From Candidatus Parcubacteria bacterium (lineage in GTDB: Bacteria > Patescibacteriota > Patescibacteriia > UBA1558 > GWA2-36-10): a DNA stretch of 43,377 nucleotides. The stretch covers positions 1-43,377 of the forward strand of contig JABJNO010000020.1 in NCBI GenBank assembly GCA_018664825.1, read 5' to 3'. A program made the position numbers and the translations under genes. The notes beneath the pieces are model-generated. The model was not told where the DNA came from, did not search any database, and saw nothing but the letters and a program-made list of their open reading frames with translations. Positions 1-43,377 of this stretch are shown here, piece after piece (within the stretch, counting starts at the first letter, position 1; every line of letters begins with the position of its first letter).

Positions 1-11
1 ACCTCCTTTCT
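1..11 (+). rRNA. rrs: 16S rRNA, 3' terminal end (partial; anti-SD region)
   Basis: Window begins ACCTCCTTTCTAAGGAG, matching the conserved 16S 3' end ...GGATC|ACCTCCTTTCT. Confidence 0.85.
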
Positions 12-124
12 AAGGAGTATAAACGAGCAACTCATCTCACAATAAGTTGTTCATATAGTCGAGTCCTATCTTTGATAGGATACGTTGACTAAAAGTTCTC
101 ACTTCTAAGTTATTAAATAAAATT

Positions 125-148
125 CCCTGCTGCTAGCGGGGTTTTTTT
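125..148 (+). terminator. Intrinsic terminator after 16S
   Basis: CCCTGCT-GCT-AGCGGGG 7-bp hairpin followed by TTTTTTT. Confidence 0.8.
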
Positions 149-174
149 GTAAAAATATTCATTTGAGGGGTATT

Positions 175-203
175 GCCAAAAACTGATATTTCTGGTATTA
201 TCT
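175..203 (+). promoter_or_regulatory. Sigma70-like promoter for tRNA-Ile
   Basis: TTGCCA - aaaactgatatttctgg (17) - TATTAT upstream of tRNA-Ile. Confidence 0.55.
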
Positions 204-240
204 TTCCTGTTGTACCTTATAAAAAGCTTTTAGGTTGTTG

Positions 241-317
241 GGGCATGTAGCTCAGCTGGTTAGAGCATCACACTGATAATGTGGGGGTCGGAGGTTCGAG
301 TCCTCCCATGCCCACCA
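241..317 (+). tRNA. tRNA-Ile(GAT)
   Basis: Acceptor GGGCATG/CATGCCC, anticodon loop CTGATAA, T-loop TTCGAGT, encoded CCA. Confidence 0.95.
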
Positions 318-344
318 GCCTAAGTGCTTTTAAAGAAAAATATT

Positions 345-677
345 ATGACATTAAAAGAATTACAAGATTTAATTTTGGCTCAAGCCAAAGAAAAGGATTG
401 GGGAATAAAGCCCGAAGAGATTATCTTTGCTGAGAAATTAGCGTTACTTCATCAAGAAGTATCAGAGACATTAGAAGCTTACCGCAAAGGTAAGATGACA
501 GGTGAGCATGGAGTTGGTGAAGAATTAGGAGATGTCATAATGCGCACTTTACAGTTGGCTGGAATATATAATATTGATTTAGAAGCAGAGATTTTGAAAA
601 AGATTGAGAGTAATAAAAGTAGAGACTGGAGTAAAGATCAGTTGTACATTGATAGAGACAATAGAGCAAAAAATTAA
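345..677 (+). CDS. MazG-like nucleotide pyrophosphohydrolase
   Basis: MTLKELQDLILAQ...EVSETLEAYRKGK...EELGDVIMRTLQLA; MazG EExxE/ExxD-type pattern; internal ATG preferred over the ORF-track start. Confidence 0.75.
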   Translation: MTLKELQDLILAQAKEKDWGIKPEEIIFAEKLALLHQEVSETLEAYRKGKMTGEHGVGEELGDVIMRTLQLAGIYNIDLEAEILKKIESNKSRDWSKDQLYIDRDNRAKN

Positions 678-683
678 TTTTTT

Positions 684-758
<75 letters not shown>

Positions 759-844
759 CTCGATTCCACTTTTATTTCATAAAAGTTTCACTCGCGGTTT
801 ACGGTGCTAAAGCACCTTCAACCATTCTTATTATTTGAATCGAG
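759..844. repeat. Structured spacer with 8-bp terminal inverted repeats
   Basis: CTCGATTC ... GAATCGAG enclosing ACTTTTAtttcaTAAAAGT and GGTGCTaaAGCACC hairpins. Confidence 0.5.
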
Positions 845-879
845 GGCCCTGAGCGAACGGAGTGAGCCGAAGGGCATTC
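844..879. repeat. REP-like palindromic dispersed repeat (copy 1)
   Basis: ggccctgagcgaacggagtgagccgaagggcattcg; same family as 8696-8728 (reverse orientation). Confidence 0.65.
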
Positions 880-895
880 GAAATAGTTTTTATGT

Positions 896-972
896 CGGGG
901 TGTGGCGCAGTTGGCTAGCGCGCGTCGTTTGGGACGATGAGGTCGGAGGTTCGAGTCCTCTCACCCCGACCA
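896..972 (+). tRNA. tRNA-Pro(TGG)
   Basis: CGGGGTG/CACCCCG acceptor, anticodon loop TTTGGGA, CCA. Confidence 0.95.
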
Positions 973-986
973 TTTAAATAGAATAT

Positions 987-1034
987 GCCTATGGCGGGCT
1001 TGCCTCGCCGTAGCCCAGCGAATGCTGGGCGTAG
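987..1034. repeat. GC-rich palindromic spacer repeat between tRNA-Pro and tRNA-Gly
   Basis: gcctatggcgggcttgcctcgccgtaGCCCAGCgaatGCTGGGCgtag; strong stem-loops. Confidence 0.55.
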
Positions 1035-1110
1035 GCGGGTATAGTATAGTGGTTTATTATGTCAGGTTTCCAACCTGAAGAGAGGGGTTCGATTCCCCTT
1101 ACCCGCTCCA
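1035..1110 (+). tRNA. tRNA-Gly(TCC)
   Basis: GCGGGTA/TACCCGC acceptor, anticodon stem-loop TCAGG-TTTCCAA-CCTGA, CCA. Confidence 0.94.
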
Positions 1111-1114
1111 AAAA

Positions 1115-1144
1115 TTTGCCGTGATTGGCGTTTTTTGTTAGACT
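1115..1144 (+). promoter_or_regulatory. Hairpin/T-tract promoter module
   Basis: TTTGCC - N18 (gtgattggcgttttttgt) - TAGACT. Confidence 0.45.
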
Positions 1145-1182
1145 ATAAGTATTAAATATTTTTAATAATTTATTATAAAATT

Positions 1183-1887
1183 ATGCTAGGTAAAATGCTA
1201 GGTGCTAAAATTATCAAGGATCAACTAGATCAAAATTTAACACCAGAACAAAAAAAAATATTGTCTGATCCAAATTTTGCTCCAGATGTTGTAGATAAGC
1301 TAGGGAAAGACGCAAAAATATCCTTAGTTAAGGCGTTAACTAAAATGAAAAAAGGAGTTGAATGGATGGGGAAATTGAAGAATCCGAGAGATATGGCAAT
1401 TGAATTTCAACAAGGTGAAGATAAAAGGAAATACGATGATCGACTTGACCATAAAAAGTCAGCATCATATAAAGAATATGCCGATGCTAGAGGAATAGAA
1501 ATAGAAAAAGATAGCCCTATACATGAAATTATTTTACGAGTAAAAAGCATAATAGCACAGAGGATTACAGGAGGAGAATTAATTGAAGATCCAGAATTAG
1601 CAAAAATGAGAGATAATTATACAGAAGTTTTACGAAATATTATTTTACAACGTATTGAAGAAGAGGAGGAAGAATTGCCGAAGGATTTAAACGATATTAT
1701 TGAAGAAAATTCCTGGGGAACAATAAATTCAGATTTTTATAATAAATTGAATCCACAGGATGATAATAATGAAAGAAGTATAAATTTTCTCAAAGATGAT
1801 GAAGGGTTTACACATAGGGCAGAGGCAATGATTGCTGCTTTAAATAATCCTAATACGAATGAAGAATTACAAATTGACGAGGAATAA
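1183..1887 (+). CDS. hypothetical protein
   Basis: 234-aa open frame, charged, no recognised motif. Confidence 0.7.
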   Translation: MLGKMLGAKIIKDQLDQNLTPEQKKILSDPNFAPDVVDKLGKDAKISLVKALTKMKKGVEWMGKLKNPRDMAIEFQQGEDKRKYDDRLDHKKSASYKEYADARGIEIEKDSPIHEIILRVKSIIAQRITGGELIEDPELAKMRDNYTEVLRNIILQRIEEEEEELPKDLNDIIEENSWGTINSDFYNKLNPQDDNNERSINFLKDDEGFTHRAEAMIAALNNPNTNEELQIDEE

Positions 1888-1892
1888 CAATT

Positions 1893-2168
1893 ATGACACA
1901 CGAAGAACTAAAAATATATATTAAAACACTTACTCATTTAAAGGAATCAAAAATTAAAAAATATTTAGAGCAAGTAGATGAGTTAAAAAAAGAAGATATC
2001 CCAAAGGTGTATACATACTTATTTAAAAAAACTGCAGATTATTATGCAGATATTGGTGGTGTTATTAATAAAATTGAAAAAGAAATTGACGAGGAATTAT
2101 ATAAATATAAGATCGCTAAAGACAAAAAAAATTTAGATGTGGTTAGAAATCAAATAGATGATTTATAA
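1893..2168 (+). CDS. hypothetical protein
   Basis: 91-aa frame 5 nt after the previous stop; probable two-gene unit. Confidence 0.65.
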   Translation: MTHEELKIYIKTLTHLKESKIKKYLEQVDELKKEDIPKVYTYLFKKTADYYADIGGVINKIEKEIDEELYKYKIAKDKKNLDVVRNQIDDL

Positions 2169-2282
2169 GAATATAATTAAAAAGCCCGTGATGTCCGCGA
2201 TAATAATTTTTTGCCATCTCTTAGTGTTTGTTTTTCATTAATTATCAAGGCTTATGAAATATTTTATAACTCAGGTATAAAA

Positions 2283-2306
2283 AACACCCAGAAGGGTGCT
2301 TTTTGT
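2283..2306. terminator. Bidirectional intrinsic terminator
   Basis: aaaaCACCCagaaGGGTGctttttg. Confidence 0.7.
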
Positions 2307-2318
2307 TTGTATAAAATT

Positions 2319-2801
2319 TTATTTTAAACAAGGGTATCCCTCGTAAGGTCCATACCAACTAGCTTCGAAACCAGGCATGTCTCTTACCCAAAAAATATTT
2401 TCACTTTGAGAATATAAAGCGTGTCGCCATGGTTCATCCATCTCATCCTTATCATCAGGATCAATTATAATTCTTTCTAATTTTGAGTTATCATTTGGTG
2501 ATCTTGGGTCACTGTTTTTTCCCTGTGGCTGTCTAGACTCGTTAATTATTTTATGAGTCTCGTCAAGGAAATAATTAGTGCACGCAGAGTCATTTGAACA
2601 ACAAGACCAATCACTACCTTTTAGCTCAGTAATACGACCAAGATAATTGGTATTTTCAGGACATGCAGGATAAGAGTGATATTGTGTTCCACCCTGATTG
2701 CTACATTCTTTCAGAGTGATTAGTTTTTTCTGTTCTTGCTGCCACCACCATATACCGGCTCCAATAATAATGACAATAAGAATTAGGATAAATTTTTTCA
2801 T
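2319..2801 (-). CDS. membrane-anchored hypothetical protein
   Basis: N-terminal TM MKKFILILIVIIIGAGIWWW, Cys-containing exterior. Confidence 0.75.
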   Translation of the reverse strand: MKKFILILIVIIIGAGIWWWQQEQKKLITLKECSNQGGTQYHSYPACPENTNYLGRITELKGSDWSCCSNDSACTNYFLDETHKIINESRQPQGKNSDPRSPNDNSKLERIIIDPDDKDEMDEPWRHALYSQSENIFWVRDMPGFEASWYGPYEGYPCLK

Positions 2802-2827
2802 AGTTTTTAAATTATGTTTATATATTA

Positions 2828-2963
2828 ATAATAACCAATATCAGTCCAATTGTAAATAATCAAGTTATAGCCAAGGTCCGTAAGGAGCTCCACAAGAAAG
2901 TAAGTTTAGTACTTGTTTTTTGTTTGTATAAAATTCGCCAATTATGGTGTTTTTTTGTATACT
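2828..2963. promoter_or_regulatory. Divergent promoter cassette, copy A
   Basis: Minus: TTTACA-N17-TATTAT (2856..2828). Plus: TTCGCC(2934)-N18-TATACT(2958-2963). Confidence 0.65.
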
Positions 2964-3024
2964 TAGGACAAGGTGAATGGTGAAGCCAAAGAGGGTGGCC
3001 TGGGCCATGTTATTAAATAAAATT

Positions 3025-5691
3025 ATGGAAGAAAAAAATCTAGAGCAAAGCTCAGATATTAAAAAAGATCATGAGCCAAAAGACTCGCAGGGGACAAAAA
3101 TCAATAAGGGCTTAATAATTGGAATAGCTGTTTTGATATTATTATTGCTTGGAGGAGGAATTTATTGGTTGTCACAAAAAGATGAGGGTTCTAAAAATAC
3201 CTTGGTATCATTAATCAATAATAAACAAAAGGAAAATAAGTCACCAGAATGGACAAGCTTCGTCAGTGATGATGGCTATTTTAAAGTAGATTACCTTGAT
3301 AATTGGAAAGTATTGGATGATGAAAATCTCTATTTTGGTGTAGCGGTATATGATGACAAACAAGAACTAGGGGCTACAGTTAGGATTGAAAAAATAGAAG
3401 CTACCAATAAGTTAGAATTACAGGAAGCCTTGGACAAGAAGCACGAAGCCTGCGTAGAAGAAAGAGACAATTGTCTGTCAGTTGTTGACATTGAGGAGCT
3501 TACTAGGATGAAGGTAAGTGGAGAGATAGCTAGAATTGATACGGACAGCAAATATTTATCAGGTACAACTATTTATATTTATTTAAAAGATTATTATTTG
3601 TCTATATATTTGGAGTATAAAGATAATAATTATTTACCAACCTTTGAAAAGATGGTGGATAGTATATCTATAGACATAGAATCAAAACATAAACATTATT
3701 ACTGTAATAGAGAGCCAGGGGTGGTTCCAATTATTACAGATAATTCTCGTTTTACCGCCTATTGCCATAAGGTAGAAGAAGGAGATACTTTATGGAGCAT
3801 TGCCGAAAAGTATTATGGAGATCCTCACCTATGGGAGCAACTTAAGATTTATGATGATAAAGATAATTATGATCTTAGTAGGGTATCTCCTGATGATCCC
3901 AAGGTTTTGTCTCCGGGCATGGAACTAGTTTTGTGGAATGCATTTCAATTTAGTTATGATGAAAGAACCGCGGGAGGTATGGTAGAGGGCTTTGGCTTGG
4001 ATACTGACACAGTAGACATGTTTACAACAAATAGACAAAATATTTATATAAATAACGATGTGTATGACCAAGAATTTAGCTCTTTGAGAGCGTTCTTTGT
4101 TGATGAAAGGACCAACAATAAAATATATATCGTGATCCCCAAGAAAGAAGAAGGAGAATCCCGAGCCAATGGACTGAAGCAGCAATTCGTTTTTAATAAA
4201 CAACGCAATCCATATATAGGACCAGGTGAAAATTTTGAATTATTGACCTTTAATCATGACGAAGATAAATATGTTGTTAGAACCAATATAAAACAAGATG
4301 TCCCAGATCCAGGTTTTATGGCTTTGTCCAATATTGGCAACGGACCGGAGTTTGATTATTTGGACTCACTTATTTGGTATGATAATGACACTTTGATTTA
4401 TAGAGCGCAAAATGATGACCAGTGGCGCTTGGTAATTAATCATGAAGATTATCAAGTTTACAATTACATAGAAAATTTGAGATTAGAAGAAGGTGTTATC
4501 AAATTTGATGCCAGAGAGGAAGATGGGGAGTGGGCTCAGGAAGAGATATTTATAGAGCATGAGGCATACAATGCTAAGCTCGTATCAATTCCAGATGAAA
4601 TCCCGGTTGGCGAAGAATTTTTTACCTATCTTAAAAATACTCGTAGTGATTTATCCGAAGCAGATCTTTTTAAAATTGAAAAAAATTATCATTACAAAAA
4701 AGGCATACTACTTGATGAGTTTGGAAATTTAGTAGAAGATCCGGTTGAACTTTATTTAGATCCAGTGCCAGACATGGGGATGAGTGAGGACATAGGTCAA
4801 TTGACGTTTACAGCAAAAAACGGCAGTTTTGAATTATTTGTTTATGAGATAGGACCTTATACTCTGTCTTTACCAGAAGGTTGGTCAGCGCAAGAGCTAG
4901 AAGAAATAAATCCAGTTGATTTTAGATACTCAGGTAGTGATTATAAAATGACAGTTAGTAATGAAGAGTATGATAAAAAAGCGAAAGCTGAATATACTTA
5001 TGAAGCCGAGGAGGGTGATACTTTGTTATCAATGTCAGATAGGTATTATGGGTATAAGTATTATTGGCCTTTGATTGTTAAAAATAATAACCTGAGTTCA
5101 GGCAATAAAATGCCAGAGATAAGCGAAGGTGATGAGTTATATATGCCACCACTTGTTCACTTTAGTAGTATAGAAGAGTTAGAAAAACTAAGAAGAAAAT
5201 TTCACGAAGAGGATATTGAAGAAACAATTACAATAAATAATAATGGCTTTTCTTATTCTATAGACTATCCTGAGTGCTGGAAAATAGGTTCTATACAGAA
5301 CAACGTATATAATGAGAATGCTCCTTCATATAATACAGATATTCATGAACAATGGATAATGGGTCCAGAATATCCCGTTTTACCAGGTAAGGGTCGAAAA
5401 CCTTTTATTATCTTGCGGGTTTATGATAACAGGCTGGATATGGATGTAGAGGAATTCGTTTTGTCTAAACGTATTGTGGAGCAATACAGTATAGATGAGG
5501 GACGTTTTTCTACTGAAGAACAAGAAAATGGAGGCATAATTATATCAGGCTCTTCTGGTGATTTGAGGCATTTATTATTTTTTAAAGATGATTTAGTATA
5601 TGATATTGCTAGGGAGTATCATTATTCTATGGATGCGACCTCACAACAGGAGACTTTGGATATAGTCAATAGTTTTAAATTTATTGATTAA
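3025..5691 (+). CDS. membrane-anchored protein with two LysM domains and PsbP-like segments
   Basis: TM near N-terminus; YCHKVEEGDTLWSIAEKYYGDPHLWEQL and YEAEEGDTLLSMSDRYYGYKYYWPLI LysM repeats; start at 3025 preferred over ORF-track 2977. Confidence 0.85.
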   Translation: MEEKNLEQSSDIKKDHEPKDSQGTKINKGLIIGIAVLILLLLGGGIYWLSQKDEGSKNTLVSLINNKQKENKSPEWTSFVSDDGYFKVDYLDNWKVLDDENLYFGVAVYDDKQELGATVRIEKIEATNKLELQEALDKKHEACVEERDNCLSVVDIEELTRMKVSGEIARIDTDSKYLSGTTIYIYLKDYYLSIYLEYKDNNYLPTFEKMVDSISIDIESKHKHYYCNREPGVVPIITDNSRFTAYCHKVEEGDTLWSIAEKYYGDPHLWEQLKIYDDKDNYDLSRVSPDDPKVLSPGMELVLWNAFQFSYDERTAGGMVEGFGLDTDTVDMFTTNRQNIYINNDVYDQEFSSLRAFFVDERTNNKIYIVIPKKEEGESRANGLKQQFVFNKQRNPYIGPGENFELLTFNHDEDKYVVRTNIKQDVPDPGFMALSNIGNGPEFDYLDSLIWYDNDTLIYRAQNDDQWRLVINHEDYQVYNYIENLRLEEGVIKFDAREEDGEWAQEEIFIEHEAYNAKLVSIPDEIPVGEEFFTYLKNTRSDLSEADLFKIEKNYHYKKGILLDEFGNLVEDPVELYLDPVPDMGMSEDIGQLTFTAKNGSFELFVYEIGPYTLSLPEGWSAQELEEINPVDFRYSGSDYKMTVSNEEYDKKAKAEYTYEAEEGDTLLSMSDRYYGYKYYWPLIVKNNNLSSGNKMPEISEGDELYMPPLVHFSSIEELEKLRRKFHEEDIEETITINNNGFSYSIDYPECWKIGSIQNNVYNENAPSYNTDIHEQWIMGPEYPVLPGKGRKPFIILRVYDNRLDMDVEEFVLSKRIVEQYSIDEGRFSTEEQENGGIIISGSSGDLRHLLFFKDDLVYDIAREYHYSMDATSQQETLDIVNSFKFID

Positions 5692-5706
5692 TAGTTTAAA
5701 CAAAAA

Positions 5707-5728
5707 ACAGCCCGTAGGCTGTTTTTTG
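5707..5728. terminator. Bidirectional terminator between convergent genes
   Basis: aaaaaACAGCCcgtaGGCTGTttttt. Confidence 0.85.
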
Positions 5729-5741
5729 TTTTGTAGATTTT

Positions 5742-6629
5742 TTAAGCTGCTAATTTATCAACTGCTTCATGAAAAGCATCTACATTATTTTGTACAAATG
5801 GAGACGTGCCGGTAGATTCAATTTCATCTCGGCGGGCGTATATTCTAGCATACATTACCGCGGCAGCTCTTTTAGCTGTCATTAAATTGAATAACTCTTC
5901 ATTGTATGATTCATGGGCTTGTATTTTTTCTTTGTAAACAGCGGCTAATATTCCACTGTCTCTTAGGTCAATGCTCATAGTAGCCATATCGGCCATAGCG
6001 TTATCTTGTCTGGGTTCTTCAAAATCAAAAATTTTTAGTTGACCATTAACTTTTTTTATATTACTGCGACTAAAGTCTTGCTGTGAAAAAATCTTTTTGG
6101 CATTTTCTATTAATCCCTTTTTAGATTCAAAGATTTGAATAATTGCATCAGCATTTTCAATAATTTTTGCTTCTTCTAATTTTTTTAGTTTTATAAATAA
6201 TTTTTCATAATCTTCCCAAGTTGTTTCTGGTAAGAATGAAGCATCAATACCAGGGAATATATTAAGCTCAACATCGGTTAGGGTTTCTATGTATTGTTCA
6301 TTTCCTTCTATTTCATCAAACTCTACCCGGTCTAAAGCTATATAGCCATCATTTTTGTTTATTTCAACAACATTAATTAAAATATCTTTTGGTAAATTTT
6401 CATAACAGGCACTCTCAATGTTTATTTTTTTACCAACACTTCTTTCTGATCCAGAAGTGGGGTTAAGTTTTTTAATAAAGCATTTTTGCCCGTCTTTGGT
6501 AGCATGAAGGATGTCATTACGGTTCCTATGGGGAATTAATTGTACATTTTCATAGCCACGACTTTCAAAAAAAGCTATTAATTCACTTTCTTTGTCTGGT
6601 ATTTGTTTAGTTGTAGGTTTTTCGTTCAT
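5742..6629 (-). CDS. APH/kinase-fold-like protein (atypical catalytic residues)
   Basis: CFIKKLNP...SQQDFSRSNIKK...LKIFDFEEPRQDNAMADMA resembles HxDxxxxN...DFE of aminoglycoside phosphotransferases. Confidence 0.6.
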   Translation of the reverse strand: MNEKPTTKQIPDKESELIAFFESRGYENVQLIPHRNRNDILHATKDGQKCFIKKLNPTSGSERSVGKKINIESACYENLPKDILINVVEINKNDGYIALDRVEFDEIEGNEQYIETLTDVELNIFPGIDASFLPETTWEDYEKLFIKLKKLEEAKIIENADAIIQIFESKKGLIENAKKIFSQQDFSRSNIKKVNGQLKIFDFEEPRQDNAMADMATMSIDLRDSGILAAVYKEKIQAHESYNEELFNLMTAKRAAAVMYARIYARRDEIESTGTSPFVQNNVDAFHEAVDKLAA

Positions 6630-6654
6630 ATTTTATCTTATTGTAATATTTTAT

Positions 6655-6728
6655 ATCATAACTAATATTGGCCTAATTGTAAATCTGGTATACAAAAATT
6701 CGCCAAAAGTGACGTTTTTTTGTATACT
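6655..6728. promoter_or_regulatory. Divergent promoter cassette, copy B
   Basis: Minus TTTACA-N17-TATGAT (6683..6655); plus TTCGCC(6699)-N18-TATACT(6723-6728). Confidence 0.65.
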
Positions 6729-6734
6729 TTAAAT

Positions 6735-7385
6735 ATGTATAATCCAGATAATAGTTTATCAAAAAGCTCACCCTCTCCTGACTCAACTGAAAGGACAATA
6801 GGGTCTTTTGAAGAGGAAATGAAGAAAATTAAAACACCAGAGGAGCTGTTGAGCTTTATGAATGAAAGACTGCAGTATGGTTTTGTTGGTAAAGAGGATG
6901 GGAAGATATACTCACCAAAGCTTGAGGGCTGGGGTGAAGGAGAATCACCTGAGCCAGCTTTACGAAGTCCGGAAGAGACTTTAGAAAGTGGCTATGGAGA
7001 TTGTTGGGGCCAAACCGAATTGGAAAGACATTGGTTTATGACCAACGGTGAGGAATATGAGTTTAAAACTTTTCTTTTGAGGATTGGAGCTGGCAGTGAT
7101 ATTGATCAAAAGAATCCAGCTCATACTATGTTGGTGTATAAAAAAGATGATAAGTGGTATTGGTTTGAAAATACCTTAGACAGTCATTGTGGTATTCATG
7201 AATTTGAGGATTTAGATACTTTACTTGAAGACGTAAAAAATAAATTTATTTCAGAATTTACTCCTACAGAAGATGATCTTCAGACATTTAAGTTGTATGA
7301 GTATGGAGAAACGCGACCCCATGAATGTGATAATCCTGGTGAATTTCTTTCTAGGGTTGCCAATGAAGGTAAGTTGTACGGCTAA
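6735..7385 (+). CDS. transglutaminase-like/papain-like superfamily protein
   Basis: GYGDCWGQTEL (Cys) ... AHTMLVYKKDDKWYWFENT (His); ATG at 6735 lies 6 nt after the -10. Confidence 0.55.
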   Translation: MYNPDNSLSKSSPSPDSTERTIGSFEEEMKKIKTPEELLSFMNERLQYGFVGKEDGKIYSPKLEGWGEGESPEPALRSPEETLESGYGDCWGQTELERHWFMTNGEEYEFKTFLLRIGAGSDIDQKNPAHTMLVYKKDDKWYWFENTLDSHCGIHEFEDLDTLLEDVKNKFISEFTPTEDDLQTFKLYEYGETRPHECDNPGEFLSRVANEGKLYG

Positions 7386-7412
7386 ACCAATTTGTCAGTG
7401 AGGTGCTCTATC

Positions 7413-7441
7413 AAAAAACAGCCAATAGGCTGATTTTTTGT
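7413..7441. terminator. Bidirectional terminator
   Basis: aaaaaaCAGCCaataGGCTGatttttt. Confidence 0.8.
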
Positions 7442-7461
7442 TTTGTGAAATTTTTAAGGTG

Positions 7462-8640
7462 TTATTTATTTTTGAAAATAAATAAATACATTGGGATTAG
7501 TATGATACAAAAAATAATTCCTTGAATAAAGAATCCTGTTGCGTATGAAAATCTTTCTATTATCATCCCTAGCCCCAAAGCAACTATAGCGGTGGTGATT
7601 TTTTGAATTTGCGGAGGTATTGATGATAGGGTAGCTTTAAATTTTACATTTTTAAGCATACCCATCATTATGTAGCTACCATTTATCGGAACGAGACCGT
7701 GTAGTAATCCTATAAATAAGATAAATATTATTATTATTACCCATTGAAGAGAGGTGATGCCAAGTATAAAAAACAAAACAGCAAAAATTGTTATTTGAAG
7801 TTTAAAGAAATTATTTAGAGTTAAACCTTTTTTTATTTTGCCACTATACGCACTGATAAGAGAGGCGAGGGCAAAGCCTAGGCCAAAAAATAATCCGTAA
7901 TAAATAATAGGGATTTGTAGAAATGATTGATAGGCCGCTCTATAGCCATTCAAAGAAAATAAGAAGCCACTCATAATTCCCATGAAAAGAGCATATTTTA
8001 GAAAGCCGATATTATGAGCTAGGTGCAATACTTTTTTAAAATTTGTAGCTCCAATTTCCTCAATGTTTGATTGTTTTATTTTTGGTGTAACAAAAGAGTA
8101 GACTGTAAGTAGTCCGATTATATCCAAGATAAGAGCTATTGCAAAAGGTAGTTTTATATTAACACTGACTAGAAACGGAGCTAATATTATTAACACTATA
8201 GGTATTAAATATCCAATTGAACGTATTTTCCCCATTATCTTGGCAAAATCTTTTTCTTTGTTTAGACCCCGCAGTGTTTCATGCATAAATGCACTACCGG
8301 TTCCGGAAAAAAAAGAATAGCCAATGCTCATAGAAATACTTGCTAGTATAAGGATAAATATGTTGTTTGCGATTAGAAGAAACAAAGAGGATAGGGCTAG
8401 TAGTGTTTTGGCAAGAATCAATGCTCGTTTATGTCCAATTTTGTCTGATACATAGCCACTTGGTATTTCAAATATAAAACCACTAAGGCTACCTAGTAAT
8501 AAAATAATTCCAATGCCTTGAGGGGCGACGTTTGGAATTGTTAGATAATAGGCTCCTAGAAACGCTGAAAATATACGTTTATTAGTAATTATAAAAAGCG
8601 TATATTTCCAAATATTGGATTGTAATTTTTTCTGTACCAT
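7462..8640 (-). CDS. MFS transporter
   Basis: About 12 hydrophobic helices; SGYVSDKIGHKRALILAK MFS loop motif. Confidence 0.85.
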   Translation of the reverse strand: MVQKKLQSNIWKYTLFIITNKRIFSAFLGAYYLTIPNVAPQGIGIILLLGSLSGFIFEIPSGYVSDKIGHKRALILAKTLLALSSLFLLIANNIFILILASISMSIGYSFFSGTGSAFMHETLRGLNKEKDFAKIMGKIRSIGYLIPIVLIILAPFLVSVNIKLPFAIALILDIIGLLTVYSFVTPKIKQSNIEEIGATNFKKVLHLAHNIGFLKYALFMGIMSGFLFSLNGYRAAYQSFLQIPIIYYGLFFGLGFALASLISAYSGKIKKGLTLNNFFKLQITIFAVLFFILGITSLQWVIIIIFILFIGLLHGLVPINGSYIMMGMLKNVKFKATLSSIPPQIQKITTAIVALGLGMIIERFSYATGFFIQGIIFCIILIPMYLFIFKNK

Positions 8641-8646
8641 TTTTTA

Positions 8647-8776
8647 ATAATAACCAATATCAGTCCAATTGTAAATTAATTTATAAGCAAGGTCCCCATT
8701 CGACTCACTTCGTTCGCTCAGGGCAGGCGTAAGGAGCTCCAGAAAATTCGCCAGAAGTGGTGTTTTTTTGTATACT
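8647..8776. promoter_or_regulatory. Divergent promoter cassette, copy C
   Basis: Minus TTTACA-N17-TATTAT (8675..8647); plus TTCGCC(8747)-N18-TATACT(8771-8776). Confidence 0.65.
8696..8728. repeat. REP-like palindromic repeat inserted in cassette copy C
   Basis: ccattcgactcacttcgttcgctcagggcaggc splits GGTCC|GTAAGGAGCTCC, which is intact at about 2875 and 9298. Confidence 0.75.
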
Positions 8777-8799
8777 TAAAATATTATTAAATAAATTAT

Positions 8800-9267
8800 A
8801 TGAACAATAACAAATTAGTTTTATTAGTAGGTATTTTATTGGTATTTATTATCGTAGTATTTTTTTATTATAATAATAGAGAAGATAAAAATATAACAAT
8901 AGAGCACCAAGTACCTACCAACGAAGTCATTGATTTGTTTGGTGAGAAACTAAGAGACTTTGGGTATAAAAATTGTAAGTTAGTTAAAATTAATAATTTA
9001 GAAGTTTATAGGTATGGCCCTAGTCTTGGTGGTTGTAGCGACCCCATTTATAATGACGAGACTTATGTTGCACATTGGGGGCGTGGTATAAAATCTAGAC
9101 TTAGTGAATTTAGAGCTAACTTAAAAAATATTTTAACTTATAATAAATGTGGAGAATCAGAGTTGAATAAATTACTTTCTTTTGAAGTAGATATTACTTT
9201 AGATAAATTTAAAGAAAATTTTTCTTGCTTAGGTGAAATAGAAATTACGGACGCTCCGTATGAGTAA
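8800..9267 (+). CDS. membrane-anchored hypothetical protein
   Basis: N-terminal TM LVLLVGILLVFIIVVFFYY then soluble Cys-containing domain. Confidence 0.7.
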   Translation: MNNNKLVLLVGILLVFIIVVFFYYNNREDKNITIEHQVPTNEVIDLFGEKLRDFGYKNCKLVKINNLEVYRYGPSLGGCSDPIYNDETYVAHWGRGIKSRLSEFRANLKNILTYNKCGESELNKLLSFEVDITLDKFKENFSCLGEIEITDAPYE

Positions 9268-9320
9268 GCCTCGTGGCAGATTTTAATTTATAACCAAGGT
9301 CCGTAAGGAGCTCCATAAAA

Positions 9321-9351
9321 TTCGCCAAGATTGGCGTTTTTTTGGTATAAT
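9321..9351 (+). promoter_or_regulatory. Hairpin/T-tract promoter, copy D
   Basis: TTCGCC-N19-TATAAT; CGCCAagatTGGCG hairpin plus T7; ATG 6 nt after the -10. Confidence 0.65.
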
Positions 9352-9357
9352 ATTATT

Positions 9358-10347
9358 ATGAAAAAATATAGAACATTGCTAAGGGAACTGCAGTACAAAA
9401 ACGGTATGTTGTCTATGCTAAAGACAGACATCAAAAAAAGTAAGTTTCCCAAAATAGTCGTACTTCAGACCATAAATAGGTGCAATTGTGCTTGTCTGAT
9501 GTGCCCCTATTCTTATACAGTTGCCAATGAAAATGAAAGTAGAATGTCAGAAGAGACATTTAATAACATCTTGGATCAACTAGAAAAAGAGGACGAATTT
9601 GAGAGTCTTTTTTTCGCATTCCAAAATGAACCATTACTTGATCCGAGGATTATAGAGTGGGCAAAAAAATTTAAAGAAAGATTGCCAAACAAAAGATTAG
9701 AACTTGTCAGCAATGGCAGTATGCTCAAACCGGAGTTGGCAAAAGAAGTTTATAAATATTTTGATTTAGTGCATATTTCTCTAAATGCTTTTAGTGATGA
9801 AAGCTATCAAAAAATATCTCGCACAAAACATTATAAACGGATTTTTGATAATCTGATTAGTGTAGCAACTTTTCCAGAACAACAGAAAAAAACTATAGTT
9901 AGATTTATTTGTCAAAAAGCAAATGTAGATGAAAAAAAAGATTTTTATAATTTTTGGAGAAAGAAGGGCTTTATGGTTTTTGGTTTTGATGTAAACGATA
10001 GGCTCAAAGGAGTTCGAGATTTTGATAATAAAATAAAACTACCCCTAGACACTTCAAAAAAAATAAAAATGTTTGTTTTGAAACATTTGGGAAAGTTGAT
10101 GTTGCCTACTTGCTCGATACCGTTTATATGTGTTTATATAAAGGCTGATGGTGGAGTTGTACAGTGTTTCAATGATTGGAGCAATGAAAATATAATCGAA
10201 AATATAAACGACAAGAAAATCAAAGAAATTTTTCACAATGATAAGTATAAAAAGATAAGAAAGAAATTACTCGCTGATAAATTGGATGACAGTGTGATTT
10301 GTTCAAAGTGTGATTTGTACAGAGAAGGCATCTGGCTCACCGCATAA
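9358..10347 (+). CDS. radical SAM/SPASM protein
   Basis: RCNCACLMCPY CxxxCxxC; C-terminal Cys cluster CSIPFICVYIKADGGVVQCFNDW...CSKCDLY. Confidence 0.88.
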   Translation: MKKYRTLLRELQYKNGMLSMLKTDIKKSKFPKIVVLQTINRCNCACLMCPYSYTVANENESRMSEETFNNILDQLEKEDEFESLFFAFQNEPLLDPRIIEWAKKFKERLPNKRLELVSNGSMLKPELAKEVYKYFDLVHISLNAFSDESYQKISRTKHYKRIFDNLISVATFPEQQKKTIVRFICQKANVDEKKDFYNFWRKKGFMVFGFDVNDRLKGVRDFDNKIKLPLDTSKKIKMFVLKHLGKLMLPTCSIPFICVYIKADGGVVQCFNDWSNENIIENINDKKIKEIFHNDKYKKIRKKLLADKLDDSVICSKCDLYREGIWLTA

Positions 10348-10359
10348 GTTGATTACTTT

Positions 10360-11685
10360 ATGAAGATAGTTTTAATATTACCTAGGGGAGGCATTTATAG
10401 AAGAAAGACAGGGGCCTTTCCTATTTTTATTAGGTATTCGCCGCTTACCCTGCCTTCTTTGGTTTCTCTTTTGCCCAAAGAAATAGATATTGATATCAAA
10501 ACTTATGATGAAGGGGTAGAGGACATAGACAAAGAAAAGATAGAAGCAGACTTGATAGGTATTACTTGTGTCACAGGTGCTGCTCCAAGAGCTTATGCTT
10601 ATGCTGATTATTTTCGCTCTAGGGGTATCAAAGTAGTTATGGGTGGAGTCCATGCGACTTTGTTGCCAGATGAAGCAGCCAAGCATGTAGATGCGGTCAT
10701 CACAGGACTAGCAAATGAAACTTGGCCACAACTCATAAGAGACTTCAAAGCTGGACAGATGAAAAAATTGTACGCAGCCAGCGATGACTTGAGCTATGCA
10801 GGTTGGCCAGACCCAGTCAGAAGTATAAACAAAGGAAAGAAATTTATATCAATCAATAGTATTCAGGCTACCTATGGTTGTACCAATAGGTGTGAATTTT
10901 GCGTGACTCCTTATACCTGCAAGGATTATAAGCACAGGCCCATAGAAGACGTAATAAGGGAGTTAAAGAATATAAGGGGTAAATATGTAGAATTTGTAGA
11001 TCCAAGCCCTATTGAGGACGTAGAGTATGCCAAAAAGCTTTTTAGAGCCATGATTCCTCTCAAGAAAAAATGGGTAGGCTGCGCAACTACGCGTATTGGA
11101 TTTGATGACGAATTGTTAGACTTGGCGACCAAGTCTGGTTGCAAGGGATTGTTGATTGGCTTTGAGTCTGTAACACAAAACAATCTAAATAGAATCAGTA
11201 AAGGATTTAATAAAGCTGACAAATATTATGAGTTGGTTGATAAATTGCACAAGAAACACATTGCTATCATGGGATGTTTTGTTTTTGGCCTAGATACAGA
11301 TCAAAAAGATGTATTCAAAAATACCGTGGATTTTGTAAACAAAGCCAATATTGATTTGCCAAGGTATACGGTCAACACACCTTTTCCTAGTACGGGACTT
11401 TTTGCTAGGATGAAAAAAGAAAATAGATTATTGACCAAATTTTGGGCAATGTATGATGCTCAGCATGTGGTCATCAAGCCAAAAAATATGACAGCAGAAG
11501 AATTGCAAAAAGGACATCATTGGGCTTGGAAAAAAACATATAACTGGAAATTTATTATAAAAAGATTAGCCCACGCCAGGTCTTTTACTGGAGTATTGTT
11601 GTTGGCAAATTATGCCTATCGTCATTATGGTCGGAGTCTACCCAGGTATGATAGAAAAGAAATGGAAAAAGATTTAAAAATATAG
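10360..11685 (+). CDS. B12-binding domain radical SAM protein
   Basis: N-terminal Rossmann-like ADLIGITCVTG...VVMGGVHATLLPDEAA; CTNRCEFC cluster. Confidence 0.9.
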   Translation: MKIVLILPRGGIYRRKTGAFPIFIRYSPLTLPSLVSLLPKEIDIDIKTYDEGVEDIDKEKIEADLIGITCVTGAAPRAYAYADYFRSRGIKVVMGGVHATLLPDEAAKHVDAVITGLANETWPQLIRDFKAGQMKKLYAASDDLSYAGWPDPVRSINKGKKFISINSIQATYGCTNRCEFCVTPYTCKDYKHRPIEDVIRELKNIRGKYVEFVDPSPIEDVEYAKKLFRAMIPLKKKWVGCATTRIGFDDELLDLATKSGCKGLLIGFESVTQNNLNRISKGFNKADKYYELVDKLHKKHIAIMGCFVFGLDTDQKDVFKNTVDFVNKANIDLPRYTVNTPFPSTGLFARMKKENRLLTKFWAMYDAQHVVIKPKNMTAEELQKGHHWAWKKTYNWKFIIKRLAHARSFTGVLLLANYAYRHYGRSLPRYDRKEMEKDLKI

Positions 11686-11694
11686 ACAATAAAG

Positions 11695-13023
11695 ATGAAA
11701 ATAACATTTATAATGCCTTCTGTTGGCAGGAAACTTAAACAAAAAAAATATTTGAAAACATGGCTGATGGAACCATTGGCTATTGCGCAGTTGGCTAGCC
11801 TCACTCCTTCTCATGTAGATGTAGAATTTTTTGATGATCGTTTGGAATTGATTGATTATGAAAACAATGACGCAGATTTGATAGCTATAAATATAGAAAC
11901 CTATACCGCCAGAAGAGCTTATGAGATAGCTAGAAAATTCAAAGAAAAAGGCAAGAAGATTATTATGGGAGGTTTTCACGCAACATTGAATCATGAAGAA
12001 GTATTGGAACATGTGGATTCAGTATTGATTGGAGAAGCTGAAAATATCTGGAAAGATATTATAAAAGATTTTGAAGATGGAAATCTAAAGAAAATTTATA
12101 AAGCAGAACAAAGGCCAAAGCTGGATGGCCTGTCACCAGACAGAAGTATATACAAAGGAAAAGAATACCTCAAACTTGGATTGATCGAGGCTGGGAGAGG
12201 TTGTTATTTTAGCTGCAATTTTTGTTCAGTAACCAATTTTTATAAACATAGCTATACAGCACGACCAGTTGAAGATATTATAAAAGAGGTTAAAGAGCTG
12301 AATTATAGATATTATTTTTTTGTAAACGACAATATTTGTGCTGATTTTGATTATGCCAAGAAACTATTCAAAGCTCTCATCCCCTTGAAGATAAAGTGGA
12401 TAAGCCAGGCAAGTATCAATATATCAAAAGACAAGGAGCTATTGAGGCTAATGAAAGAGAGCGGTTGTATAGGTGTTTTGATAGGCTTTGAGTCTTTGAG
12501 TAAAAGCTCCCTAGAAGACATGGGCAAGCCAGCTATAAATAAAATTAGTACCTATGAAAAAGCCATAGATGACATATATGAGTATGGTATAGGTATATAT
12601 GCTACTTTTGTTTTTGGTTATACAGAAAAGGATGAATATTATTTTGAAAAAACATATGAGTTTGCCAGGAGAAATAAATTTTTATTAGTTGCCTTCAATC
12701 ATTTGGTGCCATTTCCAGGAACACCGCTTTATAAAAAATTGGAAAAAGAAGGTAGATTACTGTATAAAAAATGGTGGTTAGAGCCTCATTTTCGATTTGG
12801 TGATGTAGCATTTAGACCCCAACACATGAGTCCAGAAAAACTGTCTTTCTTGTGTCATGTGTATAGAAAGAAATTTTATAGTTTTTCATCTTTTTGGTAT
12901 AGATTTTTTAATTTTAAAACCAGCTTTAGATCACTGGGCTCAATGTATGTTTTCTTTTTAGTAAATATAATATCAAAGATGGATGTCAGAAAGAGAAAGG
13001 GGCTACCATTGGGAAAAAAGTAA
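11695..13023 (+). CDS. B12-binding domain radical SAM protein
   Basis: IIMGGFHATLNHEE...; RGCYFSCNFCSV cluster. Confidence 0.9.
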   Translation: MKITFIMPSVGRKLKQKKYLKTWLMEPLAIAQLASLTPSHVDVEFFDDRLELIDYENNDADLIAINIETYTARRAYEIARKFKEKGKKIIMGGFHATLNHEEVLEHVDSVLIGEAENIWKDIIKDFEDGNLKKIYKAEQRPKLDGLSPDRSIYKGKEYLKLGLIEAGRGCYFSCNFCSVTNFYKHSYTARPVEDIIKEVKELNYRYYFFVNDNICADFDYAKKLFKALIPLKIKWISQASINISKDKELLRLMKESGCIGVLIGFESLSKSSLEDMGKPAINKISTYEKAIDDIYEYGIGIYATFVFGYTEKDEYYFEKTYEFARRNKFLLVAFNHLVPFPGTPLYKKLEKEGRLLYKKWWLEPHFRFGDVAFRPQHMSPEKLSFLCHVYRKKFYSFSSFWYRFFNFKTSFRSLGSMYVFFLVNIISKMDVRKRKGLPLGKK

Positions 13024-13024
13024 T

Positions 13025-14368
13025 ATGAAGATACTCTTTATCTATCCAGCCATGGGAGTCAAAGAGGACTATAGTGTACAAAATAAAAAAAACACTACAA
13101 AAACTCGCGCCATAGAACCTTTGACTATCGCCACTTTAAGTGGACTTACCCCCAAAGAATGGGATAGGAGTTTTTTTGATGACAGAATAGAAAATATAGA
13201 CTATGACCACGAATGTGATTTGGTGGCTATTACTTCGGAGACCTTTACAGCCAAGCGAGCCTACGAGATTGCGGAGGGTTTTAGAAAGAAAGGAAAAACT
13301 ATTATAATGGGTGGATTTCATCCATCACTTTGTCCAGAAGAAGCTGCTCAGTACGCAGATGCTATAGTCATTGGTGAGGCAGAAGAAATTTGGGCAAAGG
13401 TGTTGTTAGATTTTAAAAAAAATAAACTAGAAAAATTTTATAATACAGAAAGAAGGTCCGACTTGGTTGGTATTAGACCTGATCGATCAATTTTTAAAGA
13501 TAAAAAATATTTTGCCTTATCGTTGGTTGAAACAGGACGTGGCTGTAAATTTGATTGTGAGTTTTGTGCTGTATCATTATTTTTTAAGAAAAAATTTATT
13601 AGGAGACCAATAGACGAAATCATTGACGAGCTAAAGGAGTTGAAAAATAAAACAATTATGTTTGTTGATGACAACATTTGTGCTGACATTCAGACTGCCA
13701 AAAAATTATTTAAAGCTTTGATTCCACTCAAGATAAAATGGGTGAGTCAGGCTAGTATCAATATAGTAAAGGATGAGGAGTTGTTGGATTTAATGAAACA
13801 AAGTGGGTGCCTCGGTCTTTTGATAGGTTTTGAAACTATTCACAAAGAAAACCTAAAAACTATAGGAAAATATCATAATCTCGATGTTGATTATAATGTA
13901 GCTATAAAAAAATTATACAAACGTAAAATTAAGATTTATGCTTCTTTTTTGATGGGTTATGATCAAGATAACGAGCAGACCATAAAAGATACTTTAAAAT
14001 TCGTAATTAAAAATAAATTTTTTATAGCCAGTTTTTATCAGCTTACACCTTTTCCTGGTACGCGCCTTTATAAAAGGTTGATAGCCGAGAAGCGCTTGTT
14101 AAACGAAAAATGGTGGCTAGGTGGTAAAAATTATTTGTATGGCAAGGTTGTTTACAAACCAAGGTTGATCAGTGCTGAAAAATTGTCAGAAGCTTGCTAT
14201 GAAGCTCGTAAAAAGTTTTTTAGTTTTAATTCAATTATTATTAGAGCTAGATATAATTGCGATAGTCCCTTTTCTGCATTTTTATATTTTGCTACAAATT
14301 TTTTGACCAAAAAAGAAGTGAAAGAAAGACAATGGAGAAAATTGGGGAGAAAGGAGTTTCATGGATAA
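13025..14368 (+). CDS. B12-binding domain radical SAM protein
   Basis: IIMGGFHPSLCPEEA...; RGCKFDCEFCAV cluster; close paralog of the preceding gene. Confidence 0.9.
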   Translation: MKILFIYPAMGVKEDYSVQNKKNTTKTRAIEPLTIATLSGLTPKEWDRSFFDDRIENIDYDHECDLVAITSETFTAKRAYEIAEGFRKKGKTIIMGGFHPSLCPEEAAQYADAIVIGEAEEIWAKVLLDFKKNKLEKFYNTERRSDLVGIRPDRSIFKDKKYFALSLVETGRGCKFDCEFCAVSLFFKKKFIRRPIDEIIDELKELKNKTIMFVDDNICADIQTAKKLFKALIPLKIKWVSQASINIVKDEELLDLMKQSGCLGLLIGFETIHKENLKTIGKYHNLDVDYNVAIKKLYKRKIKIYASFLMGYDQDNEQTIKDTLKFVIKNKFFIASFYQLTPFPGTRLYKRLIAEKRLLNEKWWLGGKNYLYGKVVYKPRLISAEKLSEACYEARKKFFSFNSIIIRARYNCDSPFSAFLYFATNFLTKKEVKERQWRKLGRKEFHG

Positions 14369-15446
14369 TTTTAAAGTTGATATAGCAAGGGAGTCAGATG
14401 ATCTAGGAATAAGGACATTGTTGGACAACAATCCTGTTCCTGGTAAAATCTCTCTTCTCTATCAAAAAAATCCAAGTTATTTTCAGGCAAGTGATGTTGC
14501 TAGTAAGTATTCAAATACTATAGTTATAAAAAATAATCAAAAAGATGTCGTAGCTGTCCAGACTACAGCTATCCGGGATTTATATTTGGATAGACAAAAA
14601 AGACAAATAGCTTATCTGAGTAATTTGCGTGTTGATAAAAAATATCAAGGACAAAGAATCCTTAAAGAGGGCTTTGAGTTGTTGAAAAAAATTTATCCCA
14701 AATTTGAAACACCATTTTTATTTTCTACTATCATAGCTGGCAATAGCAAGCTAACTAAAAAAAGAAAAGATGGCCTGCAGTTTGAGTGTTATGGCAATTA
14801 TCATACAAAACTGGTTATTTTGCATAAAAAAAAGAAAAACATTGATGAACGATATAAAATAATTCGTGGATCTAGGGAGCTGCTAGAAGACATAGTTGTT
14901 TTTTTACAAAAAGAGGGTAGTAAAAAAAATCTGTATCCTGTTTTTGATTATAATGATTTTATAAGAGGTGATCTTTTTAAGGATTTTGATATAAAAGATT
15001 TTTATGTTGCCATGGACAATGATGAGATTGTTGGTGTAGTTGGTAAGTGGGATCAAAATAAATTTAAACAAAACACTGTAGTTGAATACAATGGCATTTA
15101 TAAGTATAGAAAAATTTATAATAGTTTGTCTAAGTTTTATAAAATGCCACAACTACCAAAAATTGACGAAACGATAAACTTTGCCTATATAAGTTTTATA
15201 GCTACAAAGGATAATGACCCAAATATTTTTTCTAATTTATTGAAAGCGGTTTACAACGACAATATAGATTCCAAATATTTGTATTTGGCTCTGGGATTAC
15301 ATGAAAATGATCCATTACTAGGGGTTGGCAAAGATTTTAGGTGTATAAATTATACTAGCAAATTATATTTCAATTATTGGCAAAAGCCAGAAATGCTGTA
15401 TAATTTTGATATAGGTATTCCATATATTGAGCTAGCTACATTATGA
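14361..15446 (+). CDS. GNAT-like acyltransferase
   Basis: IAYLSNLRVDKKYQGQRILKEGFELLKK acetyl-CoA-site-like motif; overlaps preceding gene. Confidence 0.7.
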   Translation: MDNFKVDIARESDDLGIRTLLDNNPVPGKISLLYQKNPSYFQASDVASKYSNTIVIKNNQKDVVAVQTTAIRDLYLDRQKRQIAYLSNLRVDKKYQGQRILKEGFELLKKIYPKFETPFLFSTIIAGNSKLTKKRKDGLQFECYGNYHTKLVILHKKKKNIDERYKIIRGSRELLEDIVVFLQKEGSKKNLYPVFDYNDFIRGDLFKDFDIKDFYVAMDNDEIVGVVGKWDQNKFKQNTVVEYNGIYKYRKIYNSLSKFYKMPQLPKIDETINFAYISFIATKDNDPNIFSNLLKAVYNDNIDSKYLYLALGLHENDPLLGVGKDFRCINYTSKLYFNYWQKPEMLYNFDIGIPYIELATL

Positions 15447-16162
15447 AAATAAATACAAGAAAAGCCAAAGATTTGTCCAGTAAACAAAAAGGCACAATGT
15501 TTGCCTTGATGGATAAATATTATAGCAATTTGGACGAGCAAGTTTTTTTGACTGATTTATCAGAAAAGGATGTTATTTTTTTGTTGTTAAATAAAAAAGA
15601 GGAGATTGTAGGTTTTACTAGTTTAAAATTATTTACAAAAAAAGTAGATCAAAAAAATATAGTGGGAGTTTTTTCAGGGGATACAGTCATAGACAAAAAA
15701 TATCGTGGCGGACTAGAATTGCCATATGCTTGGCTAAAATATGCCATGGATCTGAACAAGCACAACGATTTGGTATTTTGGTTTATGTTGTCCAAGGGAT
15801 ATAGGACGTATAGATTGTTACCTAGATTTTTCAAAAACTTTTATCCTCATTATAAAAACAAAACACCCCTAGAGATAAAAAATACAATTGACCTTTTTGC
15901 AACAGATCTTTTTGGAAAAGATTATGATAGTGAAACCAATATCTATAAACCAGCTAAAAACTATAATGTTAAGCTAGGAAAAAAAGAAGTAAATGAAAAA
16001 GTATTAAAAAATCCACACTTAAGATTTTTTGCTACCAAGAATGAGTTTTTTTGGAAGGGAGAAGAATTGGTTTCATATTGTGAAATAAGTAAAAAAAATC
16101 TTAAAGTTTATGCACAACTTTTTTATTGCTTGGGCACAATAAATTTGTTGGAAGTTTATTAA
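15443..16162 (+). CDS. GNAT-like acyltransferase
   Basis: EIVGFTSLKLF...FSGDTVIDKKYRGGLELPYAWLKY; 4-nt overlap with preceding gene. Confidence 0.55.
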   Translation: MKINTRKAKDLSSKQKGTMFALMDKYYSNLDEQVFLTDLSEKDVIFLLLNKKEEIVGFTSLKLFTKKVDQKNIVGVFSGDTVIDKKYRGGLELPYAWLKYAMDLNKHNDLVFWFMLSKGYRTYRLLPRFFKNFYPHYKNKTPLEIKNTIDLFATDLFGKDYDSETNIYKPAKNYNVKLGKKEVNEKVLKNPHLRFFATKNEFFWKGEELVSYCEISKKNLKVYAQLFYCLGTINLLEVY

Positions 16163-16196
16163 AAGCTTATATTAAACTAAATAAGTATTTAAAGAG

Positions 16197-17795
16197 ATGA
16201 AAACTTTATTTGCCAATATTATTTGGTTTTTATCAACCATAAATAATACTATAGCCTATAAATTAGCGGGAGCTAATGTTGTTAAGGTGCAAAAGAAAAT
16301 TCTTTTTGATACCCTGCGTAAAAATGCAGGATCTGCATTTGGGCAGAAGCATAATTTTGCCAACATAAATACCATAAAAGAATGGCAAGAGAGCGTACCT
16401 TTGAGTAGCTACGAAGATTATGAGGAATATGTGGAGCAAATAAAAAAAGGACAAGAAAAGATATTGACAGAGGATAAGATAATTTTACTAGAACCAACCA
16501 GTGGCTCAAGTGGCTCCAACAAACTCATCCCCTATACTGATGATTTACAAAAACAATTTCAAAAAGCTATAGATCCATGGATATTTGATTTGATGACCAA
16601 ACACAAGGGTATTTTGTCAGGAAAGCACTATTGGTCTATCAGTCCAGTTACAAAAGTAAGTGTAGATAGTAAGTTGCCTGTAGGTTTTGCCAGTGATGAA
16701 GAATATTTGGGGACAATAGCCAAACATTTGTTGCGCGCCATAAGACCTGTGCCAAATATAGTGAGAGAGATTGAGGATATAGAATCTTTTTATTATGTTA
16801 GTCTATTTTTCTTATTGAAAGAGAAAAACTTGGTTTTTATTTCTATTTGGCATCCGTCATGGCTTATTATTTTATTATCAAAGTTTGATATCTATGCCAA
16901 GCAACTTTTTCAAGATATTGCCAGGGGAGAATTAAATCCACCAAAGCCTATCAAGGACAGTTTGAAAAAAGAATTATTGTATTTTATAAAACCAGCTCAA
17001 AAGAGAGCCGAAGAGCTGGAGAAAATATTTAATTCAGATGCCCAGGGTGCCTTATATCAAAATATTTGGCCCAAGCTAAAAGTTATTAGTTCTTGGTCTG
17101 ACAAAAATACGGGTTCAACAAATGAACAGTTAAAGAAGATATTTCCGCATGTTTTTTTTCAAGACAAAGGATTGATAGCTACAGAGGCCATTGTATCTTT
17201 TCCAATTATCAATCATCTAGGTAAGCATCTAGCAATCAATTCTCATTTTTTCGAATTTAGGCAGATAGAATTTGATAATATTTATAGTGAGCATAAAAAA
17301 AATAAAGAAATATTGTTGGCGCACCAACTAAAGGAAAATAGTCACTATGAAGTCATAATAACAACTTTTGGGGGACTGTATAGGTATCAATTGGGGGACA
17401 TAATAAAAGTAGTCGGCTTCAAACATGATTTTCCTTTGATTGAGTTTGTTGGTAGGTCAAAGGCAGTGTCTGATGTTTGTGGAGAAAAATTAAACGAGAT
17501 TCATGTTGCTGGAATTTTAAGAGAAATATTTGATGAGTACAATATTTCACCATCTTTTGCTATGTTGGCTCCAAACAAAGAAAATAACAAGTTTTTTTAT
17601 ACTTTATTTTTGGAAATAGATAGTAGTATCCAAAAGTCTCAGGATAATCTAAAAAATTCTTTAGAACTCAAGTTAAAAGAAAACTATCACTATGACAATT
17701 GTATAAAACTAGAGCAATTAGAAAAATCCAGAATTTTTATAATCAAGGATAATGCACATAAAGTATATTTAGAAAAAATGAATTCGTTGGTATAA
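16197..17795 (+). CDS. GH3-family acyl-acid amido synthetase (apparent C-terminal frameshift)
   Basis: LEPTSGSSGSNKLIPYTDDL, SSWSDKNTGST, FFQDKGLIATEAIVSFPI, YRYQLGDIIKVVGF motifs; alternative-frame tail continues to 17872. Confidence 0.85.
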   Translation: MKTLFANIIWFLSTINNTIAYKLAGANVVKVQKKILFDTLRKNAGSAFGQKHNFANINTIKEWQESVPLSSYEDYEEYVEQIKKGQEKILTEDKIILLEPTSGSSGSNKLIPYTDDLQKQFQKAIDPWIFDLMTKHKGILSGKHYWSISPVTKVSVDSKLPVGFASDEEYLGTIAKHLLRAIRPVPNIVREIEDIESFYYVSLFFLLKEKNLVFISIWHPSWLIILLSKFDIYAKQLFQDIARGELNPPKPIKDSLKKELLYFIKPAQKRAEELEKIFNSDAQGALYQNIWPKLKVISSWSDKNTGSTNEQLKKIFPHVFFQDKGLIATEAIVSFPIINHLGKHLAINSHFFEFRQIEFDNIYSEHKKNKEILLAHQLKENSHYEVIITTFGGLYRYQLGDIIKVVGFKHDFPLIEFVGRSKAVSDVCGEKLNEIHVAGILREIFDEYNISPSFAMLAPNKENNKFFYTLFLEIDSSIQKSQDNLKNSLELKLKENYHYDNCIKLEQLEKSRIFIIKDNAHKVYLEKMNSLV

Positions 17796-17872
17796 ATTTG
17801 GGGGACATAAAACCCGTTAGTTTGAGTGCTTACAAAAAATGGAAAGAAACATTTGAGGGTGATTATGTATGA
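17796..17872 (+). other. Out-of-frame C-terminal extension of the GH3 gene
   Basis: Shifted frame encodes NLGDIKPVSLSAYKKWKETFEGDYV* immediately after the GH3 stop. Confidence 0.55.
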
Positions 17873-17906
17873 TGTAATTATTTCAATATATTACTTTAAA
17901 TAAAAA

Positions 17907-17932
17907 ACGAGATGAAGCATCTCGTTTTTTTA
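17907..17932. terminator. Bidirectional terminator
   Basis: aaaaACGAGATgaagCATCTCGTttttttt. Confidence 0.85.
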
Positions 17933-17947
17933 AATTGCTAAATAAAT

Positions 17948-18388
17948 TTAGGCAGACAAAGAGTCTTTGTACTTTGCTGCTATTTCCATAGCCTGCTTGA
18001 TATCTTCTTCGCGCCATCCTGTACCTTTCAAATCAGACATAATCCTTTCTTTACTCATTCCTTTTGTTTCTGATTTTCCAATGTATTCAACCAAGGTTAA
18101 TATTTCGTTTTGGTTGCCTGTTTTAGGTGAATCTTTTTTGTCATCTCCTTGGGTCTTTTTTATAATCTCTTCAATTTTTTTGAGTTTCTTTTCTTCTTTT
18201 TGATCCCATTTGAATATTTTGAATACAATCTCACCCAAAAGAAGGGACAGGGGTACATAGGCTACTAGGGATATTCCGGCTGTACATATAATAGACATCG
18301 CTAAAAATGCAAGTCCTTGTCCTCTCCCAAAGATTGAGGCTAGTATTACTATTACTACGAAACCAGTTAATATTTTTAGTATTTTCAT
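17948..18388 (-). CDS. membrane protein with C-terminal helical (UBA-like) segment
   Basis: Two TM segments, then GTGWREEDIKQAMEIAAKYK. Confidence 0.65.
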   Translation of the reverse strand: MKILKILTGFVVIVILASIFGRGQGLAFLAMSIICTAGISLVAYVPLSLLLGEIVFKIFKWDQKEEKKLKKIEEIIKKTQGDDKKDSPKTGNQNEILTLVEYIGKSETKGMSKERIMSDLKGTGWREEDIKQAMEIAAKYKDSLSA

Positions 18389-18390
18389 AT

Positions 18391-19419
18391 TTAGAGCTCT
18401 TTATTTTCAAAAGTATATGTCCAATATTTTATAAAACCGATTATTAAAGCTAGGTAAAAAGGAAATACAAATATGACTTCAACTGGAACAGAGCTAAAAG
18501 GTACCAGGTAACCAGAAAAATTTTCTGTTGTACTAGGGCTGTATATTCTGATGTTTTTTGCTACAAATATGGCCTCAATAGGAAGAGCAATCGCAGTAGC
18601 TAATAGAATATAAGAAATAAATTTTTTGAATAAATCAAAGTGTATAAATACTTTATCTACAAATAATATAGCCAGCCAGATGATTATAATCCAGCTAATG
18701 GTCAATATGATATTGATATCTCTAAATATGTATGACCAGGCAGGAAGGCCAGCGTTGCTAATCATTGCATCGATCATAACCTCAAACAATAAAACTCCAA
18801 CAACTGATACAGCTAGATATCTTCCCCATTTTATCTTTTTTATGGGTAAGAGTATTTTGTTATCAATCACTAGACTCCAATATTTATAAAAACCAATCAC
18901 TAGAGCCATGAATACTGGTATATAGTACAGTGATCCCCAAGGGATACCCAGGAGAGGAATATACAGGTTGCCTATTAGCTGATGAGTTTCAGGTGAATAA
19001 CTTCTAATACCAAGTTGCATGACTACGGTTTCACCAATTAGTCCGATTATCAATGTAGCCAACAAATATAAGAAAAATCTTTTGTAGGCACGGACTTTTG
19101 GCAATAAGTGATCTATGACTACCGTAGTTGTCAAAATGATCGTTGCCCAACCAATAGTCAACAGCCAGCTTACATCACGATAGACATAGGCCCATTCTCC
19201 CATTTTGAAATTGTACCAGAGTGGATGAGTAATAAACTCAAAGATAAAAATTCCTATGGCGATGATAAAGAATTTTAATAATATTTTCTTTGTGTAGCGG
19301 GATAAGTAAAAAATAAAAAAAATAGCTAGTACTAAAACAGCTATTTCAAAAAAAATTATGGGTGTGGTCGCAGCTTTATCAAACTGACAAAGTGACGATG
19401 AGCATGGTTGAAATATCAT
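18391..19419 (-). CDS. polytopic membrane protein with internal duplication
   Basis: Two halves align: YSPETHQLIGNLYIPLLGIPWGSLYYIPVFMALVIGFYKYW / YSPSTTENFSGYLVPFSSVPVEVIFVFPFYLALIIGFIKYW. Confidence 0.75.
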   Translation of the reverse strand: MIFQPCSSSLCQFDKAATTPIIFFEIAVLVLAIFFIFYLSRYTKKILLKFFIIAIGIFIFEFITHPLWYNFKMGEWAYVYRDVSWLLTIGWATIILTTTVVIDHLLPKVRAYKRFFLYLLATLIIGLIGETVVMQLGIRSYSPETHQLIGNLYIPLLGIPWGSLYYIPVFMALVIGFYKYWSLVIDNKILLPIKKIKWGRYLAVSVVGVLLFEVMIDAMISNAGLPAWSYIFRDINIILTISWIIIIWLAILFVDKVFIHFDLFKKFISYILLATAIALPIEAIFVAKNIRIYSPSTTENFSGYLVPFSSVPVEVIFVFPFYLALIIGFIKYWTYTFENKEL

Positions 19420-19483
19420 AGCAAATTGTTAAGTTATTTTTATTATATCACTAAAATATGGATTGTTCAATAAGTAATATTTT

Positions 19484-20587
19484 CTACTCTCTAAGCATGC
19501 AAGAACACCAGTCAGAATAGCCCTCTTCTTTTTCGGAGGACATTTTCTCCCATATTTTATTCAATGGTGCCTCTCTTACGTTTCCGTATGACTTACTATT
19601 GAAATCACAGCTACAAACATCACCATGTGGAGCAACATACAAATAGTTTTTACCTCCTGCACAGCCAGTACTTTTGTAGCTAGTAGTATAAGAATAGACC
19701 AAAATACCTGGATATTTATCGTTTTTGTTGTATTTTTTGCTAGATTCTATAAGGTCATCAATCCAGTCATTGTTTTTTAACTCATCTTTGCATTCTTTTA
19801 GTTTTCCGCAAGGTATTTGGTCAAAAACTATAATTTCATGAATATTTAATTTTTTTCCCAATTCAACAATTTTATCAAAATCACCCCTTAGATAAGCTTC
19901 TTTTGATAAACAACAAGAAATCCCTACTGTCATGCCAGTTTCGAGAGCTGTTTTTATGCCATCTATTGCTTTTTCATATATACCAGGTGTATTTCGTAAT
20001 TTGTCGTGAGTATCTTTGTCTGCTGAATCAATACTTACATAAACTCCATCCAAGCCAGCTTTTCTCAAGCCGGCTGCTTTTTCTTTGAGTGCCCAGCCAT
20101 TTGTAAAAATAACAGTAGTAGACAAATCTTTATCTACACATTTTATTATTTCATTGATATCTTTTCTCAATAAGGGTTCGCCGCCAACAAAATTTAATAC
20201 AGAAACTCCTAGTTGTTGCCCGCTATGTATGACTTTTCGTAGTTCTTCCAAATCTAACTTCTTTTTATCTTCATGGTGCATTCCATTGAAGTAGCTACAA
20301 TGGTAGCAATCGGCATTGCAGATATCACTTACAGCTAGACTCATCAATATTGGTAAATTTCTATTGCTAACCAAGCGAAAAGATAGCTTGGAAAATAACT
20401 TTATAGAAGGTTTACTAAAAAGTGAGGGGATAGACATTGAATACACAGGAAAACCATCTCTATAATGTATAATTTTTTTATGATTGAGATACATTTCGTA
20501 TATATTTTCCATTACTTCAATAGAAAAGCCGAAAGATTTTTTTGCAACAAGATATTTAAACCTTAGTTTATTGGTAATTTTTAGCAT
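19484..20587 (-). CDS. radical SAM/SPASM protein
   Basis: SDICNADCYHCSYF CxxxCxxC, NFVGGEPLLR, C-terminal GCAGGKNYLYVAPHGDVCSCDFN. Confidence 0.88.
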   Translation of the reverse strand: MLKITNKLRFKYLVAKKSFGFSIEVMENIYEMYLNHKKIIHYRDGFPVYSMSIPSLFSKPSIKLFSKLSFRLVSNRNLPILMSLAVSDICNADCYHCSYFNGMHHEDKKKLDLEELRKVIHSGQQLGVSVLNFVGGEPLLRKDINEIIKCVDKDLSTTVIFTNGWALKEKAAGLRKAGLDGVYVSIDSADKDTHDKLRNTPGIYEKAIDGIKTALETGMTVGISCCLSKEAYLRGDFDKIVELGKKLNIHEIIVFDQIPCGKLKECKDELKNNDWIDDLIESSKKYNKNDKYPGILVYSYTTSYKSTGCAGGKNYLYVAPHGDVCSCDFNSKSYGNVREAPLNKIWEKMSSEKEEGYSDWCSCMLRE

Positions 20588-20593
20588 GAATTA

Positions 20594-20628
20594 AGTATAA
20601 TGAAAGTTTTATATAATGTAAATAAAAA
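20594..20628 (-). promoter_or_regulatory. Promoter for minus-strand radical SAM gene
   Basis: Minus strand TTTACA-N17-TATACT, 6 nt before ATG (leaderless geometry). Confidence 0.6.
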
Positions 20629-20646
20629 ACACCCACTAGGGCGTTT

Positions 20647-21786
20647 TTAGCCAATAATCTTCTTTACAATTGTAATTTTTCTAAACAAATAAACAATAAA
20701 CCAAGAAGTAAAGAAAGAGAGTGGGAATACAATAAGTGCTTTGTAAACTCCAGAAATATTTGTATTTAAAAATAAGAACTGGAAAACTACCACAACAGAA
20801 TAATGTACAATATAAATGCCATAAGCATTTTTACTCATATTATCAAAAAAGTGATTTGTTTTTTTGATATATTTTATGGATATGATTAATAAAGAAAAAG
20901 ATAATAAGATAGAAGAGGAAACAAAAAGTATTGGGCTAATAAAAAGATCATTAAAAACACCGGAGTTCAAATAACTTGTTGTGAGCAAAAAGTAAGAGAG
21001 AGTAGCGCTGGTTATTAAAATCCACCATTTTTTAATAAAATTGGAACCTTGTGAAAACAGGCTTTTTTCCATACCACGGACACCTATTATGGTTCCAATT
21101 GAGAAGAATAAAAAGTAAAGTATAATTCTATTTAGCTGTACTGAAAATGGTCCAAATATTGTAATAAACCAACCATCAAAGATTGTTGATATTGGAATAT
21201 AACTTATGGTTCCTAGGATAAAAAATGTTAAAAGAAAATATTTAGCATTTGAGAAAAATTTTGAGTTTGAGCTTTTTATTTTATTTATTGTATTTGGAAA
21301 AATTTTGTATATTATAACTATAAAAATATTAAATAAAAACAAAACCCATAAAAACCACAAGGGGCCATTGGTAAAAAGGTTTAGTGCTTTTACCCAATGA
21401 ATAAAAAAATATTCTAGGCTAGCTGCTTTACCAAGATAGGATGATAATAAAATATAGTGAGCAGGTATATTGATAAGTAGCCAACCAACCAAGAAGGGTA
21501 TTCCGAGTCTATATACTCTATTTTTTAAAAATTTAGTTACCCCTTTTTTGTTTATACTTTTTATAACAAATAATCCAGATATAAAAAAGAAAAGGAACAT
21601 AAAAGATGTATCAAGAATATCGATAATGGTATCAAAAACAAAAAAATTATTTTTATCTACTACGAGTGATCCAAATCCATGTGTTGTATAGGCGAGGAGT
21701 ATATGATATAAAACCACCAGCGTAGTCAAAAAACTACGTAGGTAGTCGATAGCAATATAGCGATTTGTTAAACTGTTGTTTGGCAT
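20647..21786 (-). CDS. acyltransferase family 3 membrane protein
   Basis: NRYIAIDYLRSFLTTLVVLYHILLAYT plus about 10 TM helices. Confidence 0.82.
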   Translation of the reverse strand: MPNNSLTNRYIAIDYLRSFLTTLVVLYHILLAYTTHGFGSLVVDKNNFFVFDTIIDILDTSFMFLFFFISGLFVIKSINKKGVTKFLKNRVYRLGIPFLVGWLLINIPAHYILLSSYLGKAASLEYFFIHWVKALNLFTNGPLWFLWVLFLFNIFIVIIYKIFPNTINKIKSSNSKFFSNAKYFLLTFFILGTISYIPISTIFDGWFITIFGPFSVQLNRIILYFLFFSIGTIIGVRGMEKSLFSQGSNFIKKWWILITSATLSYFLLTTSYLNSGVFNDLFISPILFVSSSILLSFSLLIISIKYIKKTNHFFDNMSKNAYGIYIVHYSVVVVFQFLFLNTNISGVYKALIVFPLSFFTSWFIVYLFRKITIVKKIIG

Positions 21787-21789
21787 TCT

Positions 21790-22320
21790 TTATTTATTTT
21801 CTTTTTCCAATTCTTCCAGAAACAATAAATGTTTCTCTTTTTCTTTGCTTAGACTTTTTTCAACTTGCTTAAATTTTTCAAGCATTTTATTTTTGATGTC
21901 TTCATTCAAAAATTCATCAGCCATGGGGTAGAGGACGTTATCTTCCTTGAATATATGCTCTTGAAGAAGTCTTGCATACCCTCTTGCATTTTCAATTATT
22001 TTATCTTTATCATTTTCTTTTATTCCTTTTTCCAATTCTTTAATAAAATCTCTCCCCAAATCATGTTCATGTAACATTTGTTGAGTGGGGTTACAATGCA
22101 TCTGTACTTCATCTTTACATAGTTCTATAAATAAAATATCTTCTTCTTTGGCATGATGAAATTTATCCGCATAGTCTTTGACAAAGATAATTATTTTTTC
22201 AAAGAAATTTTTATTAATCTTGTTTCCAGATTCTATAGAATCACATTCTTTGAGTAATGCAGTTATTACTTTTAATATATTTTGATGTTCGTCAGAGAGT
22301 ATTTTTAAGGCTGTTTCCAT
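21790..22320 (-). CDS. hemerythrin HHE-domain protein
   Basis: LSDEHQNIL...FHHAKEEDILF...HEHDLGRDF...LLQEHIFKEDNVLYPMAD. Confidence 0.88.
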   Translation of the reverse strand: METALKILSDEHQNILKVITALLKECDSIESGNKINKNFFEKIIIFVKDYADKFHHAKEEDILFIELCKDEVQMHCNPTQQMLHEHDLGRDFIKELEKGIKENDKDKIIENARGYARLLQEHIFKEDNVLYPMADEFLNEDIKNKMLEKFKQVEKSLSKEKEKHLLFLEELEKENK

Positions 22321-22352
22321 ATATTTTTGATTTATTTAAATTATTTACTATT

Positions 22353-22431
22353 ATCATAGCTAATATTAGTTTAATTGTAAATTAATATAATTAAAATAAA
22401 ATTAGCCAATCGTAGTGTTTTTTTGTATAAT
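22353..22431. promoter_or_regulatory. Divergent promoter cassette, copy E
   Basis: Minus TTTACA-N17-TATGAT (22381..22353); plus TTAGCC(22402)-N18-TATAAT(22426-22431). Confidence 0.6.
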
Positions 22432-22438
22432 TAGATTT

Positions 22439-23497
22439 ATGTATAAATTAAAAATAATGTATTTATTTATTATTATAAATATACTAATATTTACTCCTTT
22501 TTTGGTTTTGGCCGAAGAAGTAAGAGACATAACTTTTCCAGTAGGGCCTGATTGGGATTATCATTTTTCAGATACTTATGGAGCGGCTCGTTCGGGGAGT
22601 AGGAGTCATATCGGAACAGATATTATGACAGATCAGATGGCCCCACTTGTAGCAGCTGTAGATGGCCGAGTATCTTATCTAGTTGATAAAGACGATGGTT
22701 GGGGTCTGGCTATTTATATTGAAGATTCAGATGGTTATTCTTATCGTTATCTTCATGTAAATAACGATACCCCGGGTACAGATGATGGTAAAGAAATCAG
22801 ATTCTATGCTTTCCCCAAAAATATTGTTCGTGGCTCACAAGTAAAGGCAGGAGACCTGATAGCTTTTGCTGGAGACAGTGGTAACGCCGAGTGGGTAGCC
22901 CATCATCTTCATTTTGAATTGTGGACTCCAAGTAAGCAGGCTATCAATGCTTATCCAAGCTTGATGGCTGCTATTGGTAAGCCAGTAGAGCCAGCTACAG
23001 AAACTCCAACATCAGCCTATCAATTTGATAGAGATTTAAAATTGGAAGACGAGGGTGAGGATATAAGGGAACTGCAAAAATATTTGAATCAAAAAGGTTT
23101 TGTAGTTGCTGGTTCGGGAGCCGGCTCACCAGGCAATGAGACTACTTATTTTGGTTATGCCACTAGGTATGCTTTGATAAAATTTCAAAAAGCTAAAAAT
23201 ATTAGCCCAAGTAGTGGATACTTTGGCCCAATCACCAGAGCAGCGATAAATGGAGATAATATAGAAGTCGTTTCTGAGATTGATGACACAATCACCGATG
23301 GTGTTGTCACAGCAGGCTGGCTAGTCAAAGACAAGGTTTTGCCAAGAGTATATCATGTAGATGCAAACTTAGAATTACGTTGGATAAAAAACGAAGAGGC
23401 AGCCGTCAGAAATTTTGGTGAAGATTGGTATGTAGATATAAAAGAGTTTGATGACTTAGAGGCTTTGGGGATGAGGTTTGGAGATTATATATTTTAA
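22439..23497 (+). CDS. secreted M23 metallopeptidase with peptidoglycan-binding domain
   Basis: Signal-like N-terminus; HIGTD...HLHFELW zinc motifs; LQKYLNQKGF...YFGYATRYALIKFQK PG_binding. Confidence 0.9.
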   Translation: MYKLKIMYLFIIINILIFTPFLVLAEEVRDITFPVGPDWDYHFSDTYGAARSGSRSHIGTDIMTDQMAPLVAAVDGRVSYLVDKDDGWGLAIYIEDSDGYSYRYLHVNNDTPGTDDGKEIRFYAFPKNIVRGSQVKAGDLIAFAGDSGNAEWVAHHLHFELWTPSKQAINAYPSLMAAIGKPVEPATETPTSAYQFDRDLKLEDEGEDIRELQKYLNQKGFVVAGSGAGSPGNETTYFGYATRYALIKFQKAKNISPSSGYFGPITRAAINGDNIEVVSEIDDTITDGVVTAGWLVKDKVLPRVYHVDANLELRWIKNEEAAVRNFGEDWYVDIKEFDDLEALGMRFGDYIF

Positions 23498-23542
23498 AAT
23501 AAATATTAACATAATCATTTTTATAAATTCTTACTTAAAATT

Positions 23543-25660
23543 ATGAAAAAGCTAGCTTTATTAATATTAATAATTTTCGTTTTTGGTGGCTTACAAACCT
23601 CCAGTGTAAAAGCGGTGGGTAGTTATGCGGCGGGTTCTTTGCTGGTTTTGGAGGGAACCGATAATGCAGCTGTTTATTATGTTGGTTCTGATGGTATGAA
23701 ATATGTTTTTCCAGACAGCAAAACATACAATACTTGGTACGATAATTTTGATTACATAGTTCAGGTGTCTATATCCGAGCTAGATAAGTATCCAGATGGA
23801 GGCATTGTTACTTATAGGCCTGGTACCAAGCTGATTACTCATACAAACACGGCCAAGATATACGCTGTTGGTCCAGGGGGGATGCTACATTGGATTCCTA
23901 CAGCCGAAATAGCGGAAGCACTTTATGGACAAGCTTGGCACACTAGGGTTATAGATGTTATTCCTGGATATTTTTCCTCGGGTTATATTTTTGGTTTTGA
24001 TTTATCAGGCAAATATCCAGAGGGAACATTATTAAAAAAAGGAAGTGCCATTTATTATGTACAAGATGAAAGTATTAGGCATTTTAATACTCAAGATGCT
24101 TTTGAGTATAATAATTTTAATTATAGTAATGTAATTGAAGTTGATGATTTATTAGGGTATTCAAATGGAGAGGCTATAACAGGAGAAGAAAGAAGTTTAT
24201 CTGGGTATATGGTTGCCATGCTTTATGTAAATGATCCTCCACCTAATGATGAAGAAGATCCTACTCCTGATCCAGACCCAGTAGATAATGATACAGACAA
24301 CGATGGCTATGATTCTACTGCCAGTGGAGGTACAGATTGTAATGACAATAATTCAGCTATACACCCAGGCGCTACAGATATTTGTGGTAACGGCATAGAC
24401 GAAGATTGTTCAGGGGCTGACCTGGCTTGTCCAGTAGACAATGACACAGACAACGATGGTTATGACTCTGCTGCTAGTGGAGGTAATGATTGTAATGACT
24501 CCAATGCTTCTATCAATCCAGGAATCACAGACATTTGTGGTAATGGTATAGACGAAGATTGTAGTGGGGCTGATTTATCATGTCCGCCACCTGCTACACC
24601 CGGAGAGCCGAGCATCTCTTTATTATCTTCTGATAATTTGATGGAGGGACAAACCATTACTATAAGTGGTAGTGATTTTGGTTCTAAATCTATTGTAGAG
24701 CCTTGGATTTGGGATGACTTGACTCACTCTTCTTATCAAAATTTGAATGACGGAGATTGGATACCAACAGTACAGGGCGGTTCTTCATCTGGGCATTATA
24801 GTGAAACAGGGCAGGTCACAGATCCAGATGCATTGTATGGACATGCTAGTGGTTGGCTTGCATATAGAGATAGTCATCCTCAACAGAGAGTCCCTGGGCG
24901 CGCCTTGTATTCTTGTGAAGGACGCTACGCTACCATATTTGATATTGGCAGGCCTCACGGTGACACAGAGCGCATGTATCTTGATTATTGGTTTTATAGT
25001 ACTTCAGCAAGGACCGGTGGTGGCGGAGACCAATTTAATAAAATTTTTAGAATTAGTCCTAGTACCTCAAGTTATAATCGCTATGGACATACATCAGTAT
25101 ATCCAGGGAGACTTTCTTATAGTGCGGGAGCCTCATCTCCTGACAACCCTGGTGAAGACACCCGTAGAGTATATGAAGATATTTATCCAGTTGAAGGTGA
25201 GTGGTCGCATATTTCAGTTTGGACAGATGGCAGTGGAGGTTTGAATGGTATCTGGGGAGATAGTAATGGCATAGTCAAAATTTGGACTGATAATATTCAG
25301 AAAATTAATATAACTGACGAAGGATACGGCATTGTAGATTTTCCGGATGATGTTATGGGTTTTTCTTTTCTTCATGCCCTTGGCATTGAAGGTGGCAATA
25401 GTCCAGAGGGACATGCAGGTTTTGATAATTTGTGGGGGGATATTTATATAGACAATACCTTGGCTAGAGTTGTGATTGGTGATGCAGCCACCTGGGATCA
25501 GGTGTCTCATTTTGAGCTTCAGATTCCTCGCACAACTTGGAGTGATAGCTCAATAGATATTACGGCCAATCTTGGAAGTTTTACGGCTGGTGAAAGTTTA
25601 TATTTATTTGTAATTGATGAAAATGGTAATGCTAGCGCTGGTTATCCAGTCACCTCGTAG
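23543..25660 (+). CDS. secreted multidomain surface protein with metal-binding repeats and IPT/TIG-like segment
   Basis: Signal peptide; two DNDTDNDGYDS...DCNDNN...ICGNGIDEDCSG units; repeated YYVGSDGMKYVFPD-type domains. Confidence 0.85.
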   Translation: MKKLALLILIIFVFGGLQTSSVKAVGSYAAGSLLVLEGTDNAAVYYVGSDGMKYVFPDSKTYNTWYDNFDYIVQVSISELDKYPDGGIVTYRPGTKLITHTNTAKIYAVGPGGMLHWIPTAEIAEALYGQAWHTRVIDVIPGYFSSGYIFGFDLSGKYPEGTLLKKGSAIYYVQDESIRHFNTQDAFEYNNFNYSNVIEVDDLLGYSNGEAITGEERSLSGYMVAMLYVNDPPPNDEEDPTPDPDPVDNDTDNDGYDSTASGGTDCNDNNSAIHPGATDICGNGIDEDCSGADLACPVDNDTDNDGYDSAASGGNDCNDSNASINPGITDICGNGIDEDCSGADLSCPPPATPGEPSISLLSSDNLMEGQTITISGSDFGSKSIVEPWIWDDLTHSSYQNLNDGDWIPTVQGGSSSGHYSETGQVTDPDALYGHASGWLAYRDSHPQQRVPGRALYSCEGRYATIFDIGRPHGDTERMYLDYWFYSTSARTGGGGDQFNKIFRISPSTSSYNRYGHTSVYPGRLSYSAGASSPDNPGEDTRRVYEDIYPVEGEWSHISVWTDGSGGLNGIWGDSNGIVKIWTDNIQKINITDEGYGIVDFPDDVMGFSFLHALGIEGGNSPEGHAGFDNLWGDIYIDNTLARVVIGDAATWDQVSHFELQIPRTTWSDSSIDITANLGSFTAGESLYLFVIDENGNASAGYPVTS
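24278..24583 (+). repeat. Two tandem 153-bp (51-aa) repeats in CDS
   Basis: Copies 24278-24430 and 24431-24583 are near-identical in translation. Confidence 0.85.
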
Positions 25661-25689
25661 TTTTGGTTTAAAATAAAATTTGTCTTCGT

Positions 25690-25718
25690 CCCCATCAGTT
25701 GATAGGGGTCTTTTTTTA
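25690..25718 (+). terminator. Intrinsic terminator
   Basis: CCCCatcagttgataGGGG followed by tcttttttt. Confidence 0.65.
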
Positions 25719-25735
25719 TTTTTATTGATAAACGT

Positions 25736-25778
25736 AATGTCAAGTAGACTTGACATTATATTTTTATGATTATATACT
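25736..25778 (+). promoter_or_regulatory. Promoter with palindromic operator over the -35
   Basis: AATGTCAAGT-AG-ACTTGACATT perfect 10-bp arms; TTGACA(25750-25755)-N17-TATACT(25773-25778). Confidence 0.7.
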
Positions 25779-25834
25779 TTATATAAGATAAATTATTAAT
25801 CTATTTATATAAAATAGTTAGGAGGTTCAAATAT

Positions 25835-26038
25835 ATGCAAAACATTGATTTGGAAATTAGCTATAATGTTGGTGATATAGTACCAACAGACGGTGAGTAT
25901 GCCTGCGTGCCTTGTGGGTATAAAAAGACATATAGGGCTGGCGAGACTTTTTTGGAGTGTATATCTTGTCTGGATAAATTCAAAGATGTAGATACAGAGG
26001 CTATTACAGATGAGGGTACTTGGGAAAAGGTAAATTAA
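25835..26038 (+). CDS. zinc-ribbon-like small protein
   Basis: CVPCGYKKTYRAGETFLECISC; SD taggagg upstream. Confidence 0.8.
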   Translation: MQNIDLEISYNVGDIVPTDGEYACVPCGYKKTYRAGETFLECISCLDKFKDVDTEAITDEGTWEKVN

Positions 26039-26052
26039 GCATAAAATCAAAA

Positions 26053-26082
26053 TATCGTCTTTTAGGCGATTTTTTGATATAC
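26053..26082 (+). promoter_or_regulatory. Hairpin/T-tract/-10 module
   Basis: ATCGTCttttaGGCGATtttttgaTATACT. Confidence 0.45.
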
Positions 26083-26114
26083 TAAAATTAAAGTAATAAA
26101 TTAAAGATAATAGT

Positions 26115-26438
26115 ATGAATTTTAACATTCCAAGCCAAGATAAAGGTGGAGAAAAGACAGAAGCTTTGGGAGTGATAGATTTACAGGTGCAGTTTTTGTC
26201 AGCCGATAGACAAAAATCTGGTAGAGTAATGTGGGATACTATAAATCAGATTATTTTAGAAAAAAAGAAATTAGGACTAAGTGCAGACCAGGCAATAGAG
26301 TTTGATGGCTTGGTAGAAGAATTGACAGGAATAGTAAGTGACGCAGCAATGAAAGATGAGGCTCCTGCCGAAAAAGTTGATTATGCAAAACTAAAAGAAG
26401 TAGCAGAGAGGTTGAATGCTTTTGTAAAAGAATTATAA
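26115..26438 (+). CDS. hypothetical protein
   Basis: 107-aa frame with flanking terminators. Confidence 0.65.
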   Translation: MNFNIPSQDKGGEKTEALGVIDLQVQFLSADRQKSGRVMWDTINQIILEKKKLGLSADQAIEFDGLVEELTGIVSDAAMKDEAPAEKVDYAKLKEVAERLNAFVKEL

Positions 26439-26458
26439 TTATTGGAGAATTCCAAAAA

Positions 26459-26478
26459 ACAGCTTAGGCTGTTTTTTA
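26459..26478 (+). terminator. Intrinsic terminator
   Basis: ACAGCttagGCTGTtttttatt. Confidence 0.75.
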
Positions 26479-26489
26479 TTTAAATAAAA

Positions 26490-26514
26490 AAGGAGGGATA
26501 CAGGGATCCCTCCT
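26490..26514 (-). terminator. Intrinsic terminator (minus strand)
   Basis: AGGAGGGATacaggGATCCCTCCT; minus-strand U-run follows. Confidence 0.7.
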
Positions 26515-26547
26515 ACGCTATATTGAGTTCAGGTTGCCTATTGGCAA

Positions 26548-27063
26548 TTATGAATTACTCTCTATGAAACTGCTTGTGATTTGAGAAAGTTGTTCAGAAT
26601 TCGCAAATCCGAGTTCTTCCCAAGTGACCAAACCATTGGTTACGCCTTGTCGAATGTCTTTGACAACCTTCATTACCACACCCCTATCGGCCAAGATGTC
26701 TGTCCGTAGGGCTTGGGCCAAATCTTTTAGCTCAGCAATTTGGTTTTTCGTATGGAGTTGATCCAAGCCTTGGCTTGTAATAGCCAATTCTTCCCAAGTG
26801 ACCAAACCATCAGCTACATCTTTTTTGATTGCAGCAACAAGAACTTTTTCTTTCTCCGTGTAATAATGTTGGTCCTTGATCTTTTGGAGTGTATTCAAAC
26901 ATTCTGCGACGTCTGTTCTATGAAGAGCATTGACGATAGTCTGTTCAAAAGTGAGGGTGACAACATTGTTGTCCGTGGAATCAGACTGGCTACAGCCAGA
27001 AGACAGTAGGCAGCCGAGCACCAAAATAATGACGGAAACGAGAGTGATTCGGTTGAAATTCAT
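26548..27063 (-). CDS. lipoprotein with two internal repeats
   Basis: Lipobox-like LSSGC; repeats DVADGLVTWEELAITSQGLDQL / GVTNGLVTWEELGFANSEQL; SD aaggag. Confidence 0.8.
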   Translation of the reverse strand: MNFNRITLVSVIILVLGCLLSSGCSQSDSTDNNVVTLTFEQTIVNALHRTDVAECLNTLQKIKDQHYYTEKEKVLVAAIKKDVADGLVTWEELAITSQGLDQLHTKNQIAELKDLAQALRTDILADRGVVMKVVKDIRQGVTNGLVTWEELGFANSEQLSQITSSFIESNS

Positions 27064-27273
27064 GGTTTTCTCCTTGATTCAGCGGTTTTTAGACTGCGAT
27101 CGACTTGATTCTGATTTTTTATTTCATATTTTATAGGTGTAAAAGGACATTTGATAATATAGAAATATAACATAAAATAGCGTTTTTGTCAATGATGAGC
27201 TGTAGATCAAAAAAAGGGTTTAAAGTAGGTTTATTGGTTGACTATTTGGCTTATTTAGGGCAGAATATAAAAT

Positions 27274-28359
27274 ATGAAAATAATCTTAGCCACACCACTT
27301 TTCCCACCGGAAATTGAGGCATTATCTACATATACAAAGGATTTGGCAGAGCATTTGAAAAATGATCATGATATTGTGGTAGCTGCTTATGCAACTCGTG
27401 TAGAAAAGATGTCAGGTATAGATATATTAAAAATAAATAAACGCCGTCCACTTGTGGTCAGGCTTTTTAATTTTACTGTTAAACTCTTCGGAGCATCCAA
27501 GGGGGCTGATGTTATTTATGCTCAAAATGCAGTAGCGGTAGGCTTACCTGCTATTATTGTCAAAAGTTTAAAAAGAATTCCAGTGGTTATTAATTTTGCC
27601 GAAGACGAAGCTTGGAAAAGAGCGATGAGTCAAAATCTTAGTAACAGGTCATTGGTGGATTTTTTGAAAAATGAATGTCCTGACAAAAAAAATCATCAGA
27701 TTATAAATTTGCAAGGTTGGGTGTTGAAGCATGCCACTAAGGTCATGGTATCATCTCAAGCTATGGCAGATATTGTATCTGAAAGTTATCATGTTCCAAA
27801 AGATAAAATAATAGTGAACTATCGTCCAGAAGATAAAGTTCAAAAATTATCTCTTCCTGTTGAAGTAAAAAAAGGACAAATTTTTACAACTGGTCGACTA
27901 GTTGATTGGGCGGGTTATGATAGATTGATTCAGGCGATGACAAAATTAGAAAATGCCAAGTTGATTATTGCTGGTGATGGGCCAGCTCGAAAAGGTTTTG
28001 AAAAATTATCCAAAGAATTAGGAGTAGAAGATAGAGTAAAATTTTTGGGTCAAATATCTAGAGCTGAAAACTGGCATTTGCGTAAAACTTCCCAAGTATA
28101 TTTTGCAAATTTTTCTAATAATAATTTTTTGAGAGAAACATCCCTAAGCTTACTTGCGGGCGTCCCAGTGATTGCCTTTGACACAGCCTTGGCTAGAGAG
28201 ATTTTGTCAGAAAACCTAGTAGACAAAAATAATTTAGCAGATAAACTAAAAACTTTATTGGAGAACAGTCATACAAAATCAAAATTACCCGAAAAATTTT
28301 CTTGGGCCACTCACTTGAATAAATTGAATAGTATTTTTGAGGGCTTTATTAAAAAATAG
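27274..28359 (+). CDS. glycosyltransferase family 4
   Basis: MKIILATPLFPPEIEALSTYTKDLAEHL; GRLVDWAGYDRLIQAM, IAGDGPARKGFEKL. Confidence 0.85.
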   Translation: MKIILATPLFPPEIEALSTYTKDLAEHLKNDHDIVVAAYATRVEKMSGIDILKINKRRPLVVRLFNFTVKLFGASKGADVIYAQNAVAVGLPAIIVKSLKRIPVVINFAEDEAWKRAMSQNLSNRSLVDFLKNECPDKKNHQIINLQGWVLKHATKVMVSSQAMADIVSESYHVPKDKIIVNYRPEDKVQKLSLPVEVKKGQIFTTGRLVDWAGYDRLIQAMTKLENAKLIIAGDGPARKGFEKLSKELGVEDRVKFLGQISRAENWHLRKTSQVYFANFSNNNFLRETSLSLLAGVPVIAFDTALAREILSENLVDKNNLADKLKTLLENSHTKSKLPEKFSWATHLNKLNSIFEGFIKK

Positions 28360-28360
28360 T

Positions 28361-29449
28361 ATGGATAACAAATATAAAAAACAATGGCAAGAATATAAAG
28401 AGGCCGAGCTAAAAATAGTTCGTCCGATTTTGAGCGAGCTTGGTTTTGAACTTGATGACAAGCAAGTCCATATTGGAGGAGAGCGTTATATAACTGGTGG
28501 CAAAAAACTAGTACTTTTGGGAAAGCAAAAAGACAACAACAAAAAAGTAGTTATCAAAGTCAGTCGAGATGAAATGCGCTCAGCAGAAATCAAACATGAG
28601 TGGAAATGTCGTCAGATTTTACAAAAAATCAACTTTGCTTATCATATTTTCTTTACTCCAAAAGAAATACTATATACCAAGAAAAATGGTTTTACTATAT
28701 TTGTCACTCGTTTTATAGACCAAAAATCAACCTTTTTGGATAGACCGCTGGAAAGTCAGTTTTTCTTGAGTTTAAAGGCCCTTGAGGCCCAAGAGGGTGT
28801 CCACGCCACTACTTATGAGCATACTAGTACTATCAAACAGACTTTTGGTATGTGGAACTCACAGGAGTATATAGCTAGCTTTGATAAGTATTATACGAAT
28901 ACAATTGTTCAACTACCAGAAAATATCAAAGTAAAAAAACTACTTACTAAAGCTAAGGATTTTTTATCTCAAAATATTGAGACTATTGATTTGTATTCAG
29001 ACTTTTTGACCCACTGGGATTTGGTACCTCATAATTTTCGTGTTTTAGAAAACGATATTTATCTTCTGGATTATTCATCTATTCGTTTTGGAAACAAATA
29101 CGAAGGTTGGGCTAGATTTATAAATTTTATGACTCTTTACAATCGACCCTTAGAAGAAAAACTAGTAGAGTACGTAAAAGAAAATAGAAACGAACAAGAA
29201 TTTTTATCTTTACAGTTGATGAGGGTGTTTAGGTTAGGAGAACTTATCTGGTACTATGCCAACACTTTGGATAAAGCAGAGGGAAATCTACTCCAACTAA
29301 ACAAAAAACGCATCGACCTATGGGCCAATGTGTTGGAGGGGGTGCTAGAAAATAAAAATATAGACTACAAGATAATTGAAGAGTATAAAATAGATAGAGA
29401 CAAGCTAAGAGACGAAGAAGAAAAAGAGCGTCAACAAGATTTGCACTAG
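28361..29449 (+). CDS. APH-like phosphotransferase/kinase-fold protein
   Basis: THWDLVPHNFRV...IYLLDYSSIRFG (HxDxxxxN ... D). Confidence 0.65.
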   Translation: MDNKYKKQWQEYKEAELKIVRPILSELGFELDDKQVHIGGERYITGGKKLVLLGKQKDNNKKVVIKVSRDEMRSAEIKHEWKCRQILQKINFAYHIFFTPKEILYTKKNGFTIFVTRFIDQKSTFLDRPLESQFFLSLKALEAQEGVHATTYEHTSTIKQTFGMWNSQEYIASFDKYYTNTIVQLPENIKVKKLLTKAKDFLSQNIETIDLYSDFLTHWDLVPHNFRVLENDIYLLDYSSIRFGNKYEGWARFINFMTLYNRPLEEKLVEYVKENRNEQEFLSLQLMRVFRLGELIWYYANTLDKAEGNLLQLNKKRIDLWANVLEGVLENKNIDYKIIEEYKIDRDKLRDEEEKERQQDLH

Positions 29450-29991
29450 TCGAGGGCCTCTGCTTGACGCAAAAGTTTTTCGTATTTATTTATCAAAGGA
29501 TGTGACCAGGTGCTTTTATACATTTTAAGCATTTCATTTTCAAACCACATCTTTTTTTCTTTGCCTCGATTAAATTTTTGCCAAATTTCAGGGCCCATTT
29601 CTGCATGACCTGCTATCAAGCTTTCTAAGTTGTGTATTTTATCAGTTACAGAAACAGCCTTGGCGTCAGCCGGGGCATTTTTTATACTTTCCACATGTTT
29701 GGCTTTTCTATCTTCCCATTCTAGGCTTTTGTCTTCACTCAAAGGCAAAACCAATTCAAGTACTTCTTTACCCAATTCTTTTTCTAGTTGTTCAGCTGTA
29801 AATTTTGTATCTTCCAAGACATCGTGGACTAGGGCTGCGGCGATTACCTTTGGTTCAAAACCAAGTTCTTGAAGTTTAAAAGCCACCATCATAGGATGGA
29901 GGATATATGGAGCATTGTTTGTTTTTCTTTTTTGATCTCCGTGAGCAGTTACCATGATATGGGCTGCTTTTTCGATTAGGCTTGTTTCCAT
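29446..29991 (-). CDS. HD-domain hydrolase (RelA/SpoT-type HD)
   Basis: HGDQKRKTNNAPYILHPMMVA...AAALVHDVLEDT...TDKIHNLES. Confidence 0.88.
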   Translation of the reverse strand: METSLIEKAAHIMVTAHGDQKRKTNNAPYILHPMMVAFKLQELGFEPKVIAAALVHDVLEDTKFTAEQLEKELGKEVLELVLPLSEDKSLEWEDRKAKHVESIKNAPADAKAVSVTDKIHNLESLIAGHAEMGPEIWQKFNRGKEKKMWFENEMLKMYKSTWSHPLINKYEKLLRQAEALD

Positions 29992-31169
29992 AGTTTTTCA
30001 AATATATTTTTTTGCATGTTTTCAGCGACCAGGTCCCAGTTGTATTTATTGGTGACCATGTTGTGGGATGTGGCAGTTATTTTATTTACTTTTTCTGGAT
30101 TAGCCAAGATATCTTTGATAGCTTGAGTGATTTGTTCTGGTTTATCTTTTTCGACAACCCAGGCTGTCTCATCAGAAATAAATTCAGCCAAACCACCTTC
30201 TTGGGTAGCAATTACGGGTAATCTAGAGGCCATAGCAGATAAAAAGGCGTTTCCTAGGCCCTCAGAACGACTAGGACAGACGAAGATATCTGATATCTGA
30301 CGGTATTTACTTACTTCGGTTCTATCTACTCGCCCTACAAAGATTACTCTATTTTCTATATTTAGTTCTTTGGCCAAATTTTTTAGCATTTTTTCTTCAG
30401 GACCATCGCCAACCAATAAAAATTTTATATTATCCGGTAAATTTACCATAGCTCTCAGTGTATTTTCTGTACCTTTTTGGTGGACAAGACGGGCGGTATT
30501 TACCAGGTAGATTTCATTTTCTTTTTTATCAAATTTTTTCTTTAATTCATTTAGTTCAGATTCGGTACTGACAGGAAATAGGGCTCGAGGATTGGCGCCA
30601 TTGGGAATTATCTTTATTTTTTCATCTTTGACACCACGGCGTTTAGCCCAATCACCTAGATGTTTTGAAATTGCCTGAACAAAATCAGCTTTGAGAAAAG
30701 CCTTTTTAAAAATTCCGCTCAATGGTTTCATCTTTTTTTCTATATAGTCAGTGGGGTCACCTTCTTGTAGGGTCAACACATATTTGGTTTTTGGAGAAAA
30801 TATTTTGAATATTACAGCAGGTACTCCGGCAGAGTGAGCCATCATGGACCAAATTGCATCAAATTTGTATTTACGGTTTAGCATCAATCCTTTGACAGGG
30901 GACAAAAACTGATAGATGGGCTTGTTTAGGTCTAGGGGTATTTTTCCTAGGTCTTCAAATGTAGGATTTGGTTTGACTAAGCCGATACGATGTACAAAAA
31001 CATTGCCAATCTTTTCTTCGGTTGCTAATTTTGAGTTGTATCTCAATGTCACCATATGAAACTCAATATCATCTGGACTAATTCGATCAGTGATTTCTTT
31101 GATTGCAGCCTCTGCTCCACTAACGTTGTTTGGATAGTAGGCTAGTGAAAAGATTAGTATTCGTTTCAT
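29976..31169 (-). CDS. glycosyltransferase family 4
   Basis: MKRILIFSLAYYPNNVSGAE; NTARLVHQKGTENTLRAM, LLVGDGPEEKML, SRSEGLGNAFLSAMA; start at 31169. Confidence 0.88.
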   Translation of the reverse strand: MKRILIFSLAYYPNNVSGAEAAIKEITDRISPDDIEFHMVTLRYNSKLATEEKIGNVFVHRIGLVKPNPTFEDLGKIPLDLNKPIYQFLSPVKGLMLNRKYKFDAIWSMMAHSAGVPAVIFKIFSPKTKYVLTLQEGDPTDYIEKKMKPLSGIFKKAFLKADFVQAISKHLGDWAKRRGVKDEKIKIIPNGANPRALFPVSTESELNELKKKFDKKENEIYLVNTARLVHQKGTENTLRAMVNLPDNIKFLLVGDGPEEKMLKNLAKELNIENRVIFVGRVDRTEVSKYRQISDIFVCPSRSEGLGNAFLSAMASRLPVIATQEGGLAEFISDETAWVVEKDKPEQITQAIKDILANPEKVNKITATSHNMVTNKYNWDLVAENMQKNIFEKLWKQA

Positions 31170-31170
31170 A

Positions 31171-32055
31171 TTATTTTTTGGTATCTTCAATATATTTTTT
31201 TAGAGTCTGAGTTTGTTTCCAGCCAAGTTTTTTGATTTTACCTGAACTAAATGCCTTTGAAGAGCGGGAGGTCTTGGTTTGTGCTAGCATTTTTGTTTTA
31301 CAACCAAACATCTTTGCAACTTGAAGCAAAGAGTATGTTTCTTTGGCAGAAATACCATAGTCATCACCCTGGCCTTTTTGACCAGCCAACAAGATACCAC
31401 GAACAGTGTCATCTACATGGGTAAATGCTCTGGTTTGTGTACCAGGTTTTCTGATTGGGGCTACTTTATTTTTTAAATAAGCTTGGCGTAAAGTTTCGAT
31501 GATAGTGCCATAGGCTTTATCAAATTGGCCAGCTCTTTCGCGTGGTCCGTAGACATTATAAAAATAAACAGTAGCGTATTTTAATCCGTACCACTTGCTA
31601 TAGTTTTTTATAAGTTCTGTATTGGCGGCCTTCATCCAAGTATAAGGAGCAAGGTCACGACCCAGTGTGCCATCCATACCAGCTTCGTTAAATTTTGTGC
31701 TGGAGCCAGCGTAGACTAGTTTGCACTTATGTTGGCGCCAAAATTCTAAAATGCCGTATGTACCAGCTACATTCAAATCCCAAACAACTTCAGGCTCAGT
31801 CAGGCTAGCGGCTACTCGAGAGTATTCGCCTAGATGATAGATGATGGATGGTTTTTCTTTGATATAACGGGCTATGTCCTTGGTGTGTCCACGACGATAT
31901 ATAACTCCCTTGATATGATTGGCTTTTGAGCCAGTAAAATAATTATCAAGTGATATCACTTTATTGCCTTTATTTTTGACCAATTGTTCGATAAGGTGCG
32001 AGCCGATAAAGCCAGCTCCACCGGTTACTATTATTACTTTTTTCTTTTTAGTCAT
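31171..32055 (-). CDS. NAD-dependent epimerase/dehydratase
   Basis: VTGGAGFIGSHLIEQLV, YNVYGPRERAGQ. Confidence 0.9.
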   Translation of the reverse strand: MTKKKKVIIVTGGAGFIGSHLIEQLVKNKGNKVISLDNYFTGSKANHIKGVIYRRGHTKDIARYIKEKPSIIYHLGEYSRVAASLTEPEVVWDLNVAGTYGILEFWRQHKCKLVYAGSSTKFNEAGMDGTLGRDLAPYTWMKAANTELIKNYSKWYGLKYATVYFYNVYGPRERAGQFDKAYGTIIETLRQAYLKNKVAPIRKPGTQTRAFTHVDDTVRGILLAGQKGQGDDYGISAKETYSLLQVAKMFGCKTKMLAQTKTSRSSKAFSSGKIKKLGWKQTQTLKKYIEDTKK

Positions 32056-32193
32056 TTGTGTATTTTTGAGATTGATTTTAAGCTATTATTATAGTAAGAT
32101 TATATTAATTGAACTAAAAAGTCAAAATAAAAAATCTCCGTTATCGAGCGGATTTTGTTGCTATAAGTATATAAATTTAAAAGAAAAAAATAA

Positions 32194-32598
32194 ATGAAAT
32201 TTTTATTGGATTATCTTCATCGCAATCGTTTTATTATGAGTAAATATGCAGTTGTTGGCTTCAGCTCAATGATTATTGATTTGGGAGTTTTATACATTTT
32301 GACAGAGTTTGCAGATGTTCATTATTTGATGTCAGCTACCATATCTTTTGTGATGGCGGCATTTTACAACTATAATCTAAATAGAAGATGGACTTTTCAA
32401 TCCAGCGGAAGTAAGACCAAGCAAGTGCCTGTATTTCTCATAATTGCAGGGATTGGATTATTGCTGAACAATAATATTTTATTTATTGGTGTAAGACAAT
32501 TTGGCCTGTGGTATATCTACGCCAAAGTATTGGCGATTGCTATAGTCACTTCTTGGAATTTCTTTGGTAATAAGTATTTAACATTTAAGATAAAATAA
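32194..32598 (+). CDS. GtrA-family membrane protein
   Basis: YAVVGFSSMIIDLGVLYIL...AAFYNYNLNRRWTF. Confidence 0.85.
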   Translation: MKFLLDYLHRNRFIMSKYAVVGFSSMIIDLGVLYILTEFADVHYLMSATISFVMAAFYNYNLNRRWTFQSSGSKTKQVPVFLIIAGIGLLLNNNILFIGVRQFGLWYIYAKVLAIAIVTSWNFFGNKYLTFKIK

Positions 32599-32599
32599 T

Positions 32600-33655
32600 A
32601 TGACAGTAATAGCACCAGAAGCACCCCCAAAACCAACCACCAGAGAGGGACAAAAGGGAGATTCTATATTTGTAAAATTCAATGACGGCCAAATGCATGA
32701 AATACCTCATCCTTTGATTGAGGTTGGGCACAATGAAAAAAAGATTCAGAGTACAGACAAAATCAAGGTATCTTTGTGGGATTTTGAAAATACACTATCT
32801 TTTGAACAATGCTTGGAAATATATTTTGGTACAAATTACAACAACTATTTCCGAGTTCTAAAAGCTAACCCAGAAATGAGTCAGCTAGAAGTACTCAAAC
32901 AACTCCATTCGGAAGTAATAGAACAAAGAGGAGAAAAAGCTATTGCTTTGGACAAAAATTTTTCTGGAGGAGAACAAGAGGCTACAGCCAAAGAGCATAG
33001 TCCAATGTTTGTGAGAATTATAAAGGAATTGGGTATAGATGGTATATCTGCCCAGATAGGTTTGAAGAGAAATGACTATCAAGATAAGATAGATGATTTT
33101 GTAGTGGTTGATCCAGCTAGGCTAGAAGAGTTTATAGAAGGCGAGGCTAGTCAGATGAAAGATAAGAGGCCTATTTATATAGGAGTGCAGAGGACCTTTA
33201 GTACGAGCTCTGCCAAAAGAGCAGAAATAATAAATGACCCAATAAAAATTTTGCCAGAAAAACCAGGAGAGCCAGTCTTTGTAGTTTTTTTAGAAGAAAA
33301 CACAGAAGAGTATATGCACGAGCCAAACACAGATCAAGAATATGCCTTGTGGCAAAAATTGATGGACATGCGAATGGACAAAGCCAGGGCAGAAGGTAAG
33401 ACTCTAGAAGAATATCTGGCTGAAAAACCAGGAGATGAAAGATTGCCATTTGTATCAGAAGTTTTGCCAAAAGGATTTCCTCAGCAAAAAAGAAAGGTTA
33501 TAAAAGTTTTTAAAGAAATTATGGCCCAGTGGCAAGCTTTTAAAGTAACTGCAAAGTTCAAGGCTTTACCGGATGTAGTCAGACAACGTCTAGAAGAAAA
33601 TTTTGCAGATTTAGAAAAATTGGATATTCCCAAAGTAATAAAAGAAGAAGCATAA
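32600..33655 (+). CDS. hypothetical protein
   Basis: Long open frame directly after the GtrA gene; no recognised domain. Confidence 0.75.
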   Translation: MTVIAPEAPPKPTTREGQKGDSIFVKFNDGQMHEIPHPLIEVGHNEKKIQSTDKIKVSLWDFENTLSFEQCLEIYFGTNYNNYFRVLKANPEMSQLEVLKQLHSEVIEQRGEKAIALDKNFSGGEQEATAKEHSPMFVRIIKELGIDGISAQIGLKRNDYQDKIDDFVVVDPARLEEFIEGEASQMKDKRPIYIGVQRTFSTSSAKRAEIINDPIKILPEKPGEPVFVVFLEENTEEYMHEPNTDQEYALWQKLMDMRMDKARAEGKTLEEYLAEKPGDERLPFVSEVLPKGFPQQKRKVIKVFKEIMAQWQAFKVTAKFKALPDVVRQRLEENFADLEKLDIPKVIKEEA

Positions 33656-33669
33656 TTTGATTATAGAAA

Positions 33670-33704
33670 AAACCCCCGTTCTTTGAACGGGGGTTTTGTT
33701 TTAG
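33670..33704. terminator. Bidirectional terminator
   Basis: aaaaaACCCCCGTTCtttGAACGGGGGTtttgtttt. Confidence 0.88.
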
Positions 33705-34033
33705 CCACTATTGGCTGCCACGGTAAGGACTTCATCGAGAGAGAGCTGAATGGTTTCTTTAGCTCCCCGAACAACCAGGAGAAAGGTAATGACAGAGGGC
33801 TTATGACCACCAATCTCAATTACCGGATAGCCGGTTTTCTCTTTGTGGAGGAGAGACAAGGAAGCCTTCATTTTCATAATGGTGGCTCCGAGTCCGTTAC
33901 AGCTTACAAGCTTTGCTCCTTGGATGGTTTCGTTGAGTTTTGCCAGAATATCATCCGGCAAGAGTTTGAAAAGATCCTGAGATTCTGGACTGAGAAGGTC
34001 GGTCGGAAAATTTAAGGGACATGAAGAATTCAT
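33701..34033 (-). CDS. hypothetical protein
   Basis: SD aaaggaggtgtgacATG and TTGACA-N17-TATAAG support this strand over the overlapping + ORF. Confidence 0.7.
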   Translation of the reverse strand: MNSSCPLNFPTDLLSPESQDLFKLLPDDILAKLNETIQGAKLVSCNGLGATIMKMKASLSLLHKEKTGYPVIEIGGHKPSVITFLLVVRGAKETIQLSLDEVLTVAANSG

Positions 34034-34179
34034 GTCACACCTCCTTTGTTTTGCTACAGTTGCAGCGCCTTAAGTGGGGACTATGGATTAAAAGAACACT
34101 TCCTTATAACATATATACTGATTTGTGTCAATGTAAATAAAAAACCGCCTGAATTTTTGTAAACAAGCGGTTTTATTTT

Positions 34180-34533
34180 TTAAGGGAGGTTTTCCCTGAT
34201 AATACCAGCAATTACACTGGCATAGCTATTGGTAGCAATGTCAGCCGGAGACTCTATTTGGATATAAAGTTTTACTTTTGGGTATATTTTCTGGTTTATA
34301 TCTTTTACCATTTCTTGGGTAGCGCCATTTCTCAAAAGTAAGAGAGAAATTGACCAAGAAGCCTCTTCAATAGTGCGTCCTTGTTTTTGGCTATTACTGA
34401 GTTGTTGATAGATGACTTCTTTGCTCAAGGGTTCGATGTTTTTGGGGACTTCACTAGAATTTGTTGAGAGAGGAGGAGATTGGCTACAGCCAATCAAAAC
34501 AAAGATAAGGCCAATGTAAAATACATATTTCAT
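34180..34533 (-). CDS. lipoprotein, hypothetical
   Basis: MKYVFYIGLIFVLIGCSQS lipobox; SD aaaggagctaacATG; TTGACA-N17-TATTCT upstream. Confidence 0.8.
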   Translation of the reverse strand: MKYVFYIGLIFVLIGCSQSPPLSTNSSEVPKNIEPLSKEVIYQQLSNSQKQGRTIEEASWSISLLLLRNGATQEMVKDINQKIYPKVKLYIQIESPADIATNSYASVIAGIIRENLP

Positions 34534-34617
34534 GTTAGCTCCTTTTGTTGGGAAAATTTTTGTAGAGAACATTAAACACTATGAGAATAGCGATAGAAAA
34601 ATATTTTGTCAAATAAA

Positions 34618-34645
34618 AAGCCCGTTGTGTTAACACAACGGGCTC
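34618..34645 (-). terminator. Intrinsic terminator
   Basis: GCCCGTTGTGTTAACACAACGGGC perfect palindrome, minus-strand U-run. Confidence 0.88.
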
Positions 34646-34651
34646 GAGGTT

Positions 34652-35371
34652 TTAACCCTTCCAATCTTGGTTGTCGATATATTCCCCAAGGGAAGTAGAG
34701 TATTCCAAGAGTTTGATGTAAAACATTTCTTCGTCGGCATTGATCACATCCGCGTAGAAGCTACCGAGTAAATCTAGAGCGTACTCGTATAAAAGCTGTT
34801 TAGCGGTTGGATTGGGAGAAGATGTACTGATTTCCTCGGCATTTTTTTTGATAATCTTTCTGAGATTATCGGCTGATTCAGATTCAGTAGCTTGTCTGTG
34901 GAACTTCCACAAAACCTCTTCGCCCAAGAGTAGCATTGCGTAATCATGAGCCTGACCAGGACCTCCGGTAGGGCATTCAAGGTTACGTTCGCTATCATTG
35001 TAGAAAATTCGACAGTAGACATATTTGCTACTATCAGGGAAATCATGTGAATAAAAGGCAAAGGTTTGGCTTTTATCCATAGTCTCAGGAATTTTGTGGT
35101 AAGGCTTATCCAAAATATAAACTGCAAAGTTGTTTTCCGGTTGACGATTGTGAATCGATAAACCAGCACTTCGGGCCAATTCTGGAGCTTCGTACCATTC
35201 ACCGGTTTCTTCAAAATGCTCCCAGGCATTGTTGTTGATGGTTTGGGCCAATGAGCCTTTGAGGGCTCCCGTGCTTTCGGAATTGACGCGAGCGGTATGC
35301 ATAGATGCACAACCAGTCAGTAAAAAAATACTGACCAACGCCAAGAGAAGAACAATCTTTTTTTGGAACAT
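34652..35371 (-). CDS. lipoprotein, hypothetical
   Basis: LVSIFLLTGCASMHT lipobox; SD acaggaggcaggtcATG. Confidence 0.8.
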   Translation of the reverse strand: MFQKKIVLLLALVSIFLLTGCASMHTARVNSESTGALKGSLAQTINNNAWEHFEETGEWYEAPELARSAGLSIHNRQPENNFAVYILDKPYHKIPETMDKSQTFAFYSHDFPDSSKYVYCRIFYNDSERNLECPTGGPGQAHDYAMLLLGEEVLWKFHRQATESESADNLRKIIKKNAEEISTSSPNPTAKQLLYEYALDLLGSFYADVINADEEMFYIKLLEYSTSLGEYIDNQDWKG

Positions 35372-35533
35372 GACCTGCCTCCTGTTTGGGTTTTAGCTAG
35401 TGAAATGTCTTTCAGGGTGTTTTAAAGAACTGCCCCCATATAGTTATATATTATGTCTTTTTTGTCAATAATTATGTTTTTTCGTTGCGGGTTTCAATAA
35501 AAAGTGAGATAATATAAACAAATAAGGAGGAGT

Positions 35534-35923
35534 ATGCAAAAAGTTCCACAATTATTACGTTTTTGGCTTGTCGTTCACTTTGCAGTGGATATCTTTTTTG
35601 CTATACCTCTTTTTGTATTTCCTGTAGAATTTTTGGCCCTCTTTGGTCTAAATGCCGGAGCATCCGTAACAGCTCATCTTTTAGGAGCCTCTCTTTTGGC
35701 TATTGGTACAACCTCTCTGTTGGTTCATCAAAAATCCAGAGAAACTTTTTTGGCCATATTATATTTAAATTTTATATGGGCAACAACATCAGCTGTGGTT
35801 GTACTTATCGCGTTGATACGAGGAGCTGGCTATCTAGGATGGATAGTTTTTGCTATATTTATTTTCTTTGCCTATCTTTGGGGCAAATATAAAGTAGAAC
35901 TTAGTAAATCAAAATACGAATAA
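35534..35923 (+). CDS. small polytopic membrane protein
   Basis: SD ataaggaggagtATG; about 4 TM segments. Confidence 0.8.
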   Translation: MQKVPQLLRFWLVVHFAVDIFFAIPLFVFPVEFLALFGLNAGASVTAHLLGASLLAIGTTSLLVHQKSRETFLAILYLNFIWATTSAVVVLIALIRGAGYLGWIVFAIFIFFAYLWGKYKVELSKSKYE

Positions 35924-35927
35924 AAAA

Positions 35928-35953
35928 ACAGCCTCGATAAGAGACTGTTTTTT
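35928..35953. terminator. Bidirectional terminator
   Basis: aaaACAGcCTCgataaGAGaCTGTttttt. Confidence 0.75.
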
Positions 35954-35962
35954 GAAATATTT

Positions 35963-36904
35963 TTATTCAACTATTACTTTTAGTCCTTTGCCAAATGATT
36001 TTTTATTGGCTCGACTTATATACTCCTCAATATTTTGTTTAAACCATTGGGGTTTACCTTCCTGTATTTTACCGATTACATAATATCCTATGGCCATGAT
36101 TGCAGCTGGGCCTGCTTTGGGGGGTAGGGGGATTATTATTTTATCATTGGCAAAATCTACCTTGCCTGAGCCAAACTGGATGCACAATTCTTTGTTATAA
36201 GGTATGACGGTGATAGCGTGTTTTAACTCTTCAAAAGTTTTGACATCTCTGGCTACTCTGCGAGCAAAAAGTTCAATAAATTTTACTTCAAAAAGATGAT
36301 TGCCCAAGGCAAAACTTTCAGGAGTAACTAGTAGGTAGCCATTATATTTGGCGATGCTCTTTTTTATTTGTTTGGCTACTTTTTTATTTATAAAAGTGAG
36401 TATTTTTTTTGGGTCTTCTTTTGTTTTGGCAAATATCCAGCCCATATAAGTAGAGGTATTATAAGTATAGGGTTCTTTGTTCTTGTTTGTGACTACTACG
36501 TTTTTTTTGCCGAGGATTTTACCAGCACTCGAATCAGAATTGCAAGTTACCAGGGTAGTTTTGAGATTTTTTGATTTATAAAAATTAGCAATTACTGCGC
36601 CGTGTTTTTCTCCTGAGGCAGAAAAGATGATTGCTCCATCTGGTTTTCTTTTTAGAGCAGTTTTGTAGTTGTTTTCGTCAGCAAAAATTGCGTCTTTGTC
36701 ACCATAAAGTAGTTTGGCGGTTACTATGGCATTGCCAGATCCTACAATGATTGGTTTTTTATAATTTGAAATACGTACTTTTGGCAATCCAACATTCGTA
36801 AACAATTCAAGAGCTCCCAAAACAGCTGTGCTCAAAGATGGTAAATCATGTTCTGTAAATTTATCCATTTTATTTTTATTTTTGAGAGTTTTAGTTTTTT
36901 TCAT
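35963..36904 (-). CDS. SIS-domain-like sugar isomerase family protein
   Basis: KPIIVGSGNAIVTA...GAIIFSASGEKHGAVIANFYKSKNLKTTLVTCN. Confidence 0.6.
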   Translation of the reverse strand: MKKTKTLKNKNKMDKFTEHDLPSLSTAVLGALELFTNVGLPKVRISNYKKPIIVGSGNAIVTAKLLYGDKDAIFADENNYKTALKRKPDGAIIFSASGEKHGAVIANFYKSKNLKTTLVTCNSDSSAGKILGKKNVVVTNKNKEPYTYNTSTYMGWIFAKTKEDPKKILTFINKKVAKQIKKSIAKYNGYLLVTPESFALGNHLFEVKFIELFARRVARDVKTFEELKHAITVIPYNKELCIQFGSGKVDFANDKIIIPLPPKAGPAAIMAIGYYVIGKIQEGKPQWFKQNIEEYISRANKKSFGKGLKVIVE

Positions 36905-36907
36905 ATT

Positions 36908-37855
36908 CTACTTCTTAATTATTTTTTTGACTGCACTCATAATGTGTCCGTCGGATAGTCCATATTTTTCCCAAAGCTCATCTGTCTTACCAGATTCACC
37001 AAAAGTATCTCGGACACCAAGCATGATTGTAGGTACAGGGAAATTTTCTGCCAACATCTCAACCACTGCACTACCTAGGCCTCCGACTACTTGGTGATCT
37101 TCTAGCGTTATTAGCTTTTTAGTTTTTTTGATAGATTTGAGAATGGTTTTTTTATCAAGTGGTTTGATAGTATGTGAATTGATAATTTCTACTTTTATGT
37201 TTTCTTTGGCCAAAATTTCAGCAGCTTTCAAAGCTTCTGCCAAAACAGGACCACAGCCCACAATAGTGACGGCAGATCCTTTTAACAAAATATTGGCCTT
37301 GCCGACAGTAAAAGGAGTCTTGTTGGTATTTATATCTGGACCCTTGTGTCTAGCAAAGCGTATATAGACTGGACCTTTGATTTTGCTGGCCGCAATAGTG
37401 GCTTTTTTTGTTTCTATAAAGTCAGAAGGAGCAAGCACGGTGATATTTGGCAATACTCTAGTAATGGCAATATCTTCTAGGGCTTGATGACTAGCGCCAT
37501 CTGGGCCTACAGACAATCCAGTATGAGAGCCGATTATTTTGACATTTGCATTTGTATAGCAGACACTGACGCGTAGTTGATCCCAGTTTCTACCAGGGCT
37601 AAATACTCCAAAACTAGTAACATATGGTATTTTGCCAGACAAAGCCAAGCCCGCGGCTACACCCATAGCATTTTGTTCGGCTACACCTACTTCTATAAAT
37701 CTATTTTTATATTTTTTGGCAAAGTGATGGACACGAGTAGATTCGGCTAAGTCTGCCGACACTACTACTATATCTTTATTTTTTTTGCCCAACTCAAGTA
37801 TAGCCTCGCCAAAGCCATCTCTTGTAGATTGTAATTTTTTATTTTTATTTAACAT
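36908..37855 (-). CDS. transketolase, C-terminal subunit
   Basis: VVSADLAEST...VGVAEQNAMGVAAGLALSGKIPYVTSF...ITLEDHQVVGGLGSAV. Confidence 0.92.
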   Translation of the reverse strand: MLNKNKKLQSTRDGFGEAILELGKKNKDIVVVSADLAESTRVHHFAKKYKNRFIEVGVAEQNAMGVAAGLALSGKIPYVTSFGVFSPGRNWDQLRVSVCYTNANVKIIGSHTGLSVGPDGASHQALEDIAITRVLPNITVLAPSDFIETKKATIAASKIKGPVYIRFARHKGPDINTNKTPFTVGKANILLKGSAVTIVGCGPVLAEALKAAEILAKENIKVEIINSHTIKPLDKKTILKSIKKTKKLITLEDHQVVGGLGSAVVEMLAENFPVPTIMLGVRDTFGESGKTDELWEKYGLSDGHIMSAVKKIIKK

Positions 37856-37871
37856 ATTAAATTTATTTTTT

Positions 37872-37908
37872 CCGAGCAGAACGAGGTCCCGAGCGAAGTC
37901 GAGGGATT
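37872..37908. repeat. Possible degenerate REP-like repeat
   Basis: cgagcagaacgaggtcccgagcgaagtcgaggga, resembles the 844-879 and 8696-8728 elements. Confidence 0.35.
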
Positions 37909-38734
37909 ATTTGCCATTACGCAATTCTGCTAATGCTTTTTTAGTTTCAATTTCATTTGGAGCTATACCATGCCAAGGATATTTATTTTCCATAAAGCTG
38001 ACGCCTTTACCCAAAATAGTTTCGGCTATGACGACGACAGGTTTTTTGGTAAATGCTTTTGCTTTGTTCAATGTAGCTACAATTTGTTTCATATTGTGTC
38101 CATTGATGACAAAGACTTTCCAACCAAAGGTAATATATTTGTCCTTGAGCGGAGCCAGTGGCATAATGTCTTTTGTATAGCCATCGATTTGGATATTATT
38201 TCTGTCGATTATATTTATCAAATTACCTAGTTTGTATTTGTTGGCCAACATAGCTGCTTCCCAGACCTGGCCTTCGTTGTGCTCACCATCAGAAGTGATG
38301 CAAAATATATGGTGGTGTTTTTTGTCCATCTTGGCAGCCAAAGCCATGCCGACTGCCTGGGAGATACCCTGGCCAAGTGGGCCACTACTTGTCTCCACTC
38401 CAGGGAGACTACCAGCATGAGGGTGTCCTTGGAGTTGGCTATTTATTTTGCGCAAAGTTTTTAGTTTTACTAGAGGAAAGTATCCAGCTCGAGCAAGACT
38501 AGCGTAGAGGATGGGACAGATGTGTCCGTTTGATAAAATTAGTCGGTCTCTATTTGGATTATCTGGTTGATGGGGGATGTGATTTAGGATATTAAAATAT
38601 AAGGCAGCAAAAATATCAGTCATACCCAAAGATCCTCCAGTGTGACCAGAGCCAGCTGTATTCAGTGTAGTTATTATGTCTTGCCGTAAAATATTGGCAA
38701 TTGTTTTTAGTTCTTTGATTCCACTCCTTTTCAT
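37907..38734 (-). CDS. transketolase, N-terminal subunit
   Basis: GHTGGSLGMTDIFAALYF...LSNGHICPILYA...SDGEHNEGQVWEAAM; start MKRSGIKEL at 38734. Confidence 0.92.
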   Translation of the reverse strand: MKRSGIKELKTIANILRQDIITTLNTAGSGHTGGSLGMTDIFAALYFNILNHIPHQPDNPNRDRLILSNGHICPILYASLARAGYFPLVKLKTLRKINSQLQGHPHAGSLPGVETSSGPLGQGISQAVGMALAAKMDKKHHHIFCITSDGEHNEGQVWEAAMLANKYKLGNLINIIDRNNIQIDGYTKDIMPLAPLKDKYITFGWKVFVINGHNMKQIVATLNKAKAFTKKPVVVIAETILGKGVSFMENKYPWHGIAPNEIETKKALAELRNGK

Positions 38735-38773
38735 GTAGTTTATTTTACCATATTTGGCTTTTTTTAAAAAATA

Positions 38774-38805
38774 AAATAGTACGGTATAAAACCGTACTAT
38801 AAAAA
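38774..38805 (-). terminator. Intrinsic terminator for small ORF
   Basis: ATAGTACGGTataaaACCGTACTAT, minus-strand TTTTATTTT. Confidence 0.75.
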
Positions 38806-38810
38806 TACTA

Positions 38811-38960
38811 TCAGGAGTCTTTGGGTTTTCGTCCGGGAATATATCCGCGACCTTCTTGTATGGCTTGTTTTGTTCTCCATTTATCACATAGATGCAGAAC
38901 TATCATCACAATCATAAACACAACGACTGATGGAATAAACGCTATAATCTGAGCTTTCAT
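38811..38960 (-). CDS. small membrane protein, 49 aa (absent from supplied ORF track)
   Basis: MKAQIIAFIPSVVVFMIVMIVLHLCDKWRTKQAIQEGRGYIPGRKPKDS*; SD aaaggaaggggtgag; promoter TTGATA-N17-TAATAT; own terminator. Confidence 0.75.
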   Translation of the reverse strand: MKAQIIAFIPSVVVFMIVMIVLHLCDKWRTKQAIQEGRGYIPGRKPKDS

Positions 38961-39047
38961 TATTCTCACCCCTTCCTTTAGTTATTTCAAGATATTAAAG
39001 AGCTTAATAAATATTATGTTATTATCTTCTTTTTATCAAGGTAAATA

Positions 39048-39072
39048 AAAAAACCGCCCATTTGGGCGGCAT
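39048..39072 (-). terminator. Intrinsic terminator
   Basis: CCGCCCatttGGGCGG with minus-strand U-run. Confidence 0.85.
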
Positions 39073-39076
39073 AAAA

Positions 39077-39529
39077 TTATTTATTTTTTTTGATTAGTAT
39101 CAGACTAAATATAAACAAAAGAGTCGAGGTCATGGCTGATAGTAGGCAGTACTGACATAGAGCCTCTATGACAAACATCATTAGATATATTAGCCACAGG
39201 CTAAATAAAAATCCAAGCGTTGGAAGATAGGACAGTACTTTGAGCATTAGACCTTTTTTTTGTTCAGCGTAGATCAAAGCGGCTAGTAATATAACAATAT
39301 AATAACCAGCCCCTAGTAGTGCAGTGGGTATGCCAAATATTACAGAATAAGAACTAGACAATACTTCTTGGCAACCAGTAATCAGTGAGCATGAGATATC
39401 TCCAGTATAATGTTTGACGGTCAAAAAAACGGCGTCTAGTAATCCAACTAGAGCAACGACGATAAATGAATAAACAAGTTTATTCAACTTCGACGAAATA
39501 GGATTGGACGGTTTTTCTAAATTTGTCAT
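39077..39529 (-). CDS. vitamin K epoxide reductase (VKOR) family protein
   Basis: CSLITGCQEVLSSSYSVIFGIPTALLGAGYY...CQYCLLSA. Confidence 0.9.
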   Translation of the reverse strand: MTNLEKPSNPISSKLNKLVYSFIVVALVGLLDAVFLTVKHYTGDISCSLITGCQEVLSSSYSVIFGIPTALLGAGYYIVILLAALIYAEQKKGLMLKVLSYLPTLGFLFSLWLIYLMMFVIEALCQYCLLSAMTSTLLFIFSLILIKKNK

Positions 39530-40148
39530 AACTGCTTGGGGTGTTTATTTGTTCACCGTTTATAATAAAGGTAGGAGTAGAGTTGAGGCCAATTTCCAAA
39601 GCACTAGCCAGATCTTTTTTTACTTTATCTTTTACAAGTCCTGAATATATATCAGTAGTAAATTTTTCTAGATCAAGTTCTAGGGTTTCGGCGTATTGTT
39701 TGAATAGTCCAAAAGCATCAGTGGACTCAGACCACTCTTCTTGTCTTTCAAAAATTATATCGTGCATTTCCCAAAACTTACCCTGCAAGCCAGCGGCTTC
39801 TGTAGCTTGGGAGGCTAGCTCGGCATGGGGGTGTATAGACTTTAGAGGAAAGTGTCTAAATACAACTACCACCTCATCACTAAATTCCTCGGCAATTTTG
39901 CGAGAGTGAAAAGAGTATATTTTGCAAAAAGGACATTGAAAGTCGCTGTATTCTATAATTACAACATCAGCCTCTTTGTTTCCTTTTATATGATCATCTT
40001 CTTGGATATTCATTATTTCTTGCGGTGGTATAGTGCCAGGACCATTGCCCGATGACTTGGCAAGAAGGACAACCCCCATAATAAGGGCTATCAAAATAAT
40101 AATGACTATAGACCAAAATGACCAATTTGTTTTATTTTGATTATTCAT
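39480..40148 (-). CDS. DsbA-like thioredoxin-fold disulfide oxidoreductase
   Basis: N-terminal TM; YSDFQCPFCKIYSFHSR; TPTFIINGE. Confidence 0.9.
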   Translation of the reverse strand: MNNQNKTNWSFWSIVIIILIALIMGVVLLAKSSGNGPGTIPPQEIMNIQEDDHIKGNKEADVVIIEYSDFQCPFCKIYSFHSRKIAEEFSDEVVVVFRHFPLKSIHPHAELASQATEAAGLQGKFWEMHDIIFERQEEWSESTDAFGLFKQYAETLELDLEKFTTDIYSGLVKDKVKKDLASALEIGLNSTPTFIINGEQINTPSSYDKFRKTVQSYFVEVE

Positions 40149-40181
40149 ATAGTTATTCTATCATTCTTTTTGATAAATAAA

Positions 40182-40222
40182 AATACGGTCCGTATTTTTA
40201 TTTAAAATCAGACCGTATTTTA
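40182..40222 (-). terminator. Intrinsic terminator
   Basis: ATACGGTC ... GACCGTAT inverted repeat with minus-strand U-run. Confidence 0.7.
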
Positions 40223-40228
40223 ATATAA

Positions 40229-40993
40229 TTATTGTAAGCTATCAAGCATTGCTTGAATACTTTCTGCAGGTAATGCACCAGGGATAGCAGTAGTTTTGTC
40301 ACCAGAAATAATAACACTATAAGGAGTTCCTTTAGCGCCAGCTTTTTGAGCTTGGGAGGCACTCTCATTTACTTTGCTTGTGTATTTTCCAGAGTCAAGA
40401 CATTCTTGAAATTTATTTTTATCAACTCCGACACCAGCTGCTACATCACCGATGTTAGCTAGAGTTTCACTGCCAGCAAACAAGCTGTCCAAGAAAGACC
40501 AAACTTTATCATTGCCACCAAGTTCACCTACACATTCTACAGCCTCAGCTTTTTTCATAGCTTCTGGATGTAGGCCAGTCAAAGGGAAGTGTCTGTATAC
40601 CCACCTAACATTAGAATTGTCAGAAACAACTTGATTCATTGCCTCGTGAAAGCGAGTACAGAATGGACAGTCAACATCAGAAAATTCTACGATAGTAATA
40701 TCGCCATCTGGATTACCAGAAATCCAATCTTTATTTTCGTCAACTGGTCGTAATACTATATCTTGGCTAGGTAGATTGTTATTAGCACCATTGTCCACGA
40801 CATTTGTATTTGCATTTGTGTTGGAGTTTTTATTTCCTCCATTTGTATCGACTTTATCACTTAGCATAAAACCTAGTAAGATAAAGAATCCGATTACAAA
40901 CATAACAGCCAGACCAGTTAGTAGGCCAGCTTTGAAAGCTGCCTTTGGCCGTAGGTTGTCAATGACACCTTTATTTTTTGAATGATTTTCCAT
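40229..40993 (-). CDS. DsbA-like thioredoxin-fold protein
   Basis: TM; FSDVDCPFCTRFHEAMNQ; GAKGTPYSVIISGD. Confidence 0.9.
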   Translation of the reverse strand: MENHSKNKGVIDNLRPKAAFKAGLLTGLAVMFVIGFFILLGFMLSDKVDTNGGNKNSNTNANTNVVDNGANNNLPSQDIVLRPVDENKDWISGNPDGDITIVEFSDVDCPFCTRFHEAMNQVVSDNSNVRWVYRHFPLTGLHPEAMKKAEAVECVGELGGNDKVWSFLDSLFAGSETLANIGDVAAGVGVDKNKFQECLDSGKYTSKVNESASQAQKAGAKGTPYSVIISGDKTTAIPGALPAESIQAMLDSLQ

Positions 40994-41137
40994 ATATTTT
41001 CTTTTTTAAGATTAATTAATTAAAATACAGGTTGTTCTATTCTAGCAAGTTTTATTTGGGAGTACAATACATTTTTCCACTATCTTTTTTCCACAATTTT
41101 GCTACAATAGACTTTGTGTAAAATTTTGGGGTACTTA

Positions 41138-41166
41138 TTGACAAAACATGAAATATGTGCTATTAT
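41138..41166 (+). promoter_or_regulatory. Sigma70-like promoter
   Basis: TTGACA-N17-TATTAT. Confidence 0.7.
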
Positions 41167-41213
41167 GTAATTATATCCCAAGAACAAGGGATTTTTTATT
41201 TTTAATAAATTAT

Positions 41214-41723
41214 ATGGACAATTTATTTGGTAAACAACTGAATAAACTAGCAAAAAAGCTTAAAACTAGCCTAAAGCCAGTGTTTTTATTGGTGATTATT
41301 AGTGTTTTTAGCTTTCCAAATGCTAGTATTTCCAAGAGTATTTATACTAATAAAGCTATTGGTCCAGTGTCAGAAGTAGCTATTTCGGCCTATTATAATG
41401 GTCCAACGCTACCTGAAATACCCAAAAGAGAGCCCCGTAGAACTATGTATATAGTAGTTACAGCCTATAATAGTGAAGTTGGTCAAACTGACTCTACGCC
41501 CTTTATTACTGCTTTTAATACACATGTAAGAGATGGTATTGTAGCTACAAACTTCTTACCAAAGGGTACAATGGTTCGTTTTCCTGATTTTTCTGGAGAT
41601 AAAGAATTTGTAGTCGAAGATCGTATGAATAAACGATACTATCATCACATGGATATTTGGATGGAACACAAGGTTGATGCTGTCAATTTTGGGTCAAAAT
41701 TCTTGAAAATGGAGATATTATAA
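41214..41723 (+). CDS. secreted 3D (Asp-Asp-Asp) domain protein
   Basis: YIVVTAYNSEVGQTDSTPFITAFN...GIVATNFLPKGTMVRFPD...FVVEDRMNKRYYHHMDIWM; ORF-track start 41148 lies within the promoter. Confidence 0.85.
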   Translation: MDNLFGKQLNKLAKKLKTSLKPVFLLVIISVFSFPNASISKSIYTNKAIGPVSEVAISAYYNGPTLPEIPKREPRRTMYIVVTAYNSEVGQTDSTPFITAFNTHVRDGIVATNFLPKGTMVRFPDFSGDKEFVVEDRMNKRYYHHMDIWMEHKVDAVNFGSKFLKMEIL

Positions 41724-41751
41724 ACATACTGGATAAGCTACCTTTAGATGT

Positions 41752-41780
41752 TTGACAATATCAAAAAAATGATATATAAT
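41752..41780 (+). promoter_or_regulatory. Consensus sigma70 promoter of 23S transcript
   Basis: TTGACA-N17-TATAAT, perfect consensus. Confidence 0.85.
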
Positions 41781-41899
41781 TCTGCTGCTAATAAAGCATC
41801 GATAACAAACTAAAATTAATCAAAAAACAATACATGAGAGTTGGTTTAAATAGAATACAAATAACGTAGGATTTTAAGCAAATTTGAGTTTTGGTTAAG

Positions 41900-41921
41900 G
41901 TCCGCTTAAAGCGGATTTTTT
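41900..41921 (+). terminator. Terminator-like hairpin in 23S leader
   Basis: TCCGCTTaaAGCGGAttttttag. Confidence 0.6.
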
Positions 41922-41987
41922 AGACTCAAAAATATAGCGTATAAAAGTAGAAATTGATAAGCAGCACACTAAAATTTAATCAGCAGT

Positions 41988-42039
41988 AAGTAATCTTTTA
42001 CATGAGTAGGCTTGATGCGACTTATATAAAAGATTACTT
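41988..42039. repeat. 13-bp perfect inverted repeat in 23S leader
   Basis: AAGTAATCTTTTA ... TAAAAGATTACTT. Confidence 0.75.
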
Positions 42040-42242
42040 TTTGCCGGTTAAGGATTTGCCCGTTGGGCATTATGAAAGGCTGAACCTTGAAAACAAAATA
42101 TAATATCATAAATATCAACAAAATGTTTATGAGCATCTTAATAGAATATTCTTAATTGAATATATTGTAAAAACATCTCGTATATAAAAAATATACAATT
42201 TTTAAAAAAATAAATCCGTCAAAAGTTTTCAAAATTTTTGAT

Positions 42243-43377
<1,135 letters not shown>

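Follow-up and report, generated by a model that had tools for sequence, protein, structure and literature searches.

B12-binding-type radical SAM, GNAT-type and GH3-family genes of a Candidatus Parcubacteria genome form a conserved, probably horizontally spread set proposed to make an acyl amide

The analysed window, a stretch of 43,377 nt from contig JABJNO010000020.1 of a Candidatus Parcubacteria genome (GCA_018664825.1), carries between positions 9358 and 17872 an operon of seven open reading frames (A to G), all on the forward strand and at the positions given by an earlier sequence-only reading. The gaps between consecutive genes, in order from A to G, are 12, 9, 1, -8, -4 and 34 nt, in agreement with its description of same-strand genes with overlaps or gaps of up to about 35 nt. 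Just 5' of the operon lies a terminator-like hairpin with a T-run on the same strand (9323..9336, CGCCAAGATTGGCG TTTTTTT), which probably belongs to the preceding gene. The operon had been said to start at a clear promoter: an extended -10 element (TGGTATAAT, a forward-strand sequence match at 9343..9351) is indeed present 6 nt before the ATG of gene A, a distance that would result in a leaderless transcript, although "clear" is too strong, since the operon region shows no excess of promoter-like matches over chance (44 observed versus 42 by chance). Gene A starts at this ATG (9358), with a TTG at 9331 as a possible alternative start. At the 3' side, folding analysis confirmed the predicted terminator as an intrinsic forward-strand hairpin at 17902-17930 (-13.8 kcal/mol, z -5.18), which can also serve the convergent gene.

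Domain analysis with Pfam upheld the assignment of four radical SAM (rSAM) enzymes, three of them with B12-binding-type N-termini. Gene A (9358..10347) encodes a protein of 329 amino acid residues with a Radical_SAM domain (1.3e-16, 61.7 bits versus a cut-off of 29.5) and a SPASM domain (1.2e-9, 38.8 bits versus 21.5), and shows TIGR04317/SPASM-type similarity at NCBIfam level. Genes B (10360..11685), C (11695..13023) and D (13025..14368) carry a B12-binding domain ahead of a radical SAM domain that contains the CxxxCxxC motif (Radical_SAM 6e-17 to 2e-15; B12-binding 4e-9 to 1e-7, that of gene C falling 0.1 bit below the Pfam cut-off), and the three cysteines of the motif are invariant across five sequences. 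By this domain content, B, C and D are predicted to use cobalamin and a [4Fe-4S] cluster. In phylogenetic trees, B falls in one clade of ten type-B enzymes from across phyla (support 99/99), and type-C enzymes form another (n=14, support 99/98); D, with 50% identity to C, is judged from these comparisons to be an extra copy of the C type. B-like rSAM proteins also occur in Vibrio, Paraclostridium and others, and the GH3 search matched none of those records.

None of the three B12-rSAM proteins approaches a characterised equivalog (HpnJ, BchE, PhpK, ladderane TIGR04072, HpnR and others), the best score being 91 bits against cut-offs of 180-775. The nearest general models are those of the lipid-pathway enzymes HpnJ, TIGR04072 and HpnR together with BchE, which share the architecture of a B12-binding N-terminus and an rSAM domain; B, C and D reach, however, only 40-91 bits with them, against cut-offs of 360-650, and to our knowledge none of these four is GH3-linked.

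The two acyltransferase assignments proved weaker than had been stated, and of unequal strength. Gene F (15443..16162) fits no family model of Pfam or NCBIfam, and its family alignment (A8) contains the motifs SGDT and KGxRTYR. An AlphaFold2 model of modest quality (pLDDT 63.5) has a core of GNAT topology, and Foldseek matched it best to the aminoglycoside acetyltransferase AAC(2')-Ia (E 1.2e-5) and also to NatD, so that F is, by predicted fold, a GNAT acyltransferase. The case for gene E (14361..15446; family alignment A12) is the weaker of the two: Acetyltransf matches in Pfam are below threshold (0.005), the PDB profile match to GNAT is 0.03, and a structure predicted from a two-sequence alignment reached a pLDDT of 36.5. 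E is a probable GNAT-type acyltransferase and may, as we infer, consist of two GNAT folds in tandem. By its predicted fold F resembles OlsB-type N-acyltransferases and AAC(2') enzymes, and E probably does; they differ from these enzymes in that F fits no curated family and E remains sub-threshold. No relatives of gene F were found in viral contigs.

Gene G (16197..17795) is a GH3-family enzyme, as had been proposed (Pfam GH3 6e-55), with all three GH3 domains (PF03321, PF23571 and PF23572) passing at 187, 75.2 and 25.4 bits, respectively, versus 23.6. Its ATP motifs TSGSSGSNK, YRYQLGD and GEK (DVCGEK) are intact, and the key residues of the nucleotide-binding motifs are invariant across nine homologues; G is thus a predicted adenylating and amide-forming enzyme. 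The C-terminal tail with the conserved GDIKP motif (INLGDIKPVSLSAYKKWKETFEGDYV, 17796..17872), recognised against eight intact relatives, lies in another frame than the rest of the gene, so this copy may be damaged or a base call may be wrong. The operon end at 17872 is accordingly correct only across a frameshift, the in-frame stop of the GH3 gene being at 17795.

The best PDB match of gene G is plant GH3.15 (1.7e-21), and homology to plant acyl acid amido synthetases (GH3.15, GH3.12 and JAR1) extends over most of the protein and includes the ATP motifs, although the similarity is remote and the alignment stops short of the C-terminal domain. We know of no radical SAM or GNAT partners co-encoded with plant GH3s. 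A functional parallel is offered by OlsH, a bacterial GH3 that uses ATP to couple ornithine with free fatty acids (PMC12493201). Like the pathway proposed below, the OlsH/OlsI ornithine-lipid pathway of Singulisphaera acidiphila comprises a GH3 amide step using ATP, an acyl acid and an amine, followed by acyl transfer (PMC12493201), but its acyltransferase is an alpha/beta hydrolase whereas those of the cluster are GNAT-like, and B12-rSAM enzymes are present here. Identity with OlsH (lyso-ornithine lipid synthetase, NF052613) was rejected: gene G scores 62.6 bits and five other cluster GH3s 0-62 bits against a cut-off of 620, and the ten cluster GH3s form one clade that excludes 11 other bacterial GH3s (branch support 99/98), with OlsH-like GH3s (325-408 bits to NF052613) falling on the other side of that branch. 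By profile score and phylogeny, the cluster GH3s are a bacterial subfamily distinct from OlsH.

Neighbourhood searches across phyla supported the view of a conserved biosynthetic gene set; the absence of conservation, named in the earlier reading as refuting it, was not seen. Among 380 genomes of the host phylum, gene F occurs in two and gene E in the same two (the chance of two random two-genome sets coinciding is 1/72,010, if independent), while a GH3 above cut-off occurs in four, both E/F carriers among them; in each carrier, E, F, the special GH3 and B12-rSAM genes lie together within ~6 to 9 kb. In Bacillota, F was found in 5 of 399 genomes, and GH3 and B12-rSAM genes adjoin it in all five. 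The same set is carried on a Citrobacter plasmid, the GH3 DNA of which had no match in E. coli genomes. Most GH3 matches from gut Clostridia, Prevotellaceae and Myroides, together with two from other CPR genomes, are of other kinds, with no adjoining homologues of E, F or the B12-rSAM genes. The contig search used a two-sequence GH3 alignment and two weak patterns, and still recovered a Clostridia cluster (L021).

Gene order runs B-C-D-E-F-G here, B-C-E-F-G in genome G834 and F-G-B-C-E in G958, and in the second carrier of the host phylum (G101) the set is on split strands; the order is thus shuffled among lineages with the set intact, which indicates that selection holds it together. The GH3 genes of G834 and G958 have intact tails. 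On these comparisons the conserved core comprises B, C, E, F and G, i.e., two B12-rSAM kinds with E, F and the GH3. The rSAM/SPASM gene A, which had been counted as part of the set, did not stand as a core member: it has no homologue (E 1e-3) in seven other cluster loci and is best regarded as accessory. The distribution is best read as that of a set spread horizontally and sporadically, not specific to CPR bacteria and met more often in Bacillota. Acinetobacter baumannii and Burkholderia carry E-F-GH3 without rSAM genes. In A. baumannii there is no tailoring enzyme whatever, and genes for HlyD, EmrB and a TolC-like protein form a row together with F, GH3 and E; in Burkholderia arboris, E, F and GH3 are surrounded by fatty acid desaturase and Rieske genes, a version known from one genome, in which those genes may be mere neighbours.

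The host was confirmed as a reduced, CPR-type cell with a genome of 1.16 Mb. No ketoacyl synthase was found in it, while all 14 control genomes were positive in the same search. The sequence-only reading had called for a check for B12 uptake genes; no BtuF-type protein was found in the host genome, and five further B12-binding domains occur elsewhere in it, so B12 use is not isolated to the operon. With neither a ketoacyl synthase nor a BtuF-type protein, the cell probably scavenges its acyl groups and its B12.

Taken together, our preferred reading, to which we give a probability of about 0.5, is that these genes make up a complete biosynthetic set, spread by horizontal transfer, for one small acyl-amide molecule. 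Sequence establishes which genes belong to the set, that they are conserved and co-occur, that the GH3 has its ATP motifs and that F has a predicted GNAT fold; the earlier suggestion of an acyl, lipid-like or small-molecule scaffold that is modified before amide formation and acyl transfer, and likewise substrate, step order, radical chemistry and product, are what we infer in the following scheme. With no ketoacyl synthase of its own, the host would take up an acyl acid from outside, and the two B12-rSAM kinds would alter unactivated carbons of the scaffold by methylation, ring formation or desaturation, with the additional type-C copy (D) contributing one more step here. The GH3 would then form an acyl-AMP and transfer its acyl moiety onto an amine to yield the amide, E and F would attach more acyl groups, and the product would be exported or put into the membrane. 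An acyl or lipid substrate is suggested by analogy with OlsH and by the desaturase and Rieske genes of B. arboris. GH3 enzymes accept small aromatic or jasmonate-like acids too, so the substrate need not be a fatty acid. Export is suggested by the HlyD/EmrB/TolC-like genes of A. baumannii and by two ABC exporters that lie, with an alpha/beta hydrolase, upstream of the cluster in a Clostridia MAG.

The nature of the product is where other accounts of the same genes diverge. It could be a small molecule that diffuses (a signal, antibiotic or metallophore) and starts from a small acid, for example an aromatic or a short, branched one, instead of a fatty acyl chain. This account is possible, if on the unlikely side: such a product would suit the drug-efflux-type exporters adjoining the set in A. 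baumannii and the Clostridia MAG, the resemblance of G to a plant hormone amido synthetase (GH3.15) and that of F to small-molecule acetyltransferases, but the Burkholderia desaturase genes and the fatty-acid activity of a bacterial GH3 favour an acyl chain, and none of the clusters was seen to carry genes for aromatic or polyketide supply. We regard as unlikely a cell-retained membrane or envelope lipid, namely a GH3-started, ornithine-lipid-like aminolipid with its chain changed by B12-rSAM enzymes. The functional analogy with OlsH/OlsI, a PAP2 phosphatase gene within the Citrobacter cluster and the HpnJ-, BchE- and ladderane-type models among the nearest rSAM matches point that way; against it, the GH3s fall far short of the OlsH cut-off (0 to 63 bits versus 620), tripartite export in A. 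baumannii speaks for release, and patchy occurrence such as this is met more typically in secondary metabolism.

Misbinning of a non-CPR contig is improbable. The MAG consists of 25 contigs with 2.7% contamination, the cluster GH3 is present in 0 of 52 relatives, and the nearest versions of the cluster are in a Bacillota genome; in G101, however, the set sits inside the ribosomal operon, flanked by the S10 and L3 genes, and the window contig itself bears four tRNAs and the start of a 23S rRNA gene. Modification of a ribosomally made peptide (RiPP) is very improbable and was rejected, since, although rSAM/SPASM proteins such as A and B12-rSAM proteins are known in RiPP clusters, gaps of at most 34 nt leave no room for a precursor gene, Pfam and NCBIfam reported no RiPP-recognition domain, and A is not conserved.

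Returning to the acyl-amide reading, we tentatively propose, at somewhat short of even odds, that E, F and GH3 together form the core of a class of acyl-amide biosynthesis not yet described, which occurs in CPR bacteria, in Bacillota and as far afield as Acinetobacter and in which the modules that modify carbons are exchangeable: B12-rSAM enzymes in anaerobes, oxygen-dependent desaturase and Rieske proteins in aerobes, or none. The earlier view that this is not a characterised cluster held, with no described match to the gene set in the open-access literature, and the apparently uncharacterised pathway is now defined by conserved co-occurrence and not by a single odd operon. It adds a separate bacterial GH3 subfamily and two acyltransferase families that no curated model fits. 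CPR bacteria are usually thought to be without secondary-metabolite or lipid pathways; a probable pathway of one of these kinds is here placed among them, in a host without ketoacyl synthase. Through the reduced form in A. baumannii and the full form on the Citrobacter plasmid, the product is testable by ordinary laboratory genetics and metabolomics.

The candidate operon contains a conserved gene set. In the Parcubacteria contig JABJNO010000020.1 the operon comprises seven tightly packed genes, all on the forward strand: a radical SAM/SPASM gene (A, 9358-10347), three genes for B12-binding-type radical SAM proteins (B, 10360-11685; C, 11695-13023; D, 13025-14368), two GNAT-like genes (E, 14361-15446; F, 15443-16162) and a GH3 gene (G, 16197-17795), with successive gaps of 12, 9, 1, -8, -4 and 34 nt, which bears out the same-strand array of the sequence-only reading. 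Of the clear promoter and terminator also claimed there, the terminator stands as a hairpin of 13 pairs closing the array (17902-17930), but the promoter is only plausible, since promoter-like matches occur at chance frequency in this AT-rich region. Ahead of gene A come a terminator-like hairpin at 9323-9336 and then, at 9343-9351, an extended -10 element; with just 6 nt between this element and the ATG, the message would be leaderless.

The best match of the window GH3 among plant GH3 structures reached 1.7e-21, and its ATP motifs are intact. The operon had been thought to end at 17872, where the conserved GH3 tail indeed ends, but in another frame, the in-frame stop being at 17795. Intact relatives have C-terminal ends such as ...GQRLGDIKPVALHLQGGWDKVFKGDYL, and the window counterpart, INLGDIKPVSLSAYKKWKETFEGDYV, is out of frame; the tail with its GDIKP motif (17780-17872), in frame in relatives, reflects either a wrong base call or a protein about 26 residues shorter. 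Both E and F had been called GNAT-like acyltransferases: F, which has no family model, has a GNAT fold in its predicted structure, but E gave only weak GNAT signals, and by our reading appears to contain a second GNAT-like half. None of the window radical SAM proteins reached the cut-offs of characterised families.

In the sampled genome collections, a GH3 of the window kind was absent from 52 relatives, and of 380 genomes from the phylum, 4 had a GH3 of any kind scoring above the cut-off. Two of the 380 carry F, namely G101 and the genome of the window, and E occurs in this same pair; two random two-genome sets would coincide in 1 of 72,010 trials. G101 has its homologues of B, C, E, F and G in one place, partly on opposite strands; the whole cluster (locus L017, 5770-15568) is situated between rpsJ (S10) and rplC (L3) and so interrupts the str/S10 ribosomal operon region, which is normally continuous. 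The neighbourhood was found again in Bacillota and on a Citrobacter plasmid. F occurred in 5 of 399 Bacillota genomes, adjoined in all five by GH3 and B12-radical SAM genes (one locus, L049, is truncated by a contig end). A Clostridia MAG carries B, C, C, F, G, B, C and E in line, downstream of two ABC exporters and a hydrolase, and the Citrobacter portucalensis plasmid F-G-B-C-E-C-C, a PAP2 phosphatase and another B. The comparison genome G834 has the window's own order, B-C-E-F-G (identities: B 57%, C 51%, E 34%, G 43%).

Two versions, one reduced and the other putatively oxygen-using, lack radical SAM homologues. In Acinetobacter baumannii, whose record is of chromosome size although filed with plasmids, an operon (L040, 7150-14829) encodes HlyD, an EmrB-type DHA2 pump, F, GH3, a TolC-like channel and E; it appears to be an uncharacterised system for synthesis and export. 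In Burkholderia arboris, F and E are followed by genes for a fatty acid desaturase, GH3 and a Rieske oxygenase. At an Azospirillum locus (L042, 6628-10700), where neither E nor the cluster GH3 was found, an F-like protein adjoins a thioester-reductase-like protein and a cyclic-peptide-type ABC exporter.

Phylogenetic trees placed all B-type radical SAM proteins in one clade (support 99/99) and all C-type proteins in another (99/98). Window D is an additional member of the C type, and the B protein of the window pairs with that of G834 (95/97). Ten cluster GH3s formed one group (99/98), separate from 11 other bacterial GH3s. They differ from OlsH, the GH3-family enzyme of the ornithine-lipid pathway, scoring at most 63 bits to its model, and OlsH-like GH3s (325-408 bits) lie across the 99/98 branch. 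Two of the latter occur in other CPR genomes (L016, 9468-10988, 408 bits; L018, 9503-11032, 325 bits); although below the OlsH cut-off of 620, they are suggestive of aminolipid synthesis in some CPR.

OlsH uses fatty acids, adenylating the acyl acid and forming an amide (PMC12493201). The cluster GH3 would, by analogy, adenylate an acyl acid and form an amide; the GNATs would add acyl groups, and the B12-radical SAM proteins would change unactivated carbons. The substitution of these proteins by desaturase and Rieske genes, in the single Burkholderia genome, suggests a substrate with an alkyl chain; alternatively, it may be a small acid. Exporters near two clusters suggest release from the cell; the product may instead be a membrane lipid. 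As the sequence-only reading had supposed, no described cluster matching the set was found in the open-access literature. We regard it as a GH3-dependent biosynthetic cluster, whose chemistry could turn out to be of a new class once the product is identified.

The host genome (1.16 Mb, 98.7% complete), a MAG that may hold errors, is of the reduced CPR type. It lacks a ketoacyl synthase, found by the same search in 14 of 14 control genomes, and a BtuF-type binding protein; the host therefore probably scavenges its acyl supply and its B12, as had been anticipated for B12. Five further B12-binding domains are encoded elsewhere, and other B12-radical SAM genes lie on contigs C13 (three within 10 kb) and C3 (one) (L019, 5887-15558; L020, 7290-8828), so their use is not confined to the operon.

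Upstream of the operon, on the opposite strand, lies an MFS efflux-type transporter (7462-8640; Bcr/CflA-like, weak), possibly the operon's exporter. Downstream, convergent minus-strand genes (18391-22320) encode a two-repeat membrane protein without a family, a radical SAM/SPASM protein (NirJ/AhbD-like), an OafA-type acyltransferase and a hemerythrin; a protein similar to this radical SAM/SPASM (26% identity) is encoded directly upstream of the cluster at L049. Rfam reported no intron family in the 23S rRNA start (42242-43377); this covers 1136 nt versus 928 model positions and may thus contain an insertion or intron of some 200 nt.
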